A stretch of 64,000 bases of DNA from Deltaproteobacteria bacterium Ga0077539. GTDB taxonomy: Bacteria > Myxococcota_A > Polyangia > Polyangiales > Ga0077539. The notes under the pieces are model-generated. The model saw only the letters and a program-made list of their open reading frames with translations. It was not told the origin of the DNA and did not search any database. The position numbers and the translations under genes were made by a program. The stretch lies in assembly GCA_001465015.1 (NCBI GenBank), contig LNEO01000197.1, positions 31,937-95,936 on the forward strand, read 5' to 3'. This document shows positions 1-64,000 of this stretch, in pieces. Numbering within the stretch: the stretch's first letter is position 1; each line of letters begins with the position of its first letter.

Positions 1-400
1 CGTCCACGAGCGGTCCCTCGAGCACGCGCGCATCGGCCACGTCCGGGATCCGATCGCGCCAATCTTTGTTGTTCATCGCCGCTTGCAGCATCGGCGCGAG
101 GCGGACATCGCGCCGGCTGGCGACAGAGAGCAGCCAGAGGTACAGCGTCTCGCCGGCAGGCTCGTTGAGCAGCGCGACGAGCTCTTGCGTTCCGCTGTTC
201 GAGCGCGTGAGCGCCGGGAGGGCGCGATCCAATACCTCGGCCGCCGGTCGGACGCTCGGGTCGAGCTGTCGCTCGGGTCCGTCGTAGTGGGGTCCCTTCC
301 ACCACGCAAGGAGCGACGCCCGCGACTCCGCTGGGTCCTCACCGGATTGAATGTGCTGCGTAAGACGCGCGAATGCGTCGCGAACTGTCGAAGCGAGCAT
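1..400 (-). CDS. Hypothetical protein, cut by the left window edge
   Basis: This reading frame is absent from the ORF track because its stop lies outside the window. Reading the minus strand from the ATG at 400, there are 133 open codons to the edge. They begin MLASTVRDAFARLTQHI and continue through a region rich in Leu, Ala and charged residues (for example ETLYLWLLSVASRRDVRLAP). Composition and the absence of stops look like real coding sequence; the plus-strand ORFs over it are Arg/Ser-rich shadows. I recognise no domain. It is divergent from the reverse transcriptase, and the two share a 119-base intergenic region that probably holds both promoters. Confidence 0.6.
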   Translation of the reverse strand, partial: MLASTVRDAFARLTQHIQSGEDPAESRASLLAWWKGPHYDGPERQLDPSVRPAAEVLDRALPALTRSNSGTQELVALLNEPAGETLYLWLLSVASRRDVRLAPMLQAAMNNKDWRDRIPDVADARVLEGPLVD

Positions 401-519
401 GGTCGAGCCCTTCGCGGGGGAGCCTACAACGTCGCGGCGCGGTTCCGCGCATTTCTGTCGACGACACCCGAGCGCGTGCTCCCCCTGGCGCCGCGCATAC
501 GGTACAAATCGGGGAGACG

Positions 520-1967
520 ATGGACCTCGCGAAGCTGCTGTTTACCATCAAGCCCTTGCTCGGGGATGTGCGCGCCAACTTCGGCAAGATCGTCGAGTTG
601 CTCGAGAAGCACGACGACCTCGCCGAGTACGACGTCGCGCGATTCTACGTGAGCAAAGCGATTCGACCGGCGATCGAAGACAAGCTGTCGTCTCAGGATC
701 CCCGAGATCGGACCGCCGCGACCAAGAGCATCCCGAAGCTGCTCGGTAAGTCCGAGGGCGCCTCGCTTCTGCGGCGCGTCTACAAAGATTCGTCGCCGAC
801 CGTGCGCAGCGCCGCCCGCGCCGGTGTGTACGCCCTCGGGATCGAAGAGGTCGCGCTTCCCGACTCGCGCTTTCCCGCGCCTCGCAACGACTGGCAGCGG
901 CAAGGCGGGTGGAACGAGACCGGATGGGCCTTCGGCCTCAGCGACTCGCGCGCGCGAAAGCCCAAGCGTCGCGTGCCCGATGACATCGCCGAGGTGCGAA
1001 AGGTCTTCAAGGACCTGCAGACCGGCGACGACGTCGCCAAGGCGCTGGGGATGAAGAAGGCCAAGGACTTGAAGGCCCTGATGCGCGCGGGCAATCAACC
1101 CGGCTCGGGGTACGTCGAGTTTACGGTCCCGAAGGCCACTGGCGGCGTCCGCACGATTTGCGCGCCGCGAGCGCCGCTCAAGCGCGTGCAGCGGACGATC
1201 CTTCGAGAGCTGCTCTCGAAGGTTCCGAGTCACCCTGCCGCACACGGATTCATCAACGGCAGGTCCGTCGTCAGCAACGCCCGTCCGCACGAGGGCGCCA
1301 AGATCGTGGTCAAGGTCGACCTCAAGGACTTCTTTCCGACGGTGCACTTCTACCGGGTCGCCGGGACGCTTCGGTACCTGGGGATGGGGGAGGCCGCGGC
1401 TGCGGCCCTCGCCGCGATCGTGACACACAGAAACAAGATGCCCGACGGCACCGTGGTGATGCCCGGAGCGCTCCCGCAAGGCGCGCCGACGTCGCCGGCG
1501 ATCACCAACATCGTTTGCCGTCGGCTCGACGCGCGACTCGAGGCGCTCTCCAAGAAAGCGGGAGCCACCTATACGCGGTACGCCGACGACCTGACGTTCT
1601 CGTTTCGCGAGGAGCCGACCAAGGGCGTCGGGCGCTTTTTGTGGTGATCCAGCAAGAGGGCTTCGTGCAAAACGCCCCCAAGCGCAGGGTTCTTCGCGGC
1701 TCGAACCAGCAGCGAATCACGGGCGTCGTGGTCAACAACGGTCTGAGCGTCCCTCGTGACGCGCGCCGACGCTTTCGCGCGATCCTCGAGAACATCCGTC
1801 GCACGAGCGTCGAGGAGCAGGCCCGCGGAAAGACCGACTTCAAGGCCTACCTCAAGGGCTTCGCTTCGTACGTGAAGATGGTGCAGCCCGAGGTCGGCAA
1901 GAAGCTGATGGAAGAAGTGCACTCGGTGCTCGCGGAGGACGTGCGCAAACGAGGCGCCGCGAAGTGA
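520..1967 (+). CDS. Retron-like reverse transcriptase with HEAT-like N-terminus, interrupted by a one-base frameshift
   Basis: An RNA-directed DNA polymerase. I chose the ATG at 520 because GGGGAGACG precedes it; the track start at 373 runs back over the divergent gene. Residues 1-150 are a helical, HEAT-like region (DSSPTVRSAARAGVYALG). The RT core follows, with KVDLKDFFPTVHF (RT motif A region), LPQGAPTSP and the catalytic YTRYADDLTFSF. The first frame stops at 1645-1647. The thumb-like remainder (VVIQQEGFVQNAPKRRVL, then ITGVVVNNGLSVPR) is in the -1 frame and ends at 1967. The two parts join at a TTTTT run near 1636-1640. Together they encode about 480 residues, close to myxobacterial retron RTs as I recall them. 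The ITGVVVNN segment resembles the conserved VTG region of retron RTs. No msr-msd RNA is obvious in the 119 bases upstream. The end overlaps the next gene (GTGA), so the pair is probably cotranslated. The break may be a sequencing indel, a mutation or recoding. Confidence 0.8.
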
Positions 1968-2950
1968 GCCGAGAGTCCGACGCGCTCGCAGAGGTGCTCG
2001 CGGCGCCGGACGACGATGTTCCGCGGATGGGGTACGCGGATCTGTTGGTGGCGCGAGGCGATCCGCGTGGGGAGTTCATTCGGATCCAGTGCGCGATCAG
2101 CAACGGGGACGTCGAGTACCTCGAGAAGAAAGAGCTCCGCGAACGCGCGGCGAAGCTGCTATCGGAGCACGGAAAGGGCTGGCTCGAGGCGGCGGGGCTC
2201 ACTGACAAGATCGAGGTCGAGTGGCGCCGCGGGTTCGTCGACGTCGTGTCGTTGACCGGCGAGCAGTTCGCTGGTGAGCTCGGCGAGGCGCTGTTCGCGC
2301 GCGAGCCCGTTCGCCACGCGTGCATCCGAGTCAACTCCGAGCGCGTCGCGAAGCGGATCGGCGCTGCGCCACATCTGTCGCGGCTGACGGCGCTCACGCT
2401 CGAGGGCCTCTCGGGAGGCTCTGTGCTCGAGCCGATCCTCGCCGCCGACCTCTCTGCCCTTCGCGCCGCCAATTTCGGAACGATGGTCGACCCCGAGTCG
2501 TTGCCCACCGTCACCGGCGCTCGTTCGCTCGCCAACGTCGAGCGTCTGTCGATTTCGGGCTCGGATATCGGCGGCGAGTTCGCCGGTGCATTTCGGGACT
2601 GGCGCCTCGTCTCGCTGCAGACGCTCTTTGCGTCGCGCTGCGGCCTGCTCGACTCGGACCTCGCGGCGATCGCGAAGAGCGACGCGCTCTCGCAGCTCGT
2701 CACGCTCTGCGTCGCGCGCAACGAGTATGGCGCGACGGGCCTGCGCGCGCTCGTCGACAGCCCCAACTCCGCGACGCTCGAGTCGCTCGAGATCGACCTG
2801 TGCAACGCCGAAGCGATGACGCTGCTCGCGGAGTGCAAGGGGCTCGCGCGACTTCGTCGAGTGATGATCGCCGGCTACGAGTATCGCCTGCCGGCGGACC
2901 TTCGAAAGCGGTTGAAGAAGCGCTTCGGACGCGGCCTGCGATGGGACTGA
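1964..2950 (+). CDS. TIGR02996-domain protein with LRR-like C-terminus
   Basis: A 328-residue protein starting at a GTG that overlaps the RT stop codon (GTGA). The first 45 residues match the TIGR02996 repeat-companion domain, common in Myxococcota and Planctomycetes: an acidic helix, then YADLLVARGDPRGEFIRIQ. The rest has irregular leucine-rich spacing (LTALTLEGLSG, VERLSISGSDIGG, LVTLCVARNEYG, LESLEIDLCNAEA), suggesting LRR-like repeats and a binding role. No catalytic motif is visible. Overlap with the RT suggests a partner or effector role, but TIGR02996 proteins are numerous in these genomes, so coupling is the only evidence. Confidence 0.75.
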   Translation: MSRESDALAEVLAAPDDDVPRMGYADLLVARGDPRGEFIRIQCAISNGDVEYLEKKELRERAAKLLSEHGKGWLEAAGLTDKIEVEWRRGFVDVVSLTGEQFAGELGEALFAREPVRHACIRVNSERVAKRIGAAPHLSRLTALTLEGLSGGSVLEPILAADLSALRAANFGTMVDPESLPTVTGARSLANVERLSISGSDIGGEFAGAFRDWRLVSLQTLFASRCGLLDSDLAAIAKSDALSQLVTLCVARNEYGATGLRALVDSPNSATLESLEIDLCNAEAMTLLAECKGLARLRRVMIAGYEYRLPADLRKRLKKRFGRGLRWD

Positions 2951-2954
2951 GCGC

Positions 2955-3740
2955 TCACACCGACGGCGCGACGAGGACGGTTCGCTCGTCCGCAAGCTCG
3001 TCGAGCGCGTAGCCGAGCTCCCACAGCGCGATCACCGCATCGAAGGGCGAGTCGATTCCGAAGGACACCAGTCGCGCGTGCCACCCGACGAGCGCGGCGA
3101 CGTCCCACGCAACGGGCCCTGTGTGCTTCAGCACCGCGTCGCGCAGCGCTGACACGGCAGCGTCGATGTCCGTCTCGAGGCCTGCGCGCAACGCTTCGTC
3201 GCCCTTTGCCGTGGAGGCAGCGCACGCCGCGGCGAAGAGCTGCTCGCCGGTTCGATCCTGGGCCCTCGCGCAGAAGCGCGCGCGAAAGCGCTTGGGGTCG
3301 ACGAACCGCCATCCGACGGCTTGAGGCGCGTGTGCAGTTTTCAAGAGCGCGTGGGCCTTCGACGCGAAGGTCCTCGCGAGCGACTCCGCGGTCGTGACTC
3401 CGCTCGGGTCGCTGGCGAGCGTGACCGCGTCGCGCACCGTCCCGGGGCTCTCGCCCCCGCGCTCGAAGCGCCTGCGATCGTCCGCGAGCCACTCGGTCGG
3501 CGCGACGGTCTCCCACGCCTCGCGACCGGTCGTCGGTCCCTGCCACGATCCGTCGGCGGTCACGACGAGGGCGAGCGCTGCTTTGAACTTGTCTTTTGGA
3601 TCGATCTCGAGCGCGCTCGCGACGTCCGACGCGCGGGCGCACGTCACGCTCGCGAGGCACCGAACGAGCTCGGGGCGCGAGGGCCGCAGGATCTTGTCGC
3701 CGAGCGTACGGATCCGATCGATGTCGATTTCAGTCCACAC
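2955..3740 (-). CDS. Hypothetical protein
   Basis: A 261-residue soluble protein I do not recognise. It begins MWTEIDIDRIRTLGDKILRP and has a mid region suggestive of a small alpha/beta domain (FVDPKRFRARFCARAQDRTGE), then Ala-rich helices. There is no signal peptide or membrane segment. It converges on the TIGR02996 gene with only four bases between the stop codons, and its start lies 11 bases from the end of the upstream oxygenase on the same strand, so it is probably cotranscribed with the oxygenase. The plus-strand ORFs over it are Arg-rich shadows. Confidence 0.6.
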   Translation of the reverse strand: MWTEIDIDRIRTLGDKILRPSRPELVRCLASVTCARASDVASALEIDPKDKFKAALALVVTADGSWQGPTTGREAWETVAPTEWLADDRRRFERGGESPGTVRDAVTLASDPSGVTTAESLARTFASKAHALLKTAHAPQAVGWRFVDPKRFRARFCARAQDRTGEQLFAAACAASTAKGDEALRAGLETDIDAAVSALRDAVLKHTGPVAWDVAALVGWHARLVSFGIDSPFDAVIALWELGYALDELADERTVLVAPSV

Positions 3741-3751
3741 GGAGCGATCGC

Positions 3752-4858
3752 TCAGCGTCCGGCGCCTTCACGCGCTCGGATGTCCGCGAGGCGGTCGTAG
3801 TGGCGGTAGCCGAGCCGGTCGATCGCGCTCTTGGGGGCCAGCGCGATGTCGACGAGCGTCTTGATCGCGTAGGTGCCCGAGAGCACCGGCGGCCCGTAGG
3901 CGCGCACCGTCGCTTCGTCGCAAAACGACTCGAGAGGAAACAACACCGTGTCCGTGTGCACGTGAACGAAGTGCGCCATCGAGAGCCGCGAGTATCCCGG
4001 GCTGCCCGGCGCGGTGATCACGTGCGGCGTCGCGAGCAGTCGACCGCCGGTGAGGATCTCGAGCTGCTGACCGACCTGCGAGACGATGCAGCCTGGGGGC
4101 GCGGTCCCGGCGACGAGCTCACCGTTTGGGTGCTCCTTGGTCGGACGCGTCCGAAGAAACAGCCCGCTCTTGTCATCGGGCTTGGGGCAGGTCTTGCCGC
4201 TCGGGTCGAGGAAGCGTCCGCCGGGGAGCAGCGTGAGCAGGTTGAAGTCCGTGTGCTCTTCGCCCCAGAGGATGTCGGTCCCGACCTGATCCTTCGAGAG
4301 CGGAAGGTATCGAAGCGAGCGCGTCACGTGAGGGCCGTTTTCAGTGAGCCTCGAGAAGGAGTCTTCTTGCAGTCGCAGCGCCATCGCGCAGCCGCGAAGG
4401 AGCTGCAGACCGATCACGTGCAGCTGGTGGCCGATCGTCATCATTCCGTCGCGAAACGCAGGGATCCCTTCGGGCCACACGTTGTCCGCATAGATCTGCG
4501 GGTACACCGTCTGGTCGCGTCGATGGCACGGTTCGGGCGCGCAGAAGTAGCACTCTTTGAAGTCGGGCTGACCTCCGGCGACGACGGCCTGTTCGGTGTT
4601 GGGGGGAGTCCAGCCGCGCTGATACCAGAGGCTCTCACCGCCCATGCGACGCTTCTCGCTCTCGGGGCGCGCGCAAAACTCGAGATACGAGTCGTAGAAC
4701 GTGTCGAGGCTGACCGGGTCGATGCCGTGCCCTTTCACGTAGAGCAGTCCGAAGTGCCCGTAGCCAACGCGAATGGCCTCGGCGGCGTTGGCGCGAACCA
4801 TCGGGTCGCGGCTCGAGAGGTCCGCGAGGTCGAGCACAGGGATCTTCGTCGTCGTCAT
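3752..4858 (-). CDS. Isopenicillin N synthase-like 2-oxoglutarate/Fe(II)-type oxygenase
   Basis: A 368-residue cytosolic non-haem iron oxygenase. The N-terminal DIOX_N-type region starts TKIPVLDLADLSSRD and includes GYGHFGLLYVKGHGI, typical of the family. The double-stranded beta-helix core has the facial triad: HTD in WGEEHTDFNLLTLL, the distal His in LLATPHVITAPG, and YSRLS as the cosubstrate-binding RxS. Family members oxidise amino-acid-derived or other small molecules using O2; the substrate cannot be told from sequence. It is followed closely by an unknown gene on the same strand and is divergent from hflX across about 150 bases. Length is slightly above the usual 320-350. Confidence 0.88.
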   Translation of the reverse strand: MTTTKIPVLDLADLSSRDPMVRANAAEAIRVGYGHFGLLYVKGHGIDPVSLDTFYDSYLEFCARPESEKRRMGGESLWYQRGWTPPNTEQAVVAGGQPDFKECYFCAPEPCHRRDQTVYPQIYADNVWPEGIPAFRDGMMTIGHQLHVIGLQLLRGCAMALRLQEDSFSRLTENGPHVTRSLRYLPLSKDQVGTDILWGEEHTDFNLLTLLPGGRFLDPSGKTCPKPDDKSGLFLRTRPTKEHPNGELVAGTAPPGCIVSQVGQQLEILTGGRLLATPHVITAPGSPGYSRLSMAHFVHVHTDTVLFPLESFCDEATVRAYGPPVLSGTYAIKTLVDIALAPKSAIDRLGYRHYDRLADIRAREGAGR

Positions 4859-5009
4859 CGCGTAACAACAGGTCCTTTCGTGTGCGCATCGGCGCGCGGG
4901 AACCGCTCGACGATGGCTGTTCGCGACACTGCCACAAGTGCCTGCGGGTGTGATCGATGATCGTCGCGCCTTGCGCAGGCAGGCGTCGCGCTGTACCCGT
5001 GGCCGCCTG

Positions 5010-6410
5010 ATGACCGAACGTGCTCAAAAGAAGCCGCCCGCGGTGCTGGTCGGCGTGCAGCTGGACGGCGTCGACGACGACGAGTTTCGCGCGTCGATGG
5101 CCGAGCTGGCGCGGCTCGTTTCGACGCTCGGGTACGAGCCGATCGCCGAGCTGTGCCAGCGCCGCGATCACCTCGCGCCCGCCGCCGTGCTGGGCGAGGG
5201 AAAGCTCGAAGAGCTCGGAAAGCTCACCGGCGGAAAGGGGCGCGTGCCGTCCGCGGCCAAGGCGAAGACGACCAAGGCGCGCGAGCGTTTCGAGAAGCGC
5301 GACGATGGCGTCGAGGATCTCGATGACGGTGTAGACGAGGAGCAAGAAGAGCCGTCGGACACGCTGCCGGATGGGCGTCCGCGGCCGAAGCTCGTCGCGG
5401 TCGACCACGAGCTCAGCCCGAGCCAGGCCCGCAACCTCGAGAAGGCCTGCGGCGTCACGGTGCTCGATCGCACCGGCGTGATCGTCGAGATCTTTCACCG
5501 TCACGCGCGGAGCCGCGAGGCGAAGCTGCAGGTCGAGCTCGCGAGGCTCAAGTACGTCGCGCCCCGGCTGCGCGAGGGCTCGGGCGGCGATCGACAGCGC
5601 GGCGGAATCGGCGGAAAGGGAGCGGGCGAGAGCGCGCTCGAGCTCGATCGTCGCCGCATTCGCGATCGCGTCGCAGAGATCGAAGAGGAGATCACCTCGC
5701 TCGAGCGCGATCAGGACAACCGGCGCGCGCGAAGGCGCGACGCGATGCGCGTGGCGCTCGTCGGCTACACCAACGCAGGAAAGAGCTCGCTCATGCGCGC
5801 GCTCACCGGCAGCGAGGTGTACGTCGAGGACAAGCTCTTCGCGACGCTCGACACCACGGTGCGCGCGCTTCAGCCCGAGACGCGGCCGCGCATCCTCGTG
5901 AGCGACACCGTTGGGTTCATCAAGAAGCTCCCGCACGACCTGGTGGCGAGCTTTCGATCGACGCTGGACGAGGCGCACGAGGCGTCGCTGCTCTTGTTCG
6001 TCGCAGACGCTTCGGATCCGACGTTTCGCTCGCAGCTCGCGGTCACCCGCTCGGTCCTCTCGGAGATCGGCGCGCTCGAGACGCCGTCGCGCCTCGTGCT
6101 CAACAAGTGTGATCGGCTCACGAGCGAGCAGCGCTCGGAGCTGCTGGTCGAGTTTCCCGAGGCGATTCCGGTAAGCGCGCACGCCCCCGAGGACGTCTCG
6201 CGCCTGCGCCAGTGGCTTATCGACTATTTCGATCAGAGCCTCGTCGAGCTGCACCTGGAGGCGCCGCACCGCATCGCCGGCGCGCTCGTCGCCGAGGCCC
6301 ACGCGCGCGGGCGGGTCGTCGACGAGAGCTGGGACGACGAGGGCGCGAAGATCGTCGTTCGCGCGACCCCCGAGGACGCTGCCCGGCTGCGGGCGTTGGC
6401 CCTGCGCTGA
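5010..6410 (+). CDS. hflX: Ribosome-associated GTPase HflX
   Basis: HflX binds and splits ribosomal subunits, notably on stalled ribosomes. The 466-residue product starts at the ATG before TERAQKKPPAVLVGVQL; the track start at 4938 adds 24 residues with no family character. The N-terminal HflX domain shows HLAPAAVLGEGKLEELG and LSPSQARNLE, followed by a coiled-coil linker (RIRDRVAEIEEEITSLE). GTPase motifs are G1 GYTNAGKSS near residue 252, G3 DTVGFIKKLPHDLVASF near 298 and G4 NKCD near 365. An unusual feature is a charged insert of about 50 residues at about 75-128 (KARERFEKRDDGVEDLDDGV) inside the N-terminal domain. It appears monocistronic. Confidence 0.95.
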   Translation: MTERAQKKPPAVLVGVQLDGVDDDEFRASMAELARLVSTLGYEPIAELCQRRDHLAPAAVLGEGKLEELGKLTGGKGRVPSAAKAKTTKARERFEKRDDGVEDLDDGVDEEQEEPSDTLPDGRPRPKLVAVDHELSPSQARNLEKACGVTVLDRTGVIVEIFHRHARSREAKLQVELARLKYVAPRLREGSGGDRQRGGIGGKGAGESALELDRRRIRDRVAEIEEEITSLERDQDNRRARRRDAMRVALVGYTNAGKSSLMRALTGSEVYVEDKLFATLDTTVRALQPETRPRILVSDTVGFIKKLPHDLVASFRSTLDEAHEASLLLFVADASDPTFRSQLAVTRSVLSEIGALETPSRLVLNKCDRLTSEQRSELLVEFPEAIPVSAHAPEDVSRLRQWLIDYFDQSLVELHLEAPHRIAGALVAEAHARGRVVDESWDDEGAKIVVRATPEDAARLRALALR

Positions 6411-6490
6411 GCGGTCGCGCGCGGAAATCGCCCTCGGTTTCGCAGGACTCGCTTCGACAACGCCCGCGGTGCGACTACCATCCTGCCCTC

Positions 6491-7915
6491 ATGACGGGTC
6501 GTACTACATGGCTTCGAAGCTCGGCGTTGCTCTGCGTCGCGTGCTCGGCTTGCGGGGGCGTCGTTCGTCCGGCGGGCGGCGATGCCGCGGCGGATGTTCG
6601 GGTCAACGCGGACGCTCGAGCGGACGTCGTGCCCGACGTACGCGACGTTGTGGTGCCCGCGGACGTCAGGCCGGTCTGTCCGGCGGGTGAGTCCGCCCTC
6701 GGACGGTGCGACGGGTCGATCTTGATTCGATGTGTCGACGGCGTGACCGACAGCCAGGTGTGCGGACCGGAGACGCGCTGCGTCGGACCGTCCGGCGCGA
6801 CCCCGGCGCAGTGCGAGCGCCTGCAGACGGGCTCTGTCTCGGTCAGCGGCCGCGTTCAATACGCGCGCAGGCCGCTGACGACGCGAGGTCTGGGACCCGC
6901 CGCGCTGCAGCCGCTCGGCGGCGTCACGGTGCAGCTCCTCGACGCCGGAGGCACCGCGCGAGCGTCGACGACGACAGACCCCATGGGCAACTACACGCTC
7001 CGCGCGGAGCTCGCCATGGGGTCGATGGTCTCGATCCGCGCGCGCCCTGCGCGCAGCGACGCGAGCTACCAGTTCTCGGTCGAGAACTTCGGCGGCGCGG
7101 TCTATGGCACCGCGACGCCAGCGTTCGCCGCAGAAGCGATGGTCACGCGCGACCTCGACATCCAAGAGGCCAACAACGCCGGCGCGTACGCGATCTTCGA
7201 CACGATTCGAAACGGCCTGGACTACGTGCGTCGGACGCTTCCTCGCGCCGCGCCGCTGCTCCGCGTTCGATGGGAGCGAGGACGCACGCCCCCCGGCGGG
7301 ACCTCGTACTTCGTTCGCGGGCAGAACGCGATCTACTTGCTCGGAGGACCGTCGGACAGCGACGAGTTCGACTTGCCCGTGATCTTCCACGAGTTCGGCC
7401 ACTTCGTTGAGCAAAACTACTCGCGAACGAGCTCGCCGGGCGGCGCGCACGACGGCTCTCCGACGGACCCGCGCCTCGCGTGGGGCGAGGGGTGGGGAAC
7501 GTGGTTCGGCTGCGTCGCCAACAACGACAGCCAGTACCTCGACGCGCTGATCTCCGGCGGTCTCCGCGTGCAACGCGACCTCGCCAACTTGCCCTTGGTT
7601 CGTCAGAACATGGGCGATCCCATGCAGCCCATCTCGCAGCCAGTGGGCGAGTACCTCGTCGGCGGCTCGCTCTGGGCGTTGTCGAGCGTCGGGATGGATC
7701 GCGCCGCGCAGGTCGACAAGCTGCTCGCCGTATCCCTTCGGCATTTCACGCGGATGCCGCCGCCCGATCGCGGCGTGACCGGCGTGGACTTCGTGGACTT
7801 CTTGGACGGGTACCTCTGTCTGCACGGCGGCGCCGATCGCTCGGTGATCGAGAACTACGTCGTGACGCAGCGGCGCTTTCCGTATGATTTCAACTTCGCA
7901 GGAGTGTGCCGATGA
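6491..7915 (+). CDS. Putative secreted metalloprotease-like lipoprotein
   Basis: A 474-residue exported protein. The ATG at 6491 precedes a hydrophobic segment with a Cys cluster (LLCVACSACGG), a plausible though non-ideal lipoprotein signal. An Asp/Ala/Val-rich linker (ADVRVNADARADVVPDV) and a Cys-containing segment follow, then a carboxypeptidase-regulatory-like beta domain (residues about 115-190, DPMGNYTLRAEL). The C-terminal half has the zinc site FHEFGHFVEQN (HExxH near residue 300) and a likely third ligand in AWGEGWGTWF about 30 residues on, the gluzincin arrangement. The stop overlaps the next start (ATGA). Proteolysis is inferred from the zinc motif only. Confidence 0.75.
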   Translation: MTGRTTWLRSSALLCVACSACGGVVRPAGGDAAADVRVNADARADVVPDVRDVVVPADVRPVCPAGESALGRCDGSILIRCVDGVTDSQVCGPETRCVGPSGATPAQCERLQTGSVSVSGRVQYARRPLTTRGLGPAALQPLGGVTVQLLDAGGTARASTTTDPMGNYTLRAELAMGSMVSIRARPARSDASYQFSVENFGGAVYGTATPAFAAEAMVTRDLDIQEANNAGAYAIFDTIRNGLDYVRRTLPRAAPLLRVRWERGRTPPGGTSYFVRGQNAIYLLGGPSDSDEFDLPVIFHEFGHFVEQNYSRTSSPGGAHDGSPTDPRLAWGEGWGTWFGCVANNDSQYLDALISGGLRVQRDLANLPLVRQNMGDPMQPISQPVGEYLVGGSLWALSSVGMDRAAQVDKLLAVSLRHFTRMPPPDRGVTGVDFVDFLDGYLCLHGGADRSVIENYVVTQRRFPYDFNFAGVCR

Positions 7916-8529
7916 GCGTCGTGTCGCGGCTTTTTTCCGCGGGCCTCGCGGTCAGCTTGATTGCGTGTGTTCGTCCACCGGAGCCCTCAGCGTCGCGCGC
8001 GACGCGCGAGCCGACTCCCGCAACCGCAGCGCAGGCTCCGCCGTCGTCGCACGCCGATCACGCGAGGTCCGAACGCAAGCCGGACACCGGCGCGCGCATC
8101 GCGATCGACCTCGCCCCGACCCAGGGCGACTCGACCGAGCTGACCGTTCGCGTCACTGCCAGCCGTGCGATGCCAGCTTCCAAGCTCAGGATCGGCACCG
8201 AGCTCCCGGCGCGCGTCGACGGAGTGGCCGAGTGGACCCTCGCGCCGATGACAACGGGCGCCGTCGTGACGCGAACCGTCCGCGTTCACCGCGGACAGAC
8301 GGGCGGGACGGTCGGCGCGCTCGTGACCGCGAGCGTCGAGGTCGGAGGCGCTGGCGGCGCGGTGACCGACATGGAGGTCGCGTGGGCCTTCGGGCCGGCA
8401 GACCCGTCCCGCGTGCTCGGCCGCTCGAGCCTCGAGCTCGGCGAGGACGGCGTCGGATCGCTCGGACCCAATGATCGAGTCGTGCGCACTCCGGAGGGCG
8501 AGCGCGTGCACGAGTCGATCGTGCGATGA
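7912..8529 (+). CDS. Hypothetical lipoprotein
   Basis: A 205-residue lipoprotein. The ATG at 7912 overlaps the preceding stop (ATGA); the upstream GTG at 7906 is less likely. The signal peptide SRLFSAGLAVSLIAC ends in a good lipobox (LIAC). A Pro/Ala/Ser-rich linker precedes an Ig-like beta-rich domain (ELTVRVTASRAMPASKLRIG, TVGALVTASVEVGG). Its stop overlaps the following start as well, so it sits in the middle of a coupled three-gene unit after the metalloprotease-like gene. Function unknown. Confidence 0.7.
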   Translation: MSVVSRLFSAGLAVSLIACVRPPEPSASRATREPTPATAAQAPPSSHADHARSERKPDTGARIAIDLAPTQGDSTELTVRVTASRAMPASKLRIGTELPARVDGVAEWTLAPMTTGAVVTRTVRVHRGQTGGTVGALVTASVEVGGAGGAVTDMEVAWAFGPADPSRVLGRSSLELGEDGVGSLGPNDRVVRTPEGERVHESIVR

Positions 8530-9488
8530 GCGCGAGCGAGCCGTTCGACCTCGACGCGATCGTCGCGCGAACCTTTCGGACCGCTCGTCCCAAGCTGGCT
8601 TCTGCGTTGACGTGCGTGCTCGCGATGCCCGAAGACCTCGCGCGCTCCGCAGCGCAGTCCACCCCCGAGTGGAACGACCGCACGGGCTGGCTCTCTTGGA
8701 CCGATCCCGCCGTCGGTCCCCAGCGCTTTCGCCTCGATCGCGGCCACTTCGATCCCGCGTCCGCGTGGGAGGCCGTCGTGTCGCACGAGCTCGTCCCCGA
8801 GTCGTGGTTCGACGACCCGTCTCGACGGTTCATCACTCGCTCGCTGGGTCGGGCGCTGCTCGATCGATCGATGGCGCCGCGGCGTCTCCCGCATCCGCAC
8901 ACGCTCCGAGCCTGCGTCGTCGCGGCGGCCAACGCCTCGTCGATGATCGCCGCCGAGCGCCTCTGCATCGAAGCCTGGACCGCGCTTCGTCCTTGGTCGA
9001 ATCGTTCGGCGACCCCTTCGTTTCTCTGGCAGTTCGATGACGAGGCGTTCTTCGCGCAACGTTGGCAACGCTTCGCGCTGCATGGCGCTGCAGAAGCGAC
9101 CGATCAGCGCGACGACGTCGCGCTTCGCAGCGATGACCGGATCGGCGTCCGCGCCACGCTCGAGGTCGATCGCGCCGCGCAGGCGCTCGCGCAGGCGGTC
9201 GGAGTGCTTGCGTCGCTGTCGGCGTCGCGCGCGGTAGAGCGCTCGCTCGCTCCGTACGAGCGTCTTTCGTACTCGATCGTGGCCGAGGCAAACCGCTGGG
9301 CCGAGGCCGAGGCGCGCGATGAGCGCATCCGCAACACGGCGTCGATCGATCCCTCGCTCTCCGCGCTCGAAAGCGTCGCGTTCTCGTCGCTGCCCAACCC
9401 ATTTGCTCCGCTGGCCGAGGTGTTCTCTCAGGGGTTCGTCGTCGCGGCGCTCTTTCCCGTCGTTCATATCGTGGTGTGCGAAGACTGA
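8526..9488 (+). CDS. Hypothetical protein
   Basis: A 320-residue soluble protein starting at an ATGA overlap with the lipoprotein gene. It has no signal peptide. Alternating Ala-rich helices and Trp-containing segments (NDRTGWLSWTDPAVGPQRF, PSFLWQFDDEAFFAQRWQRF) suggest a folded globular protein. I recognise no motif. Coupling to an exported lipoprotein suggests that they are made together, not what it does. Minus-strand ORFs over it are Arg-rich shadows. Confidence 0.6.
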   Translation: MSASEPFDLDAIVARTFRTARPKLASALTCVLAMPEDLARSAAQSTPEWNDRTGWLSWTDPAVGPQRFRLDRGHFDPASAWEAVVSHELVPESWFDDPSRRFITRSLGRALLDRSMAPRRLPHPHTLRACVVAAANASSMIAAERLCIEAWTALRPWSNRSATPSFLWQFDDEAFFAQRWQRFALHGAAEATDQRDDVALRSDDRIGVRATLEVDRAAQALAQAVGVLASLSASRAVERSLAPYERLSYSIVAEANRWAEAEARDERIRNTASIDPSLSALESVAFSSLPNPFAPLAEVFSQGFVVAALFPVVHIVVCED

Positions 9489-9535
9489 CCGAGGCGCTTG
9501 TGCGCACGTGGCATCGCGGAGTACTGGGTGTTGGC

Positions 9536-10951
9536 ATGAATCGTTTTGGGCGCATCCGCGGTGCAATCGTGGTCGGATCTACGTTGGGCGCATCGATGTG
9601 GCTCGGCGCGTGCGGGCCCGAACGTGCGACGGGCGACGTCGTGGTGCTCGACGCGCGCACGGACGTGGCGTCGGACGCCAGTGACTCGCAGTCGCCCGAC
9701 GTGATGGCCGACGTCGCGCCCGAGGCCGCCGCGCCTTGCCCGATCAACGGCGTCGAGGTCTCGGGCACCATCCTCGCGCCCAACGGTGAGGACCCGATCG
9801 CTGGAGCCGTCGTGTACCTGGCCCGCTCGCGGCCAACTCCGCAGGCGCCTGGCGTAAGCTGCGATCGCTGCGAGCTGCCCGCAGACGTCCTCGCGTATTC
9901 GGTCAGCGACGCGCAGGGGCGCTGGGCGTTTCTCAGGGGAATCAACGAGTCGGGCTCGTTCTTCCTCGTTGTGCAGAAGGGTCGATTTCGCCGCGTGGTC
10001 CCGTTCGACGCGGTCGCGTGCATGCCGCGCACGGTCGCGCCCGCGATGACCCGGCTTCCTGGCTCGCGCGCGGAGGGAGAGATCCCGCGCATCCTCGTTG
10101 CTTCAGGAGCGAGCGTCGAGCAGATGGACCGTCCGGCGACCGGCGACTGGACCTACGACGACATCGCGCGCGTCCTTCGTCGCATCGGGATCACAGAGTT
10201 CGACCGCTCCGAACCGTGTCGCCGCGCGACGACCACGACGGACATCACGCAGGTCGCAAACTGCCCGTTCGGTGGGATCCTCGCCAACCCGACGAACCTC
10301 AACAACTACAACGTCGTCGTCGCGCCGTGCGGCGCGCTCGGCTTCAACCGAAGCTGGCAGGTCCTCGATCACGCGCCCAATCGGGTGATCCCGACCAATG
10401 TTCGCGATTGGCTGCGGCGCGGCGGCCGGCTGTACACGTCGGACACGGCGTACGGACTGCTCGCTCGCTCGGTGCCGCAGGTCGCCACGTTCGCTGGTGG
10501 AACGACGCTCACGATGGGCCGCGACCCCGCGAACATCGGCTTCGGCGATCGCCCGCCCGCGGGCCGCACGTACACGGGTCGCGTGACCGACATGCCGCTT
10601 CGCTCGTGGCTCACCGATCGAGGCTCGCTCGCCATGAACGGGAGCATCAGCCTCACAGGGTTCATCTCGCCGTGGGTCGCGATCGACACCGTTCCGATGA
10701 CCACCAGGACCGTCGTCGACGCCGAGGTCGAGTGGTTTACTGCGATTCCCGACACGCCGATGGCCGCAGGCCGACGCCCGCTCACGATCAGCGCCGACGT
10801 GACCGAAGGCGGAGGCTGCGGCCGCATCGTGTTCTCGTCGTACGAGGTCGACAATCGAAGCGCCTCGCCGACCGCGCCTCTCACGCCGCAAGAGCGCGTG
10901 CTCGAATACATGGTCTTCGAGCTGGGCGGGTGCCTCCAGACCCCGGGATGA
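9536..10951 (+). CDS. Hypothetical lipoprotein with Asp/Ala/Val linker
   Basis: A 471-residue lipoprotein. I prefer the ATG at 9536 over 9476 because the signal peptide RGAIVVGSTLGASMWLGAC ends in a good lipobox (LGAC). The mature protein opens with an acidic linker (VVVLDARTDVASDASDSQS), then a carboxypeptidase-regulatory-like beta domain (VSGTILAPNGEDPIAGAVVY) with paired cysteines. The C-terminal part includes RDWLRRGGRLYTSDTAYGLL, suggesting a Rossmann-like or glutamine-amidotransferase-like fold, which is a weak call. The architecture parallels the metalloprotease-like lipoprotein upstream. The stop overlaps the next ATG (ATGA). Confidence 0.7.
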   Translation: MNRFGRIRGAIVVGSTLGASMWLGACGPERATGDVVVLDARTDVASDASDSQSPDVMADVAPEAAAPCPINGVEVSGTILAPNGEDPIAGAVVYLARSRPTPQAPGVSCDRCELPADVLAYSVSDAQGRWAFLRGINESGSFFLVVQKGRFRRVVPFDAVACMPRTVAPAMTRLPGSRAEGEIPRILVASGASVEQMDRPATGDWTYDDIARVLRRIGITEFDRSEPCRRATTTTDITQVANCPFGGILANPTNLNNYNVVVAPCGALGFNRSWQVLDHAPNRVIPTNVRDWLRRGGRLYTSDTAYGLLARSVPQVATFAGGTTLTMGRDPANIGFGDRPPAGRTYTGRVTDMPLRSWLTDRGSLAMNGSISLTGFISPWVAIDTVPMTTRTVVDAEVEWFTAIPDTPMAAGRRPLTISADVTEGGGCGRIVFSSYEVDNRSASPTAPLTPQERVLEYMVFELGGCLQTPG

Positions 10952-11820
10952 CCCTCGCGGCGCTCGATGCGGTGCTCCGCGAGCTTCTCGTTGCGGGCCC
11001 GAGCTCCCTGTCGCCGATCGAGCGCAGCATCGCCTTCGCGTCGCTGCGTGACGAAGCGCTCCCGCCGCGCGCTGCCCGAGCGCTCGATGAGCTCGTCACG
11101 ACAGGCGCCGCCTCTGCGCTTCTCGACCTGTGCGCCTGGGTCCAATCGAGCAGGTGGGCTCGGGCACAGCTCGCGACGGCGCGGGGCGAGCTCGCGCCAG
11201 CGATCGTGTCCAGCGACGGTGGGCCCGCGGCCGTCTCGCTCGACGATCGTCCGTTCGAGCAGTGGATTCGCGTCGTTTCGGAGAGAGATGGCGACGACGC
11301 GCGGCGCGCAATTTCGCTGCTCGCGACGGCGGATCCTGCCTGGCTCGACGGGCTGCTCGCGGCGCTCGAACGCACGCACGACGCTCCGGGGGATCGCGCC
11401 CGATGGCTGCTCGCGCCGCTTCGATCGATGGCCCCACGCGCGCCGTTGACCGAGCGGCTCTTCCGCTGGCTCGAGCGCGCTCCGTCCGTCTGGCGCGGCT
11501 CTCTCCTCGTGGCGCTGTCTCGATCGGACGAAGTCGACACCGACCCATTCGAAAGAGAAGCGTCGAAGGGAATCGACGATCCCGACCATCGCTCGCTCGT
11601 CCTCGGCGCAACGCTCGATCGCGCGCCCGAACGTGGCGTCAGGATCGCGTTCGCGTGGCTCGCTGCGGGGGGTCACATCGATCGATCGACGCACCTTCGG
11701 GCGCTCGAGGCTGCGGTGATGCGGTTTGTTCCCGAGGCCCCGGCGCTCGCCGCGCGACGCCTCCAGGATGGTCCGTTCGCTTGGGAGGTCGACAGACTCG
11801 AGCGAATCGCTCGACATTGA
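10948..11820 (+). CDS. Hypothetical helical-repeat protein
   Basis: A 290-residue soluble protein starting at the ATG at 10948, which overlaps the upstream stop; the track ORF start at 10018 lies inside the preceding gene. The sequence is a run of Ala/Leu/Arg-rich helices (ALDAVLRELLVAGPSSL, ALPPRAARALDELVTTG, RAPERGVRIAFAWLAAGG) with HEAT-like spacing. No catalytic motif is visible. It probably shares an operon with the lipoprotein upstream. Confidence 0.6.
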   Translation: MTLAALDAVLRELLVAGPSSLSPIERSIAFASLRDEALPPRAARALDELVTTGAASALLDLCAWVQSSRWARAQLATARGELAPAIVSSDGGPAAVSLDDRPFEQWIRVVSERDGDDARRAISLLATADPAWLDGLLAALERTHDAPGDRARWLLAPLRSMAPRAPLTERLFRWLERAPSVWRGSLLVALSRSDEVDTDPFEREASKGIDDPDHRSLVLGATLDRAPERGVRIAFAWLAAGGHIDRSTHLRALEAAVMRFVPEAPALAARRLQDGPFAWEVDRLERIARH

Positions 11821-11869
11821 TGGTCGCGAGGGTTTCTTGTCGCCGCGGCTTCTGCGATCCTTGCAGCTC

Positions 11870-12499
11870 ATGGTGAATCGGGAGTCGAAGAAGACGCGGG
11901 TCGGATACGGGTTCCCACACGAGGGCCCGCAGAACCTCGGCGGAGAGATCGAACGCGAAGCTCCTCCCGCACCACCCAGCATCCAACCCGAGTTGCCGAG
12001 CGCGCTGCGAAGCCCGGTGCCTGCAGCGGCGCCCCCAGCAGCGCAACCAGAGCCGCCAGGGCAGGGAGTCACCGTCAAAGGCGCTCCGCCGATCGAGGTC
12101 GAATACATCCGCGAGACCGACGCATCGGTCTCTCCGTCCGCGGCGGTCGTGCTCGAGATCTGGACGCGAAACCGCATCTATCACGTCGACGCCAACCTCA
12201 CGTGCGTCGCCGTCGTGACGCGAGGAACCGGCGCCCCCGAAGAGCACCACACGCTCAAGGGGACGCGGCTGACGGGCGGTCAACGTCGCAGCCGTTCGAC
12301 GATGGCGATCGAGATCGTCGTGCCGTTTCCTGTGCCGGGCACCGAGGCGGTCTTCAAGCACGCAGGCAAGCGCGGCGCGCAGTACGGGCAGACTTCGACA
12401 GTCGAGCGCGTGATCCTTCGCGTGCGAAAGATCGTCGTCGGCGCGACTGGCGCCGAGCCAGCGTGGGACGAGATCACCGGGCGATTTCAGATTCGCTGA
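11870..12499 (+). CDS. Hypothetical protein
   Basis: A 209-residue protein. I chose the ATG at 11870 (MVNRESKKTRVGYGFP); the earlier track start overlaps the preceding gene. A Pro/Ala-rich stretch (residues about 30-65) precedes a beta-rich domain (AAVVLEIWTRNRIYHVDANL, EIVVPFPVPGTEAVF). No signal peptide is visible. It converges with the SDR gene with four bases between stops. Unrecognised family. Confidence 0.6.
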   Translation: MVNRESKKTRVGYGFPHEGPQNLGGEIEREAPPAPPSIQPELPSALRSPVPAAAPPAAQPEPPGQGVTVKGAPPIEVEYIRETDASVSPSAAVVLEIWTRNRIYHVDANLTCVAVVTRGTGAPEEHHTLKGTRLTGGQRRSRSTMAIEIVVPFPVPGTEAVFKHAGKRGAQYGQTSTVERVILRVRKIVVGATGAEPAWDEITGRFQIR

Positions 12500-12503
12500 C
12501 GAC

Positions 12504-13304
12504 CTACTCGCGGCGGGCCCACTGCACGATTCGGTCGACCACAGCGGGGGCTGCGCGTGCGACGCGCCAGAGCGCCTTGCTTCCGACGTCGACGAGCGTG
12601 ATCCACTCGCGGCTCTTGAAGTCCTCGATCGAAGCGCTGACGATCTCTTCCGCCGAATACAGCTTCGAGAGCTTGTAGACGGGCGGCTTTCTGGGGAGCT
12701 TTTGCACCATCGGCGTGTCGCCCGGCGGAGGACACAACACCTTGACGTCGACGGGCTCGTCGCCGAGCTCGTCGCGAAGCGACTGCGCAAACCCCACCAC
12801 GGCGTGCTTGCTCGCGCAGTACCCCGCGAGCTCAGGAAACCCGCGAAGCCCCGCCACGCTCGCCACGAGCAGCAACGTCGCGCGCGCCGCTGCGCTGCCT
12901 GTCTCTCGAAGAAACGGCAGCGTCGCGAGCGCCACGTGGATCGAACCGAGCGCGTTGACCTCGAGCATCGCTCGGTAGTCCGCTGGCGCGAGGGACTGCG
13001 CGGGTCCGACCCGTAGAATTCCGGCGCAGTGAATGACGTGCGCGATGCGCCCAACGGTCGCGCGAGTCCTCGCGGCGGCCTCTTGCACGGCGTCCGGGTC
13101 GGACACGTCGACGACCTCGCGGTGCGCGTGCGGGCAGCCCGCCAGCGCGCACGTCGCGTCCAAACCGTTTACGTCGCGGTCCCAGAGGGCGACCCGCTCG
13201 CCGCGCTGCACGAGCTGCCGCGCGAACTCGCGGCCGAACCCGCTGGCCGCGCCGGTGACGAGATATGCGCCCGCTGCGAGCGCCCGCTTCGATCGAGGGG
13301 CCAT
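12504..13304 (-). CDS. SDR-family NAD(P)-dependent oxidoreductase
   Basis: A classical short-chain dehydrogenase/reductase, 266 residues. The nucleotide-binding TGAASGFG lies near residue 18, the structural NALGS near 118, the catalytic Ser in LLVASVAGLRG near 146 and the catalytic YCASK near 160. The acidic residue after beta-2 (ALWDRDV) favours NAD(H) over NADPH, which is inference. The C-terminus (SREWITLVDVGSKALWRVAR) resembles SDRs acting on lipid or alkyl substrates, but the substrate is unknown. The divergent neighbour is a secreted MYXO-CTERM protein. Confidence 0.9.
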   Translation of the reverse strand: MAPRSKRALAAGAYLVTGAASGFGREFARQLVQRGERVALWDRDVNGLDATCALAGCPHAHREVVDVSDPDAVQEAAARTRATVGRIAHVIHCAGILRVGPAQSLAPADYRAMLEVNALGSIHVALATLPFLRETGSAAARATLLLVASVAGLRGFPELAGYCASKHAVVGFAQSLRDELGDEPVDVKVLCPPPGDTPMVQKLPRKPPVYKLSKLYSAEEIVSASIEDFKSREWITLVDVGSKALWRVARAAPAVVDRIVQWARRE

Positions 13305-13410
13305 CTTCGCGGTGATAGCGCATGCCGCGGTGAACCGACGAGTTTTCGAGCGAGTTACGACGGCGACCTCCCCTCAAATCGACGCGGCGATCCGTGGTAG
13401 AGCGTGGGGT

Positions 13411-14265
13411 ATGAAGTTCAAACTTGCGTCCTTGGCGCTCGCTGCCGCGGTCTCGAGCGCTCCGGTCGTTGCCTCGGCGTACAGCGAAGGCATCACCGGT
13501 CGCGCGGTCTCGGGATGTCTCGGGATCATCCCGACGTGCCACAACGACACGATGGGCCGGCGCGACGGAGCGATGGTCGCGATCGAGGGACCGATGTCCG
13601 TCGCTGCGGGTTCGCGGACCACCTTCACGCTTCGCGTCGCGCGAACGGACATGGGCACGCTCGGCGGAGGCGGGCTCGACGTGATCGCCTCGGGTGGAGC
13701 GCTCCGCGCCAACGCGCCCAACACACGACTGACGGGCTGCGAGCTCACCCACAGCGCGCTGATCGTCCCGGCGATGATGGGCGCGACCGAGCTGCGAATC
13801 CCCTTCGATTTCATCGCGCCCGCGAGCTCGACCACCGTCACCCTGTCGGCCGCTGGCAACGCAGTCGACGGCAACGGGCTCATTCGCGGAATGCCCGGTC
13901 AAACCGGCGACCAATGGGGAACGGCGACGCTCGCCGTCACGGTCACCGGCGTCTCGGACGGCGGCGGCGTGTGCCCCGATCCGTCGGACGTCGTCGTCGC
14001 TGACGCCGCGGACGCATCGGATGTCGCGGACGTCGTCACCGACGAAATCGCGCCGTTGCCCGACGTCGTGGCGCCAGACGGCGCGGACGGATCCGTCAAC
14101 GACACCGGCAGCGAGAGCGGCCCGCCGCGGCCTGGCTGCGCGTGTCGCGCTGGCGCCACGAACGGAGCGCGCGACAACGCCCCGTTCGCGATCGCCGCGC
14201 TCGCGCTGGGCCTCGCCGGTCGCCGCCGTCGTCGCGCTCGCGCCGTGCGAGCCAGCGAAGGCTAA
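13411..14265 (+). CDS. Secreted protein with MYXO-CTERM-type C-terminus
   Basis: A 284-residue exported protein. The ATG at 13411 gives a clean signal peptide (KFKLASLALAAAVSSAPVVASA) and then YSEGITGRAVSGCLG, reminiscent of the MXAN_6652 family of Myxococcota. A beta-rich domain follows (residues about 50-175), then an Asp/Val/Ala-rich linker (DVVVADAADASDVADVV). The tail has a Cys-x-Cys motif (PGCACRAG), a hydrophobic helix (FAIAALALGLAG) and a terminal Arg cluster (RRRRRAR), matching the MYXO-CTERM sorting signal. It is probably surface-anchored. No enzymatic motif is visible. Confidence 0.8.
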   Translation: MKFKLASLALAAAVSSAPVVASAYSEGITGRAVSGCLGIIPTCHNDTMGRRDGAMVAIEGPMSVAAGSRTTFTLRVARTDMGTLGGGGLDVIASGGALRANAPNTRLTGCELTHSALIVPAMMGATELRIPFDFIAPASSTTVTLSAAGNAVDGNGLIRGMPGQTGDQWGTATLAVTVTGVSDGGGVCPDPSDVVVADAADASDVADVVTDEIAPLPDVVAPDGADGSVNDTGSESGPPRPGCACRAGATNGARDNAPFAIAALALGLAGRRRRRARAVRASEG

Positions 14266-14358
14266 ACCTGGACGGATGACATGCGAGCTCGCGCACGCAC
14301 ATGGTTTCAAGATTCCAGCGATCGAGCAGCGCATCAGCCCGCGGCGGAGCGCGGATAA

Positions 14359-15762
14359 GTGCATCGACGGGTCCTCGACCCGACGGCGACGCGCGATACC
14401 GCCGCGTCTGCGGCGCTCGCCGCGACGGTGAGCTCGATCGTCGCCTGGTCGCTCGGAGCCCCGTTCGCTGAAGACTGGGACGGCGTCGGTTTCGCGCTCG
14501 CGTCGCGCGGGATCGACCTCGCGCAGTTTCGTCCGCATCCGCCCGGCTATCCAACGTACGCGTTCGCGTCGCGCTCCCTCGGAGCGCTCGGCGTGTCGCT
14601 CGACGCGATGCCTCGCGCTCTCTCGGCGTTGAGCGCCATCGGCATCGCCGCGTTTGCCGCGGGGATCGCGCTCTTTCTCTGGCGCTCTCCTTCCCCGTGG
14701 TGGCGGCGCTCGCTGCTCGCGGCGCTCGTCGCGCTCGCCGTCCCCGGAACGCTCCGCCTCGCCACCTCGGTCGGCCCCACGTCTCTCGCGCTCGGCGCGT
14801 GGACGCTCGCGCTCGGCGTCGCCAGCGCTCGGCCCGAACGGTGGCTGCTCGCGGGCTCGCTCTTGGGGGTCTCGCTCGCGTCCAGGCCGACCGACCTCGT
14901 CGCGATCGCCGCCGCGACCGTCGCGCTGTGGCCGAATCGCGCGCCGCTCGGGCGCACCGCGGTCGTCTCCGTCGCCGCCGCGGGTAGTTTGCATCTCCCG
15001 TTGATTTGGGGTGTCGGTATTCGAGACTACTTCGCGCTCGCGCTCACCCATGGCGCCGGGCACTTCGACCGCGTCAGCGCCAGCGCCGGCGGTGTCTCGA
15101 CGAGACTCGCGACGATCGCCGCGTATGCCACCGAGCGCCCGCAGCTCGCGGGGCTCTTCGTCGCGATCCCGCTCGTCGCGATGGCCGTGTCGCCTCTCGC
15201 TCGAGCCCCCGCCGCTCGCCGCGCGCGAGTCGCGCTCGGCGCCGTCACGTGCGTCGCGTGGTGGTGCGTCGCGCAGCCAGCGATGGTCGAACGACACCTC
15301 TCGTGGCTCGCCGCGTTGTTGGCCGTCGGGCTCGCTTCTGCGCTCGACGCGCGAGACGCCTTCGCCGCGCGCGGCGCTCGCGCGCTCCGCGGGGTCGCGC
15401 TCGGGCTTCTGCTCGTGACGTCGTCGTGCGGCGCTCGCGCAGCGATCGAGAGACAGAGGCTCGCTCCTGCGGCCGTGCAAGTGGCTGCGTTTGTGCGCGG
15501 GTCTCGGGCGCCGCTCTTCGGCGCGCGTCAGGCGCGAGCCGCAGAGCTCGAGGGCGTCGAAGTGCACGTCGCGCGCTACGAAGGTGAGGTGTGGAGCACT
15601 CTCTCGCGAATGCAACGACTGCCGTCCGTCGTGTGGCTCACGGACGAGGTCGAGCCCTGGCCGGCGAATGCGATCTCTGCGCAGCGATTCTGCGGCCCAC
15701 GGTCATCTCGCGCAGAGCCGCAGTGCCTTCGCGTTCGGGCGATCCATCCCCGCGAGCCGTGA
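14359..15762 (+). CDS. Multi-pass membrane protein, GT-C/GT39-like glycosyltransferase
   Basis: A 467-residue integral membrane protein with about nine to ten hydrophobic segments, starting at GTG 14359. After the first membrane helix there is an acidic loop (FAEDWDGVGFALASRGIDLA) followed by RPHPPGYPTYAF. That pattern resembles GT-C glycosyltransferases that use polyprenyl-linked sugars. The soluble C-terminal tail ends with several Cys and Arg residues. Substrate and acceptor are unknown. It converges on the L,D-transpeptidase gene, 75 bases away. Confidence 0.65.
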   Translation: MHRRVLDPTATRDTAASAALAATVSSIVAWSLGAPFAEDWDGVGFALASRGIDLAQFRPHPPGYPTYAFASRSLGALGVSLDAMPRALSALSAIGIAAFAAGIALFLWRSPSPWWRRSLLAALVALAVPGTLRLATSVGPTSLALGAWTLALGVASARPERWLLAGSLLGVSLASRPTDLVAIAAATVALWPNRAPLGRTAVVSVAAAGSLHLPLIWGVGIRDYFALALTHGAGHFDRVSASAGGVSTRLATIAAYATERPQLAGLFVAIPLVAMAVSPLARAPAARRARVALGAVTCVAWWCVAQPAMVERHLSWLAALLAVGLASALDARDAFAARGARALRGVALGLLLVTSSCGARAAIERQRLAPAAVQVAAFVRGSRAPLFGARQARAAELEGVEVHVARYEGEVWSTLSRMQRLPSVVWLTDEVEPWPANAISAQRFCGPRSSRAEPQCLRVRAIHPREP

Positions 15763-15837
15763 TCTCTGCGCAGCTCGCTGACGCGCTCGAAGAACCATCG
15801 ACGCGCACCACAGCCGCCCCGCGCTCAGCCGCTTCGA

Positions 15838-17601
15838 TCAGTGCCCAGGAACGACCCTGGGCCCTCCGCGCTCGCCGAGCGCTTGTCGCTCGTAGTGCAC
15901 ATAGACGCGCGTTCCCGGGCGACCGACGGTGCTGGAGTTGACCCCGTGCCACCCGGTCGGGAGCTGCGGGTCGGACCATTGAAACACCCACCGAGCGTCG
16001 GCGGGCGCCATGTTCACGCAGCCGTGCGAGCGCATGTACCCGAAGAGGTTGTGCCAGAACGCTCCGTGCAGCGCGAAGGAGCCCTCGAAGTACATCACCC
16101 ACGGGACGTCTTCGATCGAGTACGGGCCGTCTCCCGCGCTGTTTCCGTCCATCGTGGTCGTCAGGTGCTTGGCGTAGATGCGAAACGCGCCCTGCACGGT
16201 CTCGTAGTTGCGCTCTTCGTCGTCGCGGTTGCGCCGGCCCGTCGAGACGAGCGTGACGTACACCGGTCGCGCTCCCTCGTACGCGATGAGCATCTGCCGA
16301 TCGAGGTTGACCTCGACCCACTTCTCGGTCGCTCCGATGTCGGCGGGCGGCGCGCTCGTCCTGACCACGCGGAGGTTGCGCTCGCGCAAATAGAAGCCCT
16401 CGCGTGTCTTCAGGTAGTTCTCGCGGCCGATCGAGACAGGCGGGTCCGACGTCAGGTGATACGGCGTCAACCGCGCCGCGCGCTCGCGACGCACCGGCCG
16501 CTGCCCGTCTGGCGACAGGTCGTAGGTGTACCCCTCGAAGGCGACCATGAACGCGAGCGGCAGCGGGTGCTGCTCGTTGAGCACGATGCCTTGAAACGTC
16601 GGCGCGTTGCGCACGGCCGAGGCCGCGCCGCGCTCGATGTAGCCGCCGTTTTGCGTGCGCAAGAAACGTCGTCCCGCCGAGGCCATCTCGCGGTCGATCG
16701 AGATGTACATGCCCGACAACATTCGCCGCAGCAGCGGCGTGCCGGTGGCTCCCTGGAGGTCCTCGATGCGAACGCCAGCGTCTTCCGCCTGTGCTCGCGT
16801 CGCCAGCACCGCGCTGCTGTTGGGCTGCGCGGGCGCCGAGCCTCCATCGGGGATTCCCGTGGTCAAGAGAGCTCCGGTCGTCGAGGCCGCTCCGCCCGCG
16901 ACGCCCGAGTCGCGCACGAGCCCGAATCGCTCGGGTTCGACCTCGCGCATGTCCGCCTCCGACGGCAGCCAGCGGTACATCACCGTCGGCCGATAGGTCG
17001 TCATGTACGGATAGGGCATCGCCTGCAAGTGGTCTGGCTGCGTGGGGCGACGTCCCTCGAGCTCTCGCGCGTCGAGCGTGGTCATCCGATTGAGGCAGAC
17101 GTACCCGCCGCCCTCGACCTCGTACCAACCGCGAGGGCAGCCCGCGCCGTTGCCCAGGCTCGCCGCGCTGCGCAGCGGCAGCGAGGCTCCTGCGCGAAAG
17201 TAGCCGATCTTCGGGCCGTTCCAATCCATTCGCTCGAAGATCGGAACCCAGACCCAGGTCGCGGTGATGGTCGGCCCATTGAAGACGACGCCGCTGTCCG
17301 ACGCGCCAGCGTCGCCCCCAGCGCCCGCGTCGGCGTTCGCCGTCACCCCGCCGTCGCTGTCGAGCGCGTTGGGATCTCGCCGGTCGCCGCTGCGGGGCGT
17401 CGGCGCGCTCGTCGCGGGACCCGCAGACGCGTCGTCATCGCTCGAAGGCTCTCCCGAGCCGTCGAGCGCGGCCGCGTCGCCGTTCGCCGCTCCGTGCACC
17501 GCCGTCCACCACTCGTCCATGCGCGCGCAGCCCGAGAGCGCGGCGGATGCGACGAGGGTCGAAATCGAAATCCTGGCCCGAAATGTCGAGAAACGCTTCA
17601 T
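15838..17601 (-). CDS. L,D-transpeptidase (YkuD) lipoprotein
   Basis: A 587-residue exported enzyme that would form 3-3 crosslinks in peptidoglycan or attach proteins to it. The start at 17601 gives a signal with lipobox LSGC (ISISTLVASAALSGCARMDE). An Asp/Ser/Ala-rich linker follows (residues about 45-120), then two beta regions with Trp/Tyr motifs. The C-terminal YkuD domain starts near WVEVNLDRQMLIAYEG and holds the conserved His (FALHGAFWH) and the catalytic cysteine in RSHGCVNMAP near residue 527. It is unusually long compared with stand-alone YkuD proteins of 150-350 residues. It is divergent from a (QP)n protein. Confidence 0.9.
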   Translation of the reverse strand: MKRFSTFRARISISTLVASAALSGCARMDEWWTAVHGAANGDAAALDGSGEPSSDDDASAGPATSAPTPRSGDRRDPNALDSDGGVTANADAGAGGDAGASDSGVVFNGPTITATWVWVPIFERMDWNGPKIGYFRAGASLPLRSAASLGNGAGCPRGWYEVEGGGYVCLNRMTTLDARELEGRRPTQPDHLQAMPYPYMTTYRPTVMYRWLPSEADMREVEPERFGLVRDSGVAGGAASTTGALLTTGIPDGGSAPAQPNSSAVLATRAQAEDAGVRIEDLQGATGTPLLRRMLSGMYISIDREMASAGRRFLRTQNGGYIERGAASAVRNAPTFQGIVLNEQHPLPLAFMVAFEGYTYDLSPDGQRPVRRERAARLTPYHLTSDPPVSIGRENYLKTREGFYLRERNLRVVRTSAPPADIGATEKWVEVNLDRQMLIAYEGARPVYVTLVSTGRRNRDDEERNYETVQGAFRIYAKHLTTTMDGNSAGDGPYSIEDVPWVMYFEGSFALHGAFWHNLFGYMRSHGCVNMAPADARWVFQWSDPQLPTGWHGVNSSTVGRPGTRVYVHYERQALGERGGPRVVPGH

Positions 17602-17821
17602 GGACGAACCTGCTCGACCGTCGTCGAACCCGCGCGCTTCAGAATTGGAGCTCCCGCAGCGCACGGCGTCGCGTTACAGCCCAACTCCCGACGACGTGCA
17701 ACTTTCTTGCGCATCCGCGACGGCTCTGGAGGGGGACGATCTGCTGGAAGACGTTGCGAAGATCGGGCCGAAGCGCGCTCGACGAATACCAACCGCGGAC
17801 AGCCGTCTGATTTGCACGTGA

Positions 17822-17850
17822 CGGACACGCACTCGACCCGCTGCTACAGT
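17822..17850 (+). promoter_or_regulatory. Possible sigma70-type promoter of the (QP)n gene
   Basis: CGGACA (17822-17827) and TACAGT (17845-17850) each match four of six consensus bases and are 17 bases apart, about 25 bases before the ATG at 17875. The same TACAGT hexamer appears before the next gene. This is weak evidence on its own. Confidence 0.25.
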
Positions 17851-17874
17851 GGCCCCGCGGCCAGGACACCACGG

Positions 17875-19362
17875 ATGGAGCGGAAGCGGAGACACAGTGA
17901 TCGTCGATCGCTCGCCCTGGCGTTCGTCGGCTCGCTCGCGCTTCACGCGATTCCAGTCGTGTCTGCGCTGCGCACGCCCTTCGCTCGCCCGGTGGACCTG
18001 GGGATTCGCACGCGAACCGTCGAGTTCGGCCTCGAGCAGGCCATGACGGGAGCCCGTGCGCCGGTCGCTCGGGCGCAGCCTCCCCAGCAGCCGTCACAGC
18101 CGCAACCGCAGCCGCAACCGCAGCCGCAGCCGCGTCGCGTCGAGCGCCCCCCTCCGAGAACCTCCGCGGCGTCCGAGCTCTTGCCGGTGCCGAACCTCCG
18201 CTTGCGCGAGCCGAACATCGCCCCGCGGCCCACTCGCCAACTCGACCCCAACGTGCCGCCTGCTCTGCCGACGAGACCATCGACTTCCACCGTGGCGAAC
18301 CTCGCGTCGGATCTGGCGCCGATGGTTCCGCGAGGGTCGCTCGTGACCATCGCGATTCGCACGGATCGAATTCGCGCGACCCCCCACGCGCGCGCGGTTC
18401 GTCGGCTGCTCGGATCGATCCGAGACTGGCGCGAGATGCTCGGCGGCGCTTCGCTCGACATCGTCGACGACCTCGATCGCGTCGTGCTCGCCGCGGCAAA
18501 CCCCTTTGGACAAAACGGCCAGCCCCCAGATTGGAACGTGCTGGCCAAAGCCTCTGGCCGCTCGGATCGGCGCTTGCGCGCTGCGGTCGAGGCGATGGCC
18601 GACCGCGACCGCCCCCTGGCGCCCTCGCAGAGCAACCCGCCGCGGGCGAGAGAAGCGGTCGATCTGGACGCGGGCGGGGCGGCACACGAAAACAACTCGA
18701 CTGGCGATTCTCGGGACGATGGCGGCGTCAGGGACGGCGGCGAGCGGCGCAGCATCTGGACGCTTCGCGACGGCGCTCGCGTCACGACGCTCGAGCGCTA
18801 CGGGGCGCAGCGGAGCTACGTGCTCTTGCCCGACGGAACCGCGGCCATCGCGCTCTCGTCGCAGATCGAGCCCATGCTCGCAGCGCTCGCGCGTCGCCCA
18901 CCGAGCGCCGTGGACGACCCTGCTTCGGGCGCGGCGCTCGCCATCGAGGCCGAAGGCCTCCGCAACGTGGTGACCGAGGTCCCTACGATGCGCGGGCCGT
19001 TTCCGATTCCGCGACGATTTTCGCTGACCATCGAACCCGAGGGCGAACAGTCCGGCGGCGCTGAGCTCGTGGCGCGGTTCGAATACGACAACGCTGCGCA
19101 GGCGCGGTCGGCGCGCGTCGAGTGGGAGTATGTCCGGACACGCTGGGGGCCGATGCTCGACGCGATTCCTGGGGTGACGGCGTTGCGCATCGGCGCCGGT
19201 CTTTTTGGCCGGCGATCGGTGGTCGACCACGTGCACGACGCCATCGACGCGCTCGCGTTTCGCAGCGCCGGGTCCACGGTGACCGGACGCGCGCACCTCA
19301 CCGAAGAGCAGCTTCGGTCGATCCTGGACTCTGCCCCGATGCTGATCGCGGCGTCGCGCTGA
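17875..19362 (+). CDS. Hypothetical envelope protein with N-terminal membrane anchor and (QP)n linker
   Basis: A 495-residue protein. The ATG at 17875 puts a charged start (MERKRRHSDRR) before a hydrophobic helix (SLALAFVGSLALHAIPVVSA), so the bulk is probably periplasmic. Residues about 65-90 are a Pro/Gln repeat (QPQPQPQPQPQP), as in TonB-like envelope spanners, although no TonB C-terminal motif is present. A second domain (GSLVTIAIRTDRIRATPHAR) and a late beta-rich domain follow, separated by an acidic Asp/Gly linker. No enzyme motif is seen. It is followed at 123 bases by the HEAT-repeat gene. Confidence 0.6.
   Translation: MERKRRHSDRRSLALAFVGSLALHAIPVVSALRTPFARPVDLGIRTRTVEFGLEQAMTGARAPVARAQPPQQPSQPQPQPQPQPQPRRVERPPPRTSAASELLPVPNLRLREPNIAPRPTRQLDPNVPPALPTRPSTSTVANLASDLAPMVPRGSLVTIAIRTDRIRATPHARAVRRLLGSIRDWREMLGGASLDIVDDLDRVVLAAANPFGQNGQPPDWNVLAKASGRSDRRLRAAVEAMADRDRPLAPSQSNPPRAREAVDLDAGGAAHENNSTGDSRDDGGVRDGGERRSIWTLRDGARVTTLERYGAQRSYVLLPDGTAAIALSSQIEPMLAALARRPPSAVDDPASGAALAIEAEGLRNVVTEVPTMRGPFPIPRRFSLTIEPEGEQSGGAELVARFEYDNAAQARSARVEWEYVRTRWGPMLDAIPGVTALRIGAGLFGRRSVVDHVHDAIDALAFRSAGSTVTGRAHLTEEQLRSILDSAPMLIAASR
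18090..18134 (+). repeat. CAGCCG/CAACCG codon microsatellite
   Basis: About seven tandem hexamers (CAACCGCAGCCG type) lie inside the preceding gene and encode alternating Gln and Pro. The unit is a multiple of three, so copy-number changes would alter linker length without shifting the frame. Confidence 0.8.
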
Positions 19363-19389
19363 GCAGACAGAATCCGGGCGATAGGAGCC

Positions 19390-19419
19390 TTGAACGCCGC
19401 TCGGCGCCCCCTGTACAGT
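19390..19419 (+). promoter_or_regulatory. Possible sigma70-type promoter of the HEAT-repeat gene
   Basis: TTGAAC (19390-19395) and TACAGT (19414-19419) are separated by 18 bases, each matching four of six consensus bases, about 65 bases before the ATG at 19485. The TACAGT element is shared with the upstream gene's candidate promoter. Confidence 0.3.
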
Positions 19420-19484
19420 CCCGCGTCCGAAGGCGCACAAACTGTGCGCGGCTGCGACTCACAAGGCCCGAGGGACCCCCGCCG

Positions 19485-21998
19485 ATGTCCGAGAACGATC
19501 CGTTCGCCACCCCGTCGTCCGACAGCCCCGAACCGTTGGCTCCTCCGCCAACCGAAGATCCGTTCACCGAGCCGGCGGGCGGATACCTCGCGGGCAACGA
19601 CGACGACGAAGTGCGCAAGATCAACCGCAGGGTGTCGCCGGTGGGCAAGCTGATCGCTTTGCTCACCCTCGCAGGCATCGGCGGCACCGGCTTCTTCATC
19701 GTCAAGAGCGCTCAAGAAGAGCGCGCTGAAACGCAGGCGCAGACCGAGGGTCGCGCCGCGCTGCAACGACTGCTCGACGACCAGAACCTCAACCGCTCGG
19801 AGCTCCCGACGAAAGTCCGAGAGATCTACGAGCGCTACAAGGCGTCGGAAGAAGTGCGCATGGCGTGTCGGCGACTGCTCGCGCAGGTCCGCGACCCGCA
19901 GTCGGTCAACATCATGATCGAGGGCATCCGCCGCCGTGGAAACGAGCGCCGTCAGGCCGCGCTCGCCGTCGCCGAGCTCGGGCCGCAGGTCGCGGCGAGC
20001 GCGAAGGACGCGTTGATGGAGGCGCTCCCGACGACGGACGAGCGCGTCGATCGCGCGGACGTCACGTGGGCTCTGGTGGTTCTGCAAGAGAGCCGCGCGT
20101 GGGACACGGTCGTCAGAATGCTGAGCGAGGGAAAGCTCCAGCAGGTCAAGGACCTCGAGAACCGACCCTTCTTCGACCCAGCGCTCGTGTCGCGCCTCGC
20201 GGGACGCGAGCGGCTCGTGCAGCTCGCGACGGACACCTCTGGAACGCCTGCGCAGCAGACCGCGCGTCGGCGCATCGCCGCCTCGGCGCTCAGCGAGATG
20301 GCGGGTCCAGAGACGTTCGAAGTGCTCTCGCGGCTCTCGTCGGACGCCGACGAAGAGGTCGGCAGCATCGCGTCGATCGGCCTCGGGCGCACGGGAGATT
20401 CACGCGCCGCGCAGCCGGTGCTCGCGTTCTTGAACGCGCACCCCTCGTCGCGCGAGCGAGTGCTCAACGCGCTGGCGCAAAACTCCGGCGCCCCCGGCTT
20501 GAGCGTCGTCGGCCAGAACGCGACGGACATCGTCACGCGCAAGATGGCCGTTCGCATGTTGATGGAGCTGCAAGACCCCACCGCGGGTGACGCGCTCTTC
20601 GCCATCATGAACTCGGTTCCCGCGACCTCGACGGACTCTGCGCTGCGCGAGATTCGCACCAAAGCGTGCTTCGGCCTCGCGGACATCGGCGACCCTCGCG
20701 CCGCCGACGGGCTGCTCGAGATCGCTCGCTGGCCGATCGGCAAGCCCTTCGACGCCAACGCCGACATGGAAGCGAAGCAGTCGATGGACAAGCTCGTGCG
20801 CATCCCTGGCGCAGCGGCGCGCGTGAAGGACGGGCTCTTGCAGCTGCTTCCGCAAGCGGACTTCATGCGCACACAAATTCTTCTCGCCCTCGGCGCGACC
20901 GGCGACGCTTCCATCGGGCCAGCCGTCGCGCGCTATCTCACCGATGAGCAGGCGCAAGAAGGCGCCGCTCGCGCCGTCAGCCGACTTCGATACGCGCCGG
21001 GAATTCAGACGCTGCGAGGGCAGATCCGTCGTCCCCCCAACGTCCGAATGGACCAGCAGACGATCCAGAACGAGCAGCTCTACATCCGCCGGCGCAACGC
21101 GATCCGCGGCCTTGCGTGGAGCGGCGAGCCGCGCATCGGGGCGGACCTCATGCGCATCATCGAGGACTCCGCGGACGAGCCGCGCCTGCGCGAAGACGCG
21201 GGCAACACGCTTGCGACGATCGCAGACGACGCGACGCTGCAGCAGGCCGCGGCGCGCGCGATGGACACGACCAAGCCGACCGACGTGAGGCGCTTCTATC
21301 TCCTCGCGCTCCGCGCCCGCTCGACGCCGCAGATCGCGACGCAGCTGGTGAGCGCGTATTTGAAGCCCGGCGAGGACGTCAACCTCATGCGCTACGCGGC
21401 GATCGCCGCTGGCTTCGGCGGTGACGAATCGACGATCGCGGCGATTCGTCCGCTGCTCGCGTCGACGGACGGAAACGTCAAACTTCACGCCGCCATGGCG
21501 GCGGTGCTCCTCGGCAGCGAGTCGCTCGCAACGGCGCTCGTCGAGGCGCTCATGGCCAACCGTGAGCTCGCGGACCTGATTCGTCCGGAGTTCGTCACTC
21601 GCGGCGCGCAGTCGGGCGGCCCGACGATGATGGAGCCGATCGAGCTCATGCCGCTGACCGAGGCGATGTTCACCAGCGGAGCGGTCAATCGCCGCATCCT
21701 CGGCGCGCTCGCCCTCGAGCGCGGCCGTGGGACGAACAAGTACGACTTCGCGATCCAGTGGCTCCGCGGGCGCATCCGCGCGGGCTGGGATCACCCGCTC
21801 GGGATCTCACCGTACGCCGTACGCGAGAAGATCCGCCAGGCTGCGTCCGGAAGCGATGCCGCTGCGCGGGACGTCGCCTTCAAGCTCCTGCGCTCGCTCA
21901 ACGACCGCGGTTCTCTGCTGTTTCTGCGCCGTCAGCCGGGAGAAACGGGCGAAACCGCCCGTCGCGTGCTCCTCGAGATCAACTCCGCGGCCAACTGA
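19485..21998 (+). CDS. Membrane-anchored HEAT-repeat protein
   Basis: An 837-residue protein. I placed the start at 19485 (MSENDPFATPSSDSPEP); the longer track ORF overlaps the preceding gene. A Pro/Asp-rich cytoplasmic tail is followed by one membrane helix (GKLIALLTLAGIGGTGFFIV, residues about 55-75). The rest is a long helical array with HEAT/PBS-lyase-like units (VGSIASIGLGRTGDSRAAQP, TKACFGLADIGDPRAADGLL, RTQILLALGATGDASIGPAV). Such scaffolds bind proteins; no catalysis is indicated. It may extend into the periplasm. Confidence 0.8.
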   Translation: MSENDPFATPSSDSPEPLAPPPTEDPFTEPAGGYLAGNDDDEVRKINRRVSPVGKLIALLTLAGIGGTGFFIVKSAQEERAETQAQTEGRAALQRLLDDQNLNRSELPTKVREIYERYKASEEVRMACRRLLAQVRDPQSVNIMIEGIRRRGNERRQAALAVAELGPQVAASAKDALMEALPTTDERVDRADVTWALVVLQESRAWDTVVRMLSEGKLQQVKDLENRPFFDPALVSRLAGRERLVQLATDTSGTPAQQTARRRIAASALSEMAGPETFEVLSRLSSDADEEVGSIASIGLGRTGDSRAAQPVLAFLNAHPSSRERVLNALAQNSGAPGLSVVGQNATDIVTRKMAVRMLMELQDPTAGDALFAIMNSVPATSTDSALREIRTKACFGLADIGDPRAADGLLEIARWPIGKPFDANADMEAKQSMDKLVRIPGAAARVKDGLLQLLPQADFMRTQILLALGATGDASIGPAVARYLTDEQAQEGAARAVSRLRYAPGIQTLRGQIRRPPNVRMDQQTIQNEQLYIRRRNAIRGLAWSGEPRIGADLMRIIEDSADEPRLREDAGNTLATIADDATLQQAAARAMDTTKPTDVRRFYLLALRARSTPQIATQLVSAYLKPGEDVNLMRYAAIAAGFGGDESTIAAIRPLLASTDGNVKLHAAMAAVLLGSESLATALVEALMANRELADLIRPEFVTRGAQSGGPTMMEPIELMPLTEAMFTSGAVNRRILGALALERGRGTNKYDFAIQWLRGRIRAGWDHPLGISPYAVREKIRQAASGSDAAARDVAFKLLRSLNDRGSLLFLRRQPGETGETARRVLLEINSAAN

Positions 21999-22135
21999 GC
22001 GTCGCGAAGCTGTCCGCGTCAGCGGGCGATTTTGGGGGGTGCGGGGTGGAATACTGAGCGCGCGGTGCTCGTACGATGCGGCGTGCGGCAAGGTCGGCGG
22101 CGCTGCTGTCGTTGTCGCCTCGGAGGTTAGCTCGG

Positions 22136-22843
22136 ATGAAATTCATTTCGCGAAACGCCGCTGCGTTGCTTGTCGCTAGCTCGCTCACAGGCTGTCTGTT
22201 CGGCACGAGCTCGGGCTACTACGCGCAAGGCGGGGGAGTGGTGTACGGGCCGTCGGTGACCACGACCCAGGTGGCGCAGCCCGTCGCCACCAATGTGCAG
22301 GTGCAGGGGCAGGGCTTCGTGACCCAGCCAGTCCAGACCGTCCATACGACCGCGACCATCAACGTCCAACTTCAGGCTCCGGCGGGCGCGACGCAGATGC
22401 AGGTGCAGTGCAATCAGTCGGTCGCCGAGGTCTGTGACGGCGTCGACAACAACTGCAACGGCGCGATCGACGAGGGCTGCGGCTATCAGACCGGCCAGGT
22501 GCAAGTGACCGTGGCGTGGCAGGGGACCGCGGACATCGATCTGCACGTGCATGATCCGCTCGGCGACGAGCTGTACTACGGCCATCGCACCTCGCGCGCC
22601 GGCGGGACCCTCGATCGCGACGCGAACGCGGCCTGCAGCCAGTCTCCGCCCACCGTCGAGAACGTCTATTTCTCGCAAGCGCCGCGGGGGAATTTTCGCG
22701 CTCGCGTCCACGTCTACTCGATGTGCAGCGACTCGGCGGTCCCGGTCACCCTTTCGATCTCGGTCGGCGGACGCGCCTACTCGTTTCAGCACGTGATGAC
22801 GCACCTGCACGAGGACTTCGAGATCCCGTTCGTCGTGCAGTGA
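22136..22843 (+). CDS. Lipoprotein with MopE-like metal-binding motif and DUF2135-like domain
   Basis: A 235-residue lipoprotein. The ATG at 22136 gives the signal FISRNAAALLVASSLTGC with lipobox LTGC. After a Gln/Val/Thr-rich segment comes EVCDGVDNNCNGAIDEGC (residues about 98-113), the Cys/Asp motif of MopE-type putative metal-binding proteins abundant in Myxococcota. The C-terminal domain (VTVAWQGTADIDLHVHDPLG; YFSQAPRGNFRARVHVYSM) resembles DUF2135/YfaP-type domains. Calcium or copper binding is plausible by family but not shown. It probably sits at the outer membrane. Confidence 0.75.
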   Translation: MKFISRNAAALLVASSLTGCLFGTSSGYYAQGGGVVYGPSVTTTQVAQPVATNVQVQGQGFVTQPVQTVHTTATINVQLQAPAGATQMQVQCNQSVAEVCDGVDNNCNGAIDEGCGYQTGQVQVTVAWQGTADIDLHVHDPLGDELYYGHRTSRAGGTLDRDANAACSQSPPTVENVYFSQAPRGNFRARVHVYSMCSDSAVPVTLSISVGGRAYSFQHVMTHLHEDFEIPFVVQ

Positions 22844-22937
22844 GCGCAAGGACGCCCCTCGCCGCGGTTGGAAATGCAGCGAGTCGGCTCGTGATCCGTC
22901 GTTCTCTCGGCGAAAGTCAGCTACGCTAGGGGTTGCG

Positions 22938-25900
22938 ATGGCTGGTCCTGGCAGCGACGTTCGTATCCCCGAGACGCCGGCTCGTCGGTTTCGCACTGGT
23001 GACCGTCGAAACGAAGGGCGCACCGGCGTCTCGTTTTTTGGCACCGATCCCGAGCTCAACACGCCCGTTGTCGTCAAGGTCCTGCGCGCGTCGGCGTTTG
23101 CTTCGCCGCTCGAAAGGCAGCGGATCGTCCGCGAGCTCAAGCGGCAGGTGAGCGTTCCTCATCCGTCGCTCGCTCGCGTTATCGCAGCGGACGACGAGGG
23201 CGGCGTCGTGTGGGTCGCGCGCGATTGGATCGAAGGACGCCCGCTGAGCGAGCGAATCGCCACCGGGAGCATCTCGACCGAAGAGGCCGCACGCTGGACC
23301 TCGCAGCTCGCCGAGGCGCTCGGAGAGCTGCACCGAGTGATGCTCTTGCACCGCGACGTTCGACCCGACCACGTGATCCTCGCGCTCGACGGTCGCGCTC
23401 GTCTCATCGACGCTTCGTGCGGTCGGCATTTTCGCAGCAGCGACGGCAAGGCGGTCTTTGGCACCCCTGGCTACGTCGCGCCCGAAGCCATCGCGGGCAA
23501 GCTCGTCAACGCGCGCAGCGACCTCTACTCGCTCGGCGCGACGGCGTACGCCATGCTGCAGGGCGCGTCGCCGTTTGGCGAAGGCAACGATTCGTCCCTG
23601 CTCGAACGGGCCGCCAAGAGCGACGCGCCAAAGGCCACGCGCGGACCCGAAGGGTTCATCAGCGCCGTCGCGAGCCTCCTCGCGAGAGAGCCGAGAGAGC
23701 GTCCCTTTCACGCGCAGCAGGTTTGTCAGCTGCTCGAGCCCTTCTTTACCGCCACGCGCACCGCAGCTGCAGCGGACGACAGCGACGGGCCGCCCACCGC
23801 GGCGGTCGATGAATCGATGGTGTCCAAGGCGATCGCGATGCTGCCCGGACCGAGCATCGTCGACGATGAGTTCGACGACGCCGAGGTCACGGAGGTCGCG
23901 AAGAACACAGCGGTCACCGCGGCTCGCGAAGCTCCCGCGGTCCCGTCGAAGTCCGCGGGCGTTTCTCCGCCGCCACCGACGGGAAACACCGGGGCCGTTC
24001 GCGTCCCAGCGCCTTCGCACAACACGGGCGCTCACGCTGTGGCGGTCGCTCCGTCCTCTGCTCCAGCGATGGCGATGGGACAGCCCGCGCAGAGCGTGAT
24101 TCGCAAGGCGACGCTGATGGGCATGGCTCCGCTCGCGCAGCAAGCCGCGACGCCCGTGCTCGCTCCGCCGGTCGCGCCTGTGAAGCCGCAGCCCACGGCC
24201 GTCGCGAGCGCTCCGTCGACCGACTCGCAGCACCGCGAAGACTCTGGATCGCGACGGCACTCGCCGACGGATTTCGACGACGACGAGAACACTGTCGTCT
24301 CCGAAGACTCTCGCATCTTCGGTCACAGCGAGCCGCACGCGCAGAGCGCGTACGGGTCCGCGGTTCCGCCGTTGCCCGACGACGTGTCCAAGCGCGTCCT
24401 GCAAAAGGGCGGAACCGTCAGCGCGCCGGTCGAAGCGCGTCCGTTGAGCGTTCCTCCGCCGCCTCCGCAGCGCAAAGTCACCGGCTCGATCCGAGCTCCT
24501 GCGCCGCCGAGCGTTCCGACGCTCCCGCACCCGGAGATGCACGCGCCTGTCGAGTACACGCCGACTCCCGAGACGGGCGGCGGCCCGACGATGACGGCGA
24601 ACGTCGCTGCGGTCGCTGCGTTTTCGGACATGAGCGGGCCCAACGCCCCTGTTGATCCGCAGAACATCTCGGTCACCGAGCCGTCGGGAGCGCCTACGTG
24701 GGACAACGTTCCGCCTGCGGTCGCGCCGCCCGCTGTCCACAGTCACTCGCCGCAGTATCAAGGTGTGCAGCAGGGAGCGCTGCAGTCGCAGCCAGGTGTC
24801 GCGCAGACGTATGCACCGCCGCATGCGCAGACTGGCCACTATCAGGCCCCAGCGGGATATCCCCCCGCGCAGGGGCAAGGCGCTCCGATGGGCCCGCAGA
24901 TGGGCGGCTATCCGCAGCAACAGGGTCCGTATCCAACGGGCGGCTATCCGTCGCCGCATTCGCCGTACGGCCCACAGCAGCCGACGGGCGCCTACGCCTC
25001 GCCGCAAGGAACAGGCGCGTACCCGGCACCTCATCCGGGGATGACCGCGGGTTGGGCCGAAGCGCCGCCGAAGAAGGGCGCTCTTTGGCCATGGATCGCA
25101 GCGGGTTGCTTGATCGCGCTCGTCGCTGGCGGAACGGGCTACGCCCTCGCGCTGCGACATCGAACGGACCCCACCGTCGATGTGCAGATCGGCCCCGGTC
25201 CCAACATCGCGACCCCGACGAACACGACGAACACAGCCTTGCCGGTTGGCACGAACACCGCTGCCAACGCGGGGACGAACAACACCGCGAACAACGGCGT
25301 CGTCGCGCCCAACAACGCTGGCGCTGCGATCAACACCAACGTCGCGCCCGACGTGATGGTCGTGGCCATGCCCGTCGCTGTCGTGGACTCGGGCGTCGCG
25401 ATGGCAGTGAACAACGTCGCTGTGCCCAACAACAACGGCGCGGTCGCGCTCAACACGAACATCGTGGCGCCCCCGCCCAACAACGCTCAGACGCCGCCCA
25501 ACAACGCTCAGACGCAGAGCACCCCTCGGACAAACACCGCGCCGACGCTGAGTCCCGTGCAACAAGCGCGGCAGCTCAACGGCCGTCGCGACTACGTTGG
25601 CGCGCGCGCGATCCTCGAGTCATGGGTGCGCTCGCACCCGACCGACGCGCAGGCGCTTTTGTTGCTCGGCGACGTTCGATTCTCGCAGGGTGAGCGACGG
25701 CCCGCTGGCGACGCCTATCGCTCTGCGATCGCTGCGGGCGGCTACGGGCGCGCGTATTGGCAGCGCCTCGTGGACCGTCAGATGTCGATCGGCGATCGCC
25801 AGGGCGCAATCAACACGCTCAACGACGTCCTGCGCCACCGGCCTGGCGACCGCGACGCGACGCGAAAGCTCGCGGAGCTTCAAGGCGGTGGTTCCGCGCC

Positions 25901-25970
25901 CGCGCGTCCCGCGGCGAGCAGCGCCGTGCCCGCGTTTGGCGCGCCGAGACCAGGGACGATTCGTCGCTGA
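22938..25970 (+). CDS. Transmembrane Hanks-type kinase-like protein (possible pseudokinase) with TPR tail
   Basis: A 1010-residue protein. Residues 20-270 form a protein-kinase fold with the beta-3 Lys (TPVVVKVL, near 47), LHRDVRPDHVIL (catalytic loop, near 138) and GTPGYVAPEAI (APE motif). Two conserved positions are altered: the catalytic-loop Asn is His, and DFG is replaced by DAS (LIDASCGRHF). The Gly-rich loop is also weak. Residues about 280-715 are Pro/Ala-rich and disordered. A single membrane helix (WPWIAAGCLIALVAGGTGYA) lies near 717-740, followed by an Asn/Thr-rich linker and C-terminal TPR-like helices (ARQLNGRRDYVGARAILESW). It is convergent with rseP. It may bind partners rather than phosphorylate. 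Confidence 0.85.
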   Translation: MAGPGSDVRIPETPARRFRTGDRRNEGRTGVSFFGTDPELNTPVVVKVLRASAFASPLERQRIVRELKRQVSVPHPSLARVIAADDEGGVVWVARDWIEGRPLSERIATGSISTEEAARWTSQLAEALGELHRVMLLHRDVRPDHVILALDGRARLIDASCGRHFRSSDGKAVFGTPGYVAPEAIAGKLVNARSDLYSLGATAYAMLQGASPFGEGNDSSLLERAAKSDAPKATRGPEGFISAVASLLAREPRERPFHAQQVCQLLEPFFTATRTAAAADDSDGPPTAAVDESMVSKAIAMLPGPSIVDDEFDDAEVTEVAKNTAVTAAREAPAVPSKSAGVSPPPPTGNTGAVRVPAPSHNTGAHAVAVAPSSAPAMAMGQPAQSVIRKATLMGMAPLAQQAATPVLAPPVAPVKPQPTAVASAPSTDSQHREDSGSRRHSPTDFDDDENTVVSEDSRIFGHSEPHAQSAYGSAVPPLPDDVSKRVLQKGGTVSAPVEARPLSVPPPPPQRKVTGSIRAPAPPSVPTLPHPEMHAPVEYTPTPETGGGPTMTANVAAVAAFSDMSGPNAPVDPQNISVTEPSGAPTWDNVPPAVAPPAVHSHSPQYQGVQQGALQSQPGVAQTYAPPHAQTGHYQAPAGYPPAQGQGAPMGPQMGGYPQQQGPYPTGGYPSPHSPYGPQQPTGAYASPQGTGAYPAPHPGMTAGWAEAPPKKGALWPWIAAGCLIALVAGGTGYALALRHRTDPTVDVQIGPGPNIATPTNTTNTALPVGTNTAANAGTNNTANNGVVAPNNAGAAINTNVAPDVMVVAMPVAVVDSGVAMAVNNVAVPNNNGAVALNTNIVAPPPNNAQTPPNNAQTQSTPRTNTAPTLSPVQQARQLNGRRDYVGARAILESWVRSHPTDAQALLLLGDVRFSQGERRPAGDAYRSAIAAGGYGRAYWQRLVDRQMSIGDRQGAINTLNDVLRHRPGDRDATRKLAELQGGGSAPARPAASSAVPAFGAPRPGTIRR

Positions 25971-25996
25971 TCGTCGTTGCGCTTCGATCGACGGGA

Positions 25997-27073
25997 TCAG
26001 CTGTGAAAGAGCCCGCGGACGAGGCCGAAGATCTCTCGTGAGGTCACGACGAGAAACAGCCCGAGCATCAGCATCATCGAGCCCTGCAGCAGCCTGGTCT
26101 CGATCGTGGCGTTGGGCTTGCGTCGCAGAGTGATCTCGTACGCGAGCATGAGCAGTCGGCCGCCGTCGAGCACGGGGATCGGCAGGAGGTTCATCACGAA
26201 GAGCTGCAGCGAGATAAACGACACGGCGATGAGGCCGTCGCGCCAGCCTTTGGACGCTTGCTGCGCGGTCTCTTGCACCATGCGAACGGGGCCGACGAGC
26301 TGGGCGTCCTTGATCTGACGCCGAAACATTTTGATCAGCGTGTCGACGATGTCCGCCGTCATGACCGCGGGCTTCACGATCGAGTCGGAGAATGCGCGCC
26401 GCAGCGGGACCGGGCGGTACTGCGTGAGCTGCGTGATTCCGATGCCGAAGATCCGCTGCCCTTCGATCTCGAGCGGCCGTGGGGTGACCGTGGTCTCGAG
26501 CTCGGCGCCAGCGCGTACGTAGCGAACGCGAAGCGGCTCGCCGTTCGAGCCGCGCACTCGCTCGAGCATCGAGCGCCAGGTCGGGGTGGGGTTGCCGTTG
26601 ATGTTGACGATCATGTCGCCAGGACGAAACCCGGCGGCTTGCGCGGGCTTTCCCGCGATGACGTCGCCGATCTGCGCGCGGGCGCTCGCGTCGAGGCGCT
26701 CTCCGCCGAACGCGAGCAGCGCGAACACAGCGAGCACGGCGGCGAGATAGTTCGCGAGCGGACCGGCGGCGATCATCAGCAGCCGCGCGATGGGGCGCGC
26801 GTTTTGATAGCTGCCTCGATCGTGGGGATCGACGGGTTCGCGCGGGTTCATTCCCGCGACTTGGACGTACGCGAGCAGGGGAATGGCCGCGATTTGAAAG
26901 ACGGTCTCGCTGCCTCGCGGTCGCCATCGGACGATCACCGGTCCGAATCCGATCGAGTAGGTCAGGACCCGCATCCCGAACGCGCGAGCGACGAGGTAGT
27001 GGCCAAACTCGTGGATGATGACGAGCATCGAGATCGCCAGGACCACGCCGACGATTGTGAAGAGCTTCTCCAT
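25997..27073 (-). CDS. rseP: RIP zinc metalloprotease RseP (site-2 protease)
   Basis: An intramembrane M50 metalloprotease, 358 residues. The zinc-binding HEFGHYLVARAFGM lies near residue 20 in the first helix, and the second motif NLLPIPVLDGGRLL is near the C-terminus. One PDZ domain (AGFRPGDMIVNINGNPTPTW) lies between; the E. coli enzyme has two and is longer. In other bacteria it cleaves anti-sigma factors and spent signal peptides. The start at 27073 has an AGAAG-like ribosome site; the track's ATG at 27103 adds ten residues without support. The usual dxr/cdsA neighbours are absent. Confidence 0.93.
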   Translation of the reverse strand: MEKLFTIVGVVLAISMLVIIHEFGHYLVARAFGMRVLTYSIGFGPVIVRWRPRGSETVFQIAAIPLLAYVQVAGMNPREPVDPHDRGSYQNARPIARLLMIAAGPLANYLAAVLAVFALLAFGGERLDASARAQIGDVIAGKPAQAAGFRPGDMIVNINGNPTPTWRSMLERVRGSNGEPLRVRYVRAGAELETTVTPRPLEIEGQRIFGIGITQLTQYRPVPLRRAFSDSIVKPAVMTADIVDTLIKMFRRQIKDAQLVGPVRMVQETAQQASKGWRDGLIAVSFISLQLFVMNLLPIPVLDGGRLLMLAYEITLRRKPNATIETRLLQGSMMLMLGLFLVVTSREIFGLVRGLFHS

Positions 27074-27184
27074 CGCTTCTTTCGGAAGGTAAGACGGTAG
27101 CACCGTCGCGGGGCATCGGGAGGGTCTGTGATTCGACGCGATTGCGGGAACTTCGCGGGCGCGTCAGGCTACATAGGCTCGTCC

Positions 27185-28984
27185 ATGACGTCGAAGGGCA
27201 AGGCAAGACTGCGCGCGTGGGTGCTGCTCGCGACGGCGCTGGTTTCGGTCGGAGCGGGCGTGTCCTACGCGCAGCGCGTCAGGAGGGTGCTGCACAGGCC
27301 GATCCCTGGCGACGTTCCGCTCGAAGAGGCGCCGAACGAGATGCCCGCGGTTCCTCCGTCATCGTCGCAGTCGATCGCGCGCGCGATGGGCGCGCAATCG
27401 TCTGCTTCGAGCGGGAGCAACGAACCGCCCGGCGAGGTGCAGCGACCGCGGCCGAGCTGGGACGCTCCGGCGCGCGAGATGGACCGGCAGACGCGGTCGC
27501 CGCCCAACGCGCAGCTCCGGTACACAGAGGTCTTCACGCCTTCGGTCCAGCCGTTCAAGCGCGGAACGGCGCACGACATGGTGGACGAGAACGGGCGCAT
27601 GACGACGCGCGACCCTTCGCTGCGACCGTTGACCGTCGGCGAGGCGGCTCCGACGCACTGGACCGGGCGACGACGCGCGCGATTCACTGGCGACTTGCTG
27701 GTGGAGCTGTCTTCATCCTGGGCGACGCCAGTGCCTGGAGTCGCCGGTGAGCAGCGGGTGCTTCAGTACGCGACGAACAACGGCGAGTCCGTGCAGTTTC
27801 TCTCGGACAGCGCGGGCAACCTCTTTGTCCGTGGAATGCAGCCGGGAACCGTGCGCCTCACGTACGTCCTCGAGGCGCCGGACTTTGCGTTCGCCGTCGT
27901 GGATCCGCCTGCGCTTCGCACGAGCGAGATCGCGGCGCGCGTACCCGAGGGTCTGAGGCCGCTCGTTCCGCAGTGGCTCGAGGCGAAGGCGCGCGTCGTG
28001 CTCGAGCGGCTCCGGCTGAACAGCGACACATCATTTCAAGTCCTGCTCGACCGATTGGTGGCGCACTTTCGAGCGTTTCGCGACGAGTCCCTCGGCGGGC
28101 AGGGCGCGGATCTCTACACCGAGCTCGCGTTGGGCGGGGTCGGCGCGTGTCGCCACCGCGCGTACGCGATGATGCTCACGATGCACGCCCTCGGGATTCC
28201 CACGCGATACGTCGGCAACGAGGCGCACGCGTGGGTGGAGGTTTGGATCTACGGCGGCGGCTGGTCCCGCGTCGACCTGGGCGGATGGAACGTCGATCTG
28301 GTCGCCAACGACCAACAGTCGCGACCGCAGTTCGACCCGCAGATCGCAGATCGATTCGCGCGACCCTCGAGCTATCAGAACCAGTTTTCGTCGGGCGGAC
28401 CCAACGGTGGTCGCGGCGGCGACGGGGGAACGTGGGTCGACCCCGACGCGAGCGCGTCCATGGACGACAACGGTGCTGGAGACAGCGACGGCGGCGCGTC
28501 CAGCCCGCGCGGCGCGAACTCGAGCGGCGGGCGCAGCGGATCGAGCAGCGGCGGATCCAGCGGCGGCGCATCGTCGGACAACTCGTCTGCGGGCGCCGTT
28601 CGGAGCGGCGGATCGCCCTCGCAACGTGAAGCGATCGAGCCCGAGGACGACGCGCCGAAGGCGCCGACGAACATCGCCATCGCGAGCGTGTTGGCTGACG
28701 ACAGGGCCGGGTTCGCGTCGGGCGCCGGCTTCGCGCGCGGCTCGATGGTGCGCGTTGTGGGCTTCGTTCGGGATGTCGACGGGGTGGGCATCAACGGGCT
28801 CGCCGTGGAGCTCCAGTTGGTTCGCAACGGGCGCTCGGTGCAGGGGTTGGGAACAGCCGCGAGCGCTGCAGACGGACGCTTCGAAGCGCACGTGCTGCTC
28901 AGCGGCGGGTTGGAGGCAGGCGAGTACGAGCTGCGGGCGGCGACGCCGGGCGACGCGCGGTACGCGCCGAGCGCTGCGGACTGA
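27185..28984 (+). CDS. Secreted transglutaminase-like protein
   Basis: A 599-residue exported protein with a signal peptide (LRAWVLLATALVSVGAGVSYA) beginning at ATG 27185. The transglutaminase-like core has the catalytic triad in order: Cys in GGVGACRHRAYAMM, His in EAHAWVEVW and Asp in WSRVDLGGW. A Gly/Ser-rich linker (SSGGRSGSSSGGSSGGASSD) separates it from a C-terminal beta domain resembling Ig/carboxypeptidase-regulatory folds (VDGVGINGLAVELQLVRNG). The activity could be peptidase or crosslinking. It is convergent with the ATP synthase genes, with a terminator hairpin between. Confidence 0.8.
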   Translation: MTSKGKARLRAWVLLATALVSVGAGVSYAQRVRRVLHRPIPGDVPLEEAPNEMPAVPPSSSQSIARAMGAQSSASSGSNEPPGEVQRPRPSWDAPAREMDRQTRSPPNAQLRYTEVFTPSVQPFKRGTAHDMVDENGRMTTRDPSLRPLTVGEAAPTHWTGRRRARFTGDLLVELSSSWATPVPGVAGEQRVLQYATNNGESVQFLSDSAGNLFVRGMQPGTVRLTYVLEAPDFAFAVVDPPALRTSEIAARVPEGLRPLVPQWLEAKARVVLERLRLNSDTSFQVLLDRLVAHFRAFRDESLGGQGADLYTELALGGVGACRHRAYAMMLTMHALGIPTRYVGNEAHAWVEVWIYGGGWSRVDLGGWNVDLVANDQQSRPQFDPQIADRFARPSSYQNQFSSGGPNGGRGGDGGTWVDPDASASMDDNGAGDSDGGASSPRGANSSGGRSGSSSGGSSGGASSDNSSAGAVRSGGSPSQREAIEPEDDAPKAPTNIAIASVLADDRAGFASGAGFARGSMVRVVGFVRDVDGVGINGLAVELQLVRNGRSVQGLGTAASAADGRFEAHVLLSGGLEAGEYELRAATPGDARYAPSAAD

Positions 28985-29014
28985 AGATCGGCACGCGTCC
29001 CCCATGAACGCCAA

Positions 29015-29045
29015 GAGGCCCGCGTCGATTGCTCGACGGGGCCTC
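29015..29045. terminator. Bidirectional terminator-like hairpin
   Basis: GAGGCCCGCGTCGA and TCGACGGGGCCTC form a stem of about 13 pairs with one bulge and a TTGC loop, between the ends of the convergent transglutaminase-like and atpE genes. T-tracts are weak on both sides. Confidence 0.6.
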
Positions 29046-29108
29046 GCTTGGGGGTCGGTTCGAGACCTTCGATGAAATCGTGTGCCGAGCGGTTGGCTCG
29101 GCCCGCGA

Positions 29109-29438
29109 TCACACCTTGCCCTGAACCAAGAACGCGATCACGAACGCGTAGAGGACCAGCGACTCGATGAGCGCCAGACCGAGGATCATCGGCGTGCCGA
29201 GCTTGCTGGCCGCGCCGGGGTTGCGGGCGATGCCTTCGAGGGCAGCGGCCGCGACGCGGCCCTGTCCAAGAGCGCCACCGAATGCCGCGATTCCGATCGC
29301 GAGACCCGCGGCGACGAAGGCCCACGCGGCCTTGTCGTTCGCGTTGCTGCCAGCGGCCGCCGCGTCCTGGGCGAACGCCGCCAGGCTGTAGAGGGTCACG
29401 AGCGCCGCGCTCGAAAGACCGAGCATCACCTTCTTCAT
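29109..29438 (-). CDS. atpE: ATP synthase F0 subunit c
   Basis: The c-ring subunit, 109 residues. The start at 29438 gives [10 protein letters not shown] and a signal-like hydrophobic segment ([18 protein letters not shown]), then two transmembrane helices joined by the conserved RNP loop ([14 protein letters not shown]). The ion-binding Glu lies in [13 protein letters not shown] Gln exactly 33 residues before it (GALGQGRV), the following Ser and the Tyr at +5 match Gln32/Glu65/Ser66/Tyr70 of the Na+-dependent Ilyobacter ring; the Thr67 equivalent is Leu. It is last in a four-gene minus-strand operon. Confidence 0.95.
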
Positions 29439-29586
29439 CTCGAATACTCCTTGCACTGGTTTCGTAGGGTCAGACTCGTTGCGCTTCCAGCGCGGCGGTC
29501 TTTCTCTCGCGGGCGCCTTCTACACGAAGTCCAGCGAAAGACAAACCCCTGCTTTTTGATTCCGCTGAAAGCCGTAGATCGTCGAT

Positions 29587-30459
29587 TCAGGCCGCCGCCG
29601 CTTCGGCGTGGCCGTGGTCCTTCTTTGCGTGGCCTTTGTCCGCGGCGTGGCCGTGGTCATCGCCATGGTCGTCGTGGTGCTCGATCGCCATCTGCACGTA
29701 CACCGTCGAGAGGAGGCAGAACACGTAGGTCTGCACGGTCACCACGAGCACGCCCATCAGCATGATCGGCACTGGCAGCACCAGGGCGACCAGCACGGTG
29801 AAGACGCTCACGACGAGGTGGTCGACGAACATGTTGACCATCAAGCGGATGGCCAACGTGATCGGGCGCGCGATGTGCGAGATGAGCTCGAGCGGCAGCA
29901 TCAAGGGAGCGAGCCACCACACCGGGCCGAGAAAGTGCTTCAGGTACACAACGCCATTGCGGCGCAGCCCGTACAGGTGGGTCGTCACGAAGATGACCAG
30001 ACCGCACGCGAGCGTCACGTTGAAGTTCGACGTCGCTGGCGAAAAGCCGGGAACGAGGCCGAGGGCGTTGGAAAAGAAGATGAACATCGCGCACGTGCCG
30101 ATGATCGGCAGGAAGTACTTGGCGTCCTTCGGGCCGAGCGCGTCCTTCAGCACGTTGTAGAAGGCCTCGACGAAGTTCTCGGTGAACGAGGACACCGTGA
30201 GGCGGCCTTCAGGAATGAGCGCCTTCTCGGTCTGCGCGATGCGCGCGCGGGTCACGAGCGCGAACAGCAGCACGAGCAGCACTGCAAACAGCGCGAGCAG
30301 CGTGTACTCGAGCGTCACGGGCGCGTGCGGGTGGTTGAGCACCGACTCGCTCGTGTGCGCGATCGAGCGGCTCCACCCCATGTGCTCGACCGCTTGCTCG
30401 AGAGCACGCAGCCCGGGAAGCGCCAGGAGGTAGGAGAACCATGAAGTGTGATCAGGCAT
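29587..30459 (-). CDS. atpB: ATP synthase F0 subunit a
   Basis: The stator channel subunit, 290 residues with about six membrane helices. The essential Arg lies in ARPITLAIRLMVNMF, and SNFNVTLACGLVIFV and GLVPGFSPATSNFN are typical of the family. The N-terminus starts directly MPDHTSWFSYLL. The C-terminal tail of about 30 residues is rich in His, Asp and Lys (DDHGDDHGHAADKGHAKKDH), unusual for this subunit and possibly metal- or proton-binding. It lies between the atpI-like gene and atpE. Confidence 0.95.
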   Translation of the reverse strand: MPDHTSWFSYLLALPGLRALEQAVEHMGWSRSIAHTSESVLNHPHAPVTLEYTLLALFAVLLVLLFALVTRARIAQTEKALIPEGRLTVSSFTENFVEAFYNVLKDALGPKDAKYFLPIIGTCAMFIFFSNALGLVPGFSPATSNFNVTLACGLVIFVTTHLYGLRRNGVVYLKHFLGPVWWLAPLMLPLELISHIARPITLAIRLMVNMFVDHLVVSVFTVLVALVLPVPIMLMGVLVVTVQTYVFCLLSTVYVQMAIEHHDDHGDDHGHAADKGHAKKDHGHAEAAAA

Positions 30460-30499
30460 CGCGAGTGATCCTTCGAGTCTGCTTCGACGTCTGCGGAAT

Positions 30500-30907
30500 T
30501 CAGTCCGCGGACGATGAATCGCCTTGCTTGGGGGGGTCTGTAGGGTCCGTGGACGTTCCGTAGAAGAGGCCCACCAGCGTGATCGCAGCGACCACCGCAG
30601 AGACGCCGGCCATGAAGGCGCCGCCTCGAACGATGTTGTTGATCACAAGAACGCCCACGATCGTGACGCGGGCGATGAACTTCACGCCGAGAAACACGCC
30701 GGCGCGCTTACGCCCAGGGTGGTTGTCGTCGAGCATCGTGACCGCGAGCTTCGCGAGCAGGACGAAGTTCGCCGCCGCCAGAACCGTGCCCACCGCCGAG
30801 GAAACCGCGGACTGCCAGCCGTAGTAGAACCCCATCAGCCCCGCAGAGAGAGCGCCGACGGCGGCGCTCACCAGGACGACACGTTGGACGAGGTTGTTGG
30901 CGTTCAT
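30500..30907 (-). CDS. AtpI-like membrane protein, probable ATP synthase assembly factor
   Basis: A 135-residue protein with about four hydrophobic segments (AAVGALSAGLMGFYYGWQ, ANFVLLAKLAVTMLDD, VTIVGVLVINNIVRGG). Position directly upstream of atpB and overall shape fit the ATP synthase protein I family, which helps assemble the c-ring. Sequence conservation in this family is low, so the call rests partly on context. Confidence 0.7.
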   Translation of the reverse strand: MNANNLVQRVVLVSAAVGALSAGLMGFYYGWQSAVSSAVGTVLAAANFVLLAKLAVTMLDDNHPGRKRAGVFLGVKFIARVTIVGVLVINNIVRGGAFMAGVSAVVAAITLVGLFYGTSTDPTDPPKQGDSSSAD

Positions 30908-30926
30908 GGCAGGGGAGGGGCGGAGG

Positions 30927-31250
30927 TCAATCGCGGGGCGCGGTCGGCTCGCTGCTGGATGCGTCGGGGTCGTTGCTCGGGTCGGTCGTTTTCGAGGGCT
31001 CTTTGGCCGTCGCCGCGTTGGCGGCGTCTTGTTGCTCTTCGCGCTCGGCGCGGGCCTGCGCGCGCTGTCCGTACTTGATCAGCGAGCGAAAGCCCGCTGC
31101 GCTTCCGACGATGATCCCGACTAACGTGAGCCAGGGGCCCGTCGCAAACCGTCTGTCGAGCCACGCACCAGCCACGAGACCGATGATCACAGAGACGACC
31201 AGTTCGATCCCGATCGAGATGGCTCCAGCGTCACGCAGAGGAATCTTCAC
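30927..31250 (-). CDS. AtpZ/AtpI-family small membrane protein
   Basis: A 107-residue protein, first in the ATP synthase operon. I placed the start at GTG 31250 (MKIPLRDAGAIS), preceded by AAGG; the track ORF adds 23 Arg-rich residues. Two membrane helices (ISIGIELVVSVIIGLVAGAW and GPWLTLVGIIVGSAAGFRSL) match the AtpZ/AtpI pattern, where the first helix carries GAWLDRRF. The hydrophilic tail is rich in Ala, Asp and Ser. Family members are linked to Mg2+/Ca2+ transport or c-ring assembly. Confidence 0.75.
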   Translation of the reverse strand: MKIPLRDAGAISIGIELVVSVIIGLVAGAWLDRRFATGPWLTLVGIIVGSAAGFRSLIKYGQRAQARAEREEQQDAANAATAKEPSKTTDPSNDPDASSSEPTAPRD

Positions 31251-31300
31251 AGGTCGCCTTGCTCGCCACCGCCGTGACGTACGACGATCTAAGCGCCGCG

Positions 31301-31329
31301 CTCTTACACCCCGACGCACGTCGGGTCAA
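31301..31329 (-). promoter_or_regulatory. Probable promoter of the ATP synthase operon
   Basis: On the minus strand TTGACC (31329-31324) and TAAGAG (31306-31301) are exactly 17 bases apart, with about 50 bases from the -10 element to the GTG start. The -35 matches five of six bases and the -10 only three of six. Confidence 0.35.
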
Positions 31330-31460
31330 GGATGGCCGCGACCACACTTCCGCGGTCTTTCTGCGACGAAACGCCGAACGGCCCCCTCCGCCGCGCATTC
31401 ATTGCGCGCATCGACGGGCCTTCTCTCGGGGGCACCAAATGGGGGACAAGAGAGGTCGCG

Positions 31461-32303
31461 ATGAGCGACGAACGCAAAGACCCGCCCGCCGAGCGCTCGA
31501 GCAGCGCGCCGACCCCCGCCGAGGTCGCGACCGAGAGCGCGCCAGAAAGCCCCTCGGGAGCCGATCGCTCCGCGGATGGGCCGACGGTCGAGCCCGCCGA
31601 GCCGCGTCGAGCCGGGGCGACCAACACGTGGACGCGACGCCCCTCGGCGATCGACCTCGCCGAAGCGAAGGCCGTCGCGACCGCTGGCGTGGCATCGGCA
31701 CGCAAGGCCGCGAGCGCGCTTTCGAGCTCCGTTCGTCGGGGCGCGGACAGTTTTGCCGATGGCGTCTCTCGCGGCGCGGGTCGGGTCGGATCGGCCTTCG
31801 AAGCGCCAGGAGAGAGCGAAGTCGGCGCGCTGCTCGGAGAAGCGGACTTGCCCGAGCTGGTCGGCGATCCGCTCGAAGCCATGGCTCGCAGGCTCGATCG
31901 AGAGTCGGATTTGTGGCGCGAGCTCTCCCTCCGCGCGCTCGCGCGCGCCGCCTGGGCTGACCGCGTCGCGCAGACCGCGGCGGTGGGCGCGTGGCTCGTC
32001 ACTGTCGCCACAGCCGCGCTGGCGCTCTTCGCGGCGCTGGTGGGCGGTGGCCGCTCGTGGCACTCGGTCTTGCTCGTCGTCGCGTCGATCGCCAGCGTCC
32101 TTGCGGGGACCGGGATCGTCAGCTGGGTGAGCGCAGGGGTGCGGCGCACGCAGGGCGCGCTCGCAGGAGCGGCGAGCGAGCGCGCGGAGCTCGCGGAGCT
32201 CCGATTGCATCGCTTGGGCGTCGTGCTCGCGTTGCGTCACGAAGACGTCTCGCTCTTTCATCGCGCGCTGGCGAGGCTCGAGTCCGACACGCGGGGAGGC
32301 TGA
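31461..32303 (+). CDS. Hypothetical membrane protein
   Basis: A 280-residue protein starting at ATG 31461 with AGAGG upstream. The N-terminal 90 residues are Pro/Ala/Ser/Glu-rich and probably disordered, followed by amphipathic helices (IDLAEAKAVATAGVASARKA) and two membrane helices (TAAVGAWLVTVATAALALFA and SVLLVVASIASVLAGTGIVS). No known domain is visible. It converges on uvrC with a 57-base gap. Confidence 0.6.
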   Translation: MSDERKDPPAERSSSAPTPAEVATESAPESPSGADRSADGPTVEPAEPRRAGATNTWTRRPSAIDLAEAKAVATAGVASARKAASALSSSVRRGADSFADGVSRGAGRVGSAFEAPGESEVGALLGEADLPELVGDPLEAMARRLDRESDLWRELSLRALARAAWADRVAQTAAVGAWLVTVATAALALFAALVGGGRSWHSVLLVVASIASVLAGTGIVSWVSAGVRRTQGALAGAASERAELAELRLHRLGVVLALRHEDVSLFHRALARLESDTRGG

Positions 32304-32360
32304 CCGAGCGGAGCCGACACGACTCGAATCGCGACCAGCGACCTTCGAGCGCTGCGCGGT

Positions 32361-34244
32361 TCACTCGCTGCTCTTGGCGCCGGGTCCGTGAAAGTGCTCG
32401 AACACGACCCGCGCGCGCTGCGCGTTGACGCCAGGGACACGCTCGAGTTGGTCGATCGACGCCTCGCGTACTCCCGCGAGGCTCCCGAACTGTTTCAGCA
32501 ACGCAACGCGGGTCTTTGTGCCGACCCCGGGAAGCAGATCGAGCTCGCTCGAGAGCCTGCGTCGGTGGTGCAGCCCCTCGCGGATCTTGTTGGCGAAGCG
32601 ATGCGCCTCGTCTCGAGCGCGCGAGAGCAAGACGAGCGCGGCCTGATGTCGATCGATCGCGATCGCGTTCTTTCGCCCGGGGAGATACACGCGGTCGACG
32701 AGCTTGTCGCCCGTGACGCTCTCGCGCTCCTTGGCGAGCGCGCACACTGCGAAGCCCTCGATCTTCAGCTCTTCGAGCACCGCGAGCGCCACCGCGAGCT
32801 GTCCACGACCGCCGTCGACCACGAATAGATCGGGCAGCTCCCAGCCGTGCTCCGCGTTCTTTCCGCGGGCGAATCGGCGGCGGAGCACCTCGAGCATCGC
32901 GGCGTAGTCGTTGCCGCCGGTCTCCGACTGAACGTTGTAGCTGCGATAGTTCTTCTTCTTGGGCGCGCCGTGCTCGAGGCAGACGATCGCGGCCACGGTG
33001 TCTTGTCCGCGGTGGTGCGAGATGTCGACGCACTCGATGGTCTTGGGCGGCTTGGCGAGTCCGAGCCGCTCTTGCAGCGCGTCGGCGTGCTCTTCTGCGG
33101 TCTTCTCGACGACCCGTCGCTCGCGAAAGCGGTGCTGCGCGTTCTGGTTGGCCATCGCCAGCAATTTTGCCCGCGAACCAGCCTTGGGAACGGCGAGCTC
33201 GACCTTGCGTCCCTTGGCGTCCGTGAGCCACTGCGCGAGCCCTTCGTGCGCCTCTGGCAACACCGGAACGAGCACTTCATCCGGGATCCGCGAGCGCCTC
33301 GCGAACCCGTCGTCTCCTTCGAATCCGACGCCGTAGCGCTGCGAGACGAACGCGTCCACGATTTCGTCGTCGGGCAGCTCGACCCGCGTGAGCAGCGAGA
33401 CCTGCGTGTCGCGCACGAATCCCGCGCGAACCACCAGCACTGCGAGCGCGATCGCGTCGCCTTCTCGATAGATGCCGATGACGTCGCGATCGGTGTCGCT
33501 CACCTCGGCGACCCGCTGCCGCTCTTGGACTTCGCGAATCGCGGTGAGCTGATCTCGTAGCGTCGCGGCGCGCTCGAAGTTCAGCTGCTTTGCGGCGTCC
33601 TTCATGTCGGCGTCGATGCGCTTGGCGAGCTCGTCGTTCTTTCCCTCGAGAAAGAGCCCGACGAAGCGCGTCTGTTGGAGGTAGCCCTCGTGGTCGACCT
33701 CGTACACGCAGGGCGCCGGGCAGCGCTTGATCTGGTATTCGAGGCAAGGCCGCGTGCGGCTCGCCATCATCGCGTCGTCGCAGGTGCGCAGCTTGAAGTG
33801 TTTGTTGACCAGCTTCAGCGCGCGACGGGCGGAGGTCGCGCTGGGGTACGGCCCGTAGTACTGCGCCTTGTCCGCGCTGGGGCGCCGAACGACCTCGAGC
33901 CGAGGCCACTCAGCGCGAGTGTCGAGGCGAATGGACAGGTACGTCTTGTCGTCGCGGAGACGAACGTTGTAGCGGGGCTTGTGCTCCTTGATGAGCGCGT
34001 CTTCGAGCAGCACCGCCTCCTTCTCGGTCTCGGTGACGACGGTCTCGATGTCGCCGAGGACCTTCTCCAAGAGCGGGACGAAGTACCGATAGTCCGTGCT
34101 TCCGGCGGCGAAGTACTGGCGCACGCGGGACCGGAGATTCCGGGCCTTTCCGACGTAGACGATGGTGCCCTTGGCGTCTCGGAACAGGTAGCAGCCAGGC
34201 TGCGTGGGCAGGGTCTCGAGCCTCGCGAGCACCGTCTCGTTCAT
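32361..34244 (-). CDS. uvrC: Excinuclease ABC subunit C
   Basis: UvrC makes the dual incisions in nucleotide excision repair with UvrA and UvrB. The product is 627 residues from ATG 34244; the track's longer N-terminus is spurious. The GIY-YIG-type N-terminal nuclease is CYLFRDAKGTIVYVGKARNL. A Cys cluster (RTRPCLEYQIKRCPAPCVY) and a UVR helix pair (KQLNFERAATLRDQL) follow. The RNase H-like domain has VDISHHRGQDTVAAIVC and FVVDGGRGQL. Two helix-hairpin-helix motifs close it (LPGVGTKTRVALLKQFGSL and ERVPGVNAQRARVV). The start shares one base with the upstream stop (TGATG), so it is probably coupled to a hypothetical gene. Confidence 0.95.
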   Translation of the reverse strand: MNETVLARLETLPTQPGCYLFRDAKGTIVYVGKARNLRSRVRQYFAAGSTDYRYFVPLLEKVLGDIETVVTETEKEAVLLEDALIKEHKPRYNVRLRDDKTYLSIRLDTRAEWPRLEVVRRPSADKAQYYGPYPSATSARRALKLVNKHFKLRTCDDAMMASRTRPCLEYQIKRCPAPCVYEVDHEGYLQQTRFVGLFLEGKNDELAKRIDADMKDAAKQLNFERAATLRDQLTAIREVQERQRVAEVSDTDRDVIGIYREGDAIALAVLVVRAGFVRDTQVSLLTRVELPDDEIVDAFVSQRYGVGFEGDDGFARRSRIPDEVLVPVLPEAHEGLAQWLTDAKGRKVELAVPKAGSRAKLLAMANQNAQHRFRERRVVEKTAEEHADALQERLGLAKPPKTIECVDISHHRGQDTVAAIVCLEHGAPKKKNYRSYNVQSETGGNDYAAMLEVLRRRFARGKNAEHGWELPDLFVVDGGRGQLAVALAVLEELKIEGFAVCALAKERESVTGDKLVDRVYLPGRKNAIAIDRHQAALVLLSRARDEAHRFANKIREGLHHRRRLSSELDLLPGVGTKTRVALLKQFGSLAGVREASIDQLERVPGVNAQRARVVFEHFHGPGAKSSE

Positions 34245-35512
34245 CAAGGACAACGATAGCGCGCCCAGCGAACGCGATCGCCCTCTCTCCACGCGATGGA
34301 CAAAAGCGCGCGATCGGCCGCGGCGTCGAACTCGGTCGCGCTCGTCAGCGCCACGGTCTGCCCTCGTCGATTGGCCCGAATCACGAAGAGCCGCTCGGAG
34401 CATTGCGGCGCGTCGAGCCACAGCACCGTGGGGGAAGCTCCGTCCGCGCCGCTCGAGCGCAGGCGAACGCCTCGCGGCCTGGCGTCGACCGTCGCGATCA
34501 CGGTTGCGCCCGCGTCCGCGATGCGCGCGCGCGCAGAGGAGGCAAAACGCGAGGTCTCGACGAACGAGAGGGTCCACTGGGCGGGCTGGCACGAAGCTGC
34601 AGTGGGCGCGGTCGCGCGGAGTTCTACAGCGCGATCGCTCGATCCGATCGTCGCGAGCTCGAGCGTTCGGGGGTCGACCGACTCGAGACCGCCGTCTGTG
34701 ACGGTGCGCGCGAGGCCGCCGTCGCGGATGACTGACGCCGTCGGCAGCACAGGGTCGATGATCGTCGAGCCGCGAACGCCGACCACGGGCGACGATCGCT
34801 CGAGCTCGAGCGCCTCGCCTCTGGCCCGAGGATCGAAGGAAAACAGCCGCATACGTCCGCCTTCGAGCCCGTCGACCGACTCGAACTCGTCGCGGTCCGT
34901 GATCGCGAACGCGCAGCGCACTCCACGGTCGACCCGCGCGCACGCGACGTCGGTCATCACCGGTGAGTACACCGCGTCGAGCGCGAACGCGCGCACGCCG
35001 CCGGCCTCGTCGATCGTCGCGAGCGCCGCCCTCGCGAGGCGCGCCGTCGCTACGATGGTCCAGCCGATCGTCATCGAGGACGCCGCGCCCGACGCGCTGA
35101 GCGCAGTGCCACGAGGGAAGGGAGGGGCGAGGGCCTCGAGCGTTCCATCGCTCCGAGTGACGAGCAGCGCCGAGGTCTCTGAGGTCGAGATCGCGAGCAG
35201 GCTTCGCGCGCCTGCTGCCGCGGTGGCGAAGGACAAAGGACCATCTCCGACGTTGATCGTCCGGACCGGTCGCTCGAGCGAGCAGCCCGGTGGAGCGGCT
35301 GGAGGCGCGACGAGCGGCGGTTCATCGGTGACCACGAGCGCGGAAGAACCGTCGGCGACCGGCGCGAAGGGCAGCGCGGGCGCACGCACGAACGCCTGTG
35401 AAATCACTGGCGAAGCGTCGGGTGCATCCCGACGAGCACCGCTCGAGCATCGCGACGAGAGGGCGATCGCGACGGCGATCGCTGGACGATCGAAGTACAC
35501 CCCGAGAGGCAA
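34244..35512 (-). CDS. Hypothetical exported protein
   Basis: A 422-residue protein whose stop overlaps the uvrC start (TGATG). The N-terminus as tracked is weakly hydrophobic (IAVAIALSSRCSSGARRD), perhaps a lipoprotein signal, but the true start is uncertain. The body is beta-rich and repetitive (SLLAISTSETSALLVTRSDG), which could be a beta-propeller-like fold. I recognise no family. Coupling to uvrC looks incidental or expression-related. Confidence 0.6.
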   Translation of the reverse strand: MPLGVYFDRPAIAVAIALSSRCSSGARRDAPDASPVISQAFVRAPALPFAPVADGSSALVVTDEPPLVAPPAAPPGCSLERPVRTINVGDGPLSFATAAAGARSLLAISTSETSALLVTRSDGTLEALAPPFPRGTALSASGAASSMTIGWTIVATARLARAALATIDEAGGVRAFALDAVYSPVMTDVACARVDRGVRCAFAITDRDEFESVDGLEGGRMRLFSFDPRARGEALELERSSPVVGVRGSTIIDPVLPTASVIRDGGLARTVTDGGLESVDPRTLELATIGSSDRAVELRATAPTAASCQPAQWTLSFVETSRFASSARARIADAGATVIATVDARPRGVRLRSSGADGASPTVLWLDAPQCSERLFVIRANRRGQTVALTSATEFDAAADRALLSIAWREGDRVRWARYRCP

Positions 35513-35619
35513 TCATTCGTCGCGCGTCGTTGTCGAGTGTTCGCCGAAGCGTTGCGAAATCAGCGATGATCGCCCGTCTCACTGCGCCTGCAGCGCGCGA
35601 TGGACGAAAGGGAGCGACG

Positions 35620-36189
35620 ATGAGCGAGGAGTCCACGGCGAAGGCCGACGCGAGCGACGACAAAGTCAAACCTTCGGACACAGGCGACGCCAAGCCCGCT
35701 GAAAAGAGCGAGGCAGCGAGCGAAGAGAAGCCCGCAGCCAAGGCCGACGAAAAGGGCGAGGCCAAAGCCGAGGCGAAGAAAGAAGCCAACGCCGAGGCAA
35801 AGAAGGAAGCCAAGGCCGACGCGAAGCCCGAGCCCCGCAAGGAGCCGCGCTCGGACTACAAAGAGCTCTCGCAAAACATCAAGACCGCTGGGTACGGCAG
35901 CGTCGCCCTCGGTGCAGTGCTGATCGGCGTCTCGCTCGGAGCCGTCGTCAGGAGCGTCCTGGCGACGTCGGTGAGCCCGCTGGCGCCCGGAGTGTTCGCG
36001 CTGCTGCTCGCGATCGTGCTCTTTCGTACCGCGACGGAGGTCGAGTCGCTCGCCGCCGAGCCCGACGCCGAGCGGCGAGAAAAGAAGCTCGTCGAGGTGT
36101 TCACGTCGCTGGCGGTCGACACGACGCGCTACCTGGCGCTGACCCTGGCGCTCGGATCGATTGCCTTCTTGCTCGTCAACTTTCGCTGA
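35620..36189 (+). CDS. Hypothetical membrane protein with Lys/Ala/Glu-rich N-terminus
   Basis: A 189-residue protein from ATG 35620 with GGAGCG upstream. Residues about 20-75 are a low-complexity charged region (repeats such as EAKAEAKKEANAEAKK), followed by two or three membrane helices (GYGSVALGAVLIGVSLGAVV, LAPGVFALLLAIVLF and LALTLALGSIAFLLVNF). The Lys/Glu array may act as a coiled or disordered cytoplasmic arm. No catalytic motif is visible. Confidence 0.6.
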   Translation: MSEESTAKADASDDKVKPSDTGDAKPAEKSEAASEEKPAAKADEKGEAKAEAKKEANAEAKKEAKADAKPEPRKEPRSDYKELSQNIKTAGYGSVALGAVLIGVSLGAVVRSVLATSVSPLAPGVFALLLAIVLFRTATEVESLAAEPDAERREKKLVEVFTSLAVDTTRYLALTLALGSIAFLLVNFR

Positions 36190-36191
36190 AA

Positions 36192-36237
36192 CGCCGCGGC
36201 CGCCCGCTCGTTCCGGCTGTTTTTCGGCCGTCGGGCG
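36192..36237 (+). terminator. Weak terminator-like hairpin after the Lys/Ala-rich membrane gene
   Basis: GGCCGCCCG pairs imperfectly with CGGGCG across a T-rich stretch (CTGTTTTTC) about 5-45 bases after the stop. This is suggestive only. Confidence 0.25.
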
Positions 36238-36386
36238 TCGAATGATCGGCTCCTGGCGGATTGGGTAGGTTGCGGGTGGGTCCTGGGGGAAGCAGAACCC
36301 ATCCGTAGTTTCCCAACCGAAAACAGCGTTTCGCCGGGTGTTCGAGCGGCGAGGGCACGAAGTCGCGACGCGGGATTGCGGCGCGA

Positions 36387-36436
36387 TGGACGGAGCGTCT
36401 ATGGTGCGCCTCCGTCCACCGGTCGGACGTCCGACC
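36387..36436 (+). promoter_or_regulatory. Inverted repeat and palindrome upstream of lon
   Basis: TGGACGGAG (36387-36395) is repeated in inverse as CTCCGTCCA (36410-36418) with a 14-base spacer that contains TATGGT, a possible -10; TTGCGG sits 18 bases upstream of it. Two bases later comes the perfect 16-base palindrome GGTCGGACGTCCGACC (36421-36436). These lie about 60-110 bases before the lon start and look like operator sites. Confidence 0.5.
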
Positions 36437-36496
36437 AGTGCACGTTCCTCTCCGCACGAACGCAATCGCGCGGACCCCCATCGAGGTGAGAAAACG

Positions 36497-38908
<2,412 letters not shown>

Positions 38909-38953
38909 CCGCCACGCGTGACGACCGGAGGGGGGCGAAGTAGTCTCCGGTTC

Positions 38954-40078
38954 GTGACCACGCGAACGCCAACAAGACAGCTCTGGCTGTCAGCGGTGCT
39001 CTCCGCCGCTGTTGCCGCTTGTGGGGGCGAACCAGACGCTCCGCCGAGCGGACCTCCGCGCATCAACGCGATCGCGCGAGATCCCGCGCTCGGTCTCCGC
39101 TGCCGTGTGCGAGACGCCGTGGACTCCCGTGTGGCGATGGAAACACGCGAGGTGCCCCTGGCGGTCGGCGGCCCCTCGCAGCCGTTCTGGTTGACCAGCA
39201 CGTGGCTGCTCCGCGACGGCGAGAAGTCCGCGAGCTCGCTCGGCGCCGTGGAGGCGATCGACTCGCTAGCCGTCAACCGCTGGCTCTCTGTGGCGCGCGG
39301 ATCTCTGCACTACCACGAGCAGCTCGGCGCTCCGGGACGCGCGGTTCGAGCGTTGCCCAACGCGTGCGACGTACGCGTGCTCGGCGTTCGAGGCGGCGCG
39401 TGGGTCGTGTACCGCCGCGCGAGCACGGGGTGCTTCGGCGACGCGTCGCACGGGCCCCTCGCGGTGCTGCACGCGAGCGCGAACGGTCAGCAATTCGAGC
39501 TGTTTTCTCCGCTCGCTGAGACGCAAGTCCGCACAGTTCACGCTCGCCTCGACAGCGGGCGCATCGTGATCGAGACGCAGCTGATGTCGCTCGAGACTCG
39601 ATCGACCGTGCTCGACCTCGAGGGAACGGTCCTCGCGCAGCCCTCGACGGCGGGCGTCGTGTGTCCGCGCGTCGGCTGCCTCGCGCTCTCGAACAACGGC
39701 GGCCAGCTGCAGTTTCGCGCGATCGACGCTCCGCCGCCGGATCGTCTCAACCCGAACCCGCTGGTTCCTTCGACCGACAGCGGCTTTTCGATCTCGACGG
39801 CCAACGCGCGGATCGCAGCCGTCGCCGTGCACGACAATCTGGTGTTCGTCGTCCAGCAAGAGAGCAACAGCAATCGCCACACGCTCGCGCTCGTCGACAC
39901 GCTCGGGCGAAGGATCGAGACGGTGTTCGATTCGCGCTCGCGCGCGGGGGTCGATATCTGGCGCGAGTCCGTCGCCAACGCGAGCTTTCGCGTGACAGCG
40001 ACCGAGCGCGGATTCGCGTACATCGCTAGCGGCTCGAGCGGAGAGCTCGTCGCGCGCGAGGTCGACTGCGAGCTCTAA
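38954..40078 (+). CDS. Hypothetical lipoprotein
   Basis: A 374-residue protein. I prefer GTG 38954 because the following residues form a signal (TRQLWLSAVLSAAVAAC) with lipobox VAAC; the track start at 38918 overlaps the region just after lon. The mature protein is beta-rich with several Cys residues and VVYRRASTGCFGDASHG. No known domain is visible. It lies 46 bases after lon and may share its transcript. Confidence 0.6.
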   Translation: MTTRTPTRQLWLSAVLSAAVAACGGEPDAPPSGPPRINAIARDPALGLRCRVRDAVDSRVAMETREVPLAVGGPSQPFWLTSTWLLRDGEKSASSLGAVEAIDSLAVNRWLSVARGSLHYHEQLGAPGRAVRALPNACDVRVLGVRGGAWVVYRRASTGCFGDASHGPLAVLHASANGQQFELFSPLAETQVRTVHARLDSGRIVIETQLMSLETRSTVLDLEGTVLAQPSTAGVVCPRVGCLALSNNGGQLQFRAIDAPPPDRLNPNPLVPSTDSGFSISTANARIAAVAVHDNLVFVVQQESNSNRHTLALVDTLGRRIETVFDSRSRAGVDIWRESVANASFRVTATERGFAYIASGSSGELVAREVDCEL

Positions 40079-40153
40079 CGCTCGACGGCCACGGCGCTGT
40101 CGACGCCCGCCGCAGATTCGCGTTTTCGCGCCACATCTGGCAGGAATCCGCCG

Positions 40154-41266
40154 GTGCTCGACACGCTATACAGGCTCACGCGACCGCTGTTCTTCGCGAT
40201 GGACCCCGAGCGGGCGCACGAGCTCGTCGCGTCGGCGCTCGGGGCCGTGCATCGTCGCCCGTCGCTGAGCGCCGCCCTCGGCGGCGCAACGCGCGAAGAG
40301 CTCGCCGTCACTGCGTTTGGTCGAACCTTCTCGAGCCCCGTGATCGTCGCGGCCGGGTTCGACAAGCACGCCGCGATGTACAACGCGCTCTACTCCCTCG
40401 GCTTTGGCGGCGTCGAAGTGGGGACGATCACCGCGCACGCCCAGCCTGGCAACGATCGACCGCGGCTGTTTCGGCTCGTCCAAGACCGCGCGCTCGTCAA
40501 TCGCATGGGCTTCAACAACCACGGTGCTGCCCGCGCGCGCGAGGCCATCATGCGCCACCTCCCTGCGCCGGGGCTCGTGCTCGGAGTCAACCTGGGCAAG
40601 TCCAAGGTCACTCCCGTCGAGAGCGCCGCGGACGACTACGCCGAGAGCGCGCGATTGCTCGGGCCGCTCGCGCACTATCTCGTCGTCAACGTCTCGTCGC
40701 CAAACACGCCGGGGCTTCGGTCGCTGCAGGCCGTCGACGCGCTCGCAGGCATCGTGCGCGCTGTGCGCGGCGCGCTCGAGCGCGAGGGCGTGTCGCCTCC
40801 CTTGCTCGTGAAGATCGCGCCAGACCTCGCGGACGAAGACATCGACGCGATCGCCGACCTCGCGCTCAGCGAGAAGCTCGCCGGAATCATCGCCACCAAC
40901 ACGACCATCGCGCGCGACGAACTCTCGCTGAACACCGCGCGCGACGCGGTGGTCGCCATCGGCGCGGGAGGGCTGTCGGGAGCCCCGTTGCGCGAGCGGT
41001 CTCTCTCTGTGCTGCGACGGCTCCGCGCGCGCGCTGGCGGTCGGTTGACGCTCGTGGCCGCGGGCGGGATCGAGAGCGCCGAGCACGCGTGGCAGTCGGT
41101 GCTCGCGGGCGCGACGCTCGTGCAGGTGTATACGGCGTTTATCTACGGCGGACCGTCGCTCGCGAGAAAGATGACTGTGGGGCTCCGAGCGAAGCTCGAG
41201 ACGAGCGGGTTCTCTCGGTGGGACGACGCGGTCGGCGCTGGCGCTCCACAGACCCCGCGGCAGTAA
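40154..41266 (+). CDS. pyrD: Dihydroorotate dehydrogenase (quinone), class 2
   Basis: The fourth step of pyrimidine synthesis, with electrons passed to quinone at the inner membrane. 370 residues from GTG 40154. The N-terminal helix (LYRLTRPLFFAMDPERAHEL) typical of class 2 precedes the FMN barrel. Conserved sites are AAGFDKHAAMYNAL, the substrate-binding NRMGFNNHGA and the catalytic serine in VNVSSPNTPGLR, with FMN-phosphate contacts in the late GGIESAEHAW. It is monocistronic with a terminator hairpin after it. Confidence 0.95.
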   Translation: MLDTLYRLTRPLFFAMDPERAHELVASALGAVHRRPSLSAALGGATREELAVTAFGRTFSSPVIVAAGFDKHAAMYNALYSLGFGGVEVGTITAHAQPGNDRPRLFRLVQDRALVNRMGFNNHGAARAREAIMRHLPAPGLVLGVNLGKSKVTPVESAADDYAESARLLGPLAHYLVVNVSSPNTPGLRSLQAVDALAGIVRAVRGALEREGVSPPLLVKIAPDLADEDIDAIADLALSEKLAGIIATNTTIARDELSLNTARDAVVAIGAGGLSGAPLRERSLSVLRRLRARAGGRLTLVAAGGIESAEHAWQSVLAGATLVQVYTAFIYGGPSLARKMTVGLRAKLETSGFSRWDDAVGAGAPQTPRQ

Positions 41267-41283
41267 ACGTCGTCGATGTCCCG

Positions 41284-41310
41284 CGGGCGCGCGCTTCAGC
41301 GTCGCGCCCG
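41284..41310. terminator. Hairpin between pyrD and the AAA cluster
   Basis: CGGGCGCG and CGCGCCCG form a perfect eight-pair stem, extendable by internal CGC/GCG pairs. It covers the stop codon of the convergent 41296 gene. It could end transcripts from both directions, although no strong T-tract follows. Confidence 0.5.
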
Positions 41311-42150
41311 CTGGCCGAGCAGCGCTGTCCAGATCGTCCACGGCATCGCCGAAGGCAAGACCCATCCGCGAATCCACACGCGACCCGAGGCGTGCGACTC
41401 CATCGACCGGAGCAGCGCGAGCGCCGACGACGTGCCGTCTTCGCTGTCGATCCAAGGGATCGCCTCGATGATCGCGCGGTGGACGGTCACTCCGCGTTCG
41501 TCGCAGAGCCGCGAATACTCGCCAGCGTTCTTGAAGAGCGCGAGCTCCGTGGACGCGAGCTCCTCCCGTGGATCGTCGAGCTCGATGGCGAACGGTGAGT
41601 CGATCTTCCATCGAGACGCGCCCCGCGCCCACGCCCGACCCAGCGCCGTGGCCTCCTCCGCGCCGAGCGCGCCGCAGTGCCCTCGAAGACTCTCGCAGAG
41701 AAGATCGAGCGCCAGAACACTGCCGATCGAGGCGAGGCGATCGACGATCAACCGTCGCTCCCTCGCGCCCGCGCAGCGCCCATCCGCCAGCAGCGCATAG
41801 CACTCGGCTTCGTCGCTCGACGCCGTGAGCGTCGCGAGCGCGGCGCTCCACGGCAACGACGCTCCGTCGTCGGCCGATTCCTCAGCGATCCCCATGAGCT
41901 CGGAGAGGTCGATCGTCGCGACGGCCTCGGCCCGATCGACGACGCGGACGGGCGATTTGAATGTGTGTGTGTCACCGAGCATCGAGCGAAGCGCCTCCGC
42001 GCCGGGCGTTCGAAGCACCAGCGCGACTGATTCATCGAGACGATGGCTGACCGAAAGGCCGCGGGCCTCTACTGCCCGCGCGATCTGCAGTGCCAGCGCG
42101 CGATCGCCGTCCACCGTCTCGATGAACACCCGACGAGCTCCCGAGGTCAT
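41296..42150 (-). CDS. Hypothetical protein with TIR-reminiscent N-terminus, last gene of the AAA cluster
   Basis: A 284-residue protein. The ATG at 42150 overlaps the stop of the ClpA/B-like gene (ATGA). The first 60 residues (RRVFIETVDGDRALALQIAR, then AVEARGLSVSHRLD) follow the strand-helix-strand pattern of TIR domains, and a hydrophobic strand follows (VALVLRTP). The catalytic Glu of TIR NADases is not evident, so this could be a non-enzymatic TIR-like or unrelated Rossmann-like fold. The remainder is helical (SSDEAECYALLADGRCAGAR). No exact family is recognised. Confidence 0.6.
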   Translation of the reverse strand: MTSGARRVFIETVDGDRALALQIARAVEARGLSVSHRLDESVALVLRTPGAEALRSMLGDTHTFKSPVRVVDRAEAVATIDLSELMGIAEESADDGASLPWSAALATLTASSDEAECYALLADGRCAGARERRLIVDRLASIGSVLALDLLCESLRGHCGALGAEEATALGRAWARGASRWKIDSPFAIELDDPREELASTELALFKNAGEYSRLCDERGVTVHRAIIEAIPWIDSEDGTSSALALLRSMESHASGRVWIRGWVLPSAMPWTIWTALLGQRARR

Positions 42151-44447
42151 GGCGCACGCCACACGACGTGGCGATCCTCGAGGACCGCTCGGCGGCGCGC
42201 GCGCGCGTCGACGAGGGCGTCCGCGAAGAGCTCTCGCTCGCAGCGCGCGCGGAGCTCTCGCGCGCTCGACGATCGCTCGGAGATCCAGTCGAGCACCGCC
42301 TCGTCGACAGAGAGCGCCGCGCCGGCCTTCGCGAGCTGCGCGCACGAGTCGCTGACGAACCGATGGACGAGCGCTCGACGAGCCTCGCGATCGAGCGCGT
42401 CGAATCGAACGGTCTCGTCGATCACCGCCTCGAGCGAGCGTCCCAGCATCGATGCGTCAGCGGCTCGAGGTCCGGGCGACGGACGGGGATCGCCGAGGAA
42501 AAATCCTGTGCGTTCGACGTCGCTCGTCGTGCTGACGAACGCGATCGTCGCGCGCCGCAGGTCCGCGCTGTCGCCGCGGCTGTCGACCAGGGCGCCTTCG
42601 CGGATCGCGCTCGCCACGAGCGCTCTCGCGTCAGGGTGAGCCAACTCCGGTTGATCGAAGATCACCAGCGCGTTGGGCTGCGCTCGCAGCGCGCGCAAGA
42701 GCGGCGCTCCGTCGTCGTAGCCGACGAAGCCCGCGGCGGTCCCCGTCAGCTTCGCGAGGTCGTGACGCTCGGCAACGCTCGCGAGGTCGAACTCGATGAC
42801 CGGCCGCTCCGACGCGCGAGCGAGCGCGCGGAGCGCCGTGTGTTTTCCGACCGATGGTGGCCCAACGATCCAGAGCACGGCGCGCGGACGACGCGCCTCT
42901 GGGGCGCGCAGCGCCTGCAGCGCGAACGCCGACGCGAGCATCGCCGATCCCTTGGACTGCCCGAGCACCGTCGAAAAGAGCGACTCGCGCACGCGAGCGA
43001 GCAGGTCGCCCGGCGCCTCGGTGAGCTGCGCGACCGACACCCTCGCGAGGCCCGCGACGGCTTCGATCAGGATCGCGTCGTCGACTTCGCGCATTCCTCT
43101 GCGGGCCGCGCGCGCGCACGCGCGGTCGAGCACGTCCACGCCGACGTCGGGCATTCGTCGATCCGCCAGCCAGCGCGCCGACAGCTCGATGACCGCGCGC
43201 ACACGATCCAGAGCGAGCGCGACGCCGTGATGCTTCGCGAGGTCTTCTGCGGCGCTCGTGAGCATGCGCTCGAGCGACGCCGCGTCCGGCTCGCGCACGG
43301 AGATGCGCTCGAACCGTCGCGCCAGCGCAGGATCGCGCTGAATCGAACGCTCGTAGCCCTCTTCTGTCGTCGCTCCGATGAGCGAAATCTCGCCGCGCGC
43401 CATGGCTGGCTTCAACACTTCGGCGATCGACAGCTGGCCCGCGCCGCCGTTGGCTGACACCAGCGTGTGCACTTCGTCGAGAAAGAGGATGATCCCCCGA
43501 TCTCCGCGGGCCTCTTCGAGAAGGCGCTGCAAGCGGGCTTCGAGCTCGCCGCGCAGCGACGTCCCCGCGGTCAGCGACGCGACGCTCACTTCGATGACCC
43601 GCGCCCGTCGCAGCGGCGCCGCGACGCTTCCCTCCACGATCCGCTGCGCGAGTCGCTCGACGATCGCTGTCTTTCCGACGCCGGCGGGGCCGACGAGGCA
43701 CGGGTTGCTCTTTCGCTTGCGGCAGAGCACGTCGACGAGCGCGTCGAGCTCCTCGTCTCGACCGGTGATGCGATCGAGCTTTCCCTCTCGCGCGAGCTGA
43801 CAGAGGTCACGCCCAACCCGGTCGAGCACGCTGTCGTACGTGGCGCGCGTGCGCTGAACGGCGGCGAGCGCCGCGGGCGAAGGACCTCGATCCGCCGACG
43901 GGGTGCCGTCGATCGCCGCGCGAAGCGCCGCGGCCCCAGGCGCCAGCGCAAGCTCGTCGAGTAACGCCAGCGCCGCGCCCCGCGCGGCCGACGGCAGCGA
44001 CGGCCGTGACCCGAGCGGCACGAGCGCCTCGATCGCAGCTCGATCTGCGCCAGTGCGGGCGAGGGCGAGGGCGAGGTTGGTTCGGGCCGACGCGTCGTGC
44101 GCGTCGAGCTCGAGCGACCGTCGGCAGTGAGCGATCGCAGCGTCGTAGCGACCGATCGCCACTTCGACTCCGCCGAGCCGCGCCCACATCGACGCGTCGG
44201 TGATCGCGAGCTCGCACGCGCGTTCGGCGCTCTCGACGGCGCGAAGAGGAAGATCGAGATAGAAGAGCGCACGAGACAACAGCGAGTGCGCCGTCGCGCA
44301 GTCGGGGTCTTCGCGGATCCAACGCTCTGCGCGTTCGCGGGCGAGCGCGAACTCTCCTTCGAGCACGAGGGCTTCGATCTCGGTTTGCTCTCGCGGCGCG
44401 TCGGCCGGTCGACTGGCCGCTGACGGGGCTGGCTTTTTCCGCGTCAT
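42147..44447 (-). CDS. TPR-ClpA/B-like double AAA+ ATPase with degenerate second module
   Basis: A 766-residue protein. I placed the start at 44447, where the ATG overlaps the upstream stop (ATGA). The N-terminus (about 20-150) has TPR helices instead of a ClpN domain. Module 1 has Walker A GPAGVGKTA, Walker B IILFLDEVHTL and an Arg finger in LARRFERI; its pore-loop Tyr is replaced (AGTSLRGELEARL). No ClpB middle domain is present. Module 2 has Walker A GPPSVGKHT and the pore loop GFVGYDD, but Walker B is IFDQPELAHPD, with Gln where Clp proteins have Glu, and the Arg-finger position is changed (EAVIDE). Probably an unfoldase-like machine with one working ATPase ring. Confidence 0.85.
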   Translation of the reverse strand: MTRKKPAPSAASRPADAPREQTEIEALVLEGEFALARERAERWIREDPDCATAHSLLSRALFYLDLPLRAVESAERACELAITDASMWARLGGVEVAIGRYDAAIAHCRRSLELDAHDASARTNLALALARTGADRAAIEALVPLGSRPSLPSAARGAALALLDELALAPGAAALRAAIDGTPSADRGPSPAALAAVQRTRATYDSVLDRVGRDLCQLAREGKLDRITGRDEELDALVDVLCRKRKSNPCLVGPAGVGKTAIVERLAQRIVEGSVAAPLRRARVIEVSVASLTAGTSLRGELEARLQRLLEEARGDRGIILFLDEVHTLVSANGGAGQLSIAEVLKPAMARGEISLIGATTEEGYERSIQRDPALARRFERISVREPDAASLERMLTSAAEDLAKHHGVALALDRVRAVIELSARWLADRRMPDVGVDVLDRACARAARRGMREVDDAILIEAVAGLARVSVAQLTEAPGDLLARVRESLFSTVLGQSKGSAMLASAFALQALRAPEARRPRAVLWIVGPPSVGKHTALRALARASERPVIEFDLASVAERHDLAKLTGTAAGFVGYDDGAPLLRALRAQPNALVIFDQPELAHPDARALVASAIREGALVDSRGDSADLRRATIAFVSTTSDVERTGFFLGDPRPSPGPRAADASMLGRSLEAVIDETVRFDALDREARRALVHRFVSDSCAQLAKAGAALSVDEAVLDWISERSSSARELRARCERELFADALVDARARRRAVLEDRHVVWRAP

Positions 44448-45331
44448 TGGTGGGCTCCCATCAGCGGGCTCGCGCCGCAGCTCGGGCAGCGTCCGCGGCT
44501 CGCGCACGACCCGCAGCTCCAACGGCCGCACGCCTCGCACCACAGCGCGCACCGATCGCACCGCGCGTCACCGCAGCGACCGCAGACCGTAAACCTGCGT
44601 CGCACCGCTTCGCAGCGGGCGCAGCGGGCGCCGTCGTTCACGCTCGCAGCGTAGGCCCTCCATTCGATGGTCGCCGCGTGCCCACCACACGAGACCCGCC
44701 AGCGGCTCACGCGTCGCTCGAACCCGAGGTCGACCAGGGCGAGGGGCGTCACGGTCATCGTCGGCGCGAGCGCTTCGACCGTTCGATCCACGAAGATCGC
44801 TCCAGCTCTCGCGACGGCCTCGCGCTGCGAGGAGATCGCTTCGTCGACGCAGTCGAGCGCGTACTCGACAGCCCGGTCACGGCCGGCTCGCGCGCGCTCG
44901 ATCTTCTCGGCGATCGTCCTCGCGAGCGAATCGCGGGCGTGCGCTTCGACGGCGTTTCTCGCGCGATCGAGCAGCGCGGTCGCGCGAGCCACGTCGATGC
45001 CCGTGAGCTTCATCGCCCGCATTTGCGCCAGCGATTCGTCGAACGCCGTCAGGTCTCGCGCGACGAGCTCCTGCTCTGGACGATCGTCGTCGAAGCTGAC
45101 CGTGTACCGCTGGCCGACCTCGAAGTCCGACAGTCCGACGTCGAAGAGCGCCGTCGAGCGACGGAGGGTCTCGACCTTGTCCTCCGAGGCGCGGGTCACA
45201 CGAGCGCCAGCGAGCGCCGCGGGTCTCGCGATCGTCCGCTCGGGGGCGGTCGATATCGCGCGGGCGCTCGCGCACAGTCCTGGCGTCGGTCGCACGAGAG
45301 CGAGCATCGGTTCTTTCAGGGCGAGTAGCAT
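44444..45331 (-). CDS. Zinc-ribbon protein of the AAA cluster
   Basis: A 295-residue protein, or 287 if ATG 45307 is used; both starts have weak ribosome sites. The body is helical (LTAFDESLAQMRAMKLTGID and ATALLDRARNAVEAHARDSL). The C-terminal 55 residues hold many CxxC pairs (CARCEAVRRRF, CGRCGDARCDRC, CEACGRWSCGSC, CPSCG), forming two or more treble-clef or zinc-ribbon sites. No catalytic residue is visible. Its stop overlaps the start of the ClpA/B-like gene, so the two are probably cotranslated. It may bind the AAA+ partners, nucleic acid or another protein. Confidence 0.75.
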   Translation of the reverse strand: MLLALKEPMLALVRPTPGLCASARAISTAPERTIARPAALAGARVTRASEDKVETLRRSTALFDVGLSDFEVGQRYTVSFDDDRPEQELVARDLTAFDESLAQMRAMKLTGIDVARATALLDRARNAVEAHARDSLARTIAEKIERARAGRDRAVEYALDCVDEAISSQREAVARAGAIFVDRTVEALAPTMTVTPLALVDLGFERRVSRWRVSCGGHAATIEWRAYAASVNDGARCARCEAVRRRFTVCGRCGDARCDRCALWCEACGRWSCGSCASRGRCPSCGASPLMGAHQ

Positions 45332-45340
45332 CCTGTACCG

Positions 45341-45405
45341 CGAAACGCGCTGCGCGTCCCGCGGCGATCACCGCGCATCGACCGCAGAAATTCCAGCGCG
45401 TTTCG
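45341..45405. repeat. 12-bp inverted repeat in the only gap of the AAA cluster
   Basis: CGAAACGCGCTG (45341-45352) and CAGCGCGTTTCG (45394-45405) are perfect inverse copies. The arm at 45405 abuts the stop of one zinc-ribbon gene and the other lies about ten bases before the next gene's start. The 41-base interior contains a smaller CGCGG/CCGCG hairpin. Confidence 0.75.
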
Positions 45406-46206
45406 TCAACTCTGCGGCGCGGCGTCGAGCCACCGCTCGAGTCCTCGACGCTCGCCTGCCGCGACCGCATCGGGCCGGGAAACTCGAACGGTCCTCGTGC
45501 TCAGAAGCGCGCCGAGCTCGGCGTCACGCGCGGACGGACCAGCGTCCGCTCCGCGAAATCGCGCGAGAAACGCTCTCCGCGAGCCGAGCTCTTCCGGCGC
45601 CACGAGCGAGTACAACGCGAACGCCTGTTCGATCGTCGCGACGCTCTCTGGCGGCGCGCCGACGACGCAATATCGAGCGTTGGAGACCGCTCGCTGCGCC
45701 GCTCGATCGAGCGAGAGCGCGTCGTCCGAGACGAACACCTCGCCGTTCGACCGCTCGCCGGTGTCGAGCTCGATCGCGTCGATCGCCGCGCGCAACGCTT
45801 CGCTCCCGACGCATCGGATCGCGATCGCGCCGCGGAGTTGAACCAGCGCGCGGACGAACGCGAGCGCGGCCTCGATCCAGCGCTCTGCGGTCGGCGCGAT
45901 CAGCGCGCATCGCCCGTCGCACGCCTCGAGCGCCCTCCGGGTGTTCGAATCGAGCTCGGGGGTCGGCGCGTCGCACTGCGCCCTCAGCGATTCGAGCTCG
46001 ACGAGCGAGCATTGCGACAGCGCCACGTTGCGGTGAATCACGGTCAGCTCGACGGCCGCAGCGGCGCTGACCGGTTCATGTCCGATCGCGCTGCCGCACT
46101 GCGCGCAAGCGCCGCGCGAAGCACGTTCGAGCCACCCGCAGCGCGCGCAGCGGGCGAATCGACCTCGCGGGTCGATCAGCGTCTCTGCAGATCCCTCACC
46201 GCTCAC
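45406..46206 (-). CDS. N-terminal zinc-ribbon protein of the AAA cluster
   Basis: A 266-residue protein. The GTG at 46206 overlaps the Ycf46-like stop (GTGA); the track start extends into that gene. Residues about 15-40 carry a zinc ribbon (CARCGWLERASRGACAQCG). The rest has a Rossmann-like feel (RCALIAPTAERWIEAALAFV; RYCVVGAPPESVATIEQAFA). It may be a second P-loop-like or mono-ADP-type fold without a Walker motif. No recognised family. Position directly after the AAA+ gene suggests it is an adaptor. Confidence 0.65.
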   Translation of the reverse strand: MSGEGSAETLIDPRGRFARCARCGWLERASRGACAQCGSAIGHEPVSAAAAVELTVIHRNVALSQCSLVELESLRAQCDAPTPELDSNTRRALEACDGRCALIAPTAERWIEAALAFVRALVQLRGAIAIRCVGSEALRAAIDAIELDTGERSNGEVFVSDDALSLDRAAQRAVSNARYCVVGAPPESVATIEQAFALYSLVAPEELGSRRAFLARFRGADAGPSARDAELGALLSTRTVRVSRPDAVAAGERRGLERWLDAAPQS

Positions 46207-47691
46207 AGCGCGACTCGACCCGTGTTCGCGTCGATCGCGGTGCTCGCTGGTCGAGTCCGTCCGCGGGCCCACTTGCGGAGGGCGTCGATCGACTCCCTCG
46301 CGGTCTTCGAGAGCGAGACCGTCTCGCCGACCGCTCGCAAGAGATCTCGGAGTTCGAGCTCACGCTGCTCGGAGAACGCATAGAGCAACGCTCCCACCAC
46401 GCATTGCTCGAGCTCCGCGCCGCTGAAGCCATCGGTGCGCGAAGACAGTTCGTCGAGGTCGAACCTCGCCGGCTCGCGCCCCCGTCGCGAGAGGTGAATC
46501 GACAGCACCTCCGCACGCTCGAGCCGCGACGGAAGGTCCACGAAGAACACCTCGTCGAAGCGCCCTTTGCGCAGGAGCTCCGGCGGAAGTGCGCTCACGT
46601 CGTTCGACGTCGCGATCACGAAGACATGAGCAGCACGGTCCTGCAGCCAGGTCAGTAGCGCGCCGAACACGCGAGACGCGGTGCCGGCGTCACCGCCCCG
46701 CGTCAGGTCGCCGAACGCGCGCCCGAGCTCGTCCAGCCACAACACGCACGGCGCCGCCGCTTCAGCCTGCGCGAGCGCGCGGCGTACGTTCGCCTCGCTC
46801 GCGCCGACGAGGCCGTGAAACAGCCGTCCCACGTCGAGCCGAAGCAAGGGAAGGGACCAACGCCGAGCGATCGCTCGCGCGCACGTCGACTTTCCCCCTC
46901 CCTGTACGCCCACCAGAAACACCCCTCGGGGCGCGTCGACGCCAAACGCGCGCGCCTCGTCGGTCCACGCTCGAGCGCGCAGGTCGAGCCAACGCTTGAG
47001 CGCGTCGAGCCCGCCGAGTTGATCGAGTCCGCGCTCTGGTTCGATCGGCTCGAGCAGGGCTCCGTCGCTCGCGGCGCGGTCTCGCTCGATCCGGACTTCG
47101 TCGAGCGAACGCTCGTCGAGCGAGCCGTAGCGGACGACGGCCCGCCGGATCGCCAGTGAAAATGCGTCGCAACGAAGCCCCCGCGCCGCCGCCGCGAGCC
47201 GAGGCGCGAGCGCGACGCTCGTCGGGCCACGATCGATTTCGGTGACGACCGCGGCGAGCTCGTCGTGCGAGGGAGGCGTCACGAAGACCTTCGCGCAGTC
47301 GCCTCGCAGCTCGGGGACCGGGCACGCGACAGGAGCGCAAAAGACCAGGGATTTTCCTGCTGCTGCGAGGGGCGCGCGAAGCTCGCGCAGCCTTCGTACG
47401 ACGACGGCTTGCGCGAGAAACGGGTGGATATCCAGCGCCGCGAGCACCGCCCGCCCGTCGGCGCGGGCAAACGCGTCGAGCGCCGCGATCGGATCGGCCG
47501 TCTTGCTGTCGACCCCGCTCGATCGAAGCGCGTGCAATCCCCGAACGCAGGACCACCGCTGCATCGCGCGACCCGTCGCGGCGCAGACACGCTCGAGCGC
47601 CGCCTTCTTCGGCCTCGAGCCAGACGAGCGGGGCGCCAGCGCGGAGCGCCAGAGAGAGCTCTTCCTCCCAATCAACGGGGGCTGTGGCCAT
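46203..47691 (-). CDS. Ycf46-like AAA+ ATPase, interrupted by an apparent one-base insertion
   Basis: A roughly 495-residue AAA+ protein. The N-terminus reads MATAPVDWEEELSLALRAG and LVWLEAEE from ATG 47691 in one frame. The rest, from AALERVCAATGRAMQRWSC onward, is in another. The two join near 47600-47611 at GAAGAAGGCGGCG, where removing one G restores E-E-A-A-L-E-R. The long track ORF upstream of this is a shadow of maf and yggS. The ATPase module has Walker A GVQGGGKST, Walker B CVLWLDELGRAF, IATSNDVSALPPELLRKGRF and RFDEVFFVDLP. The extended DIHPFLAQAVVVRRLREL region matches Ycf46-type proteins of cyanobacteria and proteobacteria. The first gene of the cluster, it overlaps the next (GTGA). 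Confidence 0.85.
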
Positions 47692-47798
47692 TCGCCGGCG
47701 GAGTGTACCGCAGCACGCGCGGCGCCGCGCAGCGCGAAGACTGTCGGTCTCTCGATCGCCGTCATGGTTGACGTTCTGCGAATCCAGGGCATGTTGTC

Positions 47799-48434
47799 AT
47801 GCAGTCGATGCGGCAACGTATCAGTGTAGAACACCCGCTCATGCTCGGCTCGCGCTCGCCGAGGCGCGCGCAGCTGCTCGCGCAATGCGGCGTTCCCTAC
47901 GAGGTCTTCGCGACGGACGTGGACGAACGCCTTCAAGCAGGCGAGCGGCCAGACGCGCTCGCGACGCGCCTGGCGAGGCAAAAGGGCGCAGCCACCGTGA
48001 GCGCCTTTCAAAAGAGCGGACGTGACCCGAGCGCGCATTGGTTTCTTTGCGCCGACACGATCGTCCACGTGCAAGGCGAGCTGCTCGGCAAGCCGCGAGA
48101 CATTCAAGACGCGCGTCGCATGCTTCGTCTGCTCTCGGGTCGGACGCATTTCGTGACGACCGGCTTCGTCGTGCACAGCGCCGATGTCTTCGATGCTCCC
48201 GTGTACGCCGAGACGACCGCGGTGACGTTTCGTCCCGTCGCTGAGGACGAGGTCCAGCGCTATGTCGCGAGCGGCGAGGGCACCGACAAGGCTGGCGGGT
48301 ACGCGATCCAAGGGCTCGCGAGCGCGTTTTGCGAGCGGCTCGAGGGCTCGTACGCCAACGTCGTGGGGCTCCCTGTGCATCGCGTCATCGAAGTGCTCCT
48401 CGACCTCGGAGCGATCGACGGATACCCGCTGTGA
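47799..48434 (+). CDS. maf: Maf-family nucleotide pyrophosphatase
   Basis: Hydrolyses non-canonical or pyrimidine nucleoside triphosphates to monophosphates; linked to septum regulation in Bacillus. 211 residues with LGSRSPRRAQLLAQCG near the N-terminus, ADTIVHVQGELLGKP, FVTTGFVVHSADV and the signature KAGGYAIQGLASAFCERL. The first ATG may be at 47799; an internal Met precedes LGSRSPRR. It is divergent from the AAA cluster and overlaps yggS (GTGA). Confidence 0.92.
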   Translation: MQSMRQRISVEHPLMLGSRSPRRAQLLAQCGVPYEVFATDVDERLQAGERPDALATRLARQKGAATVSAFQKSGRDPSAHWFLCADTIVHVQGELLGKPRDIQDARRMLRLLSGRTHFVTTGFVVHSADVFDAPVYAETTAVTFRPVAEDEVQRYVASGEGTDKAGGYAIQGLASAFCERLEGSYANVVGLPVHRVIEVLLDLGAIDGYPL

Positions 48435-49150
48435 CTGCGCAGCACGAAGCGTCGATCGCGGCGTCGATCGCCGCGGTTCGCGCGTCGATCGAGTCTGCGT
48501 GCGCAGCGGTCGGGCGCGATCCCCGCTCGGTCCAGCTCGTCGCCGTCTCGAAGCTTCAACCAGCATCGTCGATCCGAGCTGCGTACGCCGCTGGGCACCG
48601 TGATTTTGGCGAAAATTACGTTCAGGAGCTCACAACGAAGCACGCCGAGCTCGCGGGTCTCGAGGGGCTTCGATGGCACGTCACCGGACACCTGCAGCGC
48701 AACAAGGCTCGCGACGTCGTCGCGCTCGCCGCGCTCGTTCACACGGTTGATTCTGAGCGCATCGCAGTGGCCCTCGATCGGGCTTGCGTCGAGATCGAGC
48801 GCGCGTCGCTCCCTGTGCTCGTACAGGTCAACGTCGGCGGCGAAGCGCAGAAGTCTGGTTGCGATCCGGCCGCTCTTCCGTCGCTGCTCGACGCGCTCGC
48901 GAAGCTGCCTCGCGTCCGCGTCGCGGGACTGATGACCGTTCCGCCCCACACCGAGGACGCCGCAGAGTCGAAGCGGTATTTCGATGCGCTCGTCCAGCTT
49001 CGCGACGCAAACGGCGGCGCGACTTCGCTGCCCGAGCTGTCCATGGGCATGACGCACGACCTGAGCTACGCGGTCGCCGCGGGCGCGACGATCGTTCGCG
49101 TCGGAACAGCGATCTTCGGAGAGAGACCGCCACGCTCGAGCTCGAACTGA
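48431..49150 (+). CDS. YggS-family PLP homeostasis protein
   Basis: A 239-residue PLP-binding protein of the YggS/YlmE family. The GTG at 48431 overlaps the maf stop (GTGA). The PLP lysine lies in LVAVSKLQPASSI near residue 33. Conserved segments HRDFGENYVQEL, WHVTGHLQRNKARDV and the C-terminal GMTHDLSYAVAAGATIVRVG and FGERP match the family. It buffers pyridoxal phosphate and affects amino-acid pools. Confidence 0.92.
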   Translation: MTAQHEASIAASIAAVRASIESACAAVGRDPRSVQLVAVSKLQPASSIRAAYAAGHRDFGENYVQELTTKHAELAGLEGLRWHVTGHLQRNKARDVVALAALVHTVDSERIAVALDRACVEIERASLPVLVQVNVGGEAQKSGCDPAALPSLLDALAKLPRVRVAGLMTVPPHTEDAAESKRYFDALVQLRDANGGATSLPELSMGMTHDLSYAVAAGATIVRVGTAIFGERPPRSSSN

Positions 49151-49200
49151 GCGCGCGTCGTCGATTCACGTCCCCCGTGCGATGACCTGGCTCGCGACGA

Positions 49201-49593
49201 TCAGGCCGTGTCGCTCGCGGCCTGTGCGCTGTCTTCCGCGGCCAGAGCACGATCGATCTCTTCGATCGCCTCTGCCACCGCGCGGCGCGCGGCCGCTTCG
49301 ACCTCGCGCTCGCGCGCCTCTGCGGCGGCGACGGCGCGCTTCGCTTCGTCACGAGCCTCGTCGGCCTTGCGTCGAGCCGTCGCGAGCTCGTCGGCGAGGT
49401 CGAGCGCGACGAGCGCGAGCACCGTGGCGGGCGCGGCGTTGCGCGTCGAGCCTTGAATCGTCGAGAATCGATCGTTGACGAGCTTGGCCAACTCGACAAG
49501 GTGCGTCTCGTCCGCGTGCGCGCGAAGGCGGATGCGTTGTCCGCCGATCTCGAGCGCGATCGCTGCGCGCGGCTTGTCGAGTTCGGACGTCAT
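49201..49593 (-). CDS. zapA: Cell division protein ZapA
   Basis: A 130-residue FtsZ-ring stabiliser. The start is ATG 49593 with AAGGTG upstream. The N-terminal domain (AAIALEIGGQRIRLRAHAD and THLVELAKLVNDRFSTIQ) fits ZapA, and a long Ala/Glu/Arg coiled-coil follows (EARDEAKRAVAAAEARERE). The tail is longer than usual. It is in line with the PpiC-roadblock operon but separated by 94 bases, so it may have its own promoter. Confidence 0.85.
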   Translation of the reverse strand: MTSELDKPRAAIALEIGGQRIRLRAHADETHLVELAKLVNDRFSTIQGSTRNAAPATVLALVALDLADELATARRKADEARDEAKRAVAAAEAREREVEAAARRAVAEAIEEIDRALAAEDSAQAASDTA

Positions 49594-49687
49594 CGAAGAC
49601 ACCTTACCGATGGCGTTTCGATCGTTCAAGTCCCCACGCGCGCGCATTTCGCAGTCGCTACGACAGAAGAGGTCGCTGTGCGTCGAT

Positions 49688-50713
49688 TCAGTCCGCGTCG
49701 TCTTCCGGTGACGATGGCGTCGGGGCGCTCGATCGCCGCAGGACGGACCCGACGAACGAGCCGAGATCGAGGCCGAGCAGACCGCTCACCGTGGCGCGCG
49801 CGGCCGCGACGCGCGTCGCGGACTCGAGCGCAGGAGCCACGCGGTCCATCAGCGATCCGAGCATGCCTCTCGCTGTGACGATCGCCGAGCGCGCGACATC
49901 CGCCCCGAGCGCGGCGACGACCCAGGGCGGCGTCGGGTCGATTGCGAGCTGGCCCTCGTTGAACGCTCGCGACCACGCTCCCGCTTGCTCGCTTCGAAGG
50001 AGCGCTTCGAGGGTCGAGGTCTTCGTGTGTACTCCGACATGAACCGACGCGAGCTCCCGATCGATCCATGCGCGCACGGCTTGCGTGTCGCGACGCGCGT
50101 CGCCGCTGAGCGCGCCGACTGCGTCGACGATCCGTTCGGTTCCGATGATCGTGAGCGGCGCGCCCACCGGTCTCGCGACCGCGATCGCGGCGTCGAGCGT
50201 CGAATCGTCGCGAAACAGCAGCGCAAACGCGGCCCTGCCCGCGGGCAGGACGAGGTCTGCGGTCGCGTCGACCACGGTTCGCGTCGGTCGCGGCAGGCCG
50301 CCTGGGACGAGGTCGGGCCAGAAGAACAGCCTTCGTTCATCGACGATCTCTCGAACCGCGTCGAGCAGCAGCAGCCATCCCTCGCGCGACGGCTCGTCGA
50401 GGTCGACGCGCGCTCCCCAGCGGTCCAGCAACAGCTCGAGCGCGCCCTCTTCGATCGCGATGACGAAGCGCGCGTCGAACTGCTCGGCGAGCGCTTGCAT
50501 CGAGCTCGCGCCACGCCAGGCCGTCGCTTCGCAGCGTCCCCTGTGCGAGTGCACGGCCGCGACCACCGCTGCGTCGCGAAACACCAGCAGCAACAGCCCG
50601 CCTGGCGCGCGCTCGCGCGCTGCGTGAGCGTTGGGAGGACGCGACGCGAACCCAGGCGCGAAGATCGTCACGAGGCGGTGCCAGCTCTTGGCGTCGAACC
50701 CTTCGAATCGCAT
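49688..50713 (-). CDS. Hypothetical protein of the PpiC operon
   Basis: A 341-residue soluble protein; its ATG at 50713 shares a base with the upstream stop (TGATG). The sequence has alternating strands and helices (GLLLLVFRDAAVVAAVHSHR; RFVIAIEEGALELLLDRWGA; AAFALLFRDDSTLDAAIAVA) that look like an alpha/beta fold. The C-terminal part is Ala/Gly-rich, ending in an acidic Pro tail. No signal peptide or catalytic motif is visible. I do not recognise the family. Confidence 0.6.
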   Translation of the reverse strand: MRFEGFDAKSWHRLVTIFAPGFASRPPNAHAARERAPGGLLLLVFRDAAVVAAVHSHRGRCEATAWRGASSMQALAEQFDARFVIAIEEGALELLLDRWGARVDLDEPSREGWLLLLDAVREIVDERRLFFWPDLVPGGLPRPTRTVVDATADLVLPAGRAAFALLFRDDSTLDAAIAVARPVGAPLTIIGTERIVDAVGALSGDARRDTQAVRAWIDRELASVHVGVHTKTSTLEALLRSEQAGAWSRAFNEGQLAIDPTPPWVVAALGADVARSAIVTARGMLGSLMDRVAPALESATRVAAARATVSGLLGLDLGSFVGSVLRRSSAPTPSSPEDDAD

Positions 50714-52104
50714 CACGACGCCCGGTCCTCTCGTCGGTGAAACACTGCGACCGCGCCTGGCTGCATCGTGTGTTCGCCTCCTGGAATCCAGCGCTGGCGG
50801 GGGTCGCGGACGGTCGCAGGCGTCATCGTCGTCGAGAGCAGGACGAGCTGTCCGTCCGAGCGGCGCGCGAGGACCGCGCGCGAGACGTCGCACTCGAGCT
50901 CGAGCTCCGAGAGAGTTTGGTCCCCGCGAACCTCGTGGTGGTCGAGCAAGCCGAACTGCGCGAGCCAGCCGCGCGAGATCGGCGACAACCACCCTGATGG
51001 TCGTGCGACGGGCGTCGCGTCTCCTTCGTGCACCGTCGGCGCGATCGCGCTGCACTCGTCGAACAGCGCGCGCCACCGCTGCGCGACTCGTTGCGCGACG
51101 CCCTTGGGGTCGAGCAACGATCCCACCCATCCTTCGCCGCACCAGGCGTAGCGCAGGACGATTTCGCTCGCGCCGGCGGCGATCGCGACGCGCGCCACCG
51201 CCGCGGCGTCTCGGTTGCGAAGCGGGCGCGCGAACGGCGACGAGCCGCACTGAACGTCGAAGCGCGCTCCGTGCGCGCTCGTCGCGACGGCGTCGCTTAC
51301 CTCGGCCCACAGCGCCTCGCTCCCCACGGAGGTGAACGGCAGCGCGCAATCTACTGGAAATCGAGCGGCGATCGAGTGGGCTGCGGGCGCGGCGGTGCGC
51401 GGTCCGATCAGCGAGCAGCGGAGCTTGTCCTCTGGCGCGCCGCTCTCGAGCGCCGCGTTGGCGAGAGCCTCGTACCACGCCAGCGCGATGCGATCGGCGC
51501 GCTCGGCGCGCTCGGCGCGCTCGGCGGGAACCGGCCCGGCGTCAGGGTGGCGGTCTTCGTCGATCGGGTCGCGAAGGGGGGCGAAGGTTCCGGCGCCCAC
51601 GGTAAGCGAGTCGATTCGGTCGAAGCCGCTCTCGCCGACCGCGCGGGTCGCGGCGCGAATCCACGCCGCGCAGCGATCGATGAAGACACGGCTGGCGAAG
51701 GATGGCGCCGCAGTGGGGGTAAGGGAGATCGGCTCGATCACCGCGCCCCGCCGCGCGTTGCGCGCGATGACGGCGGGGTCGTCGATCACCGTTCGAGGAA
51801 CGCCGAAGCCCGGCTCTCCCTCGACGCACCGCGGTCCCAACCGCACACGCACGGCGAGACCCGCGCGCCTGGCGGCGTCGATCGCGCCGTGAATCGAGCG
51901 AGCGCCGCGCTCGCGCGCGTCGAAGTCGAAGCGTCCAGCGCTGGCTTCGTGTTTGGACCACACCAGCGGCAAATCGACAGCGTCGAAGCCGAGCTCGCGA
52001 AGCGTCGCGAACCCGACGTCGAGCGCGGCGGGGTCGATCGTGTCGAACCGCACCATTGCTGCGCGAGTCGCGCGCGCGGTGCTGGTCAATGAAGCGTTGC
52101 TCAT
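50713..52104 (-). CDS. Glycoside hydrolase-like protein (GH35/GH42-type barrel)
   Basis: A 463-residue protein without a signal peptide. The first 120 residues (LRELGFDAVDLPLVWSKHEA, then RFDFDARERGARSIHGAIDA and GLAVRVRLGPRCVEGEPGFG) closely follow the first strands of GH35/GH42 beta-galactosidases: a Trp-x-x-His-Glu-type motif, a FDF turn and an arginine-rich strand. The usual catalytic glutamates are not clearly placed. The C-terminal part (SGWLSPISRGWLAQFGLLDH) may be a beta-sandwich. It could be a sugar-binding or inactive relative. The stop overlaps the next start. Confidence 0.6.
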   Translation of the reverse strand: MSNASLTSTARATRAAMVRFDTIDPAALDVGFATLRELGFDAVDLPLVWSKHEASAGRFDFDARERGARSIHGAIDAARRAGLAVRVRLGPRCVEGEPGFGVPRTVIDDPAVIARNARRGAVIEPISLTPTAAPSFASRVFIDRCAAWIRAATRAVGESGFDRIDSLTVGAGTFAPLRDPIDEDRHPDAGPVPAERAERAERADRIALAWYEALANAALESGAPEDKLRCSLIGPRTAAPAAHSIAARFPVDCALPFTSVGSEALWAEVSDAVATSAHGARFDVQCGSSPFARPLRNRDAAAVARVAIAAGASEIVLRYAWCGEGWVGSLLDPKGVAQRVAQRWRALFDECSAIAPTVHEGDATPVARPSGWLSPISRGWLAQFGLLDHHEVRGDQTLSELELECDVSRAVLARRSDGQLVLLSTTMTPATVRDPRQRWIPGGEHTMQPGAVAVFHRREDRAS

Positions 52105-52120
52105 CGTGTTGCGTCTTCGC

Positions 52121-52756
52121 TCAGAGCGCCCTGCGCGTCCAGCGGTTGATGGTCGCGTCGAACCATACGAGCAGCTCCTCGCCGTCGTCGAGGCGAACGA
52201 GGACCTCGATCCCCGCCTCGCCCTGATAGAACCCGAGCGACTGTTCGACGCGGCGCTGGACCCCGCCGTCGTCGATGACGACGGGGCCCATGCTTCGAAA
52301 CCGGCTCGAGACCTTGGGCGGAGCTTCGGCTGCGCGCAGGCGCGCGAAAGACGGCGGCGGCGGCAGGCCAGACTCCCTCAGAAGCTCGATGGCGGCGTCG
52401 ACTACTGCGTCCGCGACGCGCGCGGTGATCGTGGGCGATCCGACGAGCAGCACGAGGTCGTACCCTTCGGACACGCAGCGCGCGATCGCGCTTCGACGCG
52501 TCCCTTCGACGCGGACCTCGAGCGCCGAGCCCGCCGAGAGCTTGGCCGTGCTCTGCCTCACGGCGGCGAGGACGATGGTGAACTCCGCGCCGGTGATGCG
52601 AGCATCGAAGGGGTCGATTCGCGCGCACAGGTCGACGGTCTCTCCTTCGGGATCGACGAACACCGCGCACAGCGCGTTGGGGACGGCCGCGACGAGCGCA
52701 TCGAGCACGGCGCTGAACCCAGTGACTGCTTGATCCCGCGACGGTGGAGTGTTCAT
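52121..52756 (-). CDS. Roadblock/LC7-like domain protein
   Basis: A 211-residue cytosolic protein. Residues about 10-110 resemble the roadblock/LC7 fold (VAAVPNALCAVFVDPEGETV; AIARCVSEGYDLVLLVGSP; IDAAIELLRESG-type helix). Such domains dimerise and regulate small GTPases such as MglA, but no GTPase gene is nearby. The C-terminal 90 residues (QSLGFYQGEAGIEVLVRLDD) form a beta-rich segment. The start overlaps the PpiC stop (ATGA). Confidence 0.6.
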   Translation of the reverse strand: MNTPPSRDQAVTGFSAVLDALVAAVPNALCAVFVDPEGETVDLCARIDPFDARITGAEFTIVLAAVRQSTAKLSAGSALEVRVEGTRRSAIARCVSEGYDLVLLVGSPTITARVADAVVDAAIELLRESGLPPPPSFARLRAAEAPPKVSSRFRSMGPVVIDDGGVQRRVEQSLGFYQGEAGIEVLVRLDDGEELLVWFDATINRWTRRAL

Positions 52757-53673
52757 CGCGACGCCTCGGGGTTGTCGACCAGCCTCACGCGATACCGTGC
52801 TCGAAGCTCGACGAGCAGCGCTTGGAGCGCCCGGGCGCGGGCGAGCGACACTGCCTCGCCGAGCACGGCCCTCTCGACTTCGGCGGGATCGGTGGTCACC
52901 CCGTCCTCGCGTCGTTCGAGCACGATCACGTGAAGTCCGAACGGCGTTTCGACGACCGGCGAGACGCCATTGGGGCGTTCGATCGCCGCCGCAGCGCGAG
53001 CGAATTCTGGATCGATCGTGTCGGCGCGGCCCGTCGCGCCGCTTGGATCGAAGCCATGCACCTGCTCGACGCGAACCGCTCCCTCGCCCGGGATGCCCTC
53101 GGCGATCGCTCGGACGCGGTTGAAGTCGAGAGGCGTGGTGTGCGCTGTGAGCGCGGCGCGAATCGCTTCAGCGCGCGCGCGGCGCGCGGTTGTGTCTGTC
53201 GACGGCCCGGCGTCGGCGTCGCGAGGCAAGAGCGCGTGCCACACATACTGCAGCGGCCCGTGTGAGAGCGCGAAGCCTCGCGTTCGCCGCGCGGCCTCGA
53301 CGGCTCCGCGGGGGACGTTGTGCTCGGTCACCCGCGCCTCGACGGCCCGCGCGAGGAGCGTCTGCACTTCGGCCCGACGCGCGACGTCGCGTACGAGAGG
53401 ATCTCCGAGCGCTCCCCGCTTGATCGCATGAGCTGCGAGCAATCGGAGTTCGGCGTATCGCTCGAGCGCCTGCCGCGCGTCCCCGATTTGCGCTGTGCGC
53501 GCGAAGTCCTGGAGCTCCGCTGCCGTGATCGTCTCGGCCCCGATCCGCGCAACGATCGGGCCCGGCTGCGCGGGAGACAGCACCCGCGTCTCGGTCTCGA
53601 CGCCGGCGGGTCCCGCGCAGCGCGCGGCAGTCAGCGATACGAGCATCAACGCGAGACAACGAGTGGCGAGCAT
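52753..53673 (-). CDS. PpiC-type peptidyl-prolyl isomerase lipoprotein
   Basis: A 306-residue periplasmic parvulin. The signal LATRCLALMLVSLTAARC may be lipoprotein-type (AARC). After an N-terminal chaperone-like helical region (ITAAELQDFARTAQIGDARQ), the parvulin domain ends with GVSPVVETPFGLHVIVLERR, the typical motif. A C-terminal helix follows. It is the first gene of a coupled operon with a roadblock-like protein and a GH-like protein. It may fold outer-membrane or secreted proteins. Confidence 0.85.
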   Translation of the reverse strand: MLATRCLALMLVSLTAARCAGPAGVETETRVLSPAQPGPIVARIGAETITAAELQDFARTAQIGDARQALERYAELRLLAAHAIKRGALGDPLVRDVARRAEVQTLLARAVEARVTEHNVPRGAVEAARRTRGFALSHGPLQYVWHALLPRDADAGPSTDTTARRARAEAIRAALTAHTTPLDFNRVRAIAEGIPGEGAVRVEQVHGFDPSGATGRADTIDPEFARAAAAIERPNGVSPVVETPFGLHVIVLERREDGVTTDPAEVERAVLGEAVSLARARALQALLVELRARYRVRLVDNPEASR

Positions 53674-53700
53674 CTTCGGGCGCAGCCTCCGACTGAACCG

Positions 53701-53892
53701 CTATTCAGCGCTCTCGGGTCGAATGAACTCGACCCCCGCTCCGAGCGTCAGCCAGACCACGATCCCAGCGAGGATCGAGGCAACGAACTCCCGTCGATCC
53801 ACGGACGCGAGCGCTTTGTAGAACATCGCGAGCGCCACCGCGACGAGCACGAACCCGAGGGCTCGCACTATGCTGTCGGACCACCGTCGCAC
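53701..53892 (-). CDS. Small hypothetical membrane protein
   Basis: A 63-residue protein with two membrane helices (IVRALGFVLVAVALAMFYKA and FVASILAGIVVWLTLGAGVE). It lies just upstream of the PpiC gene (27 bases) on the same strand. A real small protein is plausible from composition; no family is recognised. Confidence 0.5.
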   Translation of the reverse strand: MRRWSDSIVRALGFVLVAVALAMFYKALASVDRREFVASILAGIVVWLTLGAGVEFIRPESAE

Positions 53893-53945
53893 GTCGATCG
53901 CTCCTGGCTACTCGTTCTGCGGTTCGTTGTAACCCATCTTCGGCT

Positions 53946-54659
53946 CTACCGGGCGTGCTCGACCCACCACCAAAGCGCGCCGAACGCGAATGACCACACG
54001 ACCATGGCTACGGCACGCGCCCTTCGGCCGTAGGGCGAGCCCTTTCCGCGCACGAGCTTCGGGCCAGCCGAAAGCGTCCACAGGAGCGCGAAGAGCAGGC
54101 CAACGGATGACACCATGGTGTCGCGGGCGCTCGCGAAGCCCGGACCGAGCGCGCGTTCGGGTCCGGTCAAGGCTCGCGCCGCGAGCCTCGCGGGCGCGAT
54201 CAGCGCGAGAAACGCGCCTCCCAGGCCGAGAGCCAGCCACGCGACCCAGCGCAGAGGAGGCGGTGCGGTGACGGCTCGAGCACTCACGCGCTGACCGAGC
54301 GCCACCCGCGGCGCCGAGGCTTGGTGGAGCGCGAGGACCGCGACGAAGTACCCGATGGCAGTGAGGGCCGCGACGATCCGCGCGATCGGGTCGAAGCGGG
54401 GCAGTGTTCGAGCGGTCACGGACGTAAGGGCGAGTAAGCTCGGGGCGAGGGCGAGCGCGCCGGTCAATCCGCGCACGTCGCGGGCGCCTACGCGAGGGAT
54501 CGACCACAGCATCGCGCCGGCGGCGGCGGTCGCGCAGACGCTGGGAAACGCCGCGAGATCTCCCCGTCCGAGAACGATCGGAAGCACCGCGCACTGCGCG
54601 AGAAGCACTGCGCCGAGAACGTAGGCCGCGGACTGCGCGGTGGCCGGCGTGGGGGTCAT
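53946..54659 (-). CDS. Hypothetical multi-pass membrane protein
   Basis: A 237-residue protein with about six membrane helices (AAYVLGAVLLAQCAVLPIVL, ALALAPSLLALTSVT, PPLRWVAWLALGLGGAFLAL, VSSVGLLFALLWTLSAG, AVAMVVWSFAFGALWWWVEH). No motif is recognised. It is divergent from the kinase gene and may share an operon with the small membrane gene downstream. Confidence 0.6.
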   Translation of the reverse strand: MTPTPATAQSAAYVLGAVLLAQCAVLPIVLGRGDLAAFPSVCATAAAGAMLWSIPRVGARDVRGLTGALALAPSLLALTSVTARTLPRFDPIARIVAALTAIGYFVAVLALHQASAPRVALGQRVSARAVTAPPPLRWVAWLALGLGGAFLALIAPARLAARALTGPERALGPGFASARDTMVSSVGLLFALLWTLSAGPKLVRGKGSPYGRRARAVAMVVWSFAFGALWWWVEHAR

Positions 54660-54736
54660 CGCTGTCCGGGAGTGTACGATGATCTTCGACGTTGACGTCG
54701 ATCTGCGGATGTTTGAGGTAGAGTGTCTCAGCCATC

Positions 54737-57700
54737 GTGAGGAAGTGCCCGCAGTGCAACGCAGATTGTCCGGACCACCACCGGTTTTGCCCGGAATGTG
54801 GCTTTCCGGTCGGTGCGTTGAGGACGACCGTTGGGGATCCGTTGATCGGGCGCAAGCTCGGCGGCGCGTACGTGGTTCTCGAGCACGTGGGTTCGGGTGG
54901 GATGGGCAAGGTCTATCGCGGCGAGCAGGTGGCGCTCGGCAAGACCATCGCCGTCAAGGTGATTCACCAGCACCTGATCGCTGACGAGAACGCGACCGCG
55001 CGGTTCTACACAGAGGCGCGTGCGAGCTCTCGGTTGAACCACCCCAACTCGGTGAGCGTGATCGACTTCGGCCGCACCGACGAGGGGCTGCTCTACCTCG
55101 TGATGGAGTTCTTGCGCGGCAAGGACCTCTCGCACATCTTGTGGGAAGAGGGGCCGCTGCCGATCTCCCGCGCTGTGGACATCGTTCGGCAGGTGCTCGC
55201 CGCGCTCGCCGAGGCGCACGAGCTCGGGATCATCCACCGAGACATCAAGCCCGAAAACGTGATCATCGAGCGCCTCCGCACCGGCGGAGACTCGGTCAAG
55301 GTCGTCGACTTCGGCCTCGCGAAGGTGCGCGCCGACGTCGCGCCCTCCGTCACGATGCCCGGAATCGTCTGCGGAACGCCAGACTACATGGCGCCCGAAC
55401 AGGGGCGCGGCGACCCGCCAGACACACGCAGCGACCTCTACGCCACGGGCGTGATGCTGTATCAGATTCTGACCGCGCGCCTTCCGTTCGAGGCCGACTC
55501 GCCGACGCAGGTCGTGCTGCTGCACATGACCGAGCCGGTGCCCGACCCGCGCGCGCTCAACCCGACGATTCCCGAGTCGGTCGCGAAGGTCATCTTTCGA
55601 GCGATGGAGAAGGACGCGAGCAAGCGCTTTCAGTCAGCGCTCGATTTCGCAGAGGCGCTTCAGCACGCCCTTCGCGAGAGCTCGCCGCCGATGCATCCGC
55701 GAGACACCATCGAGGCGTTCGCCTGCCCGAGCTGCAGCGCACCGCTCCCGAAGGGAGCGAAGTTTTGCAGTGAATGTGGCTATCGCATGGTGCCGACCGA
55801 CGGCACTCGAACCATCTCGCCGCAACCGCGCATGTCGATGCTCCCGTCGCAGGCGCCGAAGCCCGAGACCGTCGCTCGCTTCGTCGGTCGCGACCACGAG
55901 CTTGCCGTGCTCGAGCAGGCGCGCACTCGCGCGCTCAACAAGCAGCTCGTGCCTGTGCGCGTCACTGGCGAAACTGGCATCGGCAAGAGCCGCCTCGTTC
56001 GCGAGTTCGCGCAGCGCGCCGCGGCCAAGGGCGACCATGTCATCGTCGCCGGTCCGGACCCGTCGTGGGCCGGTGTGGCCTGGGTTCCGATCCGTCACAT
56101 CGTCCGCGAAGCGATCGGCCTCGACGCCGACAGCAACCCGACCGACTGGCTGAAGAAGCACTCCAGCTCCAAGGAGGTCGACGCCGCTGTCCGCGCTGGG
56201 TTCATCGAGCTCTTCGGTGAAGGAGCTTCGCAGCTCGACGGTCGCGCCCGTCGACAAGCGGTCGCGCACACCATGGCGTATGCCCTGCGCGCCGCGTCGC
56301 AGCGCGCGAAGTCGGGCCTGTGCATGGTGATCGTCGAGCAGCTTCATCGCGTCGACACCGCGTCGGGCGCGGTGCTGGCGCTGATCACAAACATGACCTT
56401 CAACGCCCCGTTGCTCTTGCTCTCGACGCACCTTCCGCGCGTCGAGCCGCGCTGGCGCGACGGTGAGGTCCTGGTGCTTCCCGGACTGACCGCCTCGCAA
56501 GCGCAGTCTGTCGCAGAGTCGTTGCTCGGCGATTGGTACGCGGCCCCGTCTTTCGATGGCGCCTCGATCCTGCCGCTGTTGGTCGATCAGACTTCTCGTT
56601 GGCTCTTCGAGGGCGGCGGACAGCCGGCCTCCCGCGTGGTCGATGTCGTCGCGTCACGCTTCGACCGTCTCCCGCCTGTCGCACGCAAAGTGCTCCAGGT
56701 TCTGGCGCTCGTCGGCGAGGCGAGCCCTGCGCGCGTCGAGTCCATCATCGGAGAGTCGGTGGACGAGCAGACGTGGCGGACGCTCTCGTCGAGGTGGTGG
56801 ATCACCGACAACAAGGGGACGCTCTCGATCGCGCACGAGCTGATCCGGGACGTCGTCGAATCCGCCACGAGCGCCGCGGTCCGCGCGGACATCGCGCGGC
56901 GCGTGCTCGACGAAGACGCCCAGCTCGCGCTCGAAGTGCGCGCGCTCCTCGCGGCGCAGGCGGACGAAGCCGCGCAGGCGCTTCTTCTGCTCGAGACCGT
57001 TGCAGATCGGGCCAACGCCAGGGGCGACGAGCTCGGCGCCGTGCTCGCCCTTCGACGAGGCCTCGAGAGAGCTCGCCTCGAGCTTCACCGAGGAGAAATC
57101 GACGATCCCGAGCGAGCCATGACGATCTTCGCTCGAAAGCTCGGCGACGCCCTCGCGCGCGCCGGTGAGGTCGCAGAAGCCGAAGGCGTGCTGCGCGAGG
57201 CGCTCGAGCTCGCGCCCCGCGGCAGCCAAGACTCCATTCGACTGCAGCTCGTCCTCGCGCGCGCGCTGTTCGGTCGCGGTCGCGTCTCCGAGGCCACCCG
57301 CGTCGCGGACGACGCGATGCGCGTCGCGCGCAAGCTCAACGCCCATGCGCTCACGGCGGAGCTCTGCCAGCTCCGCGCCGATTTCGACAGCAATCAGGGC
57401 GTCCACAGCGAGGCCATCGCGCAGCTCCGCGCCGCCGACGCAGCGCTCGAGGAGCTCGAGCGAAGCAGCCACGACCCCCGAAGCGTCGCGAAGAACCGGA
57501 TCGAGGTCTGGCTCAGGCTCGCCAAGGCGCTCGTCGCCGCAGGTCAGAGCTCCGGCGCCGAAAGCCCGCTTACCGAAGCGATCTCCGCCGCGCACCGAGC
57601 CGGGCTCTTCTCGGACCTGGCTCGTTGCGAGGCCGTTCGCGGAGAAATCGCTGCACAACAGGGCGATTTCGAAGCAGCCGAAGGTCTGTTTCGTCGCGCT

Positions 57701-57805
57701 GAAGACACCGCGATGGGCTGCGGGGACATCGCGGCGGCTCAGCAGTTTCGCGAAGCCGCCGAGCGATTGCGAAAAGGCGGCACCAACGCGACGAGCGAGC
57801 CTTGA
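54737..57805 (+). CDS. Serine/threonine kinase with two zinc ribbons, AAA module and TPR tail
   Basis: A 1022-residue cytosolic regulator from GTG 54737. It opens with a zinc ribbon (CPQCNADCPDHHRFCPECG). The kinase (about 40-300) is complete: GSGGMGKVYRG, the Lys in IAVKVIH, HRDIKPENV near 165, VVDFGLAK near 190 and GTPDYMAPE. A second zinc ribbon follows (CPSCSAPLPKGAKFCSECG, near 330), then an AAA_16-type ATPase with Walker A TGETGIGKSRLV near 410. Its Walker B is atypical (VIVEQLHRVD, without the usual Asp-Asp). The C-terminal 350 residues are TPR-like. This fits the myxobacterial kinase-ATPase signalling proteins. The end overlaps a candidate rpsT promoter. Confidence 0.88.
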   Translation: MRKCPQCNADCPDHHRFCPECGFPVGALRTTVGDPLIGRKLGGAYVVLEHVGSGGMGKVYRGEQVALGKTIAVKVIHQHLIADENATARFYTEARASSRLNHPNSVSVIDFGRTDEGLLYLVMEFLRGKDLSHILWEEGPLPISRAVDIVRQVLAALAEAHELGIIHRDIKPENVIIERLRTGGDSVKVVDFGLAKVRADVAPSVTMPGIVCGTPDYMAPEQGRGDPPDTRSDLYATGVMLYQILTARLPFEADSPTQVVLLHMTEPVPDPRALNPTIPESVAKVIFRAMEKDASKRFQSALDFAEALQHALRESSPPMHPRDTIEAFACPSCSAPLPKGAKFCSECGYRMVPTDGTRTISPQPRMSMLPSQAPKPETVARFVGRDHELAVLEQARTRALNKQLVPVRVTGETGIGKSRLVREFAQRAAAKGDHVIVAGPDPSWAGVAWVPIRHIVREAIGLDADSNPTDWLKKHSSSKEVDAAVRAGFIELFGEGASQLDGRARRQAVAHTMAYALRAASQRAKSGLCMVIVEQLHRVDTASGAVLALITNMTFNAPLLLLSTHLPRVEPRWRDGEVLVLPGLTASQAQSVAESLLGDWYAAPSFDGASILPLLVDQTSRWLFEGGGQPASRVVDVVASRFDRLPPVARKVLQVLALVGEASPARVESIIGESVDEQTWRTLSSRWWITDNKGTLSIAHELIRDVVESATSAAVRADIARRVLDEDAQLALEVRALLAAQADEAAQALLLLETVADRANARGDELGAVLALRRGLERARLELHRGEIDDPERAMTIFARKLGDALARAGEVAEAEGVLREALELAPRGSQDSIRLQLVLARALFGRGRVSEATRVADDAMRVARKLNAHALTAELCQLRADFDSNQGVHSEAIAQLRAADAALEELERSSHDPRSVAKNRIEVWLRLAKALVAAGQSSGAESPLTEAISAAHRAGLFSDLARCEAVRGEIAAQQGDFEAAEGLFRRAEDTAMGCGDIAAAQQFREAAERLRKGGTNATSEP

Positions 57806-57830
57806 CGCAGGGCCGCGGGTCGGGTAACCC
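57802..57830 (+). promoter_or_regulatory. Possible rpsT promoter
   Basis: TTGACG (57802-57807) and TAACCC (57825-57830) are 17 bases apart. The -35 covers the stop of the kinase gene; about 48 bases lie from the -10 element to the GTG. The -10 match is poor. Confidence 0.3.
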
Positions 57831-57878
57831 TCCGCGCCCCGTTACTGTCACTGTTTCGTTGTCTCAGGAGTCCGACTC

Positions 57879-58148
57879 GTGGCTAATCATCCGTCTGCCG
57901 ACAAGCGTAACCGCCAGCGAATCAAGCGCACGCTCCGTAACCGTAGCGCGAAGACCGCCGTTCGTGGCGTTGTGAAGCAGGTCCGCGCGGCCGTCGCCAA
58001 CGGCGACAAGAACGCGGCTTCGACCGCACTCGCTTCGGCCACTTCGGCGCTCGACGCCGCGGTGACCAAGGGAGTGATGCATCGCAAGACCGCCGCTCGT
58101 TCGATCTCGCGCCTCACCAAGGCCGTTCAGGGCGCCAAGAAGGCCTGA
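57879..58148 (+). CDS. rpsT: 30S ribosomal protein S20
   Basis: An 89-residue ribosomal protein that binds 16S rRNA early in 30S assembly. Starts at GTG 57879 after CAGGAG (MANHPSADKRNRQRIKRTLR), and contains NRSAKTAVRGVVKQVR and a basic C-terminal helix (RKTAARSISRLTKAV). Length and sequence match the family. It is probably monocistronic. Confidence 0.96.
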   Translation: MANHPSADKRNRQRIKRTLRNRSAKTAVRGVVKQVRAAVANGDKNAASTALASATSALDAAVTKGVMHRKTAARSISRLTKAVQGAKKA

Positions 58149-58191
58149 ATCGCAGCGCGGTCGTCGGGGGCTCGAACTCCTCGTCTGCCGC

Positions 58192-59322
58192 TCACCTCGA
58201 GGCGGCGAGGGCGGGTCTCGTCGCGAACAGCTCGACGACGAACCACTGTTCGTTCACGACGCCCGTTCGCTCGGCGCCTTCGACCCGAGAGCCGCCTCTC
58301 GTGATCGCGATGGCGACTGAATCGAGCGCAGGTTCGTAGCGCACTCGGCGATGCGAGGGGCTCTGTTCGAGGCGCTCGAACGCTGCTTCGAGCGTCGGCG
58401 CCGTGACGATGTTCTCTGCGACCCGCTCGGCGCGTATGCCTTGTGCTGCGAGCCGCGCGTCTGGCTCGTCGCCCGGCGCGACGACGTGCGCGACGGTCTG
58501 TCGCGCCGAGCGTTCGCGGGCTCGCTCCTCGGCGAGCGCTCCGAGAAGCGGCGCCGCACGGAGCGCGCTGAACCCTGCGCGGACCCGGCGGCGATTGAGC
58601 TCGATGAGCCATGTTCGGGCGTCGGCGATGACGACGGGGCTCGATGGGGCGTTGCCGGCCGGTGAGGGGGAGGGGGCTGCGACGTTCGGCGCGACCTCGA
58701 CCGAGCGCTGCGCCCACGGACGCGGGCCGTCTCCCGCGTCGAGAACGAGCTGAACGCGCCAGGCGCCGGGCTCGGCAGCGCGAATCAGCTGATCGAGGCG
58801 TGTTGAAAACGTGTGTCCAGATGGAGACAGCGCCACGACCTGCGCTCCTCGGAGGGCCGACGCAGGCAGCGCCACGCTTGGCTCGACGCGAGCCTCGATG
58901 AAGCTCGCTCCCTCGCGCTGGATCGCCCGCAGCCCGAGCGCTGCCACCCGAGGAACGACGAGCACCGCGCACATCGCCGCGTCGCACGCGAGCGGCGACA
59001 CGAGACAGGTCGCCCGAGCGAGGCGTTGCTCGAACAGCCACCGCTCGGCGAGCGTGAGCGACGCCGCGCGAGCGCCCCGACCGACCCACAGCCGCACCGA
59101 CGGCGCAGCAACGCCGCTCTGTTCGACGACGTCCCTCGATCGGACCGTCGATCGATCGGTCAGCGCCGCGCGCGCTGCCCGCTCGAGGCGCGGGTCCACG
59201 GAGCACTGTTGTTCGAGAGGCTGCGCGTCGACGGCGCGAGCGAGCAGCGTCGTCGATGCGACCGTGCCGAAGACGAGCGTTGCGACCGAACGGCGCACGA
59301 CGGCACTACACACGATGGACAA
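58192..59322 (-). CDS. Secreted CAP-domain (SCP/PR1) protein
   Basis: A 376-residue exported protein with a signal peptide (SVATLVFGTVASTTLLARAV, cleavage near AQPL). The N-terminal half is unrecognised, with several Cys residues. The C-terminal 150 residues form a CAP-like domain: ARTWLIELNRRRVRAGFSAL, LLGALAEERARERSA, VAENIVTAPTLEAAFERLEQ and SHRRVRYEPALDSVAIAI. The typical His/Glu ligands are partly present. Function unknown; bacterial CAP proteins are often cell-wall associated. Confidence 0.75.
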   Translation of the reverse strand: MSIVCSAVVRRSVATLVFGTVASTTLLARAVDAQPLEQQCSVDPRLERAARAALTDRSTVRSRDVVEQSGVAAPSVRLWVGRGARAASLTLAERWLFEQRLARATCLVSPLACDAAMCAVLVVPRVAALGLRAIQREGASFIEARVEPSVALPASALRGAQVVALSPSGHTFSTRLDQLIRAAEPGAWRVQLVLDAGDGPRPWAQRSVEVAPNVAAPSPSPAGNAPSSPVVIADARTWLIELNRRRVRAGFSALRAAPLLGALAEERARERSARQTVAHVVAPGDEPDARLAAQGIRAERVAENIVTAPTLEAAFERLEQSPSHRRVRYEPALDSVAIAITRGGSRVEGAERTGVVNEQWFVVELFATRPALAASR

Positions 59323-59461
59323 AATCGCCGCGAGTTATCGGCGACTTCTTGCTCGGCGCTCGTCAGCGTCGACGGATCGCACGACGAGTTTGCTCCGCGC
59401 CACCGCAAAAGCGTAACGTCGGGCAATCAACCACCGCTCGGATCAGTCGAGGAGTATCCCC

Positions 59462-60451
59462 GTGAAAAAGTGCATTCGCGTCCTTGCTCTCGCGGGCGCT
59501 GCGTCGCTCGTGACCCCTGCCGCTCTCGCGCAGAGCGCTTCATCGGCCGGAGCCCCAGCGCCGACCCAAGGCGCAGCCGACCCCGCTGCGACGAGCACCA
59601 CGAGCACTCCGAGCGCGCCGGCCACGGATGGTACGGCGAACAACGCGATGTCCGACAACGCGCGGCTCAACGCGGCTGCGACCAACCCGGACAACCTCCC
59701 CGCTGGCGATCCCAACCGCATGCTCATGCGCGAGGTGGGCGCGACCTACAGCCTCGGATGGCGCTTCTGGTACCAGAGCGTTCCTGGGTTCATCGTCGGG
59801 CTCTTCGCGAAGGTGCTCGACGGCTGGGGAGGAGGCGGCGGCGTGGCGACCGGGCCTGAGTTCGTCTATCGCAACGGCGCGGTCGAGATCATGCTCGGCC
59901 TGCAATACGCTGGCTACTACGCGGGCTACGGCACGTTGCACGGACTCAACGAGCCGGTCACCGCGGCCGAGCAGCTGAAAGTCGACCTCTGGTCGATCCA
60001 GCTCACGTCCCACTTCATGTACGGGATCCGAGCGAATCGCTTCTTCGAGTTTCAGATCGGCGCGGGGATCGGCGCCGGTGGCATGGGTGGCACGCTCAAC
60101 CGCTACCAGGCGTACCCGATCGGGGATGGCCGCTTCGCCGCATGCGCGCAGAACTCCGCGAACTCGATGGCGCCCGGCATGATGGCCGCGAGCGACTCGG
60201 AGCCCTGCAACCAGCGCGTCAACAATCACTTCGCGATGAACGTCGACGCGCAGGGCCGCGGCACCGGCGGATACGCCGAGAACAACTGGGTCGGGACGGG
60301 AGGCGGCTTCGTTCCGCTGATCATTCCGTGGCTGTCGTTGCCGCACATGGCGTTTCACATTCGCCCGCACCGCAACTTCGACTTTCGTATCGAAGGCGGC
60401 TACTCGTTGATCGGCTTCTACGGCGGCGGAACAGCGCACTACGTGTTCTGA
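59462..60451 (+). CDS. Secreted probable outer-membrane beta-barrel protein
   Basis: A 329-residue exported protein from GTG 59462 after GAGGAG. The signal peptide KKCIRVLALAGAASLVTPAALA is followed by an Ala/Thr/Ser-rich linker (STTSTPSAPATDGTANNA). The rest has alternating aromatic strands (AVEIMLGLQYAGYYAGYG; SIQLTSHFMYGIRANRFFEF; NFDFRIEGGYSLIGFYGG) and ends in YVF, the terminal aromatic typical of outer-membrane barrels. No family name. The divergent neighbour is the CAP-domain gene. Confidence 0.7.
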   Translation: MKKCIRVLALAGAASLVTPAALAQSASSAGAPAPTQGAADPAATSTTSTPSAPATDGTANNAMSDNARLNAAATNPDNLPAGDPNRMLMREVGATYSLGWRFWYQSVPGFIVGLFAKVLDGWGGGGGVATGPEFVYRNGAVEIMLGLQYAGYYAGYGTLHGLNEPVTAAEQLKVDLWSIQLTSHFMYGIRANRFFEFQIGAGIGAGGMGGTLNRYQAYPIGDGRFAACAQNSANSMAPGMMAASDSEPCNQRVNNHFAMNVDAQGRGTGGYAENNWVGTGGGFVPLIIPWLSLPHMAFHIRPHRNFDFRIEGGYSLIGFYGGGTAHYVF

Positions 60452-60764
60452 GCGACTCGCTTCGGGGGGGTCGACTCATCGGGTGGGACGGGCGAGAGGT
60501 GCGCGGCGCACGCTCGGCGTTCTGACAACCGTGTGCTGGGCGCTCTGCGGTCTGTTGCGCGGCGCAGCGACAGCGATGTCAGACTTCGCGAGGCGACCGG
60601 GGCGAGGCGCGGCGGCCACGGCGGCGCGAATCCGCGGTTTCTCCGCAGGATCAACGCCGACGTCCGAGACCCACCCCGCTCGGCACGATGGTTGCGAAGG
60701 ATAGCATCCGGTCGCTTCCCGACCCGGTCACCCACCGGTGAGGCTGAGAGTGGCGGCTCTCTCC

Positions 60765-61073
60765 TCACGAAACGGGCGCTTGCTTCGCTTCGCTCCTTGG
60801 ATCTGCGCTTTCTTCGAGCGCTCTCTTGCTCCTCGCTTCCTTTGATCGAAGGGCCCTTCGATCCGCTTCGCTCAACTTCTTCGAATGCTTGTGAGTGTTC
60901 TCTTCGTAGCCTGACTTCACCGATCGTTCTCGTCCAGCCGGTGAACTTACGAGTGTAGGCCTTTTGTTCCTTCGGTGAAACGCCCGACGGCGTCTGACGC
61001 TTCCCGTAAGATCCTTCAACGGCTGGGTGTGTGACAGCAACGTCCCACCCGGCCGTTGGCCTTTCTCCGCCAC
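60765..61073 (-). CDS. Candidate small basic protein in the low-GC island
   Basis: A 102-residue ORF with a GTG start at 61073 and GAGG nine bases upstream. The C-terminal half is Lys/Arg/Glu-rich and helix-like (YEENTHKHSKKLSEADRRAL; RSKEARSKRALEES). Codon usage is unlike the GC-rich neighbours. A second ORF in another minus frame covers the same bases and also reads plausibly near its centre, so one frame may be a shadow or the locus may be frameshifted. Low confidence. Confidence 0.25.
   Translation of the reverse strand: MAEKGQRPGGTLLSHTQPLKDLTGSVRRRRAFHRRNKRPTLVSSPAGRERSVKSGYEENTHKHSKKLSEADRRALRSKEARSKRALEESADPRSEAKQAPVS
60844..60863. repeat. Perfect 20-bp palindrome
   Basis: GATCGAAGGGCCCTTCGATC is its own reverse complement and sits in the low-GC island. 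It could form a hairpin in RNA or bind a dimeric protein. Confidence 0.85.
61017..61058 (+). terminator. Strong stem-loop followed by a pyrimidine tract
   Basis: CAACGGCTGGGTG pairs with CACCCGGCCGTTG over 13 positions (one G-U wobble), loop 16 bases, followed by GCCTTTCT. This looks terminator-like on the plus strand, though no plus-strand gene ends just before it except the barrel gene 565 bases upstream. Confidence 0.45.
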
Positions 61074-61119
61074 TCAACGGCCTCGATTCGTGGCTGATTG
61101 GGGTATCCTCCCCCCCATC

Positions 61120-61524
61120 GTGACAGCAGCGTCGCAGTTTCGATTCGCGCTCGCGCTCCTCGCCGGCCTCCTCGTTGGATGTGCCAACCACGGCGAGCAG
61201 CTCGCGCGCGCCGAAGCCCATTTTCAGCAGAACCGCTATCGGACTGCCCTGTCGAACCTCGAAGACCTCGAGATGCACCGGGCTGGCCTGTCAGCAGGTG
61301 AGCGTGTTCGCTACGACATTGCCCGCGGAATGGCGCATCTCCGGCTCGAGCAGCCCCTCCACGCCCGCTACTGGCTCGCGCTCGCGCGCGAAGAGGCTGC
61401 CAACGACCCGACCGCGCTCACCCGCGCCATGCGCGACGAGATCGAGCGCGTCATCGTGGTCACCGACCACCTCGCGCAGCTCAACCCGCCGTCGGACGCA
61501 GCCGTCGGCGACGCGTCGCGCTGA
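61120..61524 (+). CDS. TPR-like lipoprotein
   Basis: A 134-residue lipoprotein from GTG 61120. The signal FRFALALLAGLLVGCANHGE has lipobox LVGC. The rest is a short pair or trio of helices (QLARAEAHFQQNRYRTALSN and VRYDIARGMAHLRLEQPLHA) with TPR-like spacing. It may be an outer-membrane assembly or scaffold component. The track ORF start at 61027 adds residues without signal character. Confidence 0.65.
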   Translation: MTAASQFRFALALLAGLLVGCANHGEQLARAEAHFQQNRYRTALSNLEDLEMHRAGLSAGERVRYDIARGMAHLRLEQPLHARYWLALAREEAANDPTALTRAMRDEIERVIVVTDHLAQLNPPSDAAVGDASR

Positions 61525-61574
61525 GCGCTCCGCAGTCGGTCGGCTCCTCCCCGGCAAGCCCAGTTCGAACGCGC

Positions 61575-61594
61575 CTACGACGCCCCTGTCGTAG
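61575..61594. terminator. Short hairpin between convergent genes
   Basis: CTACGAC and GTCGTAG form a perfect seven-pair stem around GCCCCT, between the lipoprotein and DUF465 stops. Confidence 0.45.
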
Positions 61595-61780
61595 TCAGCT
61601 CGAGATTTGATCCTTGAGGATCAGCTTCTGCTTCTTCAACTGCGAGAGCTCGATCTGCTCGGTGGGTGTCAAAAACGCGCGACGTCTCAGCTCGTCGACG
61701 CGCTTGTCGAGGCGGGCTTTCTCCGCCTTGACGTCTCGACCCGTCGACTTCCCAACTGCCAACTCGTTCTGCCTGGCCAT
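61595..61780 (-). CDS. DUF465 (YdcH-like) small protein
   Basis: A 61-residue protein. I placed the start at ATG 61780 with AAGGAG upstream; the track adds 32 residues. The C-terminal ELRRRAFLTPTEQIELSQLK and KQKLILKDQI match the DUF465 two-helix hairpin pattern. Role unknown. It is downstream of acsA with a 229-base gap that holds a candidate promoter. Confidence 0.75.
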   Translation of the reverse strand: MARQNELAVGKSTGRDVKAEKARLDKRVDELRRRAFLTPTEQIELSQLKKQKLILKDQISS

Positions 61781-61848
61781 CGGTCGCACTCCTTCGGGTG
61801 ACTGCTCCGCGCTCCTCAGAAATTTGTTGTCGCGGACGCGCTCGTGAT

Positions 61849-61878
61849 TGCACCGAAGGTCGCGTGGCTCGGTCAAGT
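61849..61878 (-). promoter_or_regulatory. Possible promoter of the DUF465 gene
   Basis: On the minus strand TTGACC (61878-61873) and TGCAAT (61854-61849) are 18 bases apart, about 70 bases before the ATG. The -35 is the same hexamer as in the ATP synthase candidate. Confidence 0.3.
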
Positions 61879-62009
61879 GGTGTCCCCCGTGACACGAGCG
61901 TTTTGTGCAGCCGATGTATGCCTACGGGCGCAGATCGAATCGGGAGCTCCTGGGATCGCCGGCGGAGTCTCTCGCCGAACTCGCTCGCGATTTTCGATTC
62001 GGCGCGCGC

Positions 62010-63974
62010 TCACTCTTCCGGTTCGGCCGTGAGCCTCGCGACGACCGAGAGGTCCTCGAGCGTCGTGGTGTCGCCCGTGACCTGGCCGTTCGACGCGATC
62101 TCTTTGAGCAGCCGGCGCATGATCTTGCCCGATCGTGTCTTCGGCAGCGCGTCGGCGAAGCGGATCACGTCGGGCCTCGCGAAGCGCCCGATCTCTTTCG
62201 CGACCTGCTCTGCGAGGTCTTGCTTGAGCTGCGGCGTCGCTTGATTACCTGGGCGCAGCGTGACGAAGGCGCACAGCGCTTGCCCTTTCATCTCGTCGGG
62301 ACGACCGACGACCGCGGCCTCGGCGACCGCTCGATGTGCGACGAGGGCGCTCTCGATCTCGGCGGTCCCGAGTCGATGACCGGCGACGTTCACCACGTCG
62401 TCGACGCGGCCCATGATCCAGAAGTAGCCGTCCTCATCACGGCGGGCGCCGTCGCCCGTGAAGTAAATGCCGCCTTCGGAGCCGCCGATCTCGGCCCAGT
62501 ACTGATTCACGTACCGGTCGTGATCGCCGTAGACCGTTCGAAGCATCGACGGCCACGGTCGCTTGAGCACGAGATAGCCGCCCTCGTTGGGCGCGCAGCT
62601 CGTTCCGTCCTTGCGAACGACGTCCGGAACGACGCCGAAGAACGGCACTGTCACGCTTCCCGGCTTCGTCGGAATCGCGCCCGGCAGCGGCGAAATCATC
62701 ACCGCTCCCGTCTCGGTCTGCCACCACGTGTCGACGATCGGGCAGCGCCCGTTGCCGATCACGCGCTGGTACCACATCCACGCCTCGGGGTTGATCGGCT
62801 CGCCCACGGTCCCGAGCAGTCGCAGGCCCGAGAGATCGTGCTTCATCGGCCACTGCTCGCCCCATCGCATGAACGCGCGGATCGCTGTCGGCGCGGTGTA
62901 GAAGATCGTCACGCCCCATCGCTCGCAGATGGACCAGAGCCGGCCGCGATCCGGGTAGTCGGGCGCTCCTTCGTACATCACCACCGTGGCGCCGTTGAGC
63001 AACGGCCCGTACACGACGTAGCTGTGTCCGGTGATCCAGCCGACGTCGGCCGTGCAGAAGTACGTGTCGTTCTCGTGCAGATCGAAGATGTACTTGTGCG
63101 TGATCGCGGTCGCGACCATGTACCCGCCCGTGGTGTGGACCACGCCCTTCGGTTTGCCCGTCGTCCCCGAGGTGTAGAGGATGAACAGCGGCTGCTCGGA
63201 GTCGACGGGCAGCGGAGCGCTCGACGCGTTCACCGCCTGAACGACTTCGTGCCAGTAGTGATCGCGGCCGGGCTCCATCGAGACGGGCTCGGCGGTGCGC
63301 TTGTACACGACGACGTGTCGAACGGAGGGGCACTGCGCGACCGCTTTGTCGACGATGCTCTTCAGCGGGATGACCTGACCGCGTCGATACGCTCCGTCGC
63401 AGGTGACCACGATGGAGGCCTTGGCGTCGTTGACGCGATCGCGAAGCGCGTCCGCGGCGAAGCCTCCGAAGATGACGGTGTGGACCGCGCCGATGCGGGC
63501 GCACGCGAGCATCGCGACGGCGATCTCGGGCACCATCCCCATGTAGATCGCCACGCGATCGCCGGTGCGAACGCCGAGCTTTCGCAGGACGTTCGCGAAC
63601 AGGCACACCTCGCGATGGAGCTGCTGGTAGGTGAGCGTGCGGGTCTCGCCAAACTCGCCCTCCCAGAGGATCGCGGCCTTGTTGCGGCGCAGCGACTGGG
63701 CGTGGCGATCGACCGCGTTGTACGTGATGTTCGTGCTGCCTCCGACGAACCACCGCGCGTCGGGCGGATCCCACTGCAGCACGTCTCGCGGCTGCGAAAA
63801 CCAGTGAAATCCCCGCGCCATGTCCATCCAGAACCCTTCAGGGTCTTGGACGCTCTTGTCGTAGAGCTCGCGGTACTGCTCGAAGCTGCGGACGTGCGCC
63901 CGCGTCGCGAACTCTTCGTCCGGCGGAAACACACGGGACTCTTTGAGGAGGCTCTCGATCGATTGCTGCGACAT
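62010..63974 (-). CDS. acsA: Acetyl-CoA synthetase
   Basis: Converts acetate, ATP and CoA to acetyl-CoA through acetyl-AMP; cytosolic, used for acetate assimilation. 654 residues from ATG 63974. The N-terminus has [20 protein letters not shown], the ATP-binding loop is [15 protein letters not shown] and the acyl-substrate region is DTWWQTETG. The C-terminal domain holds [20 protein letters not shown] and the acetylatable lysine motif [11 protein letters not shown]. Length matches the family. Only 26 bases of upstream sequence are in the window. Confidence 0.96.
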
Positions 63975-64000
63975 GCTTGCAGTGCGAGAGGCTACTCTGC

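Follow-up and report, generated by a model that had tools for sequence, protein, structure and literature searches.

The window, by which we mean the whole 64,000-nucleotide stretch analyzed here, comes from a fragmented assembly (9.7 Mb in 486 contigs) and carries, between the plus-strand genes pyrD and maf, five minus-strand open reading frames (ORFs), denoted A to E, that occupy positions 47691-41296:

40154 to 41266, plus strand: pyrD (dihydroorotate dehydrogenase), a flanking gene at one border of the insertion
41296 to 42150, minus strand: gene E, predicted N-terminal Rossmannoid domain, HEAT-like helices and C-terminal alpha/beta domain (structural model, fold searches)
42147 to 44447, minus strand: gene D, TPR repeats and two Clp-type AAA+ modules (Pfam, NCBIfam and sequence comparison)
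44444 to 45307, minus strand (alternative start ATG at 45331; start assigned by homology): gene C, helical region and C-terminal multi-cysteine, zinc finger-like domain
45406 to 46206, minus strand: gene B, predicted zinc ribbon and SNF2-type RecA1-like lobe (hhalign, AlphaFold2 model, Pfam)
46203 to 47691, minus strand: gene A, Ycf46-type AAA+ ATPase (PF00004, 9.9e-27; AAA_lid_3), frame-broken here
47799 to 48434, plus strand: maf-family gene, the flanking gene at the other border

The stop codon of A overlaps the start codon of B within a GTGA (46206-46203), and ATGA overlaps join C to D (44447-44444) and D to E (42150-42147). The sole gap, between B and C, measures the 74 bases given in an earlier note on this DNA if C starts at the ATG at 45331, but 98 bases from the ATG at 45307, which the relatives favor. 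The cluster of five genes on one strand with overlaps at three of the four junctions, as described in that note, is real, and its gene order recurs in three further genomes; gene A, however, is not a single ORF here, its start ATG leading into the wrong frame, a break that had been missed. Scans for promoters, terminators and Rfam families were uninformative. Beyond maf, on the minus strand (49688-52056), a GH35-like ORF (Pfam, 1.6e-06) adjoins zapA together with an orphan ORF that has no Pfam match; ORFs resembling this pair are found in the same order in G003, a genome that lacks the cluster.

When 57 relatives were searched with B, C and E, each query recovered, with strong E-values, the same three other genomes, all of them MAGs: G001 and G002, from the same genus as the window genome (G000), and G006, from another genus of the same family. 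All five genes are present there in identical order, always between pyrD and maf. The identity to the window copies (in G001/G002/G006, respectively) is 82/63/50% for A, 76/57/43% for D, 63/39/33% for E, 53/36/29% for B and 55/35/22% for C. A profile of E had no match beyond the four carriers among 183 genomes of the order, 377 genomes of the phylum and the genome_contigs collection (about 85,000 species, one genome each), and in the genomes searched, B, C and E were not found apart from one another at convincing scores; remote relatives of these three proteins could be missed because of their fast evolution. Thus, with regard to the co-occurrence of the five families, previously proposed as a check, E is indeed accompanied by A, B, C and D wherever it occurs in the genomes searched, but B, C and E have no homologs elsewhere in these genomes. 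Each of A and D has paralogs elsewhere in the genomes.

In four of the six non-carriers from the same family (G004, G005, G009 and G010), pyrD and maf are adjacent (separated in G009 and G010 by about 33 bases), and in the remaining two (G003 and G007), they flank one unrelated ORF. These two ORFs (L090, 10086-10934, and L095, 5491-6372) encode proteins of about 282-293 amino acids, and both genomes are located near the carriers in the tree; because the junction holds a single ORF other than the cluster there, genes may be readily gained between pyrD and maf. The four carriers form one clade with a support of 1.000 in an unrooted FastTree phylogeny of lon, pyrD and maf. Because the carriers comprise one clade and the non-carriers lack the cluster at the pyrD-maf junction, the history appears to involve either a single gain or retention with loss elsewhere, and loss in other lineages could account for the clade-wide pattern. 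We rejected a mobile island: neither border stretch, taken singly, contains direct repeats, and single-protein searches yielded no plasmid match for E or C, no phage match for B, and no match of the E or B profiles to viral contigs.

All five genes evolve under purifying selection, with pairwise dN/dS values (G000-G001) that are rough because synonymous sites are close to saturation but are all below 1 (0.12-0.47); B, C and E are the fastest in the operon (0.34-0.47), and the values for the flanking genes are 0.04 for lon, 0.05 for maf and 0.19 for pyrD. That B, C and E evolve so fast could point either to conflict or to weak constraint. The gene order maintained from the within-genus to the between-genus level, the coupled starts and the single insertion locus back the earlier proposal that the genes act as one set, and the gene arrangement supports a translationally coupled operon that would function as a single unit.

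Gene A belongs to a family that, on the basis of its motifs, we take to be Ycf46. Ycf46-type ATPases, for which no established function is known to us, occur widely among bacteria and in plastids. The protein contains a Walker A motif GVQGGGKS, a Walker B motif WLDE, both intact, and the signature RKGRFDE, and the intact copy from G001 (500 amino acids) is homologous over its full length, including the N-terminal domain and the GVQG-GKS and RKGRFDE motifs, matching phrog_8638 over residues 9-491 (1.2e-125). The Ycf46-like assignment thus extends over the entire protein as judged from the G001 copy, the window copy being broken at the N-terminus. The protein is about 36-44% identical to other myxobacterial Ycf46-type copies, from which it differs in forming its own clade and residing in a five-gene operon. 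In a midpoint-rooted and hence merely indicative tree, the operon-encoded A groups with the second Ycf46-type copy of the carriers. This second gene belongs to a different conserved neighborhood (L076-L079, that is, G000:C75, G001:C24, G002:C10 and G006:C54, as well as L083), where, by Pfam assignment of the L077 (G001) genes, the upstream neighbor encodes a T2SSE/MshEN-type ATPase in L076, L077, L079 and L083 (L078 ends at a contig edge), a GAF/sigma-54-type regulator is located downstream in L076-L079, and a Ser/Thr kinase is present in L076-L078. The other myxobacterial loci with Clp-like and Ycf46 genes that we retrieved are not second copies of the operon.

In the window, translation from the ATG at 47691 yields MATAPVDWEEELSLALRAGAPLVWLEAEE and then runs out of frame, with the homologous remainder in another frame; alignment of the DNA with that of G001 and G002 indicates that exactly 14 bases are absent at about 47602-47603. 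If this deletion is real, the operon could be decaying in this genome and the set would no longer be functional there, an explanation that we consider unlikely but that deserves serious attention, given that the bases are missing in comparison with two relatives of the same genus and that A opens a coupled operon. On the other side, all the sequence beyond the break is under constraint (dN/dS of 0.12 to G001; 22 vs 15 lineage-specific changes, as in the other genes), an internal ATG at 47564 leaves an ORF of 453 amino acids that includes the AAA core and ends at the stop at 46203, and an assembly error is possible in an assembly of 486 contigs. Because the remainder is strongly constrained and carries a balanced share of the changes, the loss is either recent or an assembly error.

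For B, the previously described N-terminal zinc ribbon is present (CxxC-x10-CxxC, residues 20-37), but most of the protein (approximately residues 84-261) corresponds to an apparently inactivated SNF2-type RecA1-like lobe that had been missed. Among the four B proteins, Pfam detected Zn_ribbon_3 in three, weakly (best E-value 0.0022), and PF00176 (SNF2-rel_dom) in two, below the threshold (0.053). The comparison with a profile of SNF2 domains taken from six genomes is clearer: hhalign aligned 60 columns of B in the region of motif III with a score of 44.3 (1.3e-5), compared with 18.6 for the best of 40 column-shuffled controls and 13-24 for the other four families of the cluster, the common segment being GTPVEN...L..F..P..LG...F..RF. 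The AlphaFold2 model of B (pLDDT 76.5, from a four-sequence alignment) retrieves SNF2 proteins from the PDB in most of the top matches, including CSB (Foldseek E-value 4e-4), and superimposes on the Sulfolobus SWI2/SNF2 core (1z63) with a VIA-align Z score of 11.5 over 163 residues at 3.7 A. Compared with SNF2/Swi2 ATPases including RapA, B shares the RecA1-like fold and the L..P..LG...F..RF segment that follows motif III and differs in the N-terminal zinc ribbon and in lacking a second lobe, for which the 266 amino acids of the window copy leave no space, as well as motif I (GKT/GKS) and motif II (DEAH), which are absent from all four sequences. B therefore cannot be an ordinary SNF2 motor and, by sequence and model, consists of a zinc ribbon and an inactive SNF2 first lobe.

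The zinc ribbon reported at the C-terminus of C is represented by a cysteine cluster, with 11 invariant cysteines in the C-terminal part across the four genomes; C has no significant family match in Pfam, NCBIfam or further profile searches, and a phylum-wide search with C found nothing convincing beyond the carriers. The idea that C is the zinc-bearing C-terminal tail of an SNF2 protein was dropped, none of the 16 loci with SNF2 hits having an ORF with at least four CxxC motifs. The TIR-like start ascribed to E in the earlier note finds no support: no TIR domain matched any of the four members in Pfam up to an E-value of 10 or appeared among the PDB fold-search matches listed. The model of E (pLDDT 79, also from four sequences) has mostly BRCT domains among the top Foldseek matches, at non-significant E-values of 0.03 or worse; hhalign against BRCT domains gave 16.7 vs 16.8 for the best shuffle, and VIA-align favored other, generic Rossmannoids at a Z of about 7. 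The N-terminal domain is Rossmannoid and perhaps BRCT-like, and the helices after it are HEAT-like, with a weak HEAT match.

Gene D conforms to the initial description, combining TPR repeats with a double AAA+ architecture of the ClpA/B/V type. The best NCBIfam matches are ClpV1 (3.5e-108) and ClpA (5.8e-105), with scores below the cut-offs (363 of 885 bits for ClpV, 352 of 993 for ClpA and 333 of 1232 for ClpB); the branch is long, and the placement among the Clp proteins is unsettled in the tree. D shares with the ClpA, ClpB and ClpV Hsp100 proteins two AAA+ modules in the Clp-type order, the Walker motifs of the first nucleotide-binding domain (NBD1; GPAGVGKT and LDE) and an NBD2 pore loop resembling G-Y/F-V-G-Y. 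Unlike them, it contains TPRs in place of the Clp N-domain, has lost the pore-loop tyrosine of NBD1 (SLRGELE instead of KYRGEFE) and shows altered Walker motifs in NBD2. In all four carriers, the NBD2 Walker A reads GP(P/S/A)SVGKH, with histidine replacing threonine, and Walker B is FDQPE, LDNPE or LDHPE, with glutamine, asparagine or histidine replacing glutamate; the other homologs compared have GPTGVGKT in NBD2, and DE where the segment was recovered (the copy on contig C129 of G000 is cut at the contig end). With these signatures changed in all four carriers, D does not have two catalytically competent AAA+ modules, and ATP hydrolysis by the second ring is most likely lost. Because NBD1 has no pore-loop aromatic left, substrate threading by D may be abolished altogether.

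The protein-remodeling role suggested in the earlier note still gives the best reading. We propose, as a tentative reading that we rate as quite possible though short of probable, that the operon encodes a lineage-specific, ATP-driven remodeling machine with two motors, the Ycf46-type A and the Clp-derived D, and three non-catalytic adaptors. Under this scenario, the operon would go back to a single gain (or retention) in the ancestor of a sub-clade of myxobacteria, and the five proteins would form a complex. The first ring of D would hydrolyze ATP, and the second would only hold the shape or bind nucleotide; B, C and E would serve as adaptors or scaffolds that bring to the motors a client, probably a nucleic acid-bound or transcription/repair-type complex. 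Clp N-domains are where adaptors bind, and the TPRs of D, at the same place, could be the docking site. The Pfam, NCBIfam and PADLOC matches include no membrane, nuclease, protease or NADase family that is specific to one of the proteins B, C and E. The composition, two AAA+ proteins, one with intact motifs and one with a dead ring and a TPR head, and three proteins that show no recognizable catalysis, fits a remodeling machine with its own adaptors better than an effector-bearing system; against such a machine stand the lack of functional relatives for B, C and E, the fast evolution of these three proteins and the lost NBD1 pore-loop aromatic of D. A more specific and, in our estimate, rather doubtful proposition is that the AAA+ machine is of a novel kind, its Ycf46-type motor and its TPR-Clp motor, one ring of which is dead, acting on nucleic acid-bound complexes via adaptors built from a retired SNF2 lobe and zinc domains.

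The operon might instead be an anti-phage or other conflict system, in line with the stress or defense role raised in the earlier note; the inactive SNF2 lobe and the zinc proteins would then detect the nucleic acid of invaders, and signaling or remodeling would fall to the AAA+ motors. We deem this improbable. This alternative stays alive because BREX PglZ and DndH contain inactive, rapidly evolving Swi2/Snf2 P-loop domains that have been proposed to act as invader sensors (PMC12839542). B resembles these domains in being a fast-evolving SNF2 P-loop fold without ATP-binding motifs within a multi-protein system; in contrast to the shortened second P-loop domains inside larger proteins described there (PMC12839542), it is apparently a first lobe, with a zinc ribbon, encoded by a separate gene. 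PADLOC detected no other BREX or Dnd parts and no system with a fitting set of components, giving weak, mostly generic AAA matches (IetA and TRIP13 models) to A and D and none to B, C or E. The evolution of B, C and E, several times faster than that of the flanking lon and maf, is compatible with conflict, as is the weak match of the AAA domain of A to IetA; IetAS likewise combines an AAA+ ATPase with a partner gene, but the IetA models match the AAA core of A only (77.9 bits; 76.8 of the 510 bits needed in NCBIfam). Against a conflict role, Pfam, NCBIfam and PADLOC reveal no effector (nuclease, NADase, protease or pore), the neighbors are housekeeping genes, and there is no sign of horizontal spread, the operon being confined to one site in one clade and none of the single-protein searches having matched plasmids, phages or viruses.

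ClpV recycles the type VI secretion sheath, and by analogy, the operon could encode a factor dedicated to assembling or disassembling a single large structure; TssH/ClpV1 is the top NCBIfam model for D, and the Clp N-domain is lost, but the score is far under the ClpV cut-off and level with that of ClpA, and no secretion genes were noticed among the neighbors, which makes this very unlikely. A chance neighborhood of unrelated genes, despite the few carriers from a single family and the paralogs of A and D, is largely refuted and scarcely credible, the order having been kept while E drops to 33% and C to 22% identity, with coupled starts and without B, C or E being convincingly found apart.

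Neither in PADLOC nor in searches of the open-access literature did we find a described system of the same composition as the proposed remodeling machine (a report in a subscription journal could be missed), so that an operon with two remodeling motors and three fast-evolving, non-enzymatic partners is apparently undescribed so far. A Ycf46-type ATPase tied to a Clp-type partner and defined adaptors would provide a concrete handle on the function of Ycf46. The operon would also illustrate clearly how enzymes, here an SNF2 lobe and a Clp ring, were apparently turned into structural parts within a single operon, and a natural comparison for its gain is available in the non-carriers from its family.

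Follow-up and report, generated by a model that had tools for sequence, protein, structure and literature searches.

The window analysed here is a stretch of 64 kb, and the island under study occupies positions 60452-61119 (668 bases) of it. The island is intergenic, being bounded on the left by the stop codon (60451) of an ORF of 329 AA (59462-60451, plus strand) and on the right by the likely GTG start codon (61120) of an ORF of 134 AA (61120-61524, plus strand). The product of the upstream gene bears a signal peptide and is a probable outer-membrane protein, and the downstream gene is lipoprotein-like; Pfam searches with either gene gave no match. A previous sequence-only reading had described the island as a lower-GC, structured region and a possible undescribed RNA. 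Its compositional claims were confirmed: the GC content per 100 nt drops to 0.50-0.51 near 60876, which is the minimum across the 64 kb, and the reported pyrimidine bias of the strand corresponds to an AT skew of about -0.42 over 60700-60999. The 20-bp perfect palindrome (60844-60863) and the 13-pair stem-loop with a pyrimidine tail (61017-61029 paired with 61046-61058, including one G-U pair, and the tail CCTTTCTCC) are likewise present as described. The coordinates of the island proved too wide for the RNA and were narrowed to a predicted RNA at ~60707-61062 and a regulatory region at ~60520-60706. A σ54 promoter, three 5' hairpins, an upstream dyad and an attachment site had not been part of that reading.

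Conservation and distribution

Conservation beyond the strain, which the sequence-only reading had named, along with a transcript, as deciding about its RNA, was found in three further genomes of the family: the region 60681-61058 is conserved in two congeners (G001, contig JAEUKI010000052.1, and G002, contig JAAFIF010000017.1) and in one member of another genus (G006, contig JAUXYJ010000054.1). A DNA search of 57 relatives gave a match of 81% over ~540 bases in G001, a match in part in G002 and 25 identical bases in G006. When the loci were read, the element was located directly after the 329-AA gene or its homolog in four of four genomes, with an identity of the homologs in G001, G002 and G006 of 67-84%. 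The comparison comprises four sequences only, three of which are close. A covariance model (R1) covering the first 190 bases scored 203, 200, 188 and 157 bits in these genomes. The distribution of the predicted RNA appears narrow, because R1 reached at most ~24 bits elsewhere among the genomes searched (184 from the order, 379 from the phylum). Covariance matches of 20-24 bits in other families were short or restricted to the palindrome and, hence, were not accepted. In the other eight or so genomes of the family the RNA was not found, nor was it at their upstream-gene loci. A Rhodobacter match to a two-motif pattern (L033) lacked the flanking GATC and GAG and was regarded as chance. Against Rfam (6S, RNase P, SRP, tmRNA and 4200 others), no family scored above the gathering cut-off, and ARAGORN gave no tRNA or tmRNA match on the island, and the sequence-only reading had seen no likeness to tmRNA, 6S, SRP or RNase P by eye.

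Predicted promoter, transcript and structure

The conserved block opens with CGGCACGATGGTTGCG (60681-60696, plus strand; GG-N10-GC), a putative σ54 -24/-12 promoter which starts ~230 bp past the stop codon of the upstream gene and is identical in G001 and G002. Bases 5' of the block vary freely among the genomes. The σ54 -24/-12 consensus is TGGCACG-N4-TTGCW, which CGGCACGATGGTTGCG fits at 10 of 12 positions. The counterpart in G006, TGGCACGGCGATTGAA, fits at 11 of 12 positions, but has an A in place of the usually fixed C at -12 (TTGA, not TTGC); GG-N10-GC is exact in three genomes and reads GG-N10-GA in G006. This TTGA is a weakness of the σ54 assignment. For the core GGCAC-N5-TTGC, the chance expectation is ~0.005 (both strands, 668 bases, even composition). 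The gene rpoN is present in all four genomes, and a scan for σ70 promoters found none. Taking the -12 GC as the reference, a transcript would start 12 nt after it, at ~60707.

Upstream of this block, the dyad CGACAGCGATGTCAGA (60568-60583, plus strand; YGACA-N4-TGTCAGA) constitutes a candidate site for an enhancer-binding protein, and its centre lies ~131 bp ahead of the predicted start. Within the dyad lies ATGTCAGA, which is the only 8-mer on either strand common to all four upstream regions. From the beginning of the dyad to the promoter block there are 113 bp in three genomes; in G006 the distance is 81 bp, shorter by three helical turns. Elsewhere in these genomes the dyad recurs only a few times, and none of those copies precedes a good σ54 site. 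Judged from sequence and position, the dyad upstream of the RNA makes a good candidate for the site of the activator. About 50 bp farther upstream, TCTGACA (60521-60527) is the reverse complement of the dyad half TGTCAGA; it occurs in G001 too and is possibly a second activator half-site.

A noncoding RNA of ~356 nt is predicted on the plus strand (60707-61062), conserved and without an open frame, the 3' end of which is placed by a terminator-like hairpin. Starting from the predicted start, three adjacent hairpins were obtained in four of four sequences, each folded singly. H1 (60710-60724, plus strand; GGTCG-CTTCC-CGACC) was obtained in the four single-genome folds and by hand pairing. H2 (60725-60737, plus strand; CGGT-CACCC-ACCG) was also found by folding and has compensatory changes in G006 (CAGC/GCTG), whilst H3 (60738-60768, plus strand) has such changes in G002 and G006. 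The H3 segment GAGTGGCGGCTC is invariant in all four genomes, and the loop region GAGUGGCGGCUC (GAG-UGGCGG-CUC) is invariant, too. In our hand alignment, on which the stronger count of compensatory changes rests, the pairing of H2 and H3 survives two-sided changes in G002 or G006. In the model-fitted alignment, three pairs are changed on both sides, a count reached by 40 of 500 shuffles (the score was reached by 11 of 500), and pairing is maintained in 86% of cells compared to 28-48% in slid controls. Covariation in the model-fitted alignment is modest and, with four sequences, is taken as support, not as proof. Folding energy by itself is weak evidence (z between -1.3 and -4.5), and the reverse complement folds equally well. 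In the 3' domain, a hairpin TTCACCG...CGGTGAA (60915-60946, plus strand) was detected as an inverted repeat in G001 and by RNAalifold on the three congeners; its arm sequences differ in G002. An outer helix proposed by RNAalifold for the four-genome alignment was dropped, since the 5' arm of this helix falls within the promoter and precedes the predicted start. Taken as predictions, both promoter and structure are supported by the comparison.

The stretch 60775-60843 (plus strand) is CU-rich and G-poor and contains repeated GCUUC. In the RNA of the three congeners, GCTTC is present in 6-9 copies, which none of 150 shuffles reached. It is absent in G006, where CTTA is found six times instead; 5 of 1000 shuffles reached this number for a motif that was picked after looking. 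The stretch probably serves as a binding surface. It is followed by the palindrome GATCGAAGGGCCCTTCGATC (60844-60863, strandless), which is invariant in four of four genomes and in G006 sits inside the 25 identical bases. No other perfect palindrome of ≥ 20 bp exists in the 64-kb window, and none arose when the 1.5 kb around this one were shuffled 400 times at the dinucleotide level. In the RNA, the palindrome would give a stem of 7 bp closed by GGGCCC, a self-complementary loop through which two RNA molecules could pair. The idea of a dispersed palindrome was rejected, because in G001 (C5) and G003 (C49) the matching sequence is coding; their frame belongs to what we take to be a TonB-type receptor containing LEGPFDP.

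Terminator-like hairpin and inserted elements

The hairpin CAACGGCTGGGTG...CACCCGGCCGTTG (61017-61058, plus strand) was found in the folds, by RNAalifold and as an inverted repeat. Its 3' stem has 9-13 pairs, two of which are changed on both sides among the congeners. The U-tract following it is weak in the three congeners, and the corresponding position of G006 is taken by a strong canonical hairpin with TTTTT after it. The terminator loop and 3' arm also form the core of an attachment site, which in the window is empty and present as the single copy CAACGTCCCACCCGGCCGT (61038-61056, plus strand). In G001, CAACGTCCCACCTGGCCGT (19 bp) is identical at both ends of an insertion, as is CAACGTCCTACCTGGCCG (18 bp) in G002, and the two copies agree also at the base that distinguishes the species. 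In G001 (element L098:56-13252), 13.2 kb lie between the RNA and the lipoprotein-like gene. In G002 (L099/L024) they are found on two contigs with an overlap of 126 bases, over which we summed a distance of ~18.7 kb. Because the insertions split the RNA from the lipoprotein-like gene in G001 and G002, this gene is outside the RNA unit. According to the folds, the terminator hairpin would be whole again after insertion, as it refolds at the left end in both genomes. Judged from the duplicated cores, the terminator-like hairpin is an attachment site for phage-like elements, and the window represents the empty site.

Each element carries a tyrosine recombinase ~110-170 bp away from the right att copy, which matches Phage_integrase above the cut-off as well as phrog_1. 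Further genes encode a Prim-Pol primase, a VapE-type helicase, a baseplate J protein and a possible tape measure protein; by virtue of these genes and the integrase, the inserted elements are classified as phage-like. Of 28 loci with related integrases in the order (L109-L138), at least 17 have the integrase gene in convergent orientation to the 3' end of a tRNA or tmRNA, which suggests that this integrase family favours RNA genes; one related integrase in the window's own genome (G000:C171, L111) adjoins tRNA-Glu. A misfit is the location of the integrase at the far end from the RNA, whereas in the relatives with tRNA or tmRNA sites it adjoins the intact RNA gene. The core is quasi-symmetric at the right end (GCCAACGTC-CCACCTG-GCCGTTGGC), therefore, its use in the opposite orientation is conceivable. 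The same att core was not found with related integrases elsewhere, and viral contigs contained only distant integrases.

Some further observations were made around this site. In both elements (L024:2388-4217; L098 right end), the integrase frame lacks a stop ahead of the att core and continues, in phase, into the lipoprotein-like gene of the host; with the element in circular form, it would enter the element's other end. This may be coincidental, or integration may alter the C-terminus of the integrase. A 17-nt near-repeat (88%; GTGACAGCAACGTCCCA and GTGACAGCAGCGTCGCA) is shared between the terminator loop (61031-61047) and the beginning of the downstream coding sequence (61120-61136). In the congeners, conservation extends to the stretch 61057-61119 ahead of the lipoprotein-like gene; it includes GGGGTATCC, possibly this gene's own promoter.

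Interpretation and alternative explanations

The most likely reading of these sequence data is a trans-acting sRNA that depends on σ54 and an enhancer-binding protein and belongs to no listed family. The undescribed structured RNA suggested before is upheld by conservation in three more genomes, compensatory changes in helices, the lack of a reading frame and of an Rfam family, and the promoter-like block at the upstream edge. We regard it as rather probable that the locus is a stand-alone gene for a regulatory noncoding RNA on the plus strand, which is driven by σ54, acts in trans by titration and has a terminator used by phage-like elements. An activated enhancer-binding protein would bind the dyad (60568-60583) and remodel the σ54 polymerase at 60681-60696, giving a transcript from ~60707 to the hairpin ending at 61058. 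We infer that this transcript folds into the three 5' hairpins, with H3 showing UGGCGG, an exposed CU-rich stretch, the palindromic hairpin, through which two copies of the RNA could pair, and the terminator-like stem. It would act in trans without Hfq by titrating an RNA-binding protein or mRNAs via the CUUC repeats (CUUA in G006) and the open loop. Separately, phage-like elements would integrate at the terminator loop and 3' arm and thereby restore the 3' end of the RNA. A search for Hfq in the four genomes did not find it, therefore, a partner of the CrcZ or Qrr type is excluded in that exact form. A more far-reaching proposal, namely a new myxobacterial σ54 RNA family which dimerizes via a GGGCCC kissing loop of its invariant palindrome, titrates an RNA-binding protein in hosts lacking Hfq and offers its terminator as a dedicated landing site for one lineage of phage-like elements, is doubtful; if it were true, insertion could alter the RNA 3' end or read-through.

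Several known systems resemble the proposed σ54-dependent RNA in part. Like Pxr of Myxococcus xanthus, which has its own σ54 promoter with an upstream enhancer region and several stem-loops, the predicted RNA is myxobacterial and intergenic, would start from a putative σ54 promoter of its own with a candidate enhancer site upstream, would form several stem-loops and occurs in a host without Hfq (PMC5568312, PMC5684412). Pxr is ~108 nt long, is confined to Cystobacterineae and adjoins its own activator gene (PMC5568312, PMC5684412), whereas the RNA described here has ~356 nt, a palindrome and an attachment site. The neighbours, i.e. the 329-AA membrane-type protein and the lipoprotein-like gene, are unlike the pxr setting with its nla19-type activator and NADH dehydrogenase. 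CrcZ and CrcY of Pseudomonas are likewise long, have a σ54 promoter like the one predicted here, are under an NtrC-type activator and have a titrating role to which the repeated, putatively single-stranded motifs found here would fit (PMC8871633). CrcZ sequesters Hfq/Crc (PMC8871633); here, no Hfq was found in the four genomes, the repeats differ and homology is not claimed. The Qrr RNAs of Vibrio (Qrr1, PMC10162802) are σ54-dependent, trans-acting sRNAs with upstream sites for enhancer-binding proteins, as is proposed for the RNA here, but they are shorter, work through Hfq-assisted base pairing and have no sequence relation to the present RNA. Concerning the insertions, prophage sites in tRNA, tmRNA and sRNA genes show the same combination of a tyrosine integrase, a short core duplication and a restored RNA 3' end, and sRNA genes are given as 17% of the prophage integration sites of S. 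enterica (PMC5502288). The present case differs in that the core comprises the terminator loop and 3' arm and the integrase is away from the RNA.

That the region is a DNA-level control region or UTR is unlikely. The σ54 promoter would then drive the lipoprotein-like gene through a long leader, for which the window and G006 have a suitable arrangement with the downstream gene on the same strand directly past the island; the 13.2 kb and ~18.7 kb between both in G001 and G002, as well as the terminator-like hairpin closing the RNA in four of four genomes, argue against it. Nor is the RNA simply the 3' UTR of the upstream gene, because a promoter-like block of its own lies ~230 bp past the stop codon of that gene. 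It also seems improbable that the conserved features are mainly DNA sites, with a palindromic protein-binding site (60844-60863), a phage site in a bidirectional terminator and incidental transcription. The invariance of the palindrome exceeds the needs of a hairpin, the attachment site is real and the two strands fold with about equal stability, all of which would agree with such sites. However, pairing in H1-H3 is kept through changed bases, the conserved stretch has the σ54 block at its start and a hairpin at its end, and the palindrome is not dispersed, its other matches in relatives being coding sequence.

Far less probable is a strongly diverged housekeeping RNA (6S, RNase P, tmRNA, SRP) or a copy of Pxr. 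Pxr is likewise a σ54-driven myxobacterial sRNA and has three stem-loops (PMC5568312), but the pxr positions 13-33 and 48-111, known from the primers given in PMC5568312, scored within the range of shuffles, and Rfam searches with relaxed filters and E up to 10 gave only chance matches (human lncRNA, CRISPR). Hardly any credence is given to a minus-strand gene for a small protein. The small basic ORF noted by the sequence-only reading does exist (60765-61073, minus strand, 102 AA) and, besides the window, is partly open in G001, but its conservation was not found: the minus strand has 3-4 stops per frame in G002 and 7-8 in G006, insertions are not multiples of three, and GC-rich genomes yield such ORFs by chance. 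Coding on either strand was rejected, since no frame is conserved through the relatives.

The proposed σ54-dependent RNA, as far as sequence comparison can tell, is a real, previously undescribed RNA gene of a known kind with an informative integration site. Myxobacterial regulatory RNAs are poorly known, Pxr being the main studied case, and the myxobacteria are without Hfq. If another family of myxobacteria has a second, unrelated σ54-linked RNA, the coupling of enhancer-protein signalling to RNA control would seem to recur in the group. The locus offers a defined predicted transcript, a promoter and a candidate activator site, and the attachment site provides independent evidence for an RNA gene as well as a natural case of an integrase using a terminator hairpin.
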